From: a virus
IMG/VR virus record: IMGVR_UViG_3300036817_000169
Coordinates: 1-39,701 of that record
Length of the DNA: 39,701 bases
Reading direction: 5' to 3' (one strand)
Positions 1 to 39,701 of this stretch are shown here, one piece after another (within the stretch, counting starts at the first letter, position 1; each line of letters begins with the position of its first letter). Below the pieces are notes generated by a model that was given only the letters and a program-made list of their open reading frames with translations, ran no database searches and was not told where the DNA came from. The translations under genes were made by a program, and so were the position numbers.

Positions 1-579
1 ATCAACCTGTGCGCCAACCAGGAGCAGGAGTTCTCCGCGCTGATCCCGCCGGAGCCGAACTGGGACCAGCTCTACCAGCAGAACCCGGCCCAGGCCCGGC
101 AGCTCGAACTGAACTACAAGCACGTCTACGGCACCCTCAACACCATCCGGCAGCGCCGCGCCGCCGCGCAGCAGGAGGCGATGAACGACCACGCCCAGCG
201 CACCGCTGGCTATGCGCGGGCCGAGTTCGACAAGTTCAAGAGCCGCAACAAGCTCACCGACCAAGCCTCGGTCGACAAGGCCTTGCAGTACATGCGCCGC
301 ACCGCCCAGGAGGCGGGCTTCTCCGACGACGAGATCGGCACCACCTACGACGAGCGCATGCTGTCGGTCCTGCACAAAGCCGCCAAGTACGACAACATGA
401 TGCGCAATAAGCCGTTGCCGACGCAGCCCGACAAAGGCGTGACGCTTCAGCCCGGTTCTGCGCCGCGCATCGGCAACGGCGCGGCGCGCAGCATGAACGA
501 CGCCCAGAAACGCCTCGCCTCCACCGGACGCGTCGATGACGCCGCCGACGTTATGAAACAGCTCCTGCGCCTGCGGTGA
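1..579 (+). CDS. Scaffold-like head assembly protein (5' end missing)
   Basis: The frame is open from the first base of the window, so only the C-terminal 192 residues are visible. The protein is hydrophilic, charged and probably mostly helical, with Gln/Ala/Arg-rich stretches (about residues 25-60) and a basic C-terminus ending in VMKQLLRLR. It lies directly upstream of the major capsid gene, which is where scaffold proteins of SU10- and P22-like phages are encoded. The scaffold role comes from position and composition, as no diagnostic motif is visible. A head-assembly protein of another kind is the main alternative. Confidence 0.6.
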   Translation: MNLCANQEQEFSALIPPEPNWDQLYQQNPAQARQLELNYKHVYGTLNTIRQRRAAAQQEAMNDHAQRTAGYARAEFDKFKSRNKLTDQASVDKALQYMRRTAQEAGFSDDEIGTTYDERMLSVLHKAAKYDNMMRNKPLPTQPDKGVTLQPGSAPRIGNGAARSMNDAQKRLASTGRVDDAADVMKQLLRLR

Positions 580-611
580 GCCAATAAATCCGGGTCAACC
601 GGAGCTGACTG

Positions 612-679
612 TCTGGCATAGCCAGAGACCCACAGTCTCGCCGTTCGGGCGAGAGACCCAATCCAGCGCCTTTGCTGGA
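612..679 (+). promoter_or_regulatory. Three tandem hairpins in the capsid gene leader
   Basis: Three perfect short inverted repeats follow one another in the 130-nt gap before the capsid gene: TCTGGC/GCCAGA at 612-617/621-626, TCTCGCC/GGCGAGA at 636-642/648-654, and TCCAGC/GCTGGA at 662-667/674-679. None is followed by a T-run, so they do not look like ordinary intrinsic terminators. They could stabilise the capsid mRNA, mark an RNA processing site, or reduce read-through from the scaffold gene. Confidence 0.55.
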
Positions 680-711
680 GACAATCCCTCTTGCCCGAAA
701 GGACGACTGCC

Positions 712-1695
712 GTGCCGCAGGTCACCAACGCTTTCACCACCTACAACGCAACCGCGAATAGAGAAGACCTCAGCAACGCCATCTACAACATCGATCCCTT
801 CGACACGCCCGTGATGAGCGCGTCGCGGCGAAGGAACGTGAAGAACCGTATCTTCGACTGGCAGACTGAGTTCCTGCCGTTGGTTAATCTTGCCAATGCT
901 CAGGTCGAAGGGTTTCAGCTCGCCAACGGTCCCAGCCAGCCCACCATCCGCCGCAACAACTGCACCCAGATCAGCGAGCGCGACGCGACCGTGTCTGGCT
1001 CGCAGGAGGAGAGCGATGCGGCGGGCAAGGGCTCGGAAATGGCCCACCAGATGGCGCTGGCGGCCAAGGTCCTGAAGTCCGACATGGAGAGCATCCTCTG
1101 CTCTCGCCAACCCAGGAACGACGGCAACGACACCGGCAGCGGCACCGCCCGCACCACCGAAGCGATCTCTCACTGGCTGGGCCGCGCGGTCGACAAGTAC
1201 AACAACGTCGCCGCAGCGATTGCGCCCGGCACCTCGGTCACCGGCCTGCCGGTCGCCTCGACCGATCCCTTCCCCGTGCCGGGAACGCCGACCACCATCA
1301 CCGAAGCCATCCTCGGCGACGCGATGCAGCAGGCCTACCAGAACGGCGGCTCGCCCTCGATGTGGATCGTGCCGCCGGGACCGAAGCGGACGATCAGCTC
1401 GTTCGTCGGCCGCTCGACCACCCAGGTCCTGGTCGGCAAGACCGAAGTGGTCTCGACGATCGATGTGATTGCGACGGATTTCGGCCGCATCAAGGTCGCG
1501 CCGTCACGCTGGCTGCCGGTCGATGTAGGTCTGCTTATAGATCCAGACTATATCGCGGTGGCGTTCTTCAGAGCATTCCGACAGTTTTTGATGGCTCGTG
1601 TCGGCGATGCCGAAACTAGAATGATAGTCTGTGAGTGGGGCTGCGAGATGCGCAACCCGTTAGCCCATGTATTGTTCAACGGTATACAGAAGTGA
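712..1695 (+). CDS. Major capsid protein, SU10-like (DUF5309 type)
   Basis: This 327-residue protein forms the icosahedral head shell. The N-terminal signature TTYNATANREDLSNAIYNID with a following DTPVMS matches the opening of the SU10-like major capsid family (DUF5309), and the length is typical. I chose GTG 712 because AAAGGA lies about 8 nt upstream; TTG 691 in the same frame has no Shine-Dalgarno sequence. The gene follows the scaffold-like gene, as expected for a head module. The last 50 or so codons (from about 1540) use AT-ending and rare codons such as ATA, AGA, TTA and GTA, unlike the body of the gene, and this stretch abuts a homing-type endonuclease gene. Confidence 0.9.
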   Translation: MPQVTNAFTTYNATANREDLSNAIYNIDPFDTPVMSASRRRNVKNRIFDWQTEFLPLVNLANAQVEGFQLANGPSQPTIRRNNCTQISERDATVSGSQEESDAAGKGSEMAHQMALAAKVLKSDMESILCSRQPRNDGNDTGSGTARTTEAISHWLGRAVDKYNNVAAAIAPGTSVTGLPVASTDPFPVPGTPTTITEAILGDAMQQAYQNGGSPSMWIVPPGPKRTISSFVGRSTTQVLVGKTEVVSTIDVIATDFGRIKVAPSRWLPVDVGLLIDPDYIAVAFFRAFRQFLMARVGDAETRMIVCEWGCEMRNPLAHVLFNGIQK

Positions 1696-1698
1696 GCT

Positions 1699-2205
1699 AT
1701 GACTAAACCTAAGAATGACTTGACAGCGGAGGCGGTGCGCCGCCTTTTCATCTATGACCCATATTCTGGGCTCTTGCAATACCGGGAGCGCGGGCCTCGC
1801 CGTCCACGCGGTTGGTTTGCGGGGGCGAAGGAGCCGAAGAGTGGTTATCTGCGCGTTCAAGTCGGTCTTAGGAAATACCTCGTCGCGCGGCTCGCATGGC
1901 TGTGGATGACCGGCCGTTGGCCGAAGGACGATGTCGACCATATCGACCTCGACCGGACCAACAACCGCTGGGCGAACCTGCGCGATGCGACGCGCGCGCA
2001 AAACGTCGTCAATAGCGGAAAGCGGGCGACCAATAAGTCTGGCTACAAGGGCGTCACGCTCCGGCGCGGGCAGTGGCGAGCGACGATCAGCAGCGGAGGG
2101 AAGTGCGTCCATCTCGGTTACTTCCCGACGCCTGAGGAAGCCTCAGCAGCTTATGAGGCGGCGGCCAAGGAAGCCTTCGGCGACTTCTACCGGAGGCTTC
2201 ATTGA
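1699..2205 (+). CDS. HNH endonuclease with AP2 domain (homing type)
   Basis: A 168-residue protein built like free-standing phage homing endonucleases. The HNH core is visible around residues 78-105 (VDHIDLDRTNN, His81, then NLRDAT and N), followed by an AP2 DNA-binding domain at about 114-165 (SGYKGVTLR, then WRATI, then LGYFPTPEEASAAY). Such proteins cut DNA lacking the element and spread by repair. It starts 4 nt after the capsid stop codon and ends overlapping the next start. It is therefore inserted between two genes of the head module without breaking either. The codon use is less GC-biased than the neighbours. Confidence 0.9.
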   Translation: MTKPKNDLTAEAVRRLFIYDPYSGLLQYRERGPRRPRGWFAGAKEPKSGYLRVQVGLRKYLVARLAWLWMTGRWPKDDVDHIDLDRTNNRWANLRDATRAQNVVNSGKRATNKSGYKGVTLRRGQWRATISSGGKCVHLGYFPTPEEASAAYEAAAKEAFGDFYRRLH

Positions 2206-2501
2206 CGGAGCGCCAGCGCATCTATCGTGATCGCGACGGCGTCAGGCGCATCCTGCACTGGAACGACGAAGACCCCGATCAGGTCACCGTTCAGACCCAG
2301 CAGGACATCGAGCCGGTCCTCGCCAGCGTCGCCCGCGACCGCCAGATCATGGCGAACAACGGTCCCAACCGATTATTGGCCCGCCTGCCGGTCGAAGTCT
2401 ACGAGCGCGCTTGCCTTGAGCAGTGGGGCGAGGACGACTGGGCGCGCTATCTCAATTCAAGCGAATGCGAACCGTTCAGAATTTGGCGCGGGAATGTCTA
2501 A
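2202..2501 (+). CDS. Conserved small phage protein of the head module
   Basis: A 99-residue acidic protein starting at TTG 2202, which overlaps the stop codon of the HNH gene; GGAGG at 2192-2196 supports this start. It contains many Trp, Asp and Arg residues (HWNDEDPDQ near the N-terminus, WGEDDWARYL and FRIWRG near the C-terminus). I recall proteins of this shape next to capsid genes in other podovirus-like genomes, but know of no function. A head-completion or decoration role would fit the position; this is inference. Confidence 0.7.
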   Translation: MTERQRIYRDRDGVRRILHWNDEDPDQVTVQTQQDIEPVLASVARDRQIMANNGPNRLLARLPVEVYERACLEQWGEDDWARYLNSSECEPFRIWRGNV

Positions 2502-2513
2502 CAGGAGGTTGAA

Positions 2514-2786
2514 ATGAGGTTTGGCAAGAACAACAACGGCGGCAACGGCGGCTTCGGCTCCGACAATCTGCCGACGAAGAAATCCGCCCCCGGCAGCACC
2601 AACGGCGGTCGGCTCGCCGGGCCGTCGCCGGGCCGCTTCGGCGGCAATGGCGGCAACGGCAACGGCAACGGCAAGGACGGCGGCATCGGCGGCGGCGCTG
2701 GCCGGGCCGCCCCAACCATGCGCGGCATCCCCAAGGACGACCACGACCGAATGCTCGAACGCTGCCTCGGCAAGCCTCAGCGTTGA
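2514..2786 (+). CDS. Gly/Asn-rich small protein
   Basis: A 90-residue protein with a very good ribosome site (AGGAGG about 8 nt before ATG 2514). The middle third is Gly/Asn repeats of the GGNGGNGNGNG kind. A more ordinary C-terminus (HDRMLERCLGK) follows. The low-complexity body suggests a flexible linker-like structural protein. Function unknown. It is co-directional with the head genes and probably co-transcribed with them. Confidence 0.65.
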   Translation: MRFGKNNNGGNGGFGSDNLPTKKSAPGSTNGGRLAGPSPGRFGGNGGNGNGNGKDGGIGGGAGRAAPTMRGIPKDDHDRMLERCLGKPQR

Positions 2787-2866
2787 GCCCCGTCACATCC
2801 CCTTCACCCTGAAGGCCAAGGACAACCAAGCCCGCCAATTCCGGCGGCACATGAGGAGCGCACCCA

Positions 2867-3466
2867 ATGCCGCAAACCTATCTTGTCGTCGTCGAGCCGA
2901 TCACGGCGGGCTGGCCCCCGCCCCAGGTGATGCCGCCGATCTACTACCCGCCGCCGGGTGGGGGTGGTGGGATGCCGCCGACCTGGGGCGGTGGCGGCCA
3001 ACCCTATCCGCCTGGGAGCGGCGGTGGCGGCGGGCCTGGGCAGCCGCCCTATCCCTCGCACCCGATCCCTCCAGGCGTGTGGCCGCAGCCTCCTGGCGGC
3101 GGCGGTCAGCCCCCGACCTGGGGCGGTGGCGGTCAACCTCATCCGCCGGGCGGCGGCGGCGGCCCCGGTTGGGCGCCGCATCCTGAGCACCCGATCCCTC
3201 CCGGCATTTGGGGCGGAGCGCCGGGTGGCGGAGGTCAGCCTCCTGGCATCTGGGGCGGCGGCAATCAACCCGGCACCATGCCCCCGATCTATATGCCGGG
3301 CGGCGGCACTGTGATGCCGCCAATGGATCCGGGCGGCGAACCGACGCATCCAATCGAAATCCCGCCCGGCTCATGGGTCATGCCGCCGCACCCTGACCAA
3401 GGTCTGCCCGACAGCGGCAACACGCCGAACAATGAGCTGCCGGAGACGCCGGAGCCGAAGGAGTAA
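2867..3466 (+). CDS. Pro/Gly-rich repeat protein
   Basis: A 199-residue protein preceded by GAGGAG. After a short ordinary N-terminus (MPQTYLVVVEPI) it consists of imperfect Pro/Gly repeats of about 12-20 residues (units such as GGGGQPPTWGGGG and HPIPPGIWGG), and ends in an acidic tail. The opposite-strand frame is open for most of this length, a by-product of the GC-rich repeats. Likely an extended virion surface or linker protein; no enzymatic motif is visible. Its stop codon overlaps the next start (TAATG). Confidence 0.7.
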   Translation: MPQTYLVVVEPITAGWPPPQVMPPIYYPPPGGGGGMPPTWGGGGQPYPPGSGGGGGPGQPPYPSHPIPPGVWPQPPGGGGQPPTWGGGGQPHPPGGGGGPGWAPHPEHPIPPGIWGGAPGGGGQPPGIWGGGNQPGTMPPIYMPGGGTVMPPMDPGGEPTHPIEIPPGSWVMPPHPDQGLPDSGNTPNNELPETPEPKE

Positions 3467-3729
3467 TGACGACCATGCCGCAGAGCCGGGCCATCTCCCT
3501 GCCTTGGCTCTGCGGCGCCCTCCTGCTTTCAAGCTGCACGATTGAAGGCAGGTTTCTAACGCCGCGTGAAATCATCGCGCCGCCAGGAGCCACCGTGGTC
3601 GAGGAACCGAACGGTACCGAGGTCATCGAGCCGCCCAAGGTTGAGGCGATGTGCCAAGCCCGCGCGCGCTTCTTCAGAGGAACCGTGCAGGTTCCGTGCG
3701 TCGATATTGCAAGGACGGTAGCGCCATGA
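3466..3729 (+). CDS. Small predicted lipoprotein
   Basis: An 87-residue protein with an N-terminal hydrophobic stretch ending in a lipobox (LLLSSC, Cys about residue 24), so it is predicted to be exported and lipidated. The mature part is short and has two further Cys residues. The start overlaps the preceding stop codon and the end overlaps the next gene (ATGA), indicating translational coupling. Phage lipoproteins can act in superinfection exclusion or as outer-membrane spanins. The Pro-containing mature part does not clearly match the Rz1 pattern, so the role is open. Confidence 0.65.
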   Translation: MTTMPQSRAISLPWLCGALLLSSCTIEGRFLTPREIIAPPGATVVEEPNGTEVIEPPKVEAMCQARARFFRGTVQVPCVDIARTVAP

Positions 3730-3899
3730 GCCCGATCGGCATCGTTTTACTCGTCGTCCTCGTTCTCATCCTGCTTGGCGGCGTCGGCGGATCCTATGCG
3801 CCGTGGGGCTACGGCTATGGCTTAGGCAATGGCAGCATCGGCCTCGTCGGCGTCCTGCTCATCATCCTCATCATCCTCGTCTTCACGGGGCGCATCTAA
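3726..3899 (+). CDS. DUF3309 family small membrane protein
   Basis: A 57-residue protein with two hydrophobic segments (residues about 4-20 and 40-55) around a Gly/Tyr/Trp-rich turn (YAPWGYGYGLG). This is the pattern of the DUF3309 family of tiny membrane proteins, which are common in alphaproteobacteria and their phages and have no known function. I chose ATG 3726, which forms an ATGA overlap with the lipoprotein stop, rather than the longer upstream extension. Together with the lipoprotein it forms a small envelope pair inside the structural operon. Confidence 0.75.
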   Translation: MSPIGIVLLVVLVLILLGGVGGSYAPWGYGYGLGNGSIGLVGVLLIILIILVFTGRI

Positions 3900-3913
3900 A
3901 CGGAGTTGGATCG

Positions 3914-4102
3914 ATGGCGAAATACAAGCGCGGCTTCACCGCCAAGGAGCAGCATCCGTCTGACGAACGGCCGCCGAAGCTTAAGGGTCGGGTGGCGAAT
4001 GAGTTCAAGCCGGATGCGGCGCGCGGCTCGACCATGCCGCCGCCGACGACCGACACGCAGGAGCCGCGTCTGTCGAGGAGGCTCGGCAAGAGCAGGCGAT
4101 GA
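3914..4102 (+). CDS. Small basic hypothetical protein
   Basis: A 62-residue Lys/Arg/Pro-rich protein (MAKYKRGFTAKEQ at the start, RLSRRLGKSRR at the end), with GGAG 12 nt upstream of ATG 3914. It looks disordered and could bind nucleic acid. No family recognised. The end overlaps the following HNH gene by 4 nt. Confidence 0.55.
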   Translation: MAKYKRGFTAKEQHPSDERPPKLKGRVANEFKPDAARGSTMPPPTTDTQEPRLSRRLGKSRR

Positions 4103-4554
4103 CCGACCTTAGCGATCTCGTCATGGAGCGATTTGGCGACCGAATTTCGCCGGAGCCAAATAGCGGCTGCTGGTTGTGGACGGGAGCCGCTCAAGGAAAG
4201 AGGAATGCCGCTCTATACGCCAAGGCTCGCTACGACGGCGAGACCGTAACGATGAACGCCGTCATCAGGAAGCTGAAGGGGCTCACTGGGCAGGATATGC
4301 GGCACCGCTGCGGCGTCAGTTTGTGCGTCAACCCAGCCCATCTGACGGACGGAACACGTTCGCAGAACATGATGGATATGTCTCCCGAAGTACGTTCGGA
4401 GAAGTCTCGCAAATCAAATTTGCTGATGACGTCTGAAGAACGCTCGGAGCGCGGGAAGAAGGCGGCTGCGGCTCGTTACGCGACAATGACACCTGAGCAG
4501 AGAAGTGAATGCATCCGCAGGGCGTGGGTCGCTCGCCGCGCGGGGAGACATTGA
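4099..4554 (+). CDS. HNH endonuclease (homing type)
   Basis: A 151-residue protein with an N-terminal SGCWLWTG motif and an HNH-like core (MRHRCGVSLCVNPAHL followed by N and M residues, about residues 70-100), the layout of free-standing phage HNH endonucleases. Its C-terminal third is charged and helical (SEERSERGKKAAAARY and a similar repeat), probably DNA-binding. It sits between a small gene and the adaptor gene with an ATGA overlap in front. Its N-terminus, MTDLSDL, resembles that of the adaptor (MTDFADL), so it may have copied a nearby translation start. That resemblance is short and could be chance. Confidence 0.8.
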   Translation: MTDLSDLVMERFGDRISPEPNSGCWLWTGAAQGKRNAALYAKARYDGETVTMNAVIRKLKGLTGQDMRHRCGVSLCVNPAHLTDGTRSQNMMDMSPEVRSEKSRKSNLLMTSEERSERGKKAAAARYATMTPEQRSECIRRAWVARRAGRH

Positions 4555-5181
4555 ATGACGGATTTTGCTGACCTCAAGCTCTCGGTTGCGGAATGGTCGA
4601 ACCGAACTGATTGGCCCGACGCGCTTGTCACCAGTTTTATCAGGATGGGGGAGGCGAAGTTCAATTCGGAACTGCGCGTGGCGCAGATGATCGAATTCGA
4701 CACCGGGCTCATCACGTCGCGCTGTGCGCAATTGCCAGACGATTGGTTGGCGATGGACATGGTGCGCGTCGCCAACGCGACCGGCGCCGATGGTTTTCTG
4801 CCCGCGCGCTACAAATCGAGGGACGAATTTTTCACCCTCACTGATCAGAACAGTTGGATGTACTACACGCTCGTCGGCACCACGATGTATTTCGGCGGTA
4901 CGCCGGAGCCGGTCGATGGGACCGAGTACTGGCTCTCGTACTACGGCGAGGTGCCGGTCCTTTCCGACACCCAGCAGTCGTGGATTTATACGAAGTACCC
5001 GCAATTGTACCTGTGGGCCGCCTTGTCGCACGCCGCCCTGCACGCCGTTGGCGAGGAGCAGAACGCCGCCAATTTCAAGCAGCTCGCCGAGGACATGATC
5101 CAGAAGCTGAACGCCGCGCACCTGGGAGCGAAGGCAAGCGGCAGTCGCGTCACCATGCCGCGCCACAGGAGCTTCGGGTGA
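4555..5181 (+). CDS. Phage head-tail adaptor protein (P22 gp4-like)
   Basis: A 208-residue protein beginning immediately after the HNH stop codon. The pattern of a helical N-terminus (WPDALVTSFIRMGEAKFNSELR), a middle beta-rich part, and a later YPQLYLWAALSHAALHAVGEE helix corresponds to the adaptor family that binds the bottom of the portal ring and starts the tail in P22- and SU10-like podoviruses. The position after capsid and before the tail proteins agrees. The assignment comes from recalled family pattern and gene order. Confidence 0.75.
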   Translation: MTDFADLKLSVAEWSNRTDWPDALVTSFIRMGEAKFNSELRVAQMIEFDTGLITSRCAQLPDDWLAMDMVRVANATGADGFLPARYKSRDEFFTLTDQNSWMYYTLVGTTMYFGGTPEPVDGTEYWLSYYGEVPVLSDTQQSWIYTKYPQLYLWAALSHAALHAVGEEQNAANFKQLAEDMIQKLNAAHLGAKASGSRVTMPRHRSFG

Positions 5182-5396
5182 CCTTTACCTGGAACCCAGA
5201 CCCGTGCGTTGGCGTCGCTGGCTGGACCGGCCAGACGGTCTGCACGCGCCCTTACGACGTTGGGTCCTATGGGGCTGGCCCTTACGGGCGCTGCGCCATC
5301 ATCGGCAATGCGCTGTGGACGCAGGAGATGGCCTGCGCGCCGTTCTCGGCTCAGGCGCCCGCTGCGCCCAAGCCCTGGAGGCGTCGGCGTGCCTAA
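5178..5396 (+). CDS. Small conserved phage tail-region protein
   Basis: A 72-residue protein starting at GTG 5178, which overlaps the adaptor stop codon (GTGA). It is rich in Trp, Gly, Pro and Cys ([19 protein letters not shown], ending near PKPWRRRRA). I recall similar tiny proteins in the same position in other podovirus-like genomes; no function is known. It overlaps the tail fibre start by 8 nt. Confidence 0.6.
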
Positions 5397-6780
5397 TCTT
5401 ACGCCCAACTATGGTCTGACGAAACCGGACCCCGGCGCCTCGAATGACCAATGGGGTGACCTCCTCAACGGCGACCTCGACATCATCGACGGCCAGCTGA
5501 AGATCGCCACCGACGGCGCGACCGGGCCGCAGGGACCGCAGGGGCCGCCCGGCGCCCCAGGCGCACAGGGACCGCAGGGCGACATCGGGCCGACAGGACC
5601 GGCGGGCCTGCCCGGCACAGACGGCGCGATGGGTCCCATGGGGCCAGCGGGCGCCGATAGCACGGTCCCCGGACCGCAGGGGCCGCAGGGCGACACCGGG
5701 CCGCAGGGACCGACCGGGGCGACAGGACCCCAAGGCCCTGGCATCGCCGAAGCGCCCACCGATGGGCAGCTCTACGGGCGTAAGAGCGCCGCGTGGTCGG
5801 TCGTCTCCGCTGGCGGGCCGTACCTGCCTTTGAGCGGCGGGACGATGACCGGCCTGATGTCGTTGTCGGACAATGCCACGGCGAGCCTGAACCCGGTGCC
5901 GCTGCAACAATTGCAAGCGGGCTATTTGCCCCTGGCGGGCGGGACGCTGACCGGAACGTTGATCGTCGCGCCCGCTTCCGGCGACGCGCCGCTCAGGCTC
6001 AATAAAGCTGCTTCTGGCGCTAGCAGTTTCATTTATGGCCAAACCGCAGGCGTCACCCGATGGCAGATGGTGGTTGGTAATTCTGGCGCAGAAAGCGGGT
6101 CCAACGCCGGGTCCGACTTCACCCTCAAACGCTACAGTGACGCCGGGGTGAGCATTGATACGCCGCTTTCCATCAGCCGCGCCAGCGGGTTGGCGACATT
6201 CACCGGGCAGATCACAACCAATGGGATTGCGACCAGCGGTACGTCCAGTGTCGTCTCGGGCGGTAATCTGCAATGTACGGGCGATCTGCACGTCGGATCA
6301 CTCATCTACGGCGCAGGATCGAGCGGCGCTTTCACCGTCAACACCTTTACTTGCACCTATGGCGCGACCATCGGTCCAGACCTGAACTGTACCGGTAACG
6401 CCTACAAACCGGGCGGCGGAACATGGGGGACCAGTTCCGACGCCCGTATCAAGACCGTGACCGGCGACTACGAGCTTGGACTTGAGAGCGTCATGCAAGT
6501 TCAGCCGGTGCGCTACACTTACAAGGGCAATGATACGCCGACTGAAGGCGAGCCGTCGCCCCACGCCCATGTCGCCGCCAATCAAACCGAGTTTGTCGGC
6601 GTCATCGCGCAGGATATCGAAAGCGTGTTTCCTGACATGGTCAGCGAGAGCGAGGGTTTCATCGACGGTGAAGCGGTCGGCGATCTCAAAAGCGTGGATG
6701 CGTCCGAATTGATCTGGGCTTTGGTCAACGCCGTGAAAACGCTCGTTGCGCGGATCGAGGCATTGGAGGCAGGCCGATGA
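5389..6780 (+). CDS. Tail fibre with collagen-like repeats and S74 chaperone
   Basis: A 463-residue receptor-binding protein candidate. GTG 5389 is chosen because GGAGG lies at 5377-5381 and because [20 protein letters not shown] then stands at the very N-terminus, like the next tail gene. Residues about 45-120 are Gly-X-Y collagen-like triplets, then come beta-rich repeats containing [10 protein letters not shown] and [10 protein letters not shown]. The C-terminus from about residue 345 is a Peptidase_S74 intramolecular chaperone (SSDARIK, later [15 protein letters not shown], and a final coiled coil). In this family the domain trimerises the fibre and cleaves itself off just before the Ser-Asp. 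The longer upstream frame is a shadow of the preceding gene. Confidence 0.88.
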
Positions 6781-6807
6781 TGACTTTCTCCGTGGGTGCG
6801 AGGGGAC

Positions 6808-7623
6808 ATGTGCGCTGACACTCTCACCACTAACTTCGCCTGGGTCAAACCGGAGGTCGGCTCGTCGCAGGACACCTGGGGGACCAAGGTCAACTCCGAC
6901 CTCGACGGCATCGACAACATGATGCGGCAGGCGATGCCGATCGGATCGAGCGTCGACTATTGGGGAACGACGGCGCCGACCAACTGGCTGTTCTGCGACG
7001 GCACGGTTTACCAGATCTCCACCTATCCGCTGCTCGGCGCGCTGCTCGGCAACAAGTACGGCGGCGACGGCACGACCACCTTCGCCGTTCCCAATGTCGG
7101 CGGCGCAGCCACCATCGGGGCCAACGCCACCTACGCGCTCGGCGCGACTGGCGGTGAGGCGACGCACGTCCTGATCACGGCCGAGATGCCCTCGCATGTC
7201 CACGGGGTCAACGATCCCACCCACTACCATGGGGTCAACGATGGTAGCCACTATCATGGCATTAGCGATCCTACCCATAACCATAGCCAGTCGCCGCATG
7301 GCCATGGCGCCTCGCAGGACGCTCACAATCATACGATCGGCGGCACCCTGCCATCGCCGGGCGCGGGAGCGCAGTCGGGCAGCGGCGCCGCAGTCGGAAC
7401 AGGCACGACCTCATCCGCGCAGCCGAATGTCTACATCCAGACGCAAAACGCCAACATCAATGCAGCGGCGACCGGCATCACTCAAACCCAGTATTCTCAG
7501 ACCGGCATCACGATAGCCTACGCCGGGACCGGCATCACTCAGACTAATAGCGCCGGATCGGACGGAGCGCACAACAACATGCCGCCGTATATCGCCTGCA
7601 ACAAGATCATCAGGGCCGCCTAA
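6808..7623 (+). CDS. His-rich tail collar protein
   Basis: A 271-residue protein with an N-terminal docking segment ([20 protein letters not shown]) paralogous to that of the preceding fibre, and a phage tail collar domain at about residues 45-100 ([16 protein letters not shown], then PNVGG). From about residue 130 it has closely spaced HxH motifs (HYHG, HYHG, HNHS, HGHG, HNHT), and it ends in collar-like [16 protein letters not shown]. HxH motifs bind iron in some tail tips, so metal-stabilised trimerisation is plausible. ATG 6808 is favoured on homology of the N-terminus; GTG 6796 is possible, and the AGGGG before 6808 is very close. Confidence 0.82.
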
Positions 7624-9203
7624 TGCCCGGCCAGCTCCAACCGCTTGAGCTTCCCCCTGGTGTGGTCGCCATGCCGACCAATCGCATGCGCTCGTCGAAC
7701 TGGTCCGAGGTCAACGCGGTGCGCTGGATCGAGGGGCAGATGCAGCCGCTCGGCGGCCAGGAATTGATCACCTACGACACGCCGTTCGCTTCGCGCATTC
7801 GCCGCATCCACACTTGGTACGACCTCAACGGTCAGGTCTATGTCGCCTATTTGTGCGAGACGAACGTCTACGTCGACAAGGAAGGGACGCTGACCGACAT
7901 CACGCCGACCGGCGGCATGCAGCCGCCGCCGACGCCGACCGACGGCTACAGCGTCGGCGACTACAGCGACGGCCTCTATGGCGCGCCGCCGCGCCCCAAC
8001 GCGGGCTCCGAGATTTCGCTCACCGTGCTGCCGCCCGCCTACTCGATCGACAACATGGGCTCGATCCTCATGGTGATGGCGTCGTCCGACGGCAGGCTCC
8101 TGTGGTGGGACCCGACCGCTCCCGCCGGGACATTGCTCACTCAGGTGCCAGCCACCGATGGCGGCGGCGACAGCGGCATGAGCCCGCTGGGGCGATTGTT
8201 CGTCATCACGCCCGATCGGTTCTGCATGATCTTCGGCATGTACAACGACGGCACGACCGATGGCCCGACTGCGCCTGGGCGACGCTACGGTTGGAGTGAT
8301 CAGGAAGATCCAACGGACTGGAATTTTTCCTCCGTCACCAATCAAGCGGGCTACCTCGACATCGAGCCCGCTTCGCCGATCATCGCCGCGCATGCCGGGC
8401 GCTCTGGCTTCGTCCTCTTCTTCACCGGCAAGCGGGCCTACGTGACGCGCTATCTCGGTCTGCCCTACGTCTACGACGACGAGGTCCTGGCTGACGATGT
8501 GACGCCATGGTCGCCCCAGTCGATCGCCTCGACCTCACAGCAGATCATGTGGATGTCGCAGCAGGGGATGTGGAGCTTCGACGGCACCTCGATCACGGCG
8601 GTCCCGTGCCAAATCCGCACCTGGATCACCGACGACATCGACACCATGCAGAGCCGCTTCCAGGCCTGCGCGGGGCATCTCGGCGCGTTCAATGAGTTCT
8701 GGTGGTTCTATCCGCAGAACGGCCTGACCACCAACACGCGCGCGGCGATCTACAATTATCGTGAAGGCTGGTGGTCGCAGGCCCAGATGTCGCGCTCGGC
8801 GGTGATCACGTCGAGCTACACGATGAACCCGATCTTCGCCGACGGCCCGCAGGCCTACCGGCATGAAAGCGGCATCTATTACAACGATTGCGATTTGCCT
8901 TGGGCCGACACGTTCTCGCTCAACCTGTCGAGCGGCGGCAATCTGACCACGCTGAAGCAGATGCTGATCGACCTCGACGGCGATCCGACCAACCTGCAAT
9001 ATCAGCTCTACACCCGTATGACCCGGCTCGGTAAGGAAGTTGAGGGGATCACGCCGCCGGTTCGGATACGGCCCGATGGCTTCATCGACTTCCGCACCAC
9101 CGCGCGCGACATGCGGCTGAGGTGCAGCGTCATCGCCAATCCGGTGACGCCGTTCACCATCGGCCAGAGCCTGATCGATGTGGCGCAACGAGGACAACGC
9201 TGA
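7623..9203 (+). CDS. Tail nozzle / DNA-stabilisation-like protein (P22 gp10-like by context)
   Basis: A 526-residue beta-rich protein (LPPGVVAMPTNRMRSSNWSE at the start, with many blade-like Trp/Tyr/Asp segments). The opening pattern and size fit the podovirus tail proteins that follow the adaptor in P22-like tails (gp10 class, plugging the tail tube), and the gene order agrees. No catalytic motif is seen. The gene overlaps its neighbours by one base at each end. I am fairly sure it is a tail tube or hub component, less sure which one. Confidence 0.65.
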   Translation: MPGQLQPLELPPGVVAMPTNRMRSSNWSEVNAVRWIEGQMQPLGGQELITYDTPFASRIRRIHTWYDLNGQVYVAYLCETNVYVDKEGTLTDITPTGGMQPPPTPTDGYSVGDYSDGLYGAPPRPNAGSEISLTVLPPAYSIDNMGSILMVMASSDGRLLWWDPTAPAGTLLTQVPATDGGGDSGMSPLGRLFVITPDRFCMIFGMYNDGTTDGPTAPGRRYGWSDQEDPTDWNFSSVTNQAGYLDIEPASPIIAAHAGRSGFVLFFTGKRAYVTRYLGLPYVYDDEVLADDVTPWSPQSIASTSQQIMWMSQQGMWSFDGTSITAVPCQIRTWITDDIDTMQSRFQACAGHLGAFNEFWWFYPQNGLTTNTRAAIYNYREGWWSQAQMSRSAVITSSYTMNPIFADGPQAYRHESGIYYNDCDLPWADTFSLNLSSGGNLTTLKQMLIDLDGDPTNLQYQLYTRMTRLGKEVEGITPPVRIRPDGFIDFRTTARDMRLRCSVIANPVTPFTIGQSLIDVAQRGQR

Positions 9204-9445
9204 TGCCGCGCACGATGACCCCGCCGCAGCTTCCCGCCATCCCAGACATCAAGCCTGAGCTGGCCGACTATCTCCGCCGCTTTGCCCTGTGGTGCCAGAA
9301 CAACTTCAACACATCGGTGCAAACCAACAGCGCGGCGACCTCGCTGCTGATGCAGAGCATGAGTGGCTTGACCGTGTGGAAGGTGACGGTCGACGACGAT
9401 GGAACTTTGCATCAGACCCAGATGACGCCGGGAGCGCAGCCATGA
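9203..9445 (+). CDS. Small tail-associated hypothetical protein
   Basis: An 80-residue protein from ATG 9203, which overlaps the preceding TGA. A Pro-rich N-terminus (PPQLPAIPDIKPELADYL) is followed by an amphipathic helix. The end overlaps the next start as ATGA. Function unknown. Its tight coupling to the tail gene upstream suggests a tail accessory or chaperone role. Confidence 0.6.
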   Translation: MPRTMTPPQLPAIPDIKPELADYLRRFALWCQNNFNTSVQTNSAATSLLMQSMSGLTVWKVTVDDDGTLHQTQMTPGAQP

Positions 9446-9795
9446 TCGGCTACCAGGAGAAGCTCGCCCGCGTCCTCGACCGCATGGGCGGGCTCTATCT
9501 CCTCGACGACATCATGACCCGCATCAAGGATGGGCGGATGCAATCGTTCGCCGCCAACAATTCCTGGGCGATCACCGAAATCCAGCAGTACCCGCGCGCC
9601 AGACAATTGCAGGTCCTCGCCATTGTCGGCGATCTTGCCGACACCAAGGCGCTCAACGATCAGGTCCTGGCGTTCGCGCGTAAGATCGATGTCGGGCTCG
9701 TCGCGACGCATGGACGGCGTGGCTGGCTCGAACAGGGGCATGCGATGGGGTGGAAGCTGAAGAGCCGGAGCTTCCTCTGGCAGAAGGAATTGTGA
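9442..9795 (+). CDS. Conserved phage protein, possible GNAT-like fold
   Basis: A 117-residue mixed alpha/beta protein starting at the ATGA overlap. The sequence pattern (DDIMTRIKDGRMQSFAANNS, then LQVLAIVGDL, then a C-terminal GRRGWLEQGHAMGWK) resembles small proteins that lie before the ejection proteins in T7- and P22-like phages and sometimes show an acetyltransferase-like fold. No acetyl-CoA-binding motif is convincing here, so enzymatic activity is not claimed. Confidence 0.6.
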   Translation: MIGYQEKLARVLDRMGGLYLLDDIMTRIKDGRMQSFAANNSWAITEIQQYPRARQLQVLAIVGDLADTKALNDQVLAFARKIDVGLVATHGRRGWLEQGHAMGWKLKSRSFLWQKEL

Positions 9796-9796
9796 C

Positions 9797-11293
9797 ATGG
9801 GCAGCGGAGGCTCGACCACCCAGCAGTCCTCGCAGCAGAACGTCAGCCAGACGCAGCTGCCGCCATGGGTCAATCAAGCGGCGCAGCAGAATTACGCGCT
9901 CGCCCAGAATGTCGCCAACCGTCCGCTCACCCAATACCAGGGCCAGCAGGTCGCCGACGTTGGGCCGCAGATGCAGCAGGCGTGGAACCTCGCCGCCACA
10001 TCGGGCGCTCAAGGGGCCGATCAGTTCAACGCCTCGCAGGCTGCTTACCTCACCGCCGCCGGAACGCCCGCGCAGCAGGTGACGCCGCAGACGCTCGCCG
10101 GGACGAACCTCAATCAATACATGAACCCCTACACCCAGCAGGTGATCAATTCGACCAACGCCATCGCGCAGCAGCAGCTCGGTCAGCAGCAGTCGGGCAT
10201 CCAGGGGCAGGCGGCTGCGGCGAACGCCTATGGCGGTTCTCGCCAGGGCGTGCAGCAGGGCGTCGCCCAGGCGCAGGGCGCGCTCGGCATGGCGCAAACG
10301 AACGCGCAGCTGCAGAGCCAGAACTACGGGCAAGCGGTTGGGCAGGCGACGACCGACGTGAACAACAACCTCCAGGCGCAGGAGGCCAACCAGACCGCCA
10401 ACCAAGCCAACATCAATTCGCTGATCCAGGCGGGCTCTGGCCTCGGCACGCTCGGCCAGGACGCGCAGACCAATCAGCGTCAGCAATTCCTCGAACTGTC
10501 GACCGCTGGCGGGCAGGAGCAGACCCAGGCGCAGAACGAGATCAACGCCAACGTCAACCAGTTCAATCAGGCGCAGCAGTACCCAGGCCAGCAGCTCGGC
10601 GTGCTGCAATCGGCGCTTGGCATGACGCCCTACGGCTCGACCACGATGGGCGCGTCCTCCGGCACCCAGACGACGACGCAGCAGCCCTCGATCGCCAGCG
10701 ACATCTACGGCGGCATGCAGGCGCTCGGCAGCCTGACCAGCCCCGGTGGCGCGATTGCCAATCTTGGCAACTTCCTCAACACCTCGGACGCGGCGCTGAA
10801 GACCGACATCACGCCCATCGGAACGCATCAGCCCACCGGCCTGCCGCTCTACTCGTACCGCTACAAGGGCGATCCGAAGAGCTACCCGAAGGTGAGCGGC
10901 CCGATGGCCGAGGACGTGATGAAGGTCGCGCCGCATGCGGTGACCACGATTGGCGTTCATCGGCCGACGGGACAGCCGATGCATGGCGTCGACATGAGCG
11001 CGCTCAACGCCGCCGGAGGATCGGGCGGGATGCCCGGCGCGGGCGCGGGCTTGCCTCCTCTGCCCGCGATCCGGCCGCGCAGCCTGCCGGGCGTCGGCGG
11101 GGCCATGACGACGCGGGTGCCTGGGGCGATGGCCGGGCCTCAGCCGATGGGGATGACCGGCCCGATGGGCGCGAACATGAACCCGCCGAAGATGCGGAAG
11201 CCAGCGCGCATGCCGAAGGTCGCGGGCGCGATGGGCGCGGGCATGGGCGGGCCTGGAGGCTTCATGGGGGGCGCTGGTGGCTACGGCGCCTGA
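9797..11293 (+). CDS. Gln-rich virion protein with internal S74-like segment
   Basis: A 498-residue protein. Residues 1-310 are Gln/Ala/Asn-rich and probably helical, which is typical of internal ejection proteins. At about 330-390 there is an S74-like block (SDAALKTDITPIG, then LYSYRYKG, then GPMAEDVMKVAPHAV) matching the core of intramolecular chaperone domains, followed by about 100 residues of Gly/Met/Pro-rich sequence. The S74-like block is therefore internal. Whether it cleaves is unknown. The gene overlaps the peptidoglycan hydrolase downstream by 17 nt. Long frames on both strands across this gene are compositional shadows. Confidence 0.75.
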   Translation: MGSGGSTTQQSSQQNVSQTQLPPWVNQAAQQNYALAQNVANRPLTQYQGQQVADVGPQMQQAWNLAATSGAQGADQFNASQAAYLTAAGTPAQQVTPQTLAGTNLNQYMNPYTQQVINSTNAIAQQQLGQQQSGIQGQAAAANAYGGSRQGVQQGVAQAQGALGMAQTNAQLQSQNYGQAVGQATTDVNNNLQAQEANQTANQANINSLIQAGSGLGTLGQDAQTNQRQQFLELSTAGGQEQTQAQNEINANVNQFNQAQQYPGQQLGVLQSALGMTPYGSTTMGASSGTQTTTQQPSIASDIYGGMQALGSLTSPGGAIANLGNFLNTSDAALKTDITPIGTHQPTGLPLYSYRYKGDPKSYPKVSGPMAEDVMKVAPHAVTTIGVHRPTGQPMHGVDMSALNAAGGSGGMPGAGAGLPPLPAIRPRSLPGVGGAMTTRVPGAMAGPQPMGMTGPMGANMNPPKMRKPARMPKVAGAMGAGMGGPGGFMGGAGGYGA

Positions 11294-12743
11294 CGACTAC
11301 GGCTTCCTCGCCTCGATCAGCAACAACCCGAACCGGCCGGGCGATACGAGCAATTTCAATCCGGCCTTCGCCAGCAAGCTGGCGAGCGCGATCCGCGATG
11401 CGCGGGCCAACGGTCTGCCCAATGCGGGCGTCGCCAGCGGCTATCGCGCCTATGACGAATTGTGGAACCAGGGCAGGCGCGGGCCTGCAGCGTCCTTCGA
11501 CCTTGGCGGCAATTCCGGCCACAGCTTCGGGCTCGCCGCCGATGTCAGCAACATCGGCGTCCCTGGCAGCGCGACGGCGCAGAAGTGGAACCAGATCGCC
11601 ACCGCGCACGGGCTTTACAATCCGTACTTCAACAACGATCCCGGCAACACCGAGTGGAACCATTATCAGGCCTACCCCAGCAAGGACCTGCCGCCCGATG
11701 TGAAGACGAACCTCCTGGCGGCGGCGAAGACCGGCGACTTCAGCAACGTCTGGAACGTAGGCAATCAGTTTCTCGGCAGCGCCGTTGCAGGCGGCGGCGG
11801 ATCGAGCGGCGGCGCGGGAGCAAGCGGCTCTTATGGCACGACCATGAACTCGTCGAACGTCATCGACACGCTCAGTCACAACATCGCCGGGATCGAGAGC
11901 GGCGGTGCGAAAGATCCGTACTCGGTCCTCAATCCGAAGAGCGGCGCAATCGGCAAATATCAGGTGATGCCGAACAACGTCGCGGGCTGGACGCTGGCGG
12001 CGACCGGACAGACGATGACGCCGGAGGAGTTCCGCGCCAGCCCGTCCGCGCAGGAAGCGGTGTTCCGCGACCAGATGCAGCGCAGCCTGCAGCTCTACGG
12101 CCCCAAGGACGCCGCCTCGATCTGGTTCACCGGCAAGCCCTACAACGTCGCTGGCGGCGCGGTGAACGACGGCTCTACAACCAACGCCAACTATGTGGCG
12201 CGGGCGACGGTCGGCCTCGACGGCTCGACGTTCAAGCCCGGCGCCGCCGTCGCTTCAGCTGCACCCGGCACGACGCTGAACAGCTCGCCCGGCGCTCCAG
12301 GCGCGGCTCCGGCCCAAGGCGGTCTGGCGGGCGGCCTCAAGTCCGCGACGGATGCGACGAAGCCCTTCGCCAACAATACGCCGCAGCCGCCGACGCAGCC
12401 GTTCAACCTTCAGCCCGCGCGCGGCTCAGGGGCGGCGGGCGGGCCGATGATGCTGGGGCCGGGCGGCCAGAACACGACCGGCCAGCGTCTCGCCCAGAAC
12501 TACGTCGCCCAGCAATTGGCGCAGCAGGGCATCTCGACCCAGCCGATGGTGGGAGCGAATTTCACCCCGACGATGGGCATGCAGACGCCGCAGGGGCAGC
12601 AGCCGATGCCGTCGCCGGGCGCGGCGCAGGGCTTGCCGTCGATGCCGGGGACGACGCTGAACAGCCCGTCGCAATTGCAGATGGCGATGATGACGGGCTC
12701 GCTCGATCCCTACAGCATGTACGCCCGGCCTCCAGGGAGCTGA
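11277..12743 (+). CDS. Two-domain virion peptidoglycan hydrolase (M15 peptidase + lytic transglycosylase)
   Basis: A 488-residue protein from GTG 11277. The N-terminal domain (to about residue 140) has the M15 D-Ala-D-Ala peptidase pattern: SGYR with Arg57, GHSFGLAADV with His82 and Asp89, and EWNHYQ with His129, giving the zinc triad. The second domain (about 200-300) resembles a lytic transglycosylase: IESGG with Glu207, then SGAIGKYQVMP. The rest is Pro/Gln/Gly-rich. Two different cell-wall cutting activities in one polypeptide beside the ejection proteins point to a virion-borne enzyme that opens the wall at infection. No separate endolysin was found, so a lysis role is possible too. Confidence 0.82.
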   Translation: MATAPDDYGFLASISNNPNRPGDTSNFNPAFASKLASAIRDARANGLPNAGVASGYRAYDELWNQGRRGPAASFDLGGNSGHSFGLAADVSNIGVPGSATAQKWNQIATAHGLYNPYFNNDPGNTEWNHYQAYPSKDLPPDVKTNLLAAAKTGDFSNVWNVGNQFLGSAVAGGGGSSGGAGASGSYGTTMNSSNVIDTLSHNIAGIESGGAKDPYSVLNPKSGAIGKYQVMPNNVAGWTLAATGQTMTPEEFRASPSAQEAVFRDQMQRSLQLYGPKDAASIWFTGKPYNVAGGAVNDGSTTNANYVARATVGLDGSTFKPGAAVASAAPGTTLNSSPGAPGAAPAQGGLAGGLKSATDATKPFANNTPQPPTQPFNLQPARGSGAAGGPMMLGPGGQNTTGQRLAQNYVAQQLAQQGISTQPMVGANFTPTMGMQTPQGQQPMPSPGAAQGLPSMPGTTLNSPSQLQMAMMTGSLDPYSMYARPPGS

Positions 12744-12746
12744 CCG

Positions 12747-13379
12747 ATGGCCAACGATCCCAACGCCCTCACCAGCATGTGGATGCTCAACCCGACGATG
12801 TTCGACCCCACCCAGGCGTCGAACGCGTACTCGAATTATAACAACGCCGCGCTGCCCTGGCCGCCGACCTACAATCCAGGCCTCCAGGGCGGGCCGGTCA
12901 ACGCCGCCACCGGCAAGCCGATCCAGAGCTATCAGAACTGGGCTGCGGCCAACCCCGGCGGGTTGAGCCTCAACTCGACGCCTGCAGCTCCCCAGGCGCC
13001 GCAGCAGCAGATGCAATACCGGCAGCTCAGTCCCGGCGGGCAGCTGCCGAGCGGCGAGAACTACGGCTCCTCGACGCCGACGAATGTCCCGGCGCAATAT
13101 GGCTACGCGCCTGTGCCGCAGCAGCAGCAGGCCGCAGCCGCGCCCCAGGCTCAGGCGGCGACGACCGGCGCTCCCAACAATTGGCAGGCCGCCATCAACG
13201 CCTTGGCCAACCCCGGCAACCCGATAACGCCCGGCGCGACCGTGCCGCTGGCGAGCGGGACCCAGCCCAGCGGCGGCGTCAACAACGCCTTCCTGCAGCA
13301 GGCGGGCGCTGGCGTGGGGATGAACCAGAACTTCCTGAACAACCTCCGCGCAATCCAAGGAAGGCCGCAGGGGACTTAA
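12747..13379 (+). CDS. Gln/Asn/Pro-rich virion protein
   Basis: A 210-residue low-complexity protein with a GGGAG ribosome site. It is rich in Asn, Gln, Ala and Pro (stretches such as QQQQAAAAPQAQAATTG) and ends in a more ordinary helix (NNAFLQQAGAGVG, then NFLNNLRAIQG). It lies between the wall hydrolase and a larger putative ejection protein and is probably part of the same internal or tail assembly. Function unknown. Confidence 0.65.
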   Translation: MANDPNALTSMWMLNPTMFDPTQASNAYSNYNNAALPWPPTYNPGLQGGPVNAATGKPIQSYQNWAAANPGGLSLNSTPAAPQAPQQQMQYRQLSPGGQLPSGENYGSSTPTNVPAQYGYAPVPQQQQAAAAPQAQAATTGAPNNWQAAINALANPGNPITPGATVPLASGTQPSGGVNNAFLQQAGAGVGMNQNFLNNLRAIQGRPQGT

Positions 13380-13382
13380 ACC

Positions 13383-14993
13383 ATGGCGGGCATCGCTTCG
13401 CTTCTTCACCTCGGCCAGCCTGACCCGGCGCAGCAGATCGCGCAGATCCTGTCTGGCCAGCAGCCGCAGGGACCCGCTGCAGCGCCCCCAGGACCGCCGC
13501 CAGGGCCTGTAGCGCCTCCAGGGCCTGCTGGGGCCGCCAATGCCGCCCCTGCCCCTCCTGGGCCTCCTGGGGCCGCCGCTGGCCCGCCTGGAGCGGCTGC
13601 GCCCCCGCCTGCCGCCCCTCCGCCGCCAGACGTGGCCCCAGGCGCTGCGCCGCCCCCAGGCACGCCGCCGCAGCCGCAGTCGCTCACCTCCTCGCCCGAC
13701 ATGGCGGCGAGCTACAGCGCGCTCGCCAACCCGCCGAACCTGATGAGCTTGTACACGCAGATGTACCAGCGCGACCGGGCCGACGATCAGCTCAATCGTG
13801 GGCTGGCGATCATCGCCGCCAACCACTCATCGCCGGAGATGGCGCGCGCCATCATGGGCAGCGTCTCAGGCAACAGTGATCCCAGCGGCATGGTGGGCAA
13901 CCTGATCACCCTCAATCAGACGCAGCAGGCGATGGCGGGGCAGCAGGCGCTGCTCGGTCAATCAGCCGCGATTGCCGCCAAGACCGGCATGCCTGAGGCG
14001 ATCGTGCGCGCCCAAATCCTCTCTGGTCGTGGCGACGAACTCGTCAAATCGATGGAGCCGACCGACACGATGCGCAATTACCAGCAGGCGCGCACGATGC
14101 TGCAGCAGGCTGGCGTTCCCGACGATCAGATCGACACCTACACGCGTCCCATGCTGCTTGGAGCCGGAAGCAACCCGGCGATGTCCGAATACATTCAGCG
14201 CATCGCTGAGGCGCAACGTACTGGCACGATGGGCCAGCATCCCGAACTGGCTGGAGGCTTTTACACGTGGCAAAAGAACGTCGAGGCGCAGCAGGCCCAG
14301 ACGCTCGACAAGCAGAAGCAGATCAACGATGCGCAGGGACAGTTCGGCGCGATCAACGGCGTCCTGACGAACATGCAGGCGACGACCGAGAGGCTGCAGA
14401 AGGCCTACGACGGGGGCCAGCTCGACAAGCTGTTCTCAGGCGTGCCGCAGGACATCATCAAGGGAGCGGCGACCAACCCCGTCATGTCCACTGTCAACAA
14501 CATCGTCAGTTGGTGGGGAGGCAAGGGCGTTACGCTCTCGGCAGAGGACAAGAACAACCTGAAGGACATTCTGGAGCTGTCGCAGACGCCGATGCAGTCG
14601 TTGACCGCGACCAGTCCTCGCCACCTCGCCCCTCAGCTTGGCACCCTCGGCACGGCGCTCGGCCCGATCGCCGACATCGGACGCGGCAAGGAGGGTTGGG
14701 GCGCCAAGCTTGATGATCTGCACAACCAAATCCTCAACAGTGAGGCCGACCTTTACGGCGGTTCGGGGCAGACGCCGCCCGACAACCTCAAGCTGCGCAT
14801 GAACCCGATCTATGGGGCGGGCGGCTCGATGCAGCTCCAGCCCGCGCGGCCGATGAGCCAGGACGACATCAACAAAGACGTGGCGTATGTGCAGCAGAAC
14901 CCGGCGAAACTCGCCGACACGATCAGAGGCGAGAAAGCGGGCAACTACGACACGACGGAATTGGAGCGTCGGCTCAGTCAACTGAAGAGGTGA
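13383..14993 (+). CDS. Putative internal/ejection protein with Pro-rich N-terminus
   Basis: A 536-residue protein. After a short start it has a Pro/Ala/Gly region (about residues 25-100), then a long, mainly helical Gln/Ala-rich body without Cys or catalytic motifs. Size, composition and position after the peptidoglycan hydrolase match the large DNA-ejection proteins of podoviruses, which enter the periplasm and build a conduit. The assignment is by context. The Pro-rich linker may help the protein leave through the narrow portal. Confidence 0.6.
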   Translation: MAGIASLLHLGQPDPAQQIAQILSGQQPQGPAAAPPGPPPGPVAPPGPAGAANAAPAPPGPPGAAAGPPGAAAPPPAAPPPPDVAPGAAPPPGTPPQPQSLTSSPDMAASYSALANPPNLMSLYTQMYQRDRADDQLNRGLAIIAANHSSPEMARAIMGSVSGNSDPSGMVGNLITLNQTQQAMAGQQALLGQSAAIAAKTGMPEAIVRAQILSGRGDELVKSMEPTDTMRNYQQARTMLQQAGVPDDQIDTYTRPMLLGAGSNPAMSEYIQRIAEAQRTGTMGQHPELAGGFYTWQKNVEAQQAQTLDKQKQINDAQGQFGAINGVLTNMQATTERLQKAYDGGQLDKLFSGVPQDIIKGAATNPVMSTVNNIVSWWGGKGVTLSAEDKNNLKDILELSQTPMQSLTATSPRHLAPQLGTLGTALGPIADIGRGKEGWGAKLDDLHNQILNSEADLYGGSGQTPPDNLKLRMNPIYGAGGSMQLQPARPMSQDDINKDVAYVQQNPAKLADTIRGEKAGNYDTTELERRLSQLKR

Positions 14994-14997
14994 TCGA

Positions 14998-15912
14998 ATG
15001 GCCTTCTCTGACTTCCAGGCGCAGCAGGATCAGGAAGCGGCTGCAGCAGCGAAGGCCAAGGCTGCAGCTCCCGCTCCCGCCCCTGCGCCAGCCTCGGCCG
15101 CGCCTGTCCAGGCTGCGAACCCGCCGCCTGCTCCCGCGCCAGCTCCGGCGGCTGCGGCCTCAGCCGATCCCAGCGCGCCAGCGCCCGGCGGCTACGACTT
15201 CGGGCCGGTCCACCTCGGCTACACCAACCGGGGGACGCCCGGCATGTCCTGGCAGGGCGGCGGCATGGGCGGTTGGATGCCGTCCTCGCAGACCGTCCAC
15301 AACGTGACTGACCGCCTCTTCAACAACGTCCTCTGGGGCGCCGCCGATCCGATCACGGCGGCGGCCTCGAACTACTACAACCCTGGCAGTCCCGACTTGA
15401 TGACGCTGCGCGCCCAGCGGCAGCAGATGAACGCGCAGATGAGCCCAGGAGAAAAGGCGGTCGCCGACATCGGTGCGCAGTTCAGCCCCACCAACCAAAA
15501 CATCAACCGCATTCCCGTCATTGGCCCGACGGTCCAGGGCGCGCTTCAGCACGGAGTGCAGAGCTACAATGAGGGGAACGACGTGCCGACGGCCCTAAAC
15601 GATGCGGCGCGGGGCGCGGTAAGCGCATTGGGCAGTCAGGTTGCCGCCAACACCGCGCTCAACCCCAATGTCTGGGGGCAAATTGCTGGCCACACCATCG
15701 ACAAGGTCGCGCCGCTCGGAATTGGACTGATGGGGCATGGGCTCGGCGGATTGATCGCGCGGGACGCCGCCAAGCCCTATGCCGATGCGATCAGAGACTG
15801 GGGCGCCAGGACCGCCGGTCCTGGCTGGAGCGCCGCCGCATCGGCGCTCCAGAACCTCCTTTATGGAGGCGCGTCGACATACCAACAGCAGCAACGCGAT
15901 CAACGGCCCTAA
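14998..15912 (+). CDS. Putative virion protein with Ala/Pro linker
   Basis: A 304-residue protein. Residues about 12-62 are Ala/Pro-rich (repeats like APAPAPAPAS), followed by a Gly/Ala/Asn-rich body with weakly hydrophobic helices (ARGAVSALGSQVAANTALN, then GLMGHGLGGLI). It shares the Pro/Ala linker plan with the preceding gene and ends the virion operon. Its stop codon overlaps the stop codon of the convergent gene on the other strand by 4 nt. A membrane-active ejection component is possible, but this is speculative. Confidence 0.6.
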   Translation: MAFSDFQAQQDQEAAAAAKAKAAAPAPAPAPASAAPVQAANPPPAPAPAPAAAASADPSAPAPGGYDFGPVHLGYTNRGTPGMSWQGGGMGGWMPSSQTVHNVTDRLFNNVLWGAADPITAAASNYYNPGSPDLMTLRAQRQQMNAQMSPGEKAVADIGAQFSPTNQNINRIPVIGPTVQGALQHGVQSYNEGNDVPTALNDAARGAVSALGSQVAANTALNPNVWGQIAGHTIDKVAPLGIGLMGHGLGGLIARDAAKPYADAIRDWGARTAGPGWSAAASALQNLLYGGASTYQQQQRDQRP

Positions 15913-16130
15913 GCGCGTTTGCGTCTCGCCATCGGCGAGAGCCACAGGATAGCTGCGAGGATGACCGGCCAAGCAAGCATCATGAACCACCACGTTTCGC
16001 CAGCGTCTTCGTATTTGCCGGGGACTAAGTAGGGCATGAACCAGAAGCCGAAGGCGTAAATGGCAAGAGCGCCCAAGGCGGACCCGATGGCCCAGGGGAG
16101 GATCGTGTCGATGGCAAGGCTCTTCATCAC
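15909..16130 (-). CDS. Small two-span membrane protein (holin candidate)
   Basis: A 73-residue protein with two clear hydrophobic segments (about 9-33 and 47-65), a charged loop (GKYEDAGETW) between them and a basic tail (ARRKRA). It may start at GTG 16130 or ATG 16127, both overlapping the upstream stop codon. Small two-span proteins at the end of a virion operon are often holins, but no endolysin is adjacent, and the reverse strand suggests separate control. Function unproven. Confidence 0.65.
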   Translation of the reverse strand: MMKSLAIDTILPWAIGSALGALAIYAFGFWFMPYLVPGKYEDAGETWWFMMLAWPVILAAILWLSPMARRKRA

Positions 16131-16321
16131 GCGGCCTCCTGTCCGTTGAGCAGTTCGGCGATGGCCGAGGCCACGGCGGCGCGGACCAGCGTGGTGAGCC
16201 GGTCCTCATGGTCATGCAGAGCGCGCCGCGTCTCCTTGGCGACGATCTCCTGAACCTCCTGGGAGATGGTCTGGCCCATGGCGTTGGCCACGGCGTCCTT
16301 TAGTACGGTTTCGAGTTGCAT
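16127..16321 (-). CDS. Small helical protein
   Basis: A 64-residue, entirely amphipathic helical protein (METVLKD-like start, ETRRALHDHEDRLTTLVRAA in the middle), coupled to the membrane protein that follows. A conserved 14-nt element with the ribosome site ends 4 nt before the start codon. No family recognised. It could oligomerise or regulate its membrane-protein partner. Confidence 0.65.
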   Translation of the reverse strand: MQLETVLKDAVANAMGQTISQEVQEIVAKETRRALHDHEDRLTTLVRAAVASAIAELLNGQEAA

Positions 16322-16325
16322 TGTC

Positions 16326-16339
16326 TTCCCTTACCAGTT
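16326..16339 (-). promoter_or_regulatory. Repeated start-codon element AACTGGTAAGGGAA, copy 1
   Basis: On the reverse strand AACTGGTAAGGGAA ends 4 nt before the ATG at 16321. The same 14 nt recur before the integrase (18422-18435) and before the gene at 29748. The TAAGGGA part can serve as a Shine-Dalgarno sequence. Confidence 0.6.
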
Positions 16340-16426
16340 GAAGATATCACGAAGCCATCATATGGGACCTGCGCTGAGGGCCGTCATGCCGGGGCTGCCA
16401 ATTATTTGCTTTCAGGGGCCAAAGGT

Positions 16427-16552
16427 TTGAGCGCGCGCACGATCGCCGTCCTGGCCGGGCTCGTCTTTCTCCTCGGCGTCGTCACCGGACTGCTCGGCGG
16501 CGCGCCCGATCCGGCGGCGCTGTGGGTCCTGCATATCGGAGCGACGCAATAA
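16427..16552 (+). CDS. Small single-span membrane protein
   Basis: The frame is open from ATG 16316, but that region overlaps the start of the divergent gene and its leader element. I prefer TTG 16427, which has AGGGG about 8 nt upstream, giving 41 residues: one strong hydrophobic helix (TIAVLAGLVFLLGVVTGLLG) and a short tail. It overlaps the next start codon (TAATG). It could be a lysis or membrane-modulating protein. The start is uncertain. Confidence 0.5.
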   Translation: MSARTIAVLAGLVFLLGVVTGLLGGAPDPAALWVLHIGATQ

Positions 16553-16995
16553 TGCCCACCAAAGCGAATGGCCTGCTCTATTCCGATTACGTGCGGATGA
16601 TGAAGGCCGCCAAAAAAACCGGCGTCGCGATGACGGTCGAGATCGGCGGAGCCAAGTTCACCGTCTTGCCTGATGGGCCGCCCGAAGCGGCGCCGCCGGG
16701 GGATGGCGCCTCCATGACCGAAGAGGAGCGAAGGAGCTTCGACCTCGTCCTTGACGACCGGCGCCCGAAGCCGGGTCAAACGGCCGATGAGAAATTGATC
16801 TGCGACGCCGTCGCAGCTTTGATGAAGAGCGGCGAGTGGGACGGCGACCACTGTGCTTGGAAATATCTGAAGGCTGAATTGGAGCGGCGCGGCTGCCGGT
16901 TCAACGGTGGTCGAGCTCACAGTGAGGTGTGGTGGTTCGCCGGAAAAGAGGCGAGGCGCCTTAAGGAGCAGAAGAAGCCCAAATTGGAGTGGTAA
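16552..16995 (+). CDS. Hypothetical protein with MPTKANG N-terminus
   Basis: A 147-residue protein. The first 45 residues (MPTKANGLLYSDYVRMMKAA and a following beta hairpin) are clearly paralogous to the small protein encoded at 18427-18642, which begins MPTKANGPLLEDYKRALKAA. The rest is charged, with a C-terminal basic segment (EARRLKEQKKPKLEW), and has a winged-helix-like feel around CDAVAALMKSGEWDG. It could bind DNA. The two paralogues flank the integrase gene on opposite strands. Confidence 0.65.
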   Translation: MPTKANGLLYSDYVRMMKAAKKTGVAMTVEIGGAKFTVLPDGPPEAAPPGDGASMTEEERRSFDLVLDDRRPKPGQTADEKLICDAVAALMKSGEWDGDHCAWKYLKAELERRGCRFNGGRAHSEVWWFAGKEARRLKEQKKPKLEW

Positions 16996-17241
16996 GGTAC
17001 GAGGCGGGCGCTCGCCGAGCCTAGAAGGTGGTGGGGGTCCGAAGTACGAGGTTTTTTGGCTAACCCCTTGTTTTTGCTAGATTGCCTAATTTCGCTGCCA
17101 TATTCGATGATGGCAAAATACCCCAGCAAAACCGGGCGTCTCCGAGCAAATCCCCGTACCCTGAAAATCAGGTACGGGGATTTGCTCCTGGGTCAAAATC
17201 TGAAAGAGAGGAAAATTAATTCCACAGCGATGCGGCGGCCT
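16996..17241. other. Non-coding gap beside integrase, attP candidate region
   Basis: 246 nt with no convincing gene. It holds the 17-bp perfect inverted repeat at 17144-17187 and a smaller one (TGCCAT/ATGGCA at 17096-17101/17110-17115), lying between the end of the forward gene and the end of the integrase gene. A phage attachment site is usually beside its integrase, so this is where I would look for attP. I see no tRNA fragment that would name the bacterial site. Confidence 0.45.
17144..17187. repeat. 17-bp perfect inverted repeat
   Basis: Left arm 17144-17160 and right arm 17171-17187 are exact reverse complements (GAGCAAATCCCCGTACC) around a 10-nt loop, CTGAAAATCA. There is no T-run on either strand next to the stem. 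It may be a strong bidirectional transcription block between convergent genes or the core of an integrase-binding site. Confidence 0.75.
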
Positions 17242-18420
17242 TCACGCCGCCTTTACCACTTTGAGGCGTCCGCGCCCCATCTTACGCGCGGCGCGGATCG
17301 CCGCCGCCTTGCCCTCGAACTCCTGCACGTAGTTCTGGCACCGTTCCAGCGTGTCGCCGAGGATCGCCTTCAACGCCTCGACGCCAAGCCCCTGCTCAAG
17401 CAAGTGCGTGGCGACGTAATGGCGCATGCCGTGCGCGGTGCATTCGGGGACGCCGATGTCGTCGCAGGCCCGGCGCATCAGGTTCGAGAAGTGGCCAGCC
17501 GAGATGGGCGCCCCGCCATCAAACTCGGAACCGACGAACGTCGTCGAGCCCAGAACACCGGCCTTCTTGGCCGCATCGAGCGCCTTCCTCAGATTGGGCG
17601 GGATCGGCGCCCAGGCGTCCTTGCCGGTCTTCTGCTGCTTGATCAGCATCATCTCGACCTTGTCGCCCTCATCGTCGTCGTGCAGCGAGATATGCTGCGG
17701 CCCCATGCGGACGATGTCGCAGCAGCGTTGGCCGGTCAGGAGCAGTTCGTACATGACGCGGGCGCGCGTGCCGTAGGCGTAGGTCGCCTCGTACTTGTCG
17801 CACTCGACCTCGCTCCACTTATGGCGAGCCACTGACGTATGCTGCTTTCGCTTGATGCTGTCGCAGGGATTGATCCAGTCCTTATCGAACAACTCCTTCT
17901 CCTCATCGGCCCATTTGTACATGCCGCGCACCGCGCTGATGAGCTGATTGGCCGACGCCTTCGCGGGTTTTGGGTTCGCCGGGTCCGAGCCGAACTTCGC
18001 AATGTGGTCGCGGATGTCTTTCAGGTTCTTCGGTTGGACCTTGCTGTAAGACACGTCGCCATGCGCGGCGGCCAGCCGTTTGAGGAGGTTGCGATGGCCC
18101 TTCTGAGTGTTTGGCTTGAACTCGGCGAAGTTGTCTGAGCTGATGTACTCGTTGACGAGCCAGCGAAGGCTCGTCGGATCGTTAGGCTTAAGCATCGGCA
18201 GAGCGTCGGCGACGCGCACACCCCGGCTGGCGTCGGTTAACTCCTGCCAGAACGCGACCGAGCCGGGCGCGTTTTTCATTTGGTGATAGACGTCGGGCGC
18301 CCGGTAGACCCAGATCGGCTTGCCGTGCCGGGTAATCTCAGCGCGCAGGCCTTTCGGCACCCTGCGCCCAAAGAGCTGTCTGCAATGGTCGTTTGTGATC
18401 TTACGTGATTTCGGTTCCAT
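17242..18420 (-). CDS. int: Tyrosine-recombinase integrase
   Basis: A 392-residue phage integrase that joins phage and host DNA at the attachment sites. Catalytic residues can be placed: Arg232 in TGQRCCDIVRM, a Lys in the following beta turn (QQKTGKDAWAPI), His330-x-x-Arg333 in HGMRHYVATHLLEQG, and the nucleophile Tyr364 in RCQNYVQEFE. The N-terminal half carries the arm- and core-binding domains. The ATG is preceded by the AACTGGTAAGGGAA element, which contains the stop codon of the upstream gene. It is the last gene of the reverse operon that begins with the ERF protein, so its expression is probably tied to that operon. Confidence 0.95.
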   Translation of the reverse strand: MEPKSRKITNDHCRQLFGRRVPKGLRAEITRHGKPIWVYRAPDVYHQMKNAPGSVAFWQELTDASRGVRVADALPMLKPNDPTSLRWLVNEYISSDNFAEFKPNTQKGHRNLLKRLAAAHGDVSYSKVQPKNLKDIRDHIAKFGSDPANPKPAKASANQLISAVRGMYKWADEEKELFDKDWINPCDSIKRKQHTSVARHKWSEVECDKYEATYAYGTRARVMYELLLTGQRCCDIVRMGPQHISLHDDDEGDKVEMMLIKQQKTGKDAWAPIPPNLRKALDAAKKAGVLGSTTFVGSEFDGGAPISAGHFSNLMRRACDDIGVPECTAHGMRHYVATHLLEQGLGVEALKAILGDTLERCQNYVQEFEGKAAAIRAARKMGRGRLKVVKAA

Positions 18421-18421
18421 T

Positions 18422-18435
18422 TTCCCTTACCAGTT
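18422..18435 (-). promoter_or_regulatory. Repeated start-codon element AACTGGTAAGGGAA, copy 2
   Basis: The element ends 1 nt before the integrase ATG at 18420. Here AAC TGG TAA are also the last codons of the upstream gene (...NW, stop), so the stop codon and the ribosome site of integrase are fused. Confidence 0.6.
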
Positions 18436-18642
18436 CTTCCAGTTGTGTTCCGCCTCCTCCGGTTTAGCATCCGGTGCGGGAGGATGGATCGGTTCCAACG
18501 TCCCCAGGTAAGTATCGTCAGCGATGAGTGCAATGGCGGTCTTGCCGATCTCGACGCGGACGACCTTCCAGCCCGCCCACTTTGCGGCCTTGAGCGCCCG
18601 CTTGTAGTCCTCCAGCAAAGGACCGTTGGCCTTAGTGGGCAT
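18427..18642 (-). CDS. Small MPTKANG paralogue upstream of integrase
   Basis: A 71-residue protein from ATG 18642. Residues 1-45 match the N-terminus of the protein at 16552 (MPTKANG, DY, KAAK, VEIG), and it ends in an acidic Pro/Trp tail (EEAEHNWKNW). It overlaps the upstream secreted-protein gene by 11 nt. Its position directly before int suggests an excisionase or integrase helper, but there is no HTH signature that proves it. Confidence 0.6.
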   Translation of the reverse strand: MPTKANGPLLEDYKRALKAAKWAGWKVVRVEIGKTAIALIADDTYLGTLEPIHPPAPDAKPEEAEHNWKNW

Positions 18643-18922
18643 CAGGAGCCTCCAGGGCGGCCCGCAGCAGGAGCCGACCGCGTGTGGCCTCATCAGCCTC
18701 GCCCCCATCGCAATCGGCCCTGGCGAGGCTGGGAAGGGGAATGTCGGCCTCCGGCGGCAGCGGCGCCACGAAGGGGGCTTCGTGGCGGACATGAAGGGGG
18801 CTTCGTGTCGGAACGCCGCAGCTCTGCCGCCAGGGATAGTGCCAGCGGCTATACAGGTGGCATGCCTTCGCCTCGACCGGCGTCGTCGCCAGAACCATCA
18901 GGGCGATAGCGAGCGACCTCAT
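18632..18922 (-). CDS. Small secreted protein
   Basis: A 96-residue protein with an N-terminal signal peptide (MRSLAIALMVLATTPVEAKA, likely cleaved near residue 18), then CHLYSRWHYPWRQSC with two Cys that could form a disulfide. AGGAG precedes the start. Inside the gene the segment GAAGGGGGCTTCGTG is repeated in tandem. I recall similar small exported proteins in rhizobial prophages, without function. It overlaps the methyltransferase stop by 4 nt. Confidence 0.65.
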   Translation of the reverse strand: MRSLAIALMVLATTPVEAKACHLYSRWHYPWRQSCGVPTRSPLHVRHEAPFVAPLPPEADIPLPSLARADCDGGEADEATRGRLLLRAALEAPDAH

Positions 18923-19938
18923 CGGTGCAGCTCCTGCGCGGCTTCACGAAAGGCGATTACGAAGCAAGCCGCGACCTGCGGGACGATGGCGTTGCCGTAG
19001 CCCCGCAGGCGTCCCACTCTGGCGGGTAGCCCATGAGCCAGCAGACGAAGGCCGGGTTTAACCCGCCGGGCTTTGCCGTCGGCTCCGACGAGCCATCTGG
19101 CGTCGTCCCAAAAGCCTCCGTCTGAAGGCTTGCTCCGCCCGAATGACTGAAGCTCGGTCCTGTCCAGTTGTTCGTTCGCGGCGTCGGCCACAGGCTCCTC
19201 GACCCGTTCGATGTCTCCCGCACGCCCGCGATCACGTCGATCTTCCGGCTGAAGTCCGTGCCGCCCGCTTCGTTGTAGCCGTTCTGCGTCGGCGTCCCCG
19301 CCATCGGCGTCGGCCACAGCGATCGACCTGAATACAGAACCACTTCGGACAGGTTCTTTTGATGCCCTGCTTGATGTCTCGTCAGCGCCTTCGCTGGGTC
19401 CGTATATTCGCCCCCGCCCTCCGTCCGCGCGTTGGGCGTCGGCCACAAAGAAGATGCGCTCCCTCCGGTGCGGCGCCCCGACACTGCAAGCTGGCACAAT
19501 GGCGGCCCCGACGGCATATCCACTTGCCTCCAGGTCAGCGCGCACTCCGGCGAACCATTCCCGTCCATCCGCGCTCGCAACCTGTTCTCCAAAGAGCCTT
19601 GCAGGGCGGCGCTCGGCGACGAGGCGGTAAAAAGCGGGCCAGAGGTGTCGTTCGTCGACATGGCCCTTTCCTTGTCCAGCGACCGAAAGCGGCTGACAGG
19701 GTGGGCTTCCGGTCCAGACCTCTTCGTCTTCGGGCCACCCGGCGAGCGAGAGCGCGTAGGGCCAGCCGCCGATCCCGGCGAAGAAGTGGCAGCGCCGGTA
19801 GCCTCGGAGATCGTCTCCCCGAACATCGATAATTGAGCGGTCATCCACATCGCCTTCCGGCAGCAGTCCCGCCACGATCAGGGTGCGCAGCCACGCCGCC
19901 GCAAACGGGTCATGGTCATTGTAATAGTCCCCGCTCAT
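18919..19938 (-). CDS. DNA (cytosine-5)-methyltransferase
   Basis: A 339-residue enzyme that adds a methyl group to C5 of cytosine. The conserved motifs are present: FAGIGG (residues 53-58, SAM binding), SPPCQ with catalytic Cys81, the EQV variant of the ENV motif (118-120), HRRERI (157-162) and, near the C-terminus, GYGNAIVPQ (about 313-321). The stretch between motifs VIII and X, the target-recognition region, has three VADA repeats. There is no cognate restriction enzyme, so protection of phage DNA against host restriction is the likely use. It is coupled to the HNH gene by ATGA. A second long frame runs inside the gene. Confidence 0.92.
   Translation of the reverse strand: MSGDYYNDHDPFAAAWLRTLIVAGLLPEGDVDDRSIIDVRGDDLRGYRRCHFFAGIGGWPYALSLAGWPEDEEVWTGSPPCQPLSVAGQGKGHVDERHLWPAFYRLVAERRPARLFGEQVASADGREWFAGVRADLEASGYAVGAAIVPACSVGAPHRRERIFFVADAQRADGGRGRIYGPSEGADETSSRASKEPVRSGSVFRSIAVADADGGDADAERLQRSGRHGLQPEDRRDRGRAGDIERVEEPVADAANEQLDRTELQSFGRSKPSDGGFWDDARWLVGADGKARRVKPGLRLLAHGLPARVGRLRGYGNAIVPQVAACFVIAFREAAQELHR
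18957..19844 (-). CDS. Overlapping ORF nested in the methyltransferase gene
   Basis: A 295-codon frame lying wholly within the methyltransferase gene, same strand, other frame. From ATG 19844 (GGAAGG about 8 nt upstream) it reads as a coherent protein: QLSMFGE, RSGPEAHPVS, SPECALTWRQVDMPSGPP, three SLWPTP repeats, then LNPAFVCWLMGYPPEWDACG and a Ser/Arg tail. I recall very similar proteins (LWPTP repeats, WLMG(F/Y)PPEW) annotated in many phages beside or inside cytosine methyltransferases. I cannot check whether they are translated; they may be conserved only because the methyltransferase frame is. No function is proposed. Confidence 0.5.
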   Translation of the reverse strand: MTAQLSMFGETISEATGAATSSPGSAAGPTRSRSPGGPKTKRSGPEAHPVSRFRSLDKERAMSTNDTSGPLFTASSPSAALQGSLENRLRARMDGNGSPECALTWRQVDMPSGPPLCQLAVSGRRTGGSASSLWPTPNARTEGGGEYTDPAKALTRHQAGHQKNLSEVVLYSGRSLWPTPMAGTPTQNGYNEAGGTDFSRKIDVIAGVRETSNGSRSLWPTPRTNNWTGPSFSHSGGASLQTEAFGTTPDGSSEPTAKPGGLNPAFVCWLMGYPPEWDACGATATPSSRRSRLAS

Positions 19939-20285
19939 CTGTGGGGCTCCTGTTTGATCCGATAGCGCCGCGCGATCTCGCTCGGCCCGGCCTCGATGGG
20001 ACGGTGCTTGCCTTCCAAGCGTTTCGTCTTGGCGATCTCCCGCACGTCGCGCCGGGTCTTCCGGTCATGGCAGGGGAGGCAGAGCAGCTTGCCGTCCTCG
20101 GCGGCGAGCGGCAGCCGGGCGTCGCCCACCGGCTGCATGCCTTCCGGCACGCAATGGTCGATCTCGTAGTCGGCCCGCGTCGGGCATTCCGCGCCGCACA
20201 GCTCGCACCAGGTGCGCCCGCTGAGATCGGTGGCGCGGGTCTTGATCCTGCGCGCCGTCGCCGCCGAGAACGAGATGCGGATCAT
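19935..20285 (-). CDS. HNH endonuclease
   Basis: A 116-residue protein with a classical HNH fold: CELCGAEC, then YEIDHCVPEG (catalytic Asp-His), then LLCLPCHDRKTRRD. The four Cys bind structural zinc. ATG 20285 is chosen for its ATGA overlap with the PP-loop gene stop; GTG 20294 is an alternative. It lies between the PP-loop enzyme and the methyltransferase. It may be a phage nuclease acting in recombination or packaging, or a restriction partner; the small size favours the former. Confidence 0.85.
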   Translation of the reverse strand: MIRISFSAATARRIKTRATDLSGRTWCELCGAECPTRADYEIDHCVPEGMQPVGDARLPLAAEDGKLLCLPCHDRKTRRDVREIAKTKRLEGKHRPIEAGPSEIARRYRIKQEPHR

Positions 20286-21109
20286 AACCCGCACATCCCT
20301 TCACACTCATGGATGAATAGGTTCAGTTGGCCGTGGTCCTCGGCGGTCGAAAGATCGACTTGGTCGAGCGGCACGCGCTTCGGATGCATGAACTGCTGCG
20401 CCTGCCGCAGGCGGGCGCCCTTGTCCTTGTCGATCGGCTCCCGGATCGCCTTGTCGATGGCGACGGCGTCGGCCCATTCGTCAGGCCGGTTGTCGCGCAT
20501 GTCGCGCCACATCGCGTTGTTGCGAAAGGGGCAACCGATGCAGCTCGACTTCGGCGGCTCAGGGTAGCCGAAATCCTTCAGCCATTTGAGACACTCCCAG
20601 CGGTTCATGCGCGCCTCAAGCAGCGGGAAGCGCCGAACCTCGAATTTCACTTTCGCTGGCGTGGCCCTGATGATCTCGTCGACCGAGATGCCGATCCACT
20701 TCTCGACCGAACCGGGCGCCATGCGGTCGCGCGGCCCCTTGCCAAGCAATTCGCGGACCTTCTTGTCGATGGGCTCGATCTTGTAGTTGCCGGTGCATTG
20801 GCGACGCCCAATGCCTTCCTTGTTACCCGCGTACTTCAGGTAGAACGGGACGGTGACGAACCACCCGACGCTCTGCCTTGGGCGCGTTCGGGTCAGCAGA
20901 TCATCGCGAATGTTGCCAGCGGTGACGATGTGGACCGGGAACGGCAGGACGCCGACGAGCCAGTCCAGATGGGCGTAGACCGCCTTCGGCTCCCAACCGG
21001 TGTCGGCGAAGATGGCGCAGTCGGGCATCGGCGTGATCTCGCCATGCGCCGCCATCAGCGCCATGGTGGTGGACTGGACGCCCGCGCCCAGGCTGAGAAC
21101 CCTGATCAT
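20282..21109 (-). CDS. PP-loop ATPase / PAPS reductase-like enzyme
   Basis: A 275-residue protein of the adenine-nucleotide alpha-hydrolase (PP-loop) superfamily: SLGAGVQS (residues 6-13) is the phosphate-binding loop, followed by IFADTGWEP. Later Cys residues (RRQCTGNYKI, CIGCPFRNN) could hold a sulfur or metal. PAPS reductase-like proteins in phages are sometimes linked to DNA modification, for example DndC-type sulfur insertion; here the neighbours are a DNA methyltransferase and an HNH nuclease, but no other dnd genes are visible. Function on DNA is an inference. Coupled by ATGA to the gene upstream. Confidence 0.78.
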   Translation of the reverse strand: MIRVLSLGAGVQSTTMALMAAHGEITPMPDCAIFADTGWEPKAVYAHLDWLVGVLPFPVHIVTAGNIRDDLLTRTRPRQSVGWFVTVPFYLKYAGNKEGIGRRQCTGNYKIEPIDKKVRELLGKGPRDRMAPGSVEKWIGISVDEIIRATPAKVKFEVRRFPLLEARMNRWECLKWLKDFGYPEPPKSSCIGCPFRNNAMWRDMRDNRPDEWADAVAIDKAIREPIDKDKGARLRQAQQFMHPKRVPLDQVDLSTAEDHGQLNLFIHECEGMCGL

Positions 21110-21603
21110 GCCGCCGCCGCCTTCAGGTCTTCGGCCGAGACGCCGATCAATGCGCTGATCCAGCCGAGGATGGCTTGCTTGCTCTCCTCGAACTCTTTGC
21201 GGCCCATCCGGTCGAGGCCGCGCATGCGCTGGCTGCGCGCCTTACGCACGATGACGCAGGGGCCGCGCACCACGACATGGGCGAACTCATCGTCTTGTCT
21301 GGCGTAGGCCGCGACGCGCCGCGCCGCCTCCTTGCTGCCTGCCTCGATGAGGGCTTCTCTAAACCAGCCGGTGGCGATCAATGCGGCTTTGCGCAAATGC
21401 TCAGGCGTTGGGTAGAGGTCCATCAACGCCTCCGGCAGATTGTCCCAGGCCTGGGCGATGAAGGCGAACTCATGCGCGTGGCTGATCCAGCTCCGCTCGC
21501 TCACCTCGTCAAGCCAATAGCGTTTCCCCAGCTCGTAGGCGCCGCGCGCAGCGTCAGGCCTCGTCGGGATCATCTGCGAGCCGTTCCAAAGGAATTGCAT
21601 CAT
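21106..21603 (-). CDS. Conserved phage protein, unknown function
   Basis: A 165-residue alpha/beta protein. Its pattern (YELGKRYWLDEVSERSWISH, then LPTPEHLRKAALI, then a C-terminal GRKEFEESKQAILGWISALIG) is one I recall from many alphaproteobacterial and enterobacterial phages, always next to recombination genes. Function unknown. A near-parS palindrome lies 4-19 nt upstream of its start, so the ribosome site is poor. Confidence 0.7.
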   Translation of the reverse strand: MMQFLWNGSQMIPTRPDAARGAYELGKRYWLDEVSERSWISHAHEFAFIAQAWDNLPEALMDLYPTPEHLRKAALIATGWFREALIEAGSKEAARRVAAYARQDDEFAHVVVRGPCVIVRKARSQRMRGLDRMGRKEFEESKQAILGWISALIGVSAEDLKAAAA

Positions 21604-21606
21604 GGG

Positions 21607-21622
21607 CGTTTCACGCGAAACA
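21607..21622. promoter_or_regulatory. parS-like palindrome
   Basis: The 16 nt CGTTTCACGCGAAACA match the ParB centromere consensus TGTTTCACGTGAAACA at 14 of 16 positions. It sits in one of the few gaps of the reverse operon, between the exonuclease and the gene at 21603. A single weak site could be chance. Confidence 0.35.
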
Positions 21623-21671
21623 TTTGAGGGGTTTTATCCGGCAGTTTGGGGTTGAAGCCGGATGTTGCGGG

Positions 21672-22310
21672 TCATGCCGCCACCGGGTACCCGCGTTCGA
21701 GGCGATCGAGCTTCTGCTCAAGCTCCCTGATGAAGCGCGTGATCTCGCCCTCCAGCTCGGCGATCAGCGTTGGCTGCTGGCGATGGACGCGCTTGACCCA
21801 GAGCCGCATCGCGGGCGGGAAGTCAGGATTGAACGAAACGTAATCGCACCAAACCCGCCCGGTACAAGCCATTTGCCATTGCATCTGGACGACGTGATCG
21901 TTGCTGATCGTCTGGTTGAGCAGCGTGTCGAGATGAGCAGCGGGCAGCGGCGCCTTGATCTCGATCAGGCCTTGGTCGCCGACGAAGCCATCCGGCGATG
22001 CATGCGAACCCTTGATAGATGGATGCGGGACGAGGCCGACTTCCTCGACCTCGACGTTCTTGACGATCGAGTACAGCAGGCGCGCGTCCGGTTCGCGCGC
22101 CGTCCCCTGCAGCATGGCCGCCGTCTTGTAGATTTCGACTGGGACGCCGGTCAGCCGTTCCAAGACCTTGGCCGCCATCAGGCTGTCGCGATCGGCGCTG
22201 TAGCCGGTCCGGGTGCGGCGCACGACCTTGGGCGCGTCCGACGCGCCCACTGAACCGCAGCGCAGTTGTTTCCAAGCATCGCTGCCCTGAGGCGCGTCAA
22301 GCGAACTCAC
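21672..22310 (-). CDS. YqaJ-family recombination exonuclease
   Basis: A 212-residue enzyme of the lambda-exonuclease/YqaJ viral recombinase class, which resects double-stranded ends for annealing by the ERF protein. N-terminal GSDAWKQLRCGSVGASD and the acidic/basic catalytic set are visible: Glu73 in REPDAR, Asp107 in SPDGF, then Glu117 and Lys119 in LIEIKAP. GTG 22310 is the natural start (MSSLDAPQGSDAW) and overlaps the HNH stop by 14 nt; the longer frame to 22358 lies inside the HNH gene. The HNH gene separates it from its annealing partner. Confidence 0.88.
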   Translation of the reverse strand: MSSLDAPQGSDAWKQLRCGSVGASDAPKVVRRTRTGYSADRDSLMAAKVLERLTGVPVEIYKTAAMLQGTAREPDARLLYSIVKNVEVEEVGLVPHPSIKGSHASPDGFVGDQGLIEIKAPLPAAHLDTLLNQTISNDHVVQMQWQMACTGRVWCDYVSFNPDFPPAMRLWVKRVHRQQPTLIAELEGEITRFIRELEQKLDRLERGYPVAA

Positions 22311-22788
22311 AGAACGCCTCCCTGCGCTTTGCGGAGTACACGGCATGAGCCTCCTCAATGGAGGCGTATGAGCCGAGGTGAATTAGTTTGCCGTCAGTGC
22401 GCAGGCGCGCGGTAAAGCGCCCATACTTGGTTTCGCGGACCCCCATGGGCAGGTTGCGAAACATGCGCGGCTTACGGTTCTTGTTGTTGTCGGCCGCCGT
22501 AGCTTCACGCAAATTGACCGGGCGGTCATCGATAGAATTGCCGTTTATGTGATCGACACACGGTCTTGGAAAGCGCCCGTGGACGGCCAGGAACATGATC
22601 CGCGCTCGCTTGTACGCGCGACCACGAACCTTGATCACCCAATAGAGCTTGCCGTGGCGAGAGATGCGGGCTCCTCCGGCCTCGGCTCCTGCGAGGCGAG
22701 GATGATTAAACGGGGGCTGCTTCCAGAACAGCCGCCCGTTTTCGTCATCGACCTCGAATAGAGAGAACACGTCACCCTGCTGGAGCAT
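22297..22788 (-). CDS. HNH endonuclease with AP2 domain (homing type)
   Basis: A 163-residue protein with the same plan as the one at 1699: HNH core CVDHINGNSIDD and NLREAT at about residues 77-100, then an AP2 domain (LPMGVRETKYGRFTARLR, then LGSYASIEEAHAVY). It overlaps the ERF gene by 17 nt and the exonuclease by 14 nt, so it is wedged between the two halves of the recombination system without disrupting either. The two AP2-HNH proteins are divergent, suggesting separate arrivals. Confidence 0.9.
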   Translation of the reverse strand: MLQQGDVFSLFEVDDENGRLFWKQPPFNHPRLAGAEAGGARISRHGKLYWVIKVRGRAYKRARIMFLAVHGRFPRPCVDHINGNSIDDRPVNLREATAADNNKNRKPRMFRNLPMGVRETKYGRFTARLRTDGKLIHLGSYASIEEAHAVYSAKRREAFCEFA

Positions 22789-23581
22789 TGCGCGCCCTTT
22801 TCTCGGCCTTGGCGAGGTCGAGGACCTCCTTGGCCCGCGTGAACTGATCCAGGTTCATCTCGACGATCTCGTCGACGCCGACGAGCTTCAAGAGCGTCGC
22901 CTGCGAGCGACCGCTATCCTCGATGAGCTTTTGCATCTCGTTGACCTGTTCGACGCTGATCTTCGGCGATGAGCCGCCAGCGCCGCGCCCATCGTCATCG
23001 ACGGCGGCGGCGAGGCCGATCGCGGCGCGCAGCGAATAGCGTTGCAAGTAGGTCAAGGCGCTGCCGAGCGCCTGCACCATCGACATGCCGGTCGAGCCTG
23101 GGTCGACCTTGCCTTCAAGATTGGTGCGCTCGGAGTAGCCGTCGGCATGGCTGACGACGCAGCTCACCTTCACCTGATCGCCGGTCTGCGCGACGCTGAA
23201 ACGGTAGGAGAGGCCGTGCTGTGCGAAGACGGGATCGACGACGCGCGCCACGTCGGCGAATTGCTCATAGCGGTACTTGGTGCGTGTGTTTGTTCTGGCG
23301 CTGGTGAAGTCCACATCGTGGCGCTTGATGACCGGCGAGAGTTCGCCCTTGGCCTCGCTCATCGCGGCGTTGAAGGCGCGCTCGGCGGCGCGGTCCTCCT
23401 CGGCCCGGCGCGCGGCAAGCAGGCGCTCGAACACATCGATGTTGAGGTCTTGCCGGGTGGCGAGCCGCTCGATCATGGCGAGCAGGCCACCGCCCCCGGA
23501 GGCTTGTTGAAGCTCCGAGGGCGGCGCATCAGCGGGCGACTGGTAAGGGACCGCGCCCACCGACTGTTCTTTATCGCTCAT
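22772..23581 (-). CDS. erf: ERF-family single-strand annealing protein
   Basis: A 269-residue recombination protein that pairs single DNA strands, for genome circularisation and repair. The ERF core spans about residues 55-175: FNAAMSEAKGELSPVIK, KYRYEQFADVARVVDPVFAQ, GLSYRF, and the conserved GSALTYLQRYSLRAAIGLA. It is the first gene of the long reverse operon. A good -35 box (TTGACA) lies about 46-51 nt upstream, and the three operators lie just beyond it. Working partner of the YqaJ exonuclease. Confidence 0.92.
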   Translation of the reverse strand: MSDKEQSVGAVPYQSPADAPPSELQQASGGGGLLAMIERLATRQDLNIDVFERLLAARRAEEDRAAERAFNAAMSEAKGELSPVIKRHDVDFTSARTNTRTKYRYEQFADVARVVDPVFAQHGLSYRFSVAQTGDQVKVSCVVSHADGYSERTNLEGKVDPGSTGMSMVQALGSALTYLQRYSLRAAIGLAAAVDDDGRGAGGSSPKISVEQVNEMQKLIEDSGRSQATLLKLVGVDEIVEMNLDQFTRAKEVLDLAKAEKRARNAPAG

Positions 23582-23599
23582 ATCGGGGCTCCCTCAAAG

Positions 23600-23632
23600 C
23601 GCAAAGTTGTTCCTGCGCCATCTTCATGTCAA
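23600..23632 (-). promoter_or_regulatory. Putative promoter of the recombination/lysogeny operon
   Basis: On the reverse strand a perfect TTGACA occupies 23632-23627, followed by about 17 nt and a weak -10 (CAACTT/AACTTT near 23609-23603). The start of the ERF gene is 22 nt further on. The operators lie on the upstream side of this -35 box. Confidence 0.4.
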
Positions 23633-23660
23633 GAAGTATTCGCGCTGACATCTTCGATTT

Positions 23661-23715
23661 GTTAGAGGTCTAACGCGTCCCGTTAGAGGTCTAACGGATT
23701 TGTTAGAGGTCTAAC
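23661..23715. promoter_or_regulatory. Three-copy palindromic operator GTTAGAGGTCTAAC
   Basis: Exact copies at 23661-23674, 23682-23695 and 23702-23715. Arms GTTAGA/TCTAAC are perfect inverted repeats around GG. Start-to-start distances are 21 and 20 bp, two helical turns, so bound dimers would line up on one face of the DNA. The array lies between the divergent ERF operon and the Xre regulator gene. Another exact copy is at 33960-33973. Confidence 0.85.
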
Positions 23716-23828
23716 ACCGTTACGGTACTGGCGAACCAAGAAGATGCAACGATGACATCTTTAAGATATCTCACCGCGAGCAAGATTTTGCTTGACGAAA
23801 CCAATATACTCAATCCATTTTAGGAGCC

Positions 23829-24164
23829 ATGGCAAGAGCGCCCGGTAAGACCACCAAAGAGCGATACGCCAATCGCAGGCCGAAGCGGCCGAGGCTCGAC
23901 GAGCTGATCGCGCTCCGCAAAGCCAAGTTCCCCAAGATGCAGTGCCAGGAATTCTGCAAGCTCCTCGGCATCACCCGCATGCATATGACCACCGTTGAGG
24001 TTGGCCGCCGGGAGCCGTCGCTGGAGTTGGCTTTGCGCTGGATCGAGGTCCTGGGTCCCGAGGCCAAAATCAGCATGTTCGGCCCGCTGCCGATCGCCGA
24101 AGAGCGCGTCCGCACGATCAAAAAACTGCAGAAGCTTTCGCCCGAATTCTATCAAGCAGCCTGA
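23829..24164 (+). CDS. Xre-type helix-turn-helix regulator
   Basis: A 111-residue DNA-binding protein. A basic N-terminus (residues 1-25) precedes a helix-turn-helix at about 38-70 (CQEFCKLLGITRMHMTTVEVGRREPS). TAGGAG lies just before the ATG. It is transcribed away from the ERF operon across the operator array, the usual position of a phage repressor or Cro that binds those operators. Which of the three HTH proteins in the window binds GTTAGAGGTCTAAC is not shown by the sequence. Confidence 0.8.
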   Translation: MARAPGKTTKERYANRRPKRPRLDELIALRKAKFPKMQCQEFCKLLGITRMHMTTVEVGRREPSLELALRWIEVLGPEAKISMFGPLPIAEERVRTIKKLQKLSPEFYQAA

Positions 24165-24172
24165 GGCTCCCC

Positions 24173-24742
24173 ATGGCGCGGCGACAGAAGAGCTATGCGC
24201 CATCGGAGATGTTCTGGCCGATCAGCGTCGCTCGGAACGGGAAGCCTTTCCATCATTTGGAAGGCGTGCCTTTTGGGCGCCTGACGGCAATCAGTGTTGG
24301 CCAGCCGTCGAACCAGGGCAAGACGCGGTGGGTTTGCCGATGTTCGTGCGGCGGATCGACGCTGACTACGGCATACGAGCTGATTTCCGGTCACACGCGC
24401 TCCTGCGGCTGCGAGAACGTGGAGAGGGCGACGGCCTGGGGGCGGGCCAACCGCACGCATGGTCATGCGAGGCACGGAAATCGAAGTCCCGAATACTTGA
24501 CTTGGCAAGCGATGCATCAACGTTGCTACAAGCCAAAAACACGCAGTTTTGAGTATTATGGCGGGCGCGGCATCGCTGTCTGCGAACGCTGGAAATCGTT
24601 CGAGAATTTCCTGGCCGATATGGGCGAGCGACCGGCGGATAAGACGCTCGATCGCATCGACAGCAATAGCCACTACGAGCCTCAGAACTGCCGCTGGGCG
24701 ACTGGATCGGAACAACGATTGAACCAGCGGGGGCATCCTTAA
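24173..24742 (+). CDS. Homing-type endonuclease with zinc ribbon
   Basis: A 189-residue protein. The N-terminal part has a zinc ribbon (WVCRCSCGG, then HTRSCGCE), and the C-terminal part has the signature YYGGRGIAVCERWKSFENF, then LDRIDSNSHYEPQNCRWAT, known to me from many free-standing phage endonuclease-like genes. Lower-GC codon use than its neighbours fits a recent arrival. It is inserted between the Xre regulator and the VRR-NUC gene. Confidence 0.72.
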   Translation: MARRQKSYAPSEMFWPISVARNGKPFHHLEGVPFGRLTAISVGQPSNQGKTRWVCRCSCGGSTLTTAYELISGHTRSCGCENVERATAWGRANRTHGHARHGNRSPEYLTWQAMHQRCYKPKTRSFEYYGGRGIAVCERWKSFENFLADMGERPADKTLDRIDSNSHYEPQNCRWATGSEQRLNQRGHP

Positions 24743-25099
24743 ATGCCGCGCCGCGCACCTACTCCTCTCGAAATCGAAATTCAACGAGCGGTCTTAGAGC
24801 ATTGGCTGATGCTCGGCGAACCCTTCACCCTGGTCGCCGCGATCCCCAACGCCTTCGCCCATGGCCAGCCAGGACTGACCAAGGGCCTCGCCGATCTGAT
24901 GGTGCTGACGCCGCGCATCCGCGTCGGCTTCATGGAGCTGAAGCGCGACGAACGCTCTAAGCGCACGGACGAGCAGATGGAGTTCGGGCGGTTGTGCATG
25001 GGCCTCGGCGTCGCCTACGCCATCTGCGTCGGCCGCGACGAGCCGATCCGCGTGCTTGAGGCCTGGGGCGCCGTCAAACGACAGGCGAGCGCGGCATGA
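24743..25099 (+). CDS. VRR-NUC domain nuclease
   Basis: A 118-residue PD-(D/E)xK nuclease of the VRR-NUC family: Asp51 in KGLADLMVL, Glu65-x-Lys67 in FMELKRDE and Gln78 in DEQMEFG form the active site. Stand-alone VRR-NUC proteins of this size cut branched DNA such as Holliday junctions, which would suit the ERF/YqaJ recombination system. It starts directly after the preceding stop codon and overlaps the next gene by 4 nt. Confidence 0.88.
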   Translation: MPRRAPTPLEIEIQRAVLEHWLMLGEPFTLVAAIPNAFAHGQPGLTKGLADLMVLTPRIRVGFMELKRDERSKRTDEQMEFGRLCMGLGVAYAICVGRDEPIRVLEAWGAVKRQASAA

Positions 25100-25617
25100 G
25101 CGACAGCGACATCGTCCCCCTGATTGAGCGGCCGGAGCAGGATGCGCAGTTCGTCGCCCGCCTGAAGAAGTCCAGCGGGCCTGTGTTCGCGGCTGCGCGC
25201 TACCTGCACGCGCTCGGCGACCTGGAGATCTATATCGGCCCGCAGCGCATCCGCCCGTCTTTCGCCGACCGCGAAGACTATCGCGACGACGGCGACATGA
25301 GGGTGCGCAAAGTCGGCCGGGAACGCTGGATGAAGGTCGAGGCCAAGGGGCGCACGTTCAGCTTCACCTGCGCCGAGGATTTCCCCCATCCAACGTTCTA
25401 CATGGAGCGGCCCAATCGGATCGCCAGGAACGGCGTGGCCTACGCCTATTTCGTGGTCAACCAGGAGTTGACCCACGCCGCCGTGATCTATGGCGCGACG
25501 AGCCCGCAATGGATCGGCCCCACGTCGTTCTTCGATCGTAGCGTCGGCTATCAGTGCCAGACCATGGAATGCCCGGTCGAGCTGGCCAAGTTCGTCAGCC
25601 TCTCGGTGGACGAATGA
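25096..25617 (+). CDS. Hypothetical protein of the recombination region
   Basis: A 173-residue alpha/beta protein, ATGA-coupled to the VRR-NUC gene. There is an E-x-K pair (KVEAKGR, about residues 81-87) and a Cys-containing core (FTCAEDFPHPTFYMER, later GYQCQTMECP). The E-x-K could be part of a nuclease site, but the matching upstream Asp is not clear. No family recognised. The tight coupling suggests a joint role in DNA processing. Confidence 0.65.
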   Translation: MSDSDIVPLIERPEQDAQFVARLKKSSGPVFAAARYLHALGDLEIYIGPQRIRPSFADREDYRDDGDMRVRKVGRERWMKVEAKGRTFSFTCAEDFPHPTFYMERPNRIARNGVAYAYFVVNQELTHAAVIYGATSPQWIGPTSFFDRSVGYQCQTMECPVELAKFVSLSVDE

Positions 25618-26123
25618 CCAAGGTTTATGAGGGAGACGCTGTGACGTGAACCTGAGCGGGCCATTTGGCCGACGCCCGCTCAGGCCCAGGTTGGATGAGG
25701 GTTTGCAATCTCCTCATTCAGGCCAATAGCAGAAACGTTCAACGTTTTGAAGACGCAACTCTTCAGAGCGCAGGATATTTCCGCGCCAACATAGCGAGCC
25801 CCCCGTTGGGGCCGATCCCTGGGACGTAAGACCAGGGTGGAGCAAAAGCGCACATGTGACGCTGGGGGACACCACCAGCACGTGACGCAGGGTTGGTGGA
25901 TCAGCTCTGCGTCGCCGCCGTCAGAACGAAGCAGCAGTTAGCGCCAGACCGGCTGACCTGGGCGCGCTCCGAAAGGAAAGACTGCCGATCCACTGCGCTC
26001 TGCGCGGGCTCGTCCCAAGGTTCAGAGCCGCTTCGCTCCAGCGATGGGCGAAGTGCGCCCCCGCCTCGGCTGAACCCAGGTTCAGGACCGCCCCTGCGGG
26101 CCGGAAAAGGGAGCGAAAAGAGA
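25618..26123 (+). other. Structured non-coding stretch, possible ncRNA or control region
   Basis: About 500 nt without a convincing gene. It contains a perfect 10-bp inverted repeat (CCTGAGCGGG/CCCGCTCAGG at 25651-25660/25675-25684), the direct repeat AACGTTcAACGTT near 25736-25748, GTGACG three times, a pair of related segments with GTGACGC and GGG near 25855-25895, and two related CCCA(A)GGTTCAG blocks near 26015 and 26075. The density of repeats suggests folded RNA or protein-binding DNA. I do not recognise a known RNA family. Confidence 0.45.
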
Positions 26124-26582
26124 ATGACTGAACCAGACCCAATGGTGGTCGAGCTGCTTCGCCGCGATGCGTTCGACGAGCTGGGGCGCGTAGCGATGCT
26201 GGCCGAGGATTACGCGCTGAAATTGTTCGACGCGACCGAGCAGCGCAATCCGATGGCGGTCGCCGGGCGGCTGCAGCAGCTGCGCTTCTGCACGCTGGCG
26301 ATGATCCAGACCTTCAACCTGTTTTTGAGGACGCCGCATGGTCAAGACGTGGCCAAAGAAGACGGACCATCGCGTGCCGATCACGCGGATCAGCGATCCG
26401 GCGATGGAGTGGCACGAGGTGAACCTGAACGACCTCCTGGGCTGCGCCCGGCGGGAGCTGTCGTTCCGGCAATGGGTCTATCCGAGACGGGTCAACGAGG
26501 GGAAGATGACCGAGGAGAAGGCCGAGCGGGAGATCGCGCTGCAGCGGACGCTGGTGGAGTTCCTGGTGCATTGCGTGTTTAA
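26124..26582 (+). CDS. Small hypothetical protein with probable shifted C-terminus
   Basis: The first 68 codons (MTEPDPMVVELLRRDAFDEL through FNLF) look like a real helical protein and have GGGAG upstream. After the T5 run at 26322-26326 the frame continues for 85 low-complexity residues overlapping the real gene at 26338. One base fewer in the T-run would give a stop at 26326 and a 67-residue protein, followed by a normal ribosome site for the next gene. I suspect a one-base insertion, a sequencing error, or +1 slippage; the true end is uncertain. Confidence 0.5.
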   Translation: MTEPDPMVVELLRRDAFDELGRVAMLAEDYALKLFDATEQRNPMAVAGRLQQLRFCTLAMIQTFNLFLRTPHGQDVAKEDGPSRADHADQRSGDGVARGEPERPPGLRPAGAVVPAMGLSETGQRGEDDRGEGRAGDRAAADAGGVPGALRV

Positions 26583-26619
26583 GGCGGTGACGCGCAATCG
26601 TGAACGGCCGCTTGCTTAA
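26338..26619 (+). CDS. Small hypothetical protein
   Basis: A 93-residue protein with GAGGA before ATG 26338 and strong GC-ending codon use, so I take this frame as the coding one here. Composition is charged and helical (MEWHEVNLNDLLGCARREL, EEKAEREIALQRTLVEFLV). No family recognised. It converges on, and overlaps by 4 nt, the gene on the other strand. Confidence 0.65.
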   Translation: MVKTWPKKTDHRVPITRISDPAMEWHEVNLNDLLGCARRELSFRQWVYPRRVNEGKMTEEKAEREIALQRTLVEFLVHCVFKAVTRNRERPLA

Positions 26620-26816
26620 GCGCGTTCGCGCTTGTCCCTGGCCTTGGCGCGGGCCGCCGGGGTCATGTTTCCCCTTCGAATGCCCTGCTTGGTCGCCTTC
26701 AAAGTTCCGGCTTTGAGATTGCCCGCCTTCTGCATCGCCGAGACGCCGACGGCGTAGGGGTTGGCGACGCCCTTGGCCTTGAGCTGACGGACGACGCGGT
26801 CGAGGATCTTCGGCAT
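26616..26816 (-). CDS. Small basic conserved phage protein
   Basis: A 66-residue Lys/Arg-rich protein (MPKILDRVVRQLKAKG, then MQKAGNLKAGTLKATKQG, then MTPAARAKARDKRERA). I recall proteins of just this pattern in many phages, usually near structural genes; no function is known. A nucleic-acid-binding or internal head protein is plausible. The start immediately follows the stop of the upstream gene. Confidence 0.7.
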   Translation of the reverse strand: MPKILDRVVRQLKAKGVANPYAVGVSAMQKAGNLKAGTLKATKQGIRRGNMTPAARAKARDKRERA

Positions 26817-27851
26817 CTATCGACTGCCTTGCAGGGTGTTCCACCATTGCGGTCTATGGATCGCGGGGGTGAGCCCGCGCACCTGGGAGGGGTTGAACTG
26901 GTTCGTCGGCAAGCCGCTTGGCGTGGTCGCGCCGCCGGTCAGGCTCTTCAGCCAGTTGGGGTTCTTGACCGCGTTGGCGAGCGCGCCGGTCCCGCCCTGG
27001 CCGATTGGATTGCTGCCGCCGGTCTGGCCCGGCTGGGAATTGTCGAAGGTGGTGTCGTCGAGCTGGCTGAAGTCTGGCGTTCCGGCCCAATTGCCGCCCC
27101 GTTGGGCCGCCATCGGGCCAGGGACTGGGGGCGTCTGCGATGGCGCTCCCTGAGGCGCGCCTTGGCCAGCCGGTTGGCCGCCGCCGAACAGGTTCATGTT
27201 GCCGAGGTTGGCGGCGGTGATCATTGGCGCCGAACCAGGACCGCGTTGCGCGGTTCCGTAGGGCATGGCGCTGAAGTTCGAGGCTGCCGGGCCGCCGCCC
27301 ATGGGAGCGCCTCGGTTGGCGCTGGTTGCGCCGCCGCTGAGAACGCCGGGCGCGGCCGGGCTCGACACGGTCTGCGCGGCCGCGCCCGGCGCGTTGGGAT
27401 TGACCGGCCGTGGCGGCGGCGTTGCGGTGGGGCCGTTCCAGGGCATGGGCGTGTTGCTGCCGCCTGGGAACCATGATGGTCCTGCGCCGGAGCCCTGGCC
27501 GGGGAATGGCGGGTTGGCGACGCCTCTGGCCTGGGGCAGCGCCCCCTGGCCGGGCGGGGCCATGGTGACGCTGTCGGCTGCGCCGGAGTTCAACGGAACC
27601 GGCCCCACGTTCCCTGGCCCAGGCCCATTGGCTGGCGGCGGGTTGGAGAAGTTGTTCATGGGGGGATGCAGGGCGGCTTGGCTATTGTTGAGGTCAGGAT
27701 GCAACGTCGAGGCCTGGGCCGAGCTGGGGCCGAACATCGAGGCGAGGTAGTTGAGCCAGCTGCTGGAGCCGCCATAGCCCGGCGGCAGTTGCGGCTGTCC
27801 ATTCGACGAGCCTCCCCATGGCAGGGTCGGGGTGAGGTCGGTGACGCCCAT
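26817..27851 (-). CDS. Pro/Gly/Asn-rich putative structural protein
   Basis: A 344-residue low-complexity protein from ATG 27851, overlapping the previous stop. It is Pro-, Gly-, Asn- and Gln-rich throughout (PPANGPGPGNVGPVPLNSG and similar), with a Trp-containing C-terminus (HRPQWWNTLQGSR). It has the style of the virion proteins at 12.7-15.9 kb but lies on the other strand, linked to an Ig-like protein. Probably a structural or surface protein; no enzyme motif. Confidence 0.65.
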   Translation of the reverse strand: MGVTDLTPTLPWGGSSNGQPQLPPGYGGSSSWLNYLASMFGPSSAQASTLHPDLNNSQAALHPPMNNFSNPPPANGPGPGNVGPVPLNSGAADSVTMAPPGQGALPQARGVANPPFPGQGSGAGPSWFPGGSNTPMPWNGPTATPPPRPVNPNAPGAAAQTVSSPAAPGVLSGGATSANRGAPMGGGPAASNFSAMPYGTAQRGPGSAPMITAANLGNMNLFGGGQPAGQGAPQGAPSQTPPVPGPMAAQRGGNWAGTPDFSQLDDTTFDNSQPGQTGGSNPIGQGGTGALANAVKNPNWLKSLTGGATTPSGLPTNQFNPSQVRGLTPAIHRPQWWNTLQGSR

Positions 27852-28438
27852 CAGCGTGTCTCCGTAATCGGTCCGACGGCCTCTGCGTCGGCGTAGCTGG
27901 ATCCGGCGGCGTTGAATGCGGTGACCCGGCAGGTGATCTGCTTGCCGACATCGCCCTCGTACAGCGGCAGGGTTGGCGCGTTGAGGCCGATTTCCGAGCT
28001 GGCGACGTGGCGCCATGCATAATCGTAGCGCGTCGGGGCGTAGCTCCAGAGGCCGGTCGAGCAGGTGAGCGTATCGCCGACGGCGGTCCCGCCTGTGATC
28101 TCAGGCCTGTCGGTGTTGAGAGGCGGCAGGAGGTCCTCGCCGCCGCCGTCCTCGCCTGACAGCTCTTGCAGGATATCGCCCATCACCGCTGCGCCAGGAT
28201 CGGCGCGGCCTTTGTTGACGAGGATGAGCAGCTCCCGCTCCAGGTCGTTCTTGGCCTCGGAGGGCATGAGGCCCTTGGCGGGCGTCATTAGCGCGATCGG
28301 CTGCGTGGTCTTGGTGTCGGCCGCGACCTTGGCCCCGATGTCGGCGAAGGTCCCGGTGATGTCGTCGGGCGGCATCGCGTCGTGGAAGTGTTTGCGCGCC
28401 AGGAGCTTGGCTGCGCCTGTGAACTCCTCGGCGCGCAT
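27851..28438 (-). CDS. Protein with C-terminal Ig-like domain
   Basis: A 195-residue protein. The N-terminal half (1-105) is helical and acidic. The C-terminal half (about 107-195) has the pattern of bacterial/phage Ig-like repeats: RPEITGGTAVGDTLTCSTGL, W, YDYAWR, YEGDVGKQITCRVTAFNAAG, and a final Pro-Ile. Such domains decorate capsids and tails and bind sugars weakly. It sits between two Pro-rich proteins, so this trio may be a virion decoration module transcribed opposite to the main structural operon. That role is inference. Confidence 0.75.
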   Translation of the reverse strand: MRAEEFTGAAKLLARKHFHDAMPPDDITGTFADIGAKVAADTKTTQPIALMTPAKGLMPSEAKNDLERELLILVNKGRADPGAAVMGDILQELSGEDGGGEDLLPPLNTDRPEITGGTAVGDTLTCSTGLWSYAPTRYDYAWRHVASSEIGLNAPTLPLYEGDVGKQITCRVTAFNAAGSSYADAEAVGPITETR

Positions 28439-28441
28439 CGA

Positions 28442-29086
28442 TCAGCTCCGCTTGGTTGGCGGGACGACGCCTGGGACCTGCTTGTTGTGACCTTCGCCCT
28501 GACTGACGAAGGCGCCGCCGCCGGAGAGGGCGTGCTGGTCGAAGGTGGGTCTGTCGTCGTCGGGGCGTCGATCGATGGCGTCCTCGTAGGCCGCCATGCC
28601 GTGCGCCTCGATCCAGGCCGATCGGGCGCGTTGCTCCTCGACGATGGTCATGCCGTCGCCACGATAGCCCTCAGGCGGCTTTTCGGTGCGCGGATCGATG
28701 GCGGGCTCGATCTTCCATTCCGGCCCCTGGCGGGCTTCCTTGGCGCTCCTGGGGTCATCCCAGTTCGGCGGGCCGCGCTGCAGGTCGAACTTGACCGACT
28801 GCGGATCGTGCGGGTCTTTGGGTCTGGCGCCGATCGGCAGCGGCTCTTCGGTGCGGCCGTGGGCTTCCTTGGCCGCATGCGGATCGTGGTGCGAAGGGTC
28901 TGGCCGCGCCACTTCCGGCGGATCCTGGGGCGAAGCTTGTTGAGGCGGCGGCTTATGGCCGGGCTGCGGCTCCTGCGGCGCTGGCTGCGGATGCGCCTTC
29001 GACGGCTGCGGATGGGCTTTGGACGGCTGGGGCGGGGGTTGCGGCCGGGCTGGCGGCTTGGGCGCGGGGTGCGGCTGGTTGGGCAT
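28442..29086 (-). CDS. Pro/His-rich repetitive protein
   Basis: A 214-residue protein. ATG 29086 is chosen for its AGGAG; the longer TTG start has none. Residues 1-75 are Pro/Gln/His/Ala repeats (SKAHPQPSKAHPQP), followed by charged repeats (HDPHAAKEAHG, DDPRSAKEARQG). It appears disordered. It begins the three-gene Pro-rich/Ig-like unit, downstream of a terminator that insulates it from the gene at 29209. Confidence 0.62.
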   Translation of the reverse strand: MPNQPHPAPKPPARPQPPPQPSKAHPQPSKAHPQPAPQEPQPGHKPPPQQASPQDPPEVARPDPSHHDPHAAKEAHGRTEEPLPIGARPKDPHDPQSVKFDLQRGPPNWDDPRSAKEARQGPEWKIEPAIDPRTEKPPEGYRGDGMTIVEEQRARSAWIEAHGMAAYEDAIDRRPDDDRPTFDQHALSGGGAFVSQGEGHNKQVPGVVPPTKRS

Positions 29087-29148
29087 CGGGATCAGCTCCT
29101 GTTCAGGAACGCTGAACCTTTTAGCACGAAAACGGCTCAAACAAAGAA

Positions 29149-29173
29149 CAGGCCGGGTGGAGAACCCGGCCTG
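29149..29173 (-). terminator. Intrinsic terminator after the 29209-29748 gene
   Basis: Perfect 10-bp stem CAGGCCGGGT/ACCCGGCCTG (29149-29158/29164-29173) with a 5-nt loop. On the reverse strand the stem is followed by a T-rich stretch (TTCTTTGTTTG), as expected for a Rho-independent terminator. Confidence 0.8.
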
Positions 29174-29208
29174 GAGGTGAACGTCAATGATCCCGACACG
29201 AGGCGAGC

Positions 29209-29748
29209 CTAGTCGGCTTCGGCCTCGTTGTCATCCGGCTTGGCTGCCGAGGCTTCGGTGCGCTCAACCGCGTCGGCCACTCCCCGCCATCGCGGGCTCT
29301 GCTCGTTCTCGATTGCGGCTTCGGCGCGTTCGAGCGCGTCGGCGAGCTTCTGCCATCGTTCGCCCGGTTTGCGCTGGGCTGCGCGTTTAAGCGCGGTGAG
29401 CAGCGCCTCCGGCTCGTCCAGGTCGATCAGGTGTTGAACCGTCTCTCGCATCTGTTCCATGATTTGCTCCTTGCCTCGCCGCACGGCGTAGAGGAACGCC
29501 TGCCCTGGCTCAACGCTCAAGTCGCCTGCATGGGCGCCGCCGGTCCATCTGAGGTCGTCGCCTTCGATGAGTTCGTCGGTCAGTGTGAGGCCGCGCTCGA
29601 TGATCAGGTCGTCATGGCGTTCGCCCAGCTCGAACAGGTCGAGCTGATCGCGGTAGACTTCCAATTGTCGTTTGAGGCTATCGTCGTCGTCGTCGCGGGC
29701 GAGCGCCCACAGGACGTTGTCGCAATATGCGATTGCGTAGGTGGTCAT
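29209..29748 (-). CDS. Acidic hypothetical protein
   Basis: A 179-residue acidic protein with an AACTGGTAAGGGAA element ending 7 nt before the ATG. The C-terminal half has two related helices (WQKLADALERAEAA and WRGVADAVERTEAS). It has its own leader element and terminator, so it looks like a single-gene transcription unit. No family recognised. Acidic DNA-mimic proteins can inhibit host nucleases, but nothing here proves that. Confidence 0.65.
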   Translation of the reverse strand: MTTYAIAYCDNVLWALARDDDDDSLKRQLEVYRDQLDLFELGERHDDLIIERGLTLTDELIEGDDLRWTGGAHAGDLSVEPGQAFLYAVRRGKEQIMEQMRETVQHLIDLDEPEALLTALKRAAQRKPGERWQKLADALERAEAAIENEQSPRWRGVADAVERTEASAAKPDDNEAEAD

Positions 29749-29755
29749 CGGTGTA

Positions 29756-29769
29756 TTCCCTTACCAGTT
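29756..29769 (-). promoter_or_regulatory. Repeated start-codon element AACTGGTAAGGGAA, copy 3
   Basis: Exact third copy of the element, ending 7 nt before the ATG at 29748 on the reverse strand. Confidence 0.6.
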
Positions 29770-29809
29770 ACAACCCTTTCATGTAGCTACTGGCTTGGGA
29801 GGATGCAAC

Positions 29810-29846
29810 GCCGAACGGTTCATCGCGTGCGCTCGAACCGTTCGGC
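29810..29846 (-). other. 12-bp hairpin spanning a stop codon
   Basis: GCCGAACGGTTC (29810-29821) and GAACCGTTCGGC (29835-29846) are exact reverse complements; the stop codon of the reverse-strand gene at 29820 lies at the base of the loop. No T-run follows on the reverse strand, so it may protect the mRNA end or assist Rho-type termination. Confidence 0.6.
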
Positions 29847-30020
29847 TTCCAGGGCGTCCAGGCGGCGTTCGATCTCGGTCTGGCGCTTGATCACCCCGCT
29901 GAGGTCGGAGATGGCGAGGCGGATGGTCGTCTCCAGCCGCATGATGACGTAGATCAGCGCGCCGCTTGAGATCATGATGCCCACGGTCTGGACCGCGTCG
30001 ATGAACTGATCGGCTCTCAT
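29820..30020 (-). CDS. Small membrane protein with coiled coil
   Basis: A 66-residue protein with one predicted membrane helix (VQTVGIMISSGALIYVIMR, about residues 10-28) and a charged coiled-coil tail (KRQTEIERRLDALEAERF). The ATG overlaps the upstream stop (ATGA). The plan resembles small phage holin-like or superinfection-exclusion membrane proteins; not decidable from sequence. Confidence 0.65.
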   Translation of the reverse strand: MRADQFIDAVQTVGIMISSGALIYVIMRLETTIRLAISDLSGVIKRQTEIERRLDALEAERFERTR

Positions 30021-30415
30021 GGCGCCTCGGCCTTGGCCTTCAGCCGATAGCGCCCAGGCCCTGAGCGTTCGATGAAGCCATAGCGTGTCCACGCGCTGAC
30101 CGCGCTGCCCAGGCCGGTCCCGGCAAAGCCAGCTTGGCTCAGAAGGTCTTGCATCTCCTTGAACGTCAGCGGTCCCTTGGCGAACGCGGGTTGCAGGATT
30201 GCGAACCGTTGGCCGCCGGTTGGCGGCTCGCCGCGCCGGGCGCGCGTGTCGGGTTTCCTGACTTGGGCCTGCGGCTTGGCGATCCTGGGTGCGGGCGCGT
30301 GTGGCGCCTCGATCAGCTCCTCGACATGCAAGTCCTCGATCGGCAGGAGCTTGGCCATGAGCGAGAACATGGTCTGCGCATCGACGGTGAAGCCCAGGCG
30401 GAACTTGACGCTCAT
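30017..30415 (-). CDS. Hypothetical protein with winged-helix-like C-terminus
   Basis: A 132-residue protein. A short N-terminal domain is joined by a Pro/Arg-rich linker to a C-terminal region (LTFKEMQDLLSQAGFAGTGL, then SAWTRYGFIERSGPGRYRL) that reads like a winged helix-turn-helix. It overlaps the HTH regulator upstream by 4 nt and the membrane protein downstream by 4 nt, so the three are coupled. Possibly a second DNA-binding regulator. Confidence 0.62.
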   Translation of the reverse strand: MSVKFRLGFTVDAQTMFSLMAKLLPIEDLHVEELIEAPHAPAPRIAKPQAQVRKPDTRARRGEPPTGGQRFAILQPAFAKGPLTFKEMQDLLSQAGFAGTGLGSAVSAWTRYGFIERSGPGRYRLKAKAEAP

Positions 30416-30783
30416 CGCTTGCCTCCCTTGTATTTCGCCATCTGCACGATGTGCCGCGCTGACGCGGCTTGATCGGCGGCCTTGGCGGGCGTGGTGATCG
30501 CGCGCGGCTTGGGCTGCGGCATCGCCGGGATGATCTTGACCACGTCGGCATAGGGGACGACGCCGAGCTTGTAGCCGAGCGAGCGCAGGACGGCGTTGAC
30601 GGTGGCGGCCTGGGGACGCTTGGTCTGGCCGGAGAACCAATTGATCAGCGTCGAGACGGCGACGCCCGAATTGGCATGCACGTAATCGTAGTTTGCGCCG
30701 CTGTCTTCGTAGATGGTTCTGATCTCGTCGATCAGCGGGTCTTTGTCGATGAAGTTGTAAGATTTGTAGGTGAAGCTGGCCAT
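30412..30783 (-). CDS. Cro/CI-like helix-turn-helix regulator
   Basis: A 123-residue protein. Residues about 17-70 form an Xre-type HTH domain (YDYVHANSGVAVSTLINWFSG, then KRPQAATVNAVLRSLGYKLG); the tail is basic and Pro-rich. GGAGAG precedes the start. It heads a small reverse operon next to the divergent promoter region at 31.2 kb. A candidate for controlling the nearby reverse-strand genes or the operators. Confidence 0.75.
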   Translation of the reverse strand: MASFTYKSYNFIDKDPLIDEIRTIYEDSGANYDYVHANSGVAVSTLINWFSGQTKRPQAATVNAVLRSLGYKLGVVPYADVVKIIPAMPQPKPRAITTPAKAADQAASARHIVQMAKYKGGKR

Positions 30784-30793
30784 ACTCTCTCCT

Positions 30794-31168
30794 TCAGTGC
30801 GTTCGTTTTTTGTTGAGCTGCGGTTCGACGTAGAGCTTGTAGTTGACCGGGATCAGGCCGCGCACGGCTTCGACGTGGATTTGCAGGATCAGCTCTCGCA
30901 TGCCTTCGCTGTCGTCGTCGCCCGATGGATCCACATGACCGGCGACCCACATGGCCAACAGATCGGCCAGGATCGCGCCTGTGACCTCAGGCGGCTTGCC
31001 GGCCAGCAGGAGCCTGATCTGTTGGGTGAGCTTCATGCTGTCGAGCGCCAGTTCAGCCACCGCGCTGAATGCGTCCTCCGCGAACACCAACGGCTCGCCG
31101 CATTGCTCGCAGCGGATGGAATTGTGTTTCTGCGTTGCGTCGCAGGCTGCGCATTTCATGGTCGGCAT
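30794..31168 (-). CDS. Zinc-ribbon hypothetical protein
   Basis: A 124-residue protein beginning MPTMKCAACD; CAACDATQK and RCEQCGEP form a four-Cys zinc ribbon in the first 30 residues, followed by a helical region (SAVAELALDSMKLTQQIRLL) and a basic end. ATG 31168 or 31159 are both possible, and neither has a strong ribosome site. It is divergent from the zinc-ribbon gene at 31243. Confidence 0.6.
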   Translation of the reverse strand: MPTMKCAACDATQKHNSIRCEQCGEPLVFAEDAFSAVAELALDSMKLTQQIRLLLAGKPPEVTGAILADLLAMWVAGHVDPSGDDDSEGMRELILQIHVEAVRGLIPVNYKLYVEPQLNKKRTH

Positions 31169-31228
31169 TGCTTGGACGCTACGCGCAAAGATATCGCGGT
31201 TGCAAGCTTTGCTGTCGCCGGTCGTTGC

Positions 31229-31241
31229 GCTAACCTCTAAC
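31229..31241. promoter_or_regulatory. Degenerate operator at a start codon
   Basis: On the reverse strand this reads GTTAGAGGTTAGC, identical to the operator over its first nine bases. It covers the ribosome-site position of the gene starting at 31243, so a bound repressor would block it directly. Confidence 0.4.
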
Positions 31242-31242
31242 A

Positions 31243-31983
31243 ATGCCCAAGCGCCGATCGGACGCTGATACACGCCGCTTCTTTGATGAATTTCAGAGCG
31301 TGCGCGTATCACGCCTCAGAGCCGACGGCACGATCGATCCATCAAAGCTTCATGCGCTGATCCCGTTCCCCGACGGCACGACAAAGCTGATTGCGACCGC
31401 GCACACGCGCTTTCCCAATGGCGGCGGCTGGTCGTACTTTCGCTGTCCCAAGTGTGATCGCAGGACGCCGCTGCTCTATCTGATCGGCAAAGCGCCGCGA
31501 TGCAGCCGATGCTGCGAGGCGATGAATATCCAGCATCGCTCGAAATACGGCTTCGGCCTGATGACCCGTAGGATGGTCAAGGACGCCCATCTCGACGCCA
31601 CCATAGCCAAGCTCGAAACGACGACACGATTGCGCCTGAAGCCTGCGCCTGCGAGCTGGAGAGGCAAGCTACAGCGCCTCAGCCGCAGCCACGCGCTCAC
31701 CACCAGCATGCGTAAGCGAATGATCGAGCTGAGACTGAGCCAGATCTCCATGCCAACGTTGCCCGGCGAAGGGATAGCCTCACACGCGCCTACAGCAGCC
31801 GCCAAACAACTCATCGAGATCAAACCGATCTGGCGAGCCCCAACAACCGAAGCCCTGCAACGAGCCTTAGATAAAGCACAGACCATAGTAATCGATGCTC
31901 TCAACAGCGACGATCCACAACGAAGACACAACGCTGCTATCCTGATGCTCAACACCAAACAGGGCCGCGAACGCAAAATCTGA
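31243..31983 (+). CDS. Zinc-ribbon protein next to the repeat region
   Basis: A 246-residue basic protein. RCPKCDRRTPLLY and CSRCCEAMN form a zinc ribbon at about residues 67-95; the following region is helical and Arg-rich. Codon use becomes more AT-rich toward the end. It lies between a degenerate operator and the iteron-like region, the layout of replication initiators, but no initiator motif is recognised, so this is only a suggestion. Confidence 0.68.
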   Translation: MPKRRSDADTRRFFDEFQSVRVSRLRADGTIDPSKLHALIPFPDGTTKLIATAHTRFPNGGGWSYFRCPKCDRRTPLLYLIGKAPRCSRCCEAMNIQHRSKYGFGLMTRRMVKDAHLDATIAKLETTTRLRLKPAPASWRGKLQRLSRSHALTTSMRKRMIELRLSQISMPTLPGEGIASHAPTAAAKQLIEIKPIWRAPTTEALQRALDKAQTIVIDALNSDDPQRRHNAAILMLNTKQGRERKI

Positions 31984-32034
31984 AATCAGCCGCGTGCAAG
32001 ACGCTGCGGCGCCCGACTGTGATATGGCCTAAGT

Positions 32035-32538
32035 CATTGAAATCATTGATGTTTTAGATTTACGTCACACACGTTCGTGTAGTTCGGTCACACAGCTATC
32101 ACTGCTTTCCCGCTTCAAGCCTCTGATATCGCTGATGTTTTCTGCGCTGGGGTCACCTCAGTCACGCGACAATGCAACCGTCATTGCTTTCTGCAGATCC
32201 GTAATACTGGCTGGCCGCGCTTGACAAGGCCTCGTCGTGCATGGCAGCGTTGCAGCTACGGATCGGCATGATGCAACCGCTTGCAACCGCAGCACAACCG
32301 CAATCCAGGCTGGAGCCATGACATCCATGCACAGCTCGGACAAATTCCCGTACGTGCGGGAGTACAACCGAGCAATATCAATGGCTTACGACGCGCATCG
32401 AGTTCCAATGTGAAATACGATGCGGTTTCAACGACTAACGTGTGATGTGTTAAGACATTGATATCATTGATGATTACATCACATCACAACATGTATCAAT
32501 TGTAATGTGATGTAACATATTGATATCATTGATGTTTA
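32035..32538. repeat. Iteron-like repeats, CATTGATATCATTGATGTTT type
   Basis: Four related 20-21-nt units at 32035-32055, 32121-32141, 32456-32476 and 32518-32538. The last two agree over TTGATATCATTGATG exactly; the first two differ at two to four positions. TTCGTTGATGAT and TTCGTTGATCAT follow as a partial pair at 32539-32570. Such arrays often bind a replication initiator or partition protein. Confidence 0.65.
32474..32515. repeat. 11-bp inverted repeat between two iterons
   Basis: TTACATCACAT at 32474-32484 and ATGTGATGTAA at 32505-32515 are exact reverse complements, lying symmetrically between iteron-like copies three and four. Confidence 0.6.
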
Positions 32539-32711
32539 TTCGTTGATGATAACAAACATTCGTTGATCATTGCAACCAGCGATGGGACCCACCCAATTCT
32601 TCCTGGAAAACCGAAAATACCCCCCCCCTACCAGCCCCGGTTTGGGGGAGGCCCCCGAAGGGGGGGTCCCATCCCCGCGCTCCCCTCAATTCCAGACCAC
32701 ACCGCCGCCCT

Positions 32712-32792
32712 GTTAAGTCTAACCGGCCCGCATTTAAGTATTAACAATCGCTGTTAATATATATAAACTACCCCGCGTTAATATCTATTAAC
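32712..32792 (+). promoter_or_regulatory. Palindrome cluster upstream of the 32806 gene
   Basis: GTTAAGTCTAAC at 32712-32723 looks like the phage operator with two bases removed. TTAACA/TGTTAA (32741-32746/32752-32757) and GTTAAT/ATTAAC (32777-32782/32787-32792) follow, with an AT-rich TATATATAAA stretch that could be a -10 region. GGAGG of the next gene comes directly after. Confidence 0.45.
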
Positions 32793-32805
32793 AAGGAGGT
32801 TTGCG

Positions 32806-33150
32806 ATGCTTCGTTGTCCTTCATGCGGGCAGGCTCATTTCCCGAATGAGGTTTGTGGGCGTGATACGGATCGTGGGCTTGCCTACAATGCTCGGTTGGG
32901 GCGAGCGCGGTCGGCCCTGGGGGCTGAACCGGCTGAGGGGCCTGCGCGCGGAACAGTCGGAACAAAAGTTCCGAAACGTTCCGAGGTTCCGCCTTTAGGC
33001 CCTGTGGAGAAGGGCAAGGGGAAGGGTCGGCCGCCGGGTCCGAAGCCTTGGCGGGATCGGAAGGCTGCGCATTGGCGCGCGTACATGCGGGATTACATGC
33101 GGGCGCGGCGGGCCGGAGGGAGCGCGGACAAACAATCTCAAAAAACTTAG
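32806..33150 (+). CDS. Zinc-finger protein with YMR motif
   Basis: A 114-residue protein with an excellent ribosome site (AAGGAGG). N-terminal RCPSCGQAHFPNEVC is a short zinc-binding motif. The C-terminal basic segment WRAYMRDYMRARR is shared with the protein at 34088 (KRNYMRRYMRRFR). Likely a small nucleic-acid-binding regulator. Transcription ends in the bidirectional terminator that overlaps its stop codon. Confidence 0.7.
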   Translation: MLRCPSCGQAHFPNEVCGRDTDRGLAYNARLGRARSALGAEPAEGPARGTVGTKVPKRSEVPPLGPVEKGKGKGRPPGPKPWRDRKAAHWRAYMRDYMRARRAGGSADKQSQKT

Positions 33151-33165
33151 CTGCGAAGTTTTTTG
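33139..33165. terminator. Bidirectional intrinsic terminator
   Basis: Perfect 10-bp stem CAAAAAACTT/AAGTTTTTTG (33139-33148/33156-33165). The A-run on one side and T-run on the other make it work for both the forward gene ending at 33150 and the reverse gene ending at 33180. Confidence 0.75.
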
Positions 33166-33179
33166 TCCGGGGGCGCGGG

Positions 33180-33392
33180 TTATTTCGGCCTGAGGCGGAC
33201 GCCGTTAGGGATGAATTCGACGCCTTCGTCTTCCAGGACGGCTTTGACGGCGCGGAGGGTGACGGGTCTGGCGGTTCCGTCTTCGACGCGCAGGATGGTT
33301 GAGAGGGAGACGCCGACTTTTTTGGCGAGTTTGGGCCGGGACCATTGGAGGAGGGCGCGGGCGGCGCGGACCTGCTGGGATGTTAGCGGCAT
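33180..33392 (-). CDS. Small Xre-type HTH regulator
   Basis: A 70-residue regulator, almost nothing but one helix-turn-helix domain: TSQQVRAARALLQWSRPKLA, VSLSTILRVEDG, then TLRAVKAVLEDEGVEF, the standard pattern of the small Xre proteins of rhizobia. ATG 33392 is chosen; upstream GTG 33404 and TTG 33428 are possible. It is divergent from the HTH gene at 33563, giving a second possible genetic switch. Confidence 0.78.
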   Translation of the reverse strand: MPLTSQQVRAARALLQWSRPKLAKKVGVSLSTILRVEDGTARPVTLRAVKAVLEDEGVEFIPNGVRLRPK

Positions 33393-33562
33393 TGGCGGAC
33401 GTTTCACGGGCGCAATAGCCCCGGTCAATCTTTTGTCGGGGGCATAATCTCATATCGACATGGAAAGCGTCAAAATGACTTGCACATAAGCACGGTTGCA
33501 TCCCAATCTTAACGCTGCGTAATGGGCAGTTCTACCTATGGCGAGGGACCTGGGAGGCGGCG

Positions 33563-33832
33563 ATGACCCCTGAGCGGCTGCAATTTTTGGTCGAGACGTG
33601 TTTCAAGCGACAGCGGGGGCGGCCTGGGGCGGGCCTGGAGGCCCATTATGTGGACATTGCGCGGTTTCTGGAGGTCGACGTTCAGACTTTACGTCGGTGG
33701 CGGGCGGGGTTGCGGCCGATCCCGCGTGGTGTCGAGATCGTGATGGAGATTTTTTTTGCCTATCCCCAGGTGACGATTGACGCTGTGAACAACATCATCC
33801 GGGTGCGTGATGATGAGGCGTCAAAGACTTAA
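33563..33832 (+). CDS. Small HTH protein
   Basis: An 89-residue protein with GGGAGG upstream. Residues about 29-55 (HYVDIARFLEVDVQTLRRWRAG) form a helix-turn-helix; the rest is short helices. Divergent from the Xre gene at 33180-33392, which suggests a Cro-like partner. Confidence 0.7.
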   Translation: MTPERLQFLVETCFKRQRGRPGAGLEAHYVDIARFLEVDVQTLRRWRAGLRPIPRGVEIVMEIFFAYPQVTIDAVNNIIRVRDDEASKT

Positions 33833-33863
33833 CCGGGTTCGACGCGACATTCTGTCCGAACCC

Positions 33864-33872
33864 TGTGGATAA
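33864..33872. promoter_or_regulatory. Consensus DnaA box
   Basis: TGTGGATAA is the exact reverse complement of the DnaA box TTATCCACA. Only one was noticed, so it may be chance or part of a wider control/origin region with the operator at 33960. Confidence 0.45.
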
Positions 33873-33959
33873 ACGCGTTGCAACTCCACAAATGTGCGGG
33901 GGTTGACGCGCGGCTAAAAGTAATTGCAGTTCTATCCTCAGTAGAGGGCGAGGCCTGTT

Positions 33960-33984
33960 GTTAGAGGTCTAACAAACGTCTAAC
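33960..33984. promoter_or_regulatory. Fourth exact operator plus half-site
   Basis: GTTAGAGGTCTAAC at 33960-33973 is identical to the three copies at 23.7 kb. A further half-site TCTAAC lies at 33979-33984, 11 bp on. It stands about 100 nt before the operon starting at 34088, so the same protein probably controls that operon. Confidence 0.8.
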
Positions 33985-34087
33985 AACCCGATAGCAAAGC
34001 TCATCATAAGCAGGCCTAAGATATCCAGCGACGCTCCCTCTATACTATTACCACCGACGTGACGTTTAAATGACAGGGAGGCCCGAA

Positions 34088-34270
34088 ATGCCCCACAAAT
34101 TGGGAGGGGAGGACGATCCGCGCCCTGACCAGGGTGAGCCCTCGGAGGCCGAGCGATCGAAGCCGGGGTTCGACGCCAAGACCTGGAAGCGGAACTACAT
34201 GCGCCGCTACATGCGCCGCTTCAGGGAGCGGCAGAAGGCCGCCAAGGAAGGCCCCGATGGCCGAGCCTAA
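34088..34270 (+). CDS. Small basic protein with YMR motif
   Basis: A 60-residue protein. ATG 34088 has GGGAGG 7 nt upstream and is preferred to ATG 34070. An acidic N-terminus is followed by the basic KRNYMRRYMRRFRERQKAA segment, paralogous to the end of the 32806 protein. First gene of the small-gene operon under the 33960 operator. Probably nucleic-acid binding. Confidence 0.65.
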   Translation: MPHKLGGEDDPRPDQGEPSEAERSKPGFDAKTWKRNYMRRYMRRFRERQKAAKEGPDGRA

Positions 34271-34559
34271 GGACAGCCGGATCGGCAAGGATGGCTCCCC
34301 GCTGCCATTCGACGCCTGCCTGAACTGCGGCAAGCGCATCGACGCCGCCGCGCGCGTGCGCGACGATGAGCGCCCCGAGCCCGGCGACATCACCGTCTGC
34401 CTCGGCTGCGGGCATTTGATGGCCTACGCCGACGACATGACCCTCAGGGAATTGACCGGCGAGGAGATCGTCGAGATCGCGGGCGATCCCGAGATCATCG
34501 AGGCGCAACACTTCATCGCCCATTACCGGCGCGTCGCCAAGAAAGAGGGCTGGACATGA
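34257..34559 (+). CDS. Zinc-ribbon hypothetical protein
   Basis: A 100-residue protein from ATG 34257, overlapping the previous gene by 14 nt. DACLNCGKRID and TVCLGCGHLM give a four-Cys zinc ribbon at about residues 21-55; the rest is acidic helix. Family not recognised. Confidence 0.68.
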   Translation: MAEPKDSRIGKDGSPLPFDACLNCGKRIDAAARVRDDERPEPGDITVCLGCGHLMAYADDMTLRELTGEEIVEIAGDPEIIEAQHFIAHYRRVAKKEGWT

Positions 34560-34831
34560 CCGACGACATCACCGCCATCGTCATCGTCCAGGCCGAGGCG
34601 GCGAAGCGCGGCAGGCTGACCATCTGGACCGTCTACGAGCGGCCGCGCGACTATGCCTGCGGCTTCATCGCCCGCGCCTTCGAGGTCACCTCGACCGGCC
34701 CCAAGCCCACCGGCCACGTCATCAAATGCCTCGACCTGGAGCCAATCCAGGAGAAGCTCCACCGCGCCGGGCTCACCTGCCTGCAGCGCGACGAAAACGA
34801 CGAGCGAGAAATCGTCGAAAGCTGGATATGA
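34556..34831 (+). CDS. Small hypothetical protein
   Basis: A 91-residue alpha/beta protein, ATGA-coupled to the gene before it (DDITAIVIVQAEAAKRG, then LTIWTVYERPRDY). No domain recognised. Part of the compact small-gene operon that leads into packaging. Confidence 0.65.
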   Translation: MTDDITAIVIVQAEAAKRGRLTIWTVYERPRDYACGFIARAFEVTSTGPKPTGHVIKCLDLEPIQEKLHRAGLTCLQRDENDEREIVESWI

Positions 34832-34842
34832 TGGAGGAACCG

Positions 34843-35124
34843 ATGCGCGACAGCCCCGAGGGCGAATTGAAAAAGGCCGCAGCCTGGAAGCTGACCACAG
34901 CCTTCCTCGACGGCGTCAGCGCCGAAACCCTGTTCGAGGATCGCGCCGATCGCGGCATGGCCGTCGCCATGGCGGTGATGCGCTTCATCGTTCGCGAAGC
35001 GATCGAGCCCGGCGTCTTTCTGCGTTGGCTCGCTACCGTTGCGGACCTCACCATCGTCGCAGCCGAAACCCAGGAACAGGCTGACCTGTTCACCGAAGCC
35101 AGGAGGACCGAAATATGGCACTGA
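34843..35124 (+). CDS. Small helical hypothetical protein
   Basis: A 93-residue helical protein. ATG 34843 is chosen because GGAGG lies 5 nt upstream; earlier in-frame ATGs at 34828 and 34831 overlap the previous gene. Hydrophobic helices (GMAVAMAVMRFIVREAIE, VFLRWLATVADLTIVAA) are too polar to be clear membrane spans. Function unknown. Confidence 0.65.
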   Translation: MRDSPEGELKKAAAWKLTTAFLDGVSAETLFEDRADRGMAVAMAVMRFIVREAIEPGVFLRWLATVADLTIVAAETQEQADLFTEARRTEIWH

Positions 35125-35435
35125 CCGGGAAGGGCGAAATGGACAAAGCCTGGGCTGACGCCTTCGACCGTCCCGGCGAGGCGATACCCGTCGGCCGCAA
35201 CGTCGTTTGCGACATCTGCGACCAGGACTGGACCGACCGGCCAGAGAGCGGCGGCTTCCTGTTCATCTCCAAAGCCTATTGCCCCGACTGCGCTGTCGAA
35301 GGCCTGAGGACGATCAAGAAATACAGGGAGGAACGCTATATCCGCGCCCTGTGCGGCGATGAAAGCTTCGCCGACTTCGTTCGCCGGATGCGTGGACCCG
35401 ACGCCTTCATCAGAGTGACGACGAACAAGGAGTGA
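35115..35435 (+). CDS. Zinc-finger-like hypothetical protein
   Basis: A 106-residue protein with VVCDICDQDW and KAYCPDCAVEG, a four-Cys zinc site at about residues 31-62, and a basic second half (KKYREERYIRAL). Overlaps the previous gene by 10 nt. It is the fourth zinc-ribbon protein in this part of the window. Confidence 0.68.
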   Translation: MALTGKGEMDKAWADAFDRPGEAIPVGRNVVCDICDQDWTDRPESGGFLFISKAYCPDCAVEGLRTIKKYREERYIRALCGDESFADFVRRMRGPDAFIRVTTNKE

Positions 35436-35439
35436 TCCC

Positions 35440-35952
35440 ATGTCGCTGACCGCAACCCTGATCGCCTTCGCCGCCGGCATCGCCGCCAAGGTCAAGCTCC
35501 CGCCCTCGAAAAAGGAGGGCGTAACGGACCCGCGCTGGCGGAACGTGGTCGAACGCCTCGACCGCGATCTCGCTGTGCAAAAGACCCTCGTCGAGCATTG
35601 GAAGGGCGAAGCCAGGACGTTCGTCCGCCGCATCGCCGAGCTGGAGGCGGAACGCGACGCCGCCCGCAACCAGCGCGACGCCCTCGACGCCGAATTGGCC
35701 CGCCAGTGGCATAGGAACGATCACCAGCACGCCCAGCAGCAGCACGGGGCGATGCTGGCCCAGCAGGCGAACATGCAGTCGATGCTGGCCCAGTACAACG
35801 CCCAGGCGCAGGCGCAGGCGCAGGGCTTCCAGCAGCTCGGCGCGCAGAACCTGTTCGGCCATGGCCTGCTCGGCGCCCAGAACCTGGAGATGCCCGCAGG
35901 CTGGACCTGCACCTGCATCCCCGACCGCGCCAGCGCGCTCCGACACCGTTAA
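35440..35952 (+). CDS. Coiled-coil, Gln-rich protein
   Basis: A 170-residue protein. A hydrophobic N-terminus (TLIAFAAGIAAKVKL) is followed by a coiled coil (about 60-100, ELEAERDAARNQRDALDAEL) and a Gln/Ala/His-rich stretch (QQQHGAMLAQQANMQ, AQAQAQAQ). Possibly membrane-anchored at the N-terminus. Ends the small-gene operon, with two hairpins following. Confidence 0.62.
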   Translation: MSLTATLIAFAAGIAAKVKLPPSKKEGVTDPRWRNVVERLDRDLAVQKTLVEHWKGEARTFVRRIAELEAERDAARNQRDALDAELARQWHRNDHQHAQQQHGAMLAQQANMQSMLAQYNAQAQAQAQGFQQLGAQNLFGHGLLGAQNLEMPAGWTCTCIPDRASALRHR

Positions 35953-35963
35953 CCGGAGGCGTC

Positions 35964-36104
35964 CTGGCGGGCTCTCTCTCCATTGACCCGCCAGCGTCCA
36001 GTCACGCCACGAGGAGCCCCCCTAATCGACGGCGTTAGACGCGAACGAAAGCCGACGGCGAAAGGAAAGGGGCGGGCGCGTATTAAGAAGCCCGCCCCCT
36101 TTCC
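35964..36104 (+). terminator. Two hairpins between the small-gene and packaging operons
   Basis: CTGGCGGG/CCCGCCAG (35964-35971/35987-35994), then a stronger G/C stem at 36064-36077/36090-36104 with one bulged base. The 190-nt gap contains no gene. Without clear T-runs they are only probable terminators. Confidence 0.5.
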
Positions 36105-36145
36105 GAATTTGAAGAGGCGCTGATGACCGCGATCGACGAGCTGAA

Positions 36146-36562
36146 ATGATGACCGCCCTCGACCCCGACGCGCTCCGGCCGATGATCCTCTTGAACAAGG
36201 GCGATGTCGGCCAAATCGCCGACGACCTCGCCGTCGACAGCGAGGAATTGCGCAACTTCATCATGAACACGCCCATGCTCAGGCGCACCCTCGACGAGGT
36301 GATCGCGCGCGGCGTCGATCAGGCGATCCGCGTCCTGTTCAAAGGCCTCGACGACGACGAACACTTCTCCAACCAATTGGCCGCCGCCAAGGAGCTGCTC
36401 AAGTCGCGCGCCGCGCAACGCCGGGGCTTCCATCACGCAGGCGACCTGGAGCTGAAGATGCCCGCCAAGGGCGGCGCGCTGACGCTGACTTGGCTCTCGC
36501 CGGAAGACAGCCGCAGGCCTGAGCCGCCCCTGATCGAAGGCCATGTGGAGGAGAGCGAATGA
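36146..36562 (+). CDS. Putative terminase small subunit
   Basis: A 138-residue protein, helical in the first 95 residues with an HTH-like stretch (KGDVGQIADDLAVDSEELRN, FIMNTPMLRRTLDEVI), then a short beta-rich tail. Small terminases bind the packaging site and hand DNA to the large subunit; this gene lies 450 nt upstream of the large terminase on the same strand. The call rests on position, size and an HTH-like look. A tiny open frame (36123-36149) precedes it. Confidence 0.5.
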   Translation: MMTALDPDALRPMILLNKGDVGQIADDLAVDSEELRNFIMNTPMLRRTLDEVIARGVDQAIRVLFKGLDDDEHFSNQLAAAKELLKSRAAQRRGFHHAGDLELKMPAKGGALTLTWLSPEDSRRPEPPLIEGHVEESE

Positions 36563-36606
36563 AGGACCGTTTCGAAGGCCAGCCCGAAATGAAAGGCAAC
36601 GCATGA
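36559..36606 (+). CDS. 15-codon coupled micro-ORF
   Basis: ATG 36559 overlaps the previous stop (ATGA), is preceded by GAGGAG, and its own stop overlaps the next start (ATGA). It would encode MKDRFEGQPEMKGNA. It may just carry ribosomes across to the next gene. Confidence 0.3.
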   Translation: MKDRFEGQPEMKGNA

Positions 36607-36734
36607 ACCAGCATGTCGAGATCGCGCTCGCCCACCCGGTGTTCGACCCCGAGCGGCAGATCATCCAGAGCATGTTCTGGCGGGCAGAGCCTCGGATCAC
36701 GCTCGGCCTGACCTGCAACATCGGCATGGAGTGA
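36603..36734 (+). CDS. Very small hypothetical protein
   Basis: A 43-residue protein from ATG 36603 with GAAAGG upstream (HVEIALAHPVFDPERQIIQS, then FWRAEPRITLGL). Between the small and large terminase genes. No family recognised. Confidence 0.5.
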   Translation: MNQHVEIALAHPVFDPERQIIQSMFWRAEPRITLGLTCNIGME

Positions 36735-36758
36735 ACGGTCTACGCTGGCGGTCGCCCG

Positions 36759-37007
36759 TTGTGGCAGCTATCGGTATGCTGGCGCGACGAGGCCGACCGG
36801 CCGGTCCAGGTGCTCCGTTGGAGCCCAACCAAATGGCGGAAGGCCGAAGCGGTTCGCGACAAGACGCTGAGAGGCGTCGGGACCGACGAGCCATGGCATG
36901 AGGAGCGGGGTACTATCGCCGTCCACTATCGCCGCCCGCTCAGGATCGACGAGGTCAACCGCATGGCGCCGACGCCGGAGGTCTTGGCCAGAGAAGGGCG
37001 CGGCTGA
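36759..37007 (+). CDS. Small hypothetical protein before terminase
   Basis: An 82-residue basic protein, Trp-rich at the start (MWQLSVCWRDEADRPVQ, then WSPTKWRKAEAV). The only start in frame is TTG 36759, with no clear ribosome site, so the N-terminus is doubtful; codon use favours a real gene. It ends 3 nt before the large terminase. Confidence 0.55.
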   Translation: MWQLSVCWRDEADRPVQVLRWSPTKWRKAEAVRDKTLRGVGTDEPWHEERGTIAVHYRRPLRIDEVNRMAPTPEVLAREGRG

Positions 37008-37010
37008 CGC

Positions 37011-38345
37011 ATGACCCTCGCCGACGACGCCACCGTCAACGACAATGCGCCGCTTACCATCCCCTACCTGCCGCGTCGGCACTTTCTCGCCCTGCATGCG
37101 AGCGAAAAACGCTGGAAATTCTGCTGCGCCCACCGACGCGCAGGCAAGACGGTGGCGCTCGCCAATCACCTGATCCGCGCCGCCTACCTCAACAATCGCG
37201 AATGGCCGCCGCCGCGCTACGGCTACGTCGGCCCCTCGTTTGAGCAAGCCAAAGATTTGGTCTGGTCCTACCTGAAGCAATACACCGCGCCGATCGAGGG
37301 CGTCAGGTTCCTGGAGGGCGAGCTGGCGATCGTGATGCCGCACAACGGCGCGATCATCAAACTCTACGGCGGCATGTCGGCCTACGAGCGCATGCGCGGC
37401 ATGTACTTCGACGGCATCGTGCTGGACGAATATCCGCTCTTGGCCAAGACCGTGTTCTCCACCGTGGTCAGGCCCTGCCTCGCCGACTATCGCGGCTTCG
37501 CCATCGTATCGGGGACCTCGAACGGCGACGACCACTTCAACACCCTGCGCCTGAAGGCGATGGATGACGATCGCTGGGACGTGTTCCTGATCCCACTCAG
37601 CTCGACCGGCGAGGAGGCCCTGTCCTACGCCGAGGCCAAAGAGCTGACCCAGGACATGAGCGCGGACGAATACGCCCGCGAAATGGAGTGTTCTTTCGAC
37701 GCCCCGGTCGAAGGCGCCTACTTCGCCGAAGCCTTGAACGCGCTCGCCAGCCAGGGCCGGGTCTGCCCGGTCCCGGCCGACCTGTCGGCCCCGGTGATCA
37801 CCGCATGGGACCTCGGCGTGCATGACTATTGCTCGATCTGGTGGTTCCAGATCATCGGCAAGGAAGTCCACTTCATCGACTACGCGATGAGCGTCGGCAA
37901 AGGCCTCGACCATTGGGGCAAGTTGCTCAGGACCAAGAAGGCCGAACGCGGCTTCAACTACCGCTGCCACCTCCTGCCGCACGACATCGAACACCGCGAA
38001 ATTTCGTCGGCCAAATCGCGCCGCCAAACCCTGGAGGACCTGATCCCGCGCGATGAGCCGATCATCACCGTGCCGCGCATCAGCTCGAAAGAGGACAGCA
38101 TCAACGCCGCCCGCGCCATGCTGGGCTCGTCCTGGTTCGACGGCGTGAAATGCAAGACCGGCTTGGCGATGCTGCGCGGCTACCATAAGAGCGCGATGGG
38201 CCAGCCGGTGCATGGCCCAGGGCCGCACAGCCACGGCGCCGACGCCTACCAGACCGCAGCTGTCGGCTTCCACCTGATCACCGGCCTCTCGGCCTCGATG
38301 CTCAGACACGGCGCCATGCGACGCCGCATCCGAGGCGTGATCTAG
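37011..38345 (+). CDS. terL: Terminase large subunit
   Basis: A 444-residue packaging motor. Walker A AHRRAGKT (residues 40-47) and Walker B IVLDEY (Asp139-Glu140) make the ATPase; the nuclease half begins with AWDLGVHD (Asp267) and has further acidic positions and GPHSHGADAY near the C-terminus. It pumps DNA through the portal and cuts it. Portal is the next forward gene, but a reverse-strand gene pair lies between them, which is unusual for this tightly packed module. Confidence 0.95.
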   Translation: MTLADDATVNDNAPLTIPYLPRRHFLALHASEKRWKFCCAHRRAGKTVALANHLIRAAYLNNREWPPPRYGYVGPSFEQAKDLVWSYLKQYTAPIEGVRFLEGELAIVMPHNGAIIKLYGGMSAYERMRGMYFDGIVLDEYPLLAKTVFSTVVRPCLADYRGFAIVSGTSNGDDHFNTLRLKAMDDDRWDVFLIPLSSTGEEALSYAEAKELTQDMSADEYAREMECSFDAPVEGAYFAEALNALASQGRVCPVPADLSAPVITAWDLGVHDYCSIWWFQIIGKEVHFIDYAMSVGKGLDHWGKLLRTKKAERGFNYRCHLLPHDIEHREISSAKSRRQTLEDLIPRDEPIITVPRISSKEDSINAARAMLGSSWFDGVKCKTGLAMLRGYHKSAMGQPVHGPGPHSHGADAYQTAAVGFHLITGLSASMLRHGAMRRRIRGVI

Positions 38346-38352
38346 AAAAAGT

Positions 38353-38389
38353 GGCCGCGCCCCCTTTGCCTCGGTACTCTGGCGCGGCC
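38353..38389 (-). terminator. Intrinsic terminator of the PEP-CTERM gene
   Basis: Perfect 9-bp stem GGCCGCGCC/GGCGCGGCC (38353-38361/38381-38389). On the reverse strand it is followed by ACTTTTTCTAG, a proper U-tract. It would stop transcripts of the reverse gene before they enter terL. Confidence 0.78.
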
Positions 38390-38410
38390 GGGTACTCTCC
38401 GAGGGAGCGG

Positions 38411-39121
38411 TTAAAACGCGTGCCGCTGACGCCGCCTGCGATAGCCACAGAGCCCCAGAAGACCAAACCCAGCCAACAGCATCGCCCAGGTCGACGGCTC
38501 CGGCACGCCGCTCTCCATCGACTGATTAAAGCCGGTGATCGAGCCGCCGCCGATCAAGGCGAGCGAAGCGGTTTCGGTCATCGAGAACGGCCCGAGCGCA
38601 TCGAAGGCGGTCAGCCTGGATCCGCTGAAGCTGTCGGGATCACTGAGCGGCACGCCGCTGACACTCTCCAACAGAGCGCCGGGCGTGTTGAGCGGGTTCG
38701 CCCCCTGCGTGTCCGCCGTGTCGGCGAAGAACTCGAGCGTCGAAGGGCCTGAGCCCACCGCCGAATTGAAGGTGAGCGAACCGCTCGACCGGATGAAGGT
38801 GACCGGCGCGGCGAAGCCGGTGTCGCTGGCCAGGAGCGAAACGGTGATCGGCACGCCCCGCTCGTTCAGGATGTTGCTCGACGACAGCTCCAGCACGTTG
38901 GGATTGATCGAGGATTGCGCCAGGGTGAGCTGCACGAACGCGCCCCCGACCGTGGTGTCGACGGTCAAGAGGTTCTTCGCTCCACCGCTTTGATCGCAGG
39001 AGAGTTCGCCATCCGAGCAGGTGAAGGTCGAGCCGCCGGAGCTGATGGAGAGCTGCAGCGTCGCATGGGCAGGCGCGGCGGCGAGCAAGAGCGCAGCCGT
39101 CGAGACGATGAACTTGTTCAT
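38411..39121 (-). CDS. PEP-CTERM sorting-domain protein (phage cargo)
   Basis: A 236-residue exported protein. ATG 39121 is chosen since it puts a clean signal peptide first (MNKFIVSTAALLLAAAPAHA). The mature part is Ser/Thr/Gly/Leu-rich and beta-like, with one Cys pair (TCSDGELSC). The end, residues 206-236, is a textbook PEP-CTERM signal: VPEPSTWAMLLAGFGLLGL followed by an Arg cluster. In this system a host exosortase recognises and processes the tail, usually on proteins tied to exopolysaccharide. No exosortase is in the window. The gene opposes the packaging genes and has its own terminator, the hallmarks of a moron. Confidence 0.9.
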   Translation of the reverse strand: MNKFIVSTAALLLAAAPAHATLQLSISSGGSTFTCSDGELSCDQSGGAKNLLTVDTTVGGAFVQLTLAQSSINPNVLELSSSNILNERGVPITVSLLASDTGFAAPVTFIRSSGSLTFNSAVGSGPSTLEFFADTADTQGANPLNTPGALLESVSGVPLSDPDSFSGSRLTAFDALGPFSMTETASLALIGGGSITGFNQSMESGVPEPSTWAMLLAGFGLLGLCGYRRRRQRHAF

Positions 39122-39167
39122 GGAAGTTTGGACCCCGAAAGAAAAGCATTCCCCCGATCGACAATGC

Positions 39168-39359
39168 CTAACCGTCTTTCGTGTCGTTGTCACGAAGGCG
39201 AGCCCAAAACTCCGCGTCCACGATCAGCCAGCCATCCTCGTTGACTGCAACCCACTGCGGCTTGCTCCAAGCGGGCGGCGAGCGGTAAGCTTGCTTCGCT
39301 TTGGTCAGCTTCGAGGGACCGGCGGACCGCCGGTTGGTCCTCCTCGGAGTTGAATGCAT
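39168..39359 (-). CDS. Small hypothetical protein overlapping the portal leader
   Basis: A 63-residue basic protein from ATG 39359 (or ATG 39367), with a sensible C-terminus (KPQWVAVNEDGWLIVDAEFW). No good ribosome site. It is divergent from portal and its 5' end reaches the portal start region. Together with the PEP-CTERM gene it makes up the reverse-strand insert between terL and portal. Confidence 0.4.
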   Translation of the reverse strand: MHSTPRRTNRRSAGPSKLTKAKQAYRSPPAWSKPQWVAVNEDGWLIVDAEFWARLRDNDTKDG

Positions 39360-39360
39360 C

Positions 39361-39701
39361 GTGGCCATCGAGCGCCTGTTTACCTTCAAGGACGGCGACA
39401 CCGCCACCGGCACGCCGTCATCCTACGACCCCGGCGATCCCGCAACCTACCAGCAATTCATCCACGCGATGATCACCGACGCGCGCGATTACGAGAACTC
39501 GGTCCTGGCGCCGAAGCGCGACGAGGCGCAGAAATACTATTACGGCTTCCTGCCATCGCTGAACGCGTCAGGCTCGCCCTACAGCGACACCCTGATCGTC
39601 GAAGACCCCAACGCCACTTACGAGGAAATCCTCGGCCCCACCGAAGGCCCGACGCGATCCTCGTTTGTCTCCACCGATGTGCGCGACGCCATCCTCACCA
39701 T
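39361..39701 (+). CDS. Portal protein (3' end beyond window)
   Basis: The first 113 residues of a larger protein, from GTG 39361 with GGAG 11 nt upstream. FIHAMITDARDYENSVLAPK, then KYYYGFLP, and TRSSFVSTDVRDAILT match the N-terminal pattern of SU10/P22-like portal proteins, which form the DNA entry ring. Gene order (after terL, before scaffold and capsid if the ends join) supports this. The frame is still open at the window edge. Confidence 0.82.
   Translation, partial: MAIERLFTFKDGDTATGTPSSYDPGDPATYQQFIHAMITDARDYENSVLAPKRDEAQKYYYGFLPSLNASGSPYSDTLIVEDPNATYEEILGPTEGPTRSSFVSTDVRDAILT

Follow-up and report, generated by a model that had tools for sequence, protein, structure and literature searches.

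The window, i.e. the whole stretch of 39,701 nucleotides of viral DNA that was analysed, carries on its minus strand a coding sequence for a C5-cytosine methyltransferase of 339 residues (18919–19938; PF00145, E 2.5e-17; phrog_363, E 6.3e-75), henceforth alpha. Wholly inside this coding sequence, and in the +1 phase relative to it, lies an uninterrupted minus-strand frame of 295 codons (18957–19844; phrog_1008, E 3.3e-27), henceforth beta, which begins ATG ACC GCT CAA and is preceded, 8 nt before its ATG, by the Shine-Dalgarno (SD) sequence GGAAGG (19853–19858, minus strand). An in-frame ATG two codons upstream of that at 19844 gives a 297-residue form (18957–19850), and an internal ATG at 19661, preceded by AAGGAAAGGGCC and by the SD-like AAGGAAAGG (19665–19673, minus strand), gives a possible short form of 234 residues (18957–19661, minus strand). 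The nested ORF contains SLWPTP three times (19434–19448, 19305–19319 and 19179–19193 on the minus strand, from the protein's first copy to its third) as well as SPECALTWRQVDMPSGPP and LNPAFVCWLMGYPPEW, and the WPTP codons coincide with the codons of VADA repeats in alpha, the copies of the DNA repeat being located at 19179, 19305 and 19434. An earlier note on this DNA had pointed to the 295-codon frame on the same strand within the methyltransferase gene, to its GGAAGG, to the three repeats with both further segments, and to the identity of the SLWPTP repeats with the VADA repeats of the other frame; each of these is found as described.

The stop codon of an HNH-domain ORF (19935–20294, minus strand; PF01844, E 3.1e-5) overlaps the methyltransferase start, suggesting from its position that the two may be translationally coupled. 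A 275-residue ORF (MIRVLSLGAGVQSTTMALMAAHGE...) at 20282–21109 (minus strand) has no Pfam match at E 0.01; in Pseudomonas phage Riah, too, a gene found upstream of the methyltransferase is annotated as a member of the phosphoadenosine phosphosulfate reductase family. Downstream of the methyltransferase, a tyrosine integrase is encoded (17242–18420, minus strand; PF00589, E 3e-10), and a temperate phage or prophage is thus likely.

In ordinary C5-methyltransferases, motifs I–VIII are followed by the target-recognition region, motif IX and motif X. Alpha meets the criteria for a C5-cytosine methyltransferase, exhibiting motifs I, IV (PCQ), VI, VIII (RxR) and X along with the large-domain fold; its motif VI reads GEQV rather than ENV. 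Motifs I–VIII, placed by alignment and matches to PDB structures, occupy residues 49–170 (19429–19794, minus strand), and motif X reads GYGNAIVPQ (18976–19002, minus strand). The AlphaFold2 model is confident for residues 1–170 and 320–339 and matches M.HhaI (Z-score 16) over 177 of 327 residues. Residues 180–275 (19114–19401, minus strand), opposite which beta carries two of its WPTP repeats, form a low-confidence linker (pLDDT about 30–50) that is predicted to be disordered. Moreover, no LTPREcaRLqGFP-like stretch is found in alpha ahead of motif X, while the ordinary C5-methyltransferases of our negative-control set carry motif IX in frame. The alpha chain hence does not satisfy the criterion of holding both motif IX and a target-recognition domain, and we classify it as half of a split enzyme and not as a complete single-chain one, because motif IX is missing and residues 180–270 are predicted to be disordered.

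Beta itself has no Pfam or NCBIfam match, and the PHROG families that profile the nested frame (1008, 31772 and 27243) are named only ‘DNA methyltransferase’ or unknown. Modelled alone, it yields a structure of low confidence (pLDDT 61, pTM 0.29), for which a fold search returned no match among solved structures; matches among predicted viral proteins include some labelled methyltransferase, and the model is too poor for these to be interpreted. One segment, LNPAFVCWLMGYPPEW (19014–19061, minus strand), is nearly invariant in beta and located at the place matching motif IX: its best local match in ordinary single-chain methyltransferases is motif IX, e.g. LTPRECARLMGFPDTF. This profile match spans only 17 columns (P 0.0017 for a single comparison). 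This short match, together with in-frame fusions in relatives (see below), meets the criterion of a motif IX residing on a second, smaller polypeptide.

Loci from phages and from bacterial genomes were collected with the methyltransferase profile alone, and the nested frame was scored as open when a +1 ORF covered at least 60% of the gene. Such an ORF is present in 79/79 phage methyltransferases and in 78 of the 79 prophage methyltransferases from bacterial genomes. The phage +1 ORFs have a median length of 307 codons, compared with 159 after shuffling of synonymous codons within each gene, and the +2 frame of the phage genes shows nothing comparable. The +1 frame stays open at a GC content of 0.45–0.50 (Aragogtheria, Lc-Nu, Paenibacillus Fitz) and likewise in distantly related methyltransferases from phages of Paenibacillus, Lactobacillus and Nodularia. 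In contrast, 15 ordinary single-chain C5-methyltransferases, taken as a negative control from 12 bacterial genomes that also carry a phage-type gene, lack a long +1 ORF: their runs span 13–39% of gene length, none beyond chance, versus 87–99% for the phage-type genes of the same 12 genomes. The earlier note had named frequent nested-frame stops across related methyltransferases as a refutation; such stops are not observed. Its mention of near-identical proteins in many phage genomes was overstated, since the closest phage-record relatives of the nested protein share about 36% identity over most of its length.

A DNA search with the beta motif retrieved 119 contigs, nearly all of which have a methyltransferase in fixed phase. 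Only two (L307, L283) seemed to encode the nested protein without a methyltransferase, and both candidates fell: the former is a fragment at a contig edge whose motif X lies in the usual frame, and the latter proved, when more sequence was included, to be a rearranged methyltransferase locus (L519). In Pseudomonas phage Riah (L003), both frames are present at 2236–3138, and the record annotates neither. Judged by these sequence surveys, the arrangement recurs in phage and prophage methyltransferases of many bacterial groups, and is mostly unannotated in its second frame.

It could be proposed that GC-rich codons and a conserved methyltransferase keep the +1 frame open although nothing is translated from it, and the window is indeed GC-rich: after codon shuffling the longest +1 run still averages 168 codons, and for the window alone the observed open run of 306 codons reaches p = 0.008 against synonymous-codon shuffles, the evidence from relatives being far stronger. 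Yet this proposal fails to explain the choice of synonymous codons. Across 150 loci, in whose selection the nested frame played no part, conserved alpha residues opposite conserved nested residues use one codon almost exclusively, e.g. GCT for A301 (130/131; expected 24), GTG for V308 (131/132; expected 26), GTT for V293 (115/115; expected 31) and TTT for F116 (104/110; expected 27), so that nested residues are preserved. The normal synonymous variation in the methyltransferase frame that would also have counted against an overlapping gene is therefore absent. Likewise, counting estimates of dN/dS over 22 independent clusters are lower for the nested frame (N region 0.63, 0.54–0.72; middle 0.56, 0.44–0.68; C region 0.50, 0.37–0.63) than for the +1 frames of neighbour genes (0.88; 0.77–0.96). 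When one adds that the frame stays open at moderate GC content, that ordinary C5-methyltransferases lack such an ORF, that the nested sequence is retained in loci whose methyltransferase frame contains many stops, and that its start codon is associated with an SD sequence, an untranslated by-product becomes barely tenable. The nested ORF is almost certainly, as far as sequence evidence can tell, a real second protein-coding frame and not a consequence of GC-rich codons. The p-values treat the sequences as independent and ignore their kinship, which leaves this conclusion unaffected because the effect sizes are large; a codon-shuffle similarity test that also raised the +2 frame was therefore left out of the choice of frame.

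The constraint is unevenly distributed along the gene. Synonymous constraint is weak at alpha residues 1–100 and strong at 101–180 and 281–320, and since it is weak there we claim no function for the N-terminal part of the nested protein encoded before about alpha residue 100. In the middle region, the alpha frame is nearly free (dN/dS 0.87), and substitutions by codon position (.31/.14/.17) are in excess at the alpha first position, i.e. the third position of the nested frame. The nested frame contains 313 WPTP-type motifs, compared with about 19 in shuffles, and the alpha position facing the W varies freely among V, L and M; hence, it is WPTP and not VADA that drives the repeats. The suggestion that either frame could be driving conservation thus receives an answer that differs by region: the methyltransferase frame drives it along motifs I–VIII, where nested constraint joins in from residue 101 or so; the nested frame does so across the central VADA/WPTP stretch; and at the C terminus both do. 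Taken with the open frames and near-fixed codons, this supports the proposal of an overlapping gene that is conserved and may be linked to modification, while a role as subunit of the very same enzyme was not part of that proposal.

Signals for initiation of the nested chain are likewise under selection. At alpha residue D38, the codon GAT, which creates a +1 ATG, is used in 102/142 loci (expected 53), and an SD sequence precedes this ATG in 54/99 loci, versus 3/86 loci without the ATG; this enrichment of ATG with SD at the early site in relatives supports the GGAAGG-preceded start of the window. A second site near motif IV, corresponding to the ATG at 19661 in the window, also pairs a start codon with an SD sequence, and both are enriched there. 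Since an SD sequence is recognisable at any one site in only about half of the loci, the start codon remains uncertain; the short product of 234 residues would hold all of the strong constraint, which begins at around alpha residue 101. Translation of beta in this particular phage is inferred. In five loci (L039, L045, L064, L065, L068), the alpha frame is broken by a frame change near residues 80–92, not far from where the nested ORF has its motif-IV start site; the break may reflect a pseudogene, a sequencing error or a programmed shift.

Rearranged relatives reveal that the segments of the two frames have been fused and separated. The nested profile matches in frame within the single-chain methyltransferases of the mycobacteriophages ShiLan and Starcevich and of L006, the WPTP/motif-IX match reaching E 2e-12, 2e-10 and 5e-6, respectively. 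In L519, the alpha frame stops shortly past motif VIII, and the nested frame is 502 codons long and takes in the WPTP repeats as well as motifs IX and X. L263 and L349 share this layout, and the alpha frame of L254 is closed in the same manner. Because the alpha frame is closed or full of stops in these four loci, the nested sequence cannot owe its conservation there to the methyltransferase. L338 and L342 carry motifs I–VIII, WPTP and motif IX in one common frame and motif X in another. More generally, the viral contigs L338, L342, L245, L255 and L316 exhibit motifs I–VIII, WPTP with motif IX, and motif X in differing relative frames, the switch being located close to a G-rich run that follows motif VIII; these represent natural frame exchanges.

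Given a genuine second coding frame, its product might still reach the enzyme by another route or have nothing to do with it. Programmed frameshifting could join frame 0 (motifs I–VIII), frame +1 (WPTP and motif IX) and again frame 0 (motif X) into one chain, which would accord with the canonical order of the segments, with their presence in a single chain in ShiLan-type enzymes, and with the location of frame changes in relatives near the G-rich run past motif VIII. However, two shifts would be required in the window, and we regard this route as improbable since nested constraint sets in at alpha residue 101, before any position at which a shift would be useful, and since start signals, i.e. 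start codons with SD sequences, are selected. No more probable, and if anything slightly less so, is that beta is a real overlapping protein of unrelated function, such as a regulator or a counter-defence protein, that came to lie in a methyltransferase gene by chance. Its lack of Pfam, NCBIfam and fold matches leaves room for this; on the other hand, the phase with the methyltransferase is fixed in nearly all of the 119 contigs, the beta segment is fused into the methyltransferase chain in relatives, beta continues into motif X in L519, L263 and L349, and its conserved motif resembles the very motif IX that alpha lacks.

We consider it very probable, in the absence of expression or activity data, that the locus encodes a split C5-cytosine methyltransferase from two overlapping frames, with beta having its own ribosome-binding site and a function that is inferred. 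Alpha (frame 0) would provide the catalytic large domain with motifs I–VIII and with motif X at the C-terminal end. Beta (frame +1), starting at a ribosome-binding site inside the alpha gene, would contribute a conserved helix-hairpin, the WPTP-repeat region and the motif-IX-like segment, and is most likely the small DNA-recognition domain absent from alpha, that is, the missing half of the same enzyme. The two chains would then assemble into an active enzyme; their physical association, the role of beta in target recognition and methylation by both chains together are all inferred.

Two-chain C5-methyltransferases have been described. M.EcoHK31I from E. coli (specificity YGGCCR; Lee, Kam and Shaw 1995) consists of a large polypeptide with motifs I–VIII and X and a small one with motif IX (PMC3404938). 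The window's large chain likewise has motifs I–VIII and X and lacks motif IX, with a motif-IX-like segment on the small chain. The small polypeptide of M.EcoHK31I is, moreover, said to be translated from a different reading frame of the large-chain gene. M.EcoHK31I is, however, a restriction-modification enzyme, whereas the type found here is encoded by phage and prophage genes and is broadly distributed among phages; furthermore, the target-recognition region of M.EcoHK31I is predicted in the large chain, whereas constraint on this region in the window resides in the small-chain frame. M.AquI (CYCGRG) is a naturally split C5-methyltransferase with motifs IX and X on its small chain (PMC3404938), which resembles L519, L263 and L349, where the target-recognition region, motif IX and motif X lie in the second chain. 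The window differs in that motif X is part of alpha and beta is wholly nested, so that it does not qualify as M.AquI-type. The best reading of the nested ORF is that of the beta subunit of a split enzyme of the M.EcoHK31I/M.AquI kind, with no comparison to the small subunit of M.EcoHK31I having been made.

Within phages, both frames are annotated in Kagunavirus K1ind2, as ‘C-specific methylase’ and ‘putative Mte8-like protein’, with a start offset of 88 nt identical to that of the window's 297-residue form; no function is given for the latter protein in K1ind2 or other Kagunavirus members. An out-of-frame HNH insertion in phage methylase genes has been reported for ShiLan (PMC11855218), which likewise places an out-of-frame protein inside a phage methylase gene. 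That case, however, concerns a mobile HNH endonuclease, while the nested ORF of the window is a fixed component of the methyltransferase gene; a Pfam search detected no HNH domain in it, and nesting of the HNH type is ruled out. In the open literature searched, we did not find a description or explanation of the present nested arrangement in phages, and its scale as well as the overprinting of the target-recognition region appear to be new.

It is a reasonable, if less secure, extension that a large share of the ‘DNA cytosine methyltransferases’ of phages and prophages are two-subunit enzymes with a universally overprinted specificity subunit, that the disordered middle of alpha is a by-product of this overprinting, and that the segments I–VIII, target-recognition region with motif IX, and X have switched frames several times in evolution. 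If true, many annotated phage and prophage methyltransferase genes represent, as annotated, only half an enzyme, and specificity assignments as well as clonings of the large ORF alone would fail for this reason. In length and spread, the overlap would then also rank near the top of the same-strand overlapping genes of bacteria and phages, and would have a clear functional reason, namely that two chains make one enzyme. The system also offers hundreds of natural variants in which selection on each frame, and the fusion and fission of segments, can be traced.

Follow-up and report, generated by a model that had tools for sequence, protein, structure and literature searches.

A mobile, moron-like family of phage genes encoding putative exosortase substrates, with a possible role in superinfection exclusion

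The window analysed here is one IMG/VR virus record in its entirety; it is 39,701 bases long and has no end repeats. Between its terminase large-subunit (terL) and portal genes it carries a gene for a PEP-CTERM protein that is very probably a phage accessory substrate of exosortase. The protein is not an isolated oddity: its family counts more than 80 distinct members, encoded in many types of phage, and the best reading of the sequence comparisons is that its gene is a mobile, moron-like phage accessory gene. The whole account offered below, in which this mobile moron would specify a surface protein that is processed by the host's exosortase and serves in exclusion or shielding, is put forward tentatively, with not quite an even chance of being right. 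The features on which the analysis turns are the following (coordinates of the window):

38411..39121 (-): gene of the PEP-CTERM protein (236 aa), starting with ATG at 39121, its stop codon reaching to 38411
39062..39121 (-): predicted N-terminal signal peptide, residues 1-20, MNKFIVSTAALLLAAAPAHA, with an AxA site and without a lipobox Cys (sequence pattern)
38507..39061 (-): predicted exported β-sandwich domain, residues 21-205, with a conserved Cys35/Cys42 pair and a QGANP motif (AF2 model, invariant columns)
38414..38506 (-): PEP-CTERM sorting tail, comprising VPEPSTWAM, a TM helix at 209-230 and an Arg-rich end (NF035944/PF07589, model helix)
37011..38345 (+): terL, the left neighbour, convergent (PF03237; 76 relatives in IMG/VR)
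39363..39701 (+): start of the portal gene (N-terminal part of the protein), cut off by the end of the record (homologues in most terL loci)
17242..18420 (-): tyrosine integrase (phrog_1 E 7e-27, PF00589)

The PEP-CTERM reading frame was chosen by a codon-usage gene caller trained on the other genes of the window (score 59.5), and the portal fragment on its far side is homologous to the 717-791 aa portals of relatives. The first-pass annotation had placed a PEP-CTERM gene here, between terminase and portal and on the opposite strand; its coordinates and strand are exact, and PF03237 lies upstream. The complete signal peptide and PEP-CTERM tail that it described are also borne out. Residues A18 and A20 of the signal peptide are conserved in at least 90% of 34 homologues, in 75 of 78 full-length homologues an AxA stands ahead of the first strand (judged by pattern), and the predicted cleavage site, between MNKFIVSTAALLLAAAPAHA and T (that is, AHA/T), has no Cys within 10 residues. 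The tail exceeds the curated cut-offs of NF035944 (PEPxxWA-CTERM; E 2.7e-10, 40 bits, cut-off 35), TIGR02595 (25.8 bits, cut-off 16) and PF07589 (32.2 bits, cut-off 20.7). Between these ends the protein has no TM segment: the model is all-β from residue 23 to 205, and its sole helix is that at 209-230.

Signal peptide, absence of an internal TM segment, and a PEP motif followed by TM helix and basic end are shared with the PEP-CTERM/exosortase (EpsH/Xrt) substrates (Haft 2006, PMC1569441), as is the scarcity of homology outside the tail that was described for the class (PMC1569441). Unlike that class, the family of the window protein is phage-encoded rather than host-chromosomal, is large and conserved, and resides in records that do not specify exosortase (a check of 46 carrier records for PF09721 gave no hit). 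Processing, if any, must consequently be by a host enzyme, and dependence on the host's exosortase, as proposed at first pass, is the natural reading.

The gene is under purifying selection, with dN/dS of 0.20-0.37 for the whole protein (against 14 homologues) and 0.16-0.34 for the exported domain. Its surroundings do not deviate in base composition (GC about 0.62-0.66 near the gene vs 0.64 overall); deviant composition is frequent in morons and is not required of them. The terminator ascribed to the gene at first pass is weakly supported. A candidate intrinsic terminator with a 9-bp GC stem, a 19-nt loop and T5 does lie at 38346..38389 (-); its folding is no better than that of shuffled sequences (z -0.41), and it is missing from close relatives because in them the stop of the PEP-CTERM gene reaches into the terL end. 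A scan for sigma-70 promoter-like sites gave none for the window gene.

The AlphaFold2 model, built on 34 homologues (pLDDT 83), is a β sandwich joined to the C-terminal helix. Its best matches among solved folds are Bd1399 of Bdellovibrio (8OKH, PMC10792529; Z 9.3), SGBP-B (Z 8.9), TmCBM61 (Z 8.0) and CBM16 (Z 7.0), with tailspike C-terminal domains also among the best. What Bd1399, TmCBM61, CBM16 and SGBP-B share with the phage protein is a secreted β-sandwich fold; they differ in that there is no sequence similarity (7-10% identity), and the similarity in fold is modest, Z reaching 9.3 at best and mostly lying at 6-8, a level common for β sandwiches. The model suggests a jelly-roll-like fold that loosely resembles carbohydrate-binding modules. 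It also hints at glycan binding, weakly so because Z values of this size are common among β sandwiches. Cys35 and Cys42 are invariant in the 34 aligned homologues and could form a disulfide. A PDB sequence search with the protein returned nothing meaningful, and PHROGs holds no functional family for it (one member, weak 'secreted protein').

The number of relatives in viral contigs grows with the breadth of the query, from 7 (single-protein search) to 46 (alignment of those 7) and to at least 80 loci (a more diverse alignment); with a profile restricted to the exported domain the count is 82 distinct relatives. A PEP-CTERM-type tail is kept in 77 of 78 full-length distinct members, the remaining one being cut by the contig end, and PF07589 is recognised in 33 of 34 aligned homologues. 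In 14 of the tail-bearing members, mostly divergent ones, the same domain carries a tail of the canonical PEPAS..LLG type in place of PEPSTWAM. Such tail variants on one domain would be expected of movement between phages whose hosts differ in exosortase, and the tail type may mark the hosts of uncultured phages, a use in host prediction. Homologues were found neither among 50,697 cultured phage records nor among 72,556 plasmids, and none appeared in 84,980 bacterial species genomes scanned with narrow six-peptide patterns of low sensitivity (of the 80+ relatives in viral contigs they recover 7).

Morons of the λ bor/lom type are sporadically distributed extra genes, often on the opposite strand, inserted between genes that adjoin each other in related phages. 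The PEP-CTERM gene, taken for a moron by the first-pass annotation, is like them in separating genes that relatives have side by side, in being often reversed and sporadic and, in some copies, in being flanked by terminators; it differs in its putative use of the exosortase route, for which no moron precedent was found in the literature searched. Its terL-portal site makes the point: in Ochrobactrum phage OH the portal gene directly adjoins terL, in L010 and L004, both close relatives, 83-102 bp separate the two, and in PEP-CTERM carriers the distance is 901-969 bp; further relatives have endolysins or other accessory genes in this gap. (The site is a variable one: in L036, L053 and L062 the insert is, by sequence, an endolysin of muramidase, GH19 or GH25 type.) Three other contigs have the gene in the same antisense position (L078, L079/L187, L081/L194), and between terL and portal relatives occur in both orientations. 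Among the 12 terL-group records of at least 38 kb, 8 have a PEP-CTERM gene of one kind or another, and several phages have two PEP-CTERM genes in tandem.

Other relatives separate portal from scaffold (L083), adjoin the integrase (L193, L196, L198) or are found between helicase and convergent tail-region genes (L195, L203, L222, L225) or beside tail-fibre and endolysin genes (L215, L258, L249). When orientation is compared with that of the two flanking genes, 40 copies are co-directional, 11 are antisense to both neighbours and 14 have a mixed arrangement (a few contigs counted twice). The descent of the gene and that of its neighbour are discordant: the window and L185 are 66% identical in terL and 83% in the PEP-CTERM protein, the window and L078 91% and 79%, and over 78 pairs the two identities are hardly correlated (Spearman 0.19). 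The L017/L196 contig is 82% identical to the window in terL, yet has its PEP-CTERM gene beside the integrase. A terminator-like stem stands on each side of the gene in L223 and downstream only in L197. In L193, L196 and L198 a conserved promoter-like block (of the CTTGTCATG-N-GCTACAGT type) follows a terminator-like stem and directly precedes the gene. A proline-rich protein with GIWGG..HPDQGLP repeats is encoded at 2867-3466 (+) of the window; its relatives often directly adjoin PEP-CTERM genes in other phages (L197, L202, L210, L223, L052), which implies that both use the same accessory sites.

The window phage is probably temperate, because it encodes a tyrosine integrase together with an HTH protein, a C5 methyltransferase and an annealing protein of Erf type. 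(In the early region, genes for a C5 DNA methyltransferase, a PAPS-reductase-like protein and an Erf-type annealing protein are at 18919-19938 (-), 20282-21109 (-) and 22772-23581 (-).) Its nearest cultured phage by terL is Ochrobactrum phage OH, at 52% identity. No attachment-site tRNA or tRNA fragment that might serve as a host clue was found in the window, and alignment of terL against bacterial genome contigs found no lysogens. The earlier suggestion that a lysogen would make the protein is in keeping with the window integrase and is too narrow for the family: a tyrosine integrase is present in only 9 of 41 carrier records (a count that leaves out serine integrases and includes many partial records), and the gene is often co-directional in late, lysis or tail neighbourhoods. 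A purely lysogenic role is doubtful and, because of those 9 in 41, not favoured.

Exosortase and its PEP-CTERM clients are known as a host system for exopolysaccharide-linked surface proteins. In the sequence of events that we infer, the phage protein would be exported by Sec and its signal peptide removed, leaving the protein anchored in the inner membrane through the PEP-CTERM helix at its C terminus. Host exosortase would then recognise VPEP at the membrane face and release the domain or transfer it outward (following the model of PMC1569441), so that the rigid β sandwich would come to lie on the cell envelope or beyond it. Its likeliest role in that position would be to bind surface glycan, exopolysaccharide or receptor and coat the surface, and this coating could curb further adsorption of phage to the infected or lysogenic cell or to its debris (superinfection exclusion or receptor shielding). 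Exclusion or shielding, taken as the function of the protein, is a serious candidate that falls somewhat short of an even chance. The same measure of caution applies to the proposal in its general form, that a mobile family in diverse, mostly uncultured phages hijacks exosortase to show a lectin-like β sandwich that excludes superinfection, with tails tuned to the host.

Phage T5 provides what may be regarded, by analogy, as the closest functional counterpart. Its Llp is an envelope protein that is encoded beside the gene for the receptor-binding protein pb5 and blocks the receptor (PMC9586334); exclusion proteins like Llp have been proposed to avert wasted adsorption to fragments of lysed cells, and Llp and Cor of the T1 group are lipoproteins (PMC9586334). 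The PEP-CTERM protein is similarly small, phage-encoded and, by prediction, exported to the envelope, and several of its relatives adjoin tail-fibre genes, as llp adjoins pb5. It is not a member of the Llp/Cor group: it has an exosortase tail and no lipobox, and the window copy does not adjoin a receptor-binding gene, which counts against the exclusion account.

The literature searched holds no experiment linking any PEP-CTERM protein to phage exclusion. Nor does full-text literature on phage, prophage, viral contigs and AMGs (with few subscription journals covered) describe a phage-borne PEP-CTERM protein, in agreement with the first-pass annotation, which knew of no such cargo. The founding paper on the class mentions neither virus nor prophage (PMC1569441), and a Microcystis paper in which 'PEP-CTERM' and 'phage' occur together (PMC12642866) was rejected as a precedent, its genes being those of the host and not phage cargo. 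A large phage family of PEP-CTERM clients implies viruses that manipulate the host surface by way of exosortase, and gives access from the phage side to the function of PEP-CTERM proteins. We know of no earlier viral use of exosortase sorting; this one, if true, would be the first.

The integrase of the window phage also fits a reading in which the gene is cargo for lysogenic conversion, the prophage adding an exosortase-sorted matrix or adhesion protein that alters exopolysaccharide, floc, biofilm or host fitness and has no direct anti-phage role. Known PEP-CTERM proteins do act in floc and biofilm formation (PMC9850573, PMC12188702), and three P2-like proviruses of isolate genomes carry an unrelated PEP-CTERM gene. 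This reading is rather unlikely, given that so few carrier records have a tyrosine integrase and that many copies are co-directional with late-type neighbours. A further reading is a protein that helps lysis or release, made late in the envelope and aiding progeny to leave cells coated in exopolysaccharide or to disperse from them. In 14 of 23 loci in which both genes are recognised, an endolysin gene (M15, GH19, GH25) lies within about 1.2 kb (some contigs overlapping or related), the order tail fibre/PEP-CTERM/endolysin recurs in L215, L258 and L141, and in the P2-like proviruses the PEP-CTERM gene abuts the lysis cassette. Lysis regions, on the other hand, are common moron sites anyway; the gene is also found at terL/portal, helicase and integrase sites; and the window copy is antisense to the late genes, with no endolysin recognised among the window genes scanned. 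Help in lysis is accordingly improbable.

Retention of the tail, the one feature kept universally across divergent members, together with the tandem pairs of PEP-CTERM genes in several phages, would also fit a decoy, a plentiful substrate that keeps the exosortase of the host engaged and thereby thins the host's own PEP-CTERM/exopolysaccharide coat. A decoy needing its tail alone would not be expected to have invariant motifs in the exported domain, and purifying selection acts on that domain no less strongly (dN/dS 0.16-0.34); the decoy reading is very unlikely. Misassembly or contamination by a bacterial fragment, recognised at first pass as a danger to the whole case, might be thought of because PEP-CTERM is otherwise bacterial and the record is a metagenomic fragment. 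It is rejected, with next to no probability remaining to it: independent contigs (L078, L079, L081) have the same junctions, many of the 82 distinct relatives in viral contigs adjoin terL, portal, MCP or endolysin genes, and no plasmid relative was found, nor a bacterial one in the narrow-pattern, low-sensitivity genome scan.

Viral records hold other PEP-CTERM genes besides. A second family (TLQIEVFDNG...VPEPSTWAM) has about 34 loci with 56-84% identity to its member in L141 (L141:2816-3463 (+)), and no match in cultured phages. Its structure model is poor (pLDDT 46), and the profile similarity of the two families comes mainly from signal peptide and tail. Members of the second family lie after helicase (L128:9239-9877), beside an M15 endolysin (L096, L136), with tail fibre and GH19-type endolysin (L141) and downstream of portal (L126); judged by gene order, these sites are equivalent to those of the first family, as for variable surface proteins. 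In the P2-like proviruses of three isolate genomes, IMG 2931122664, 2931039395 and 2930970932, the unrelated PEP-CTERM gene (L122:11100-11639 (+), L147:443-982 (-), L162:3112-3651 (-)) is antisense, between a large late gene and an endolysin/spanin cassette, and these isolates are possible culturable test strains.
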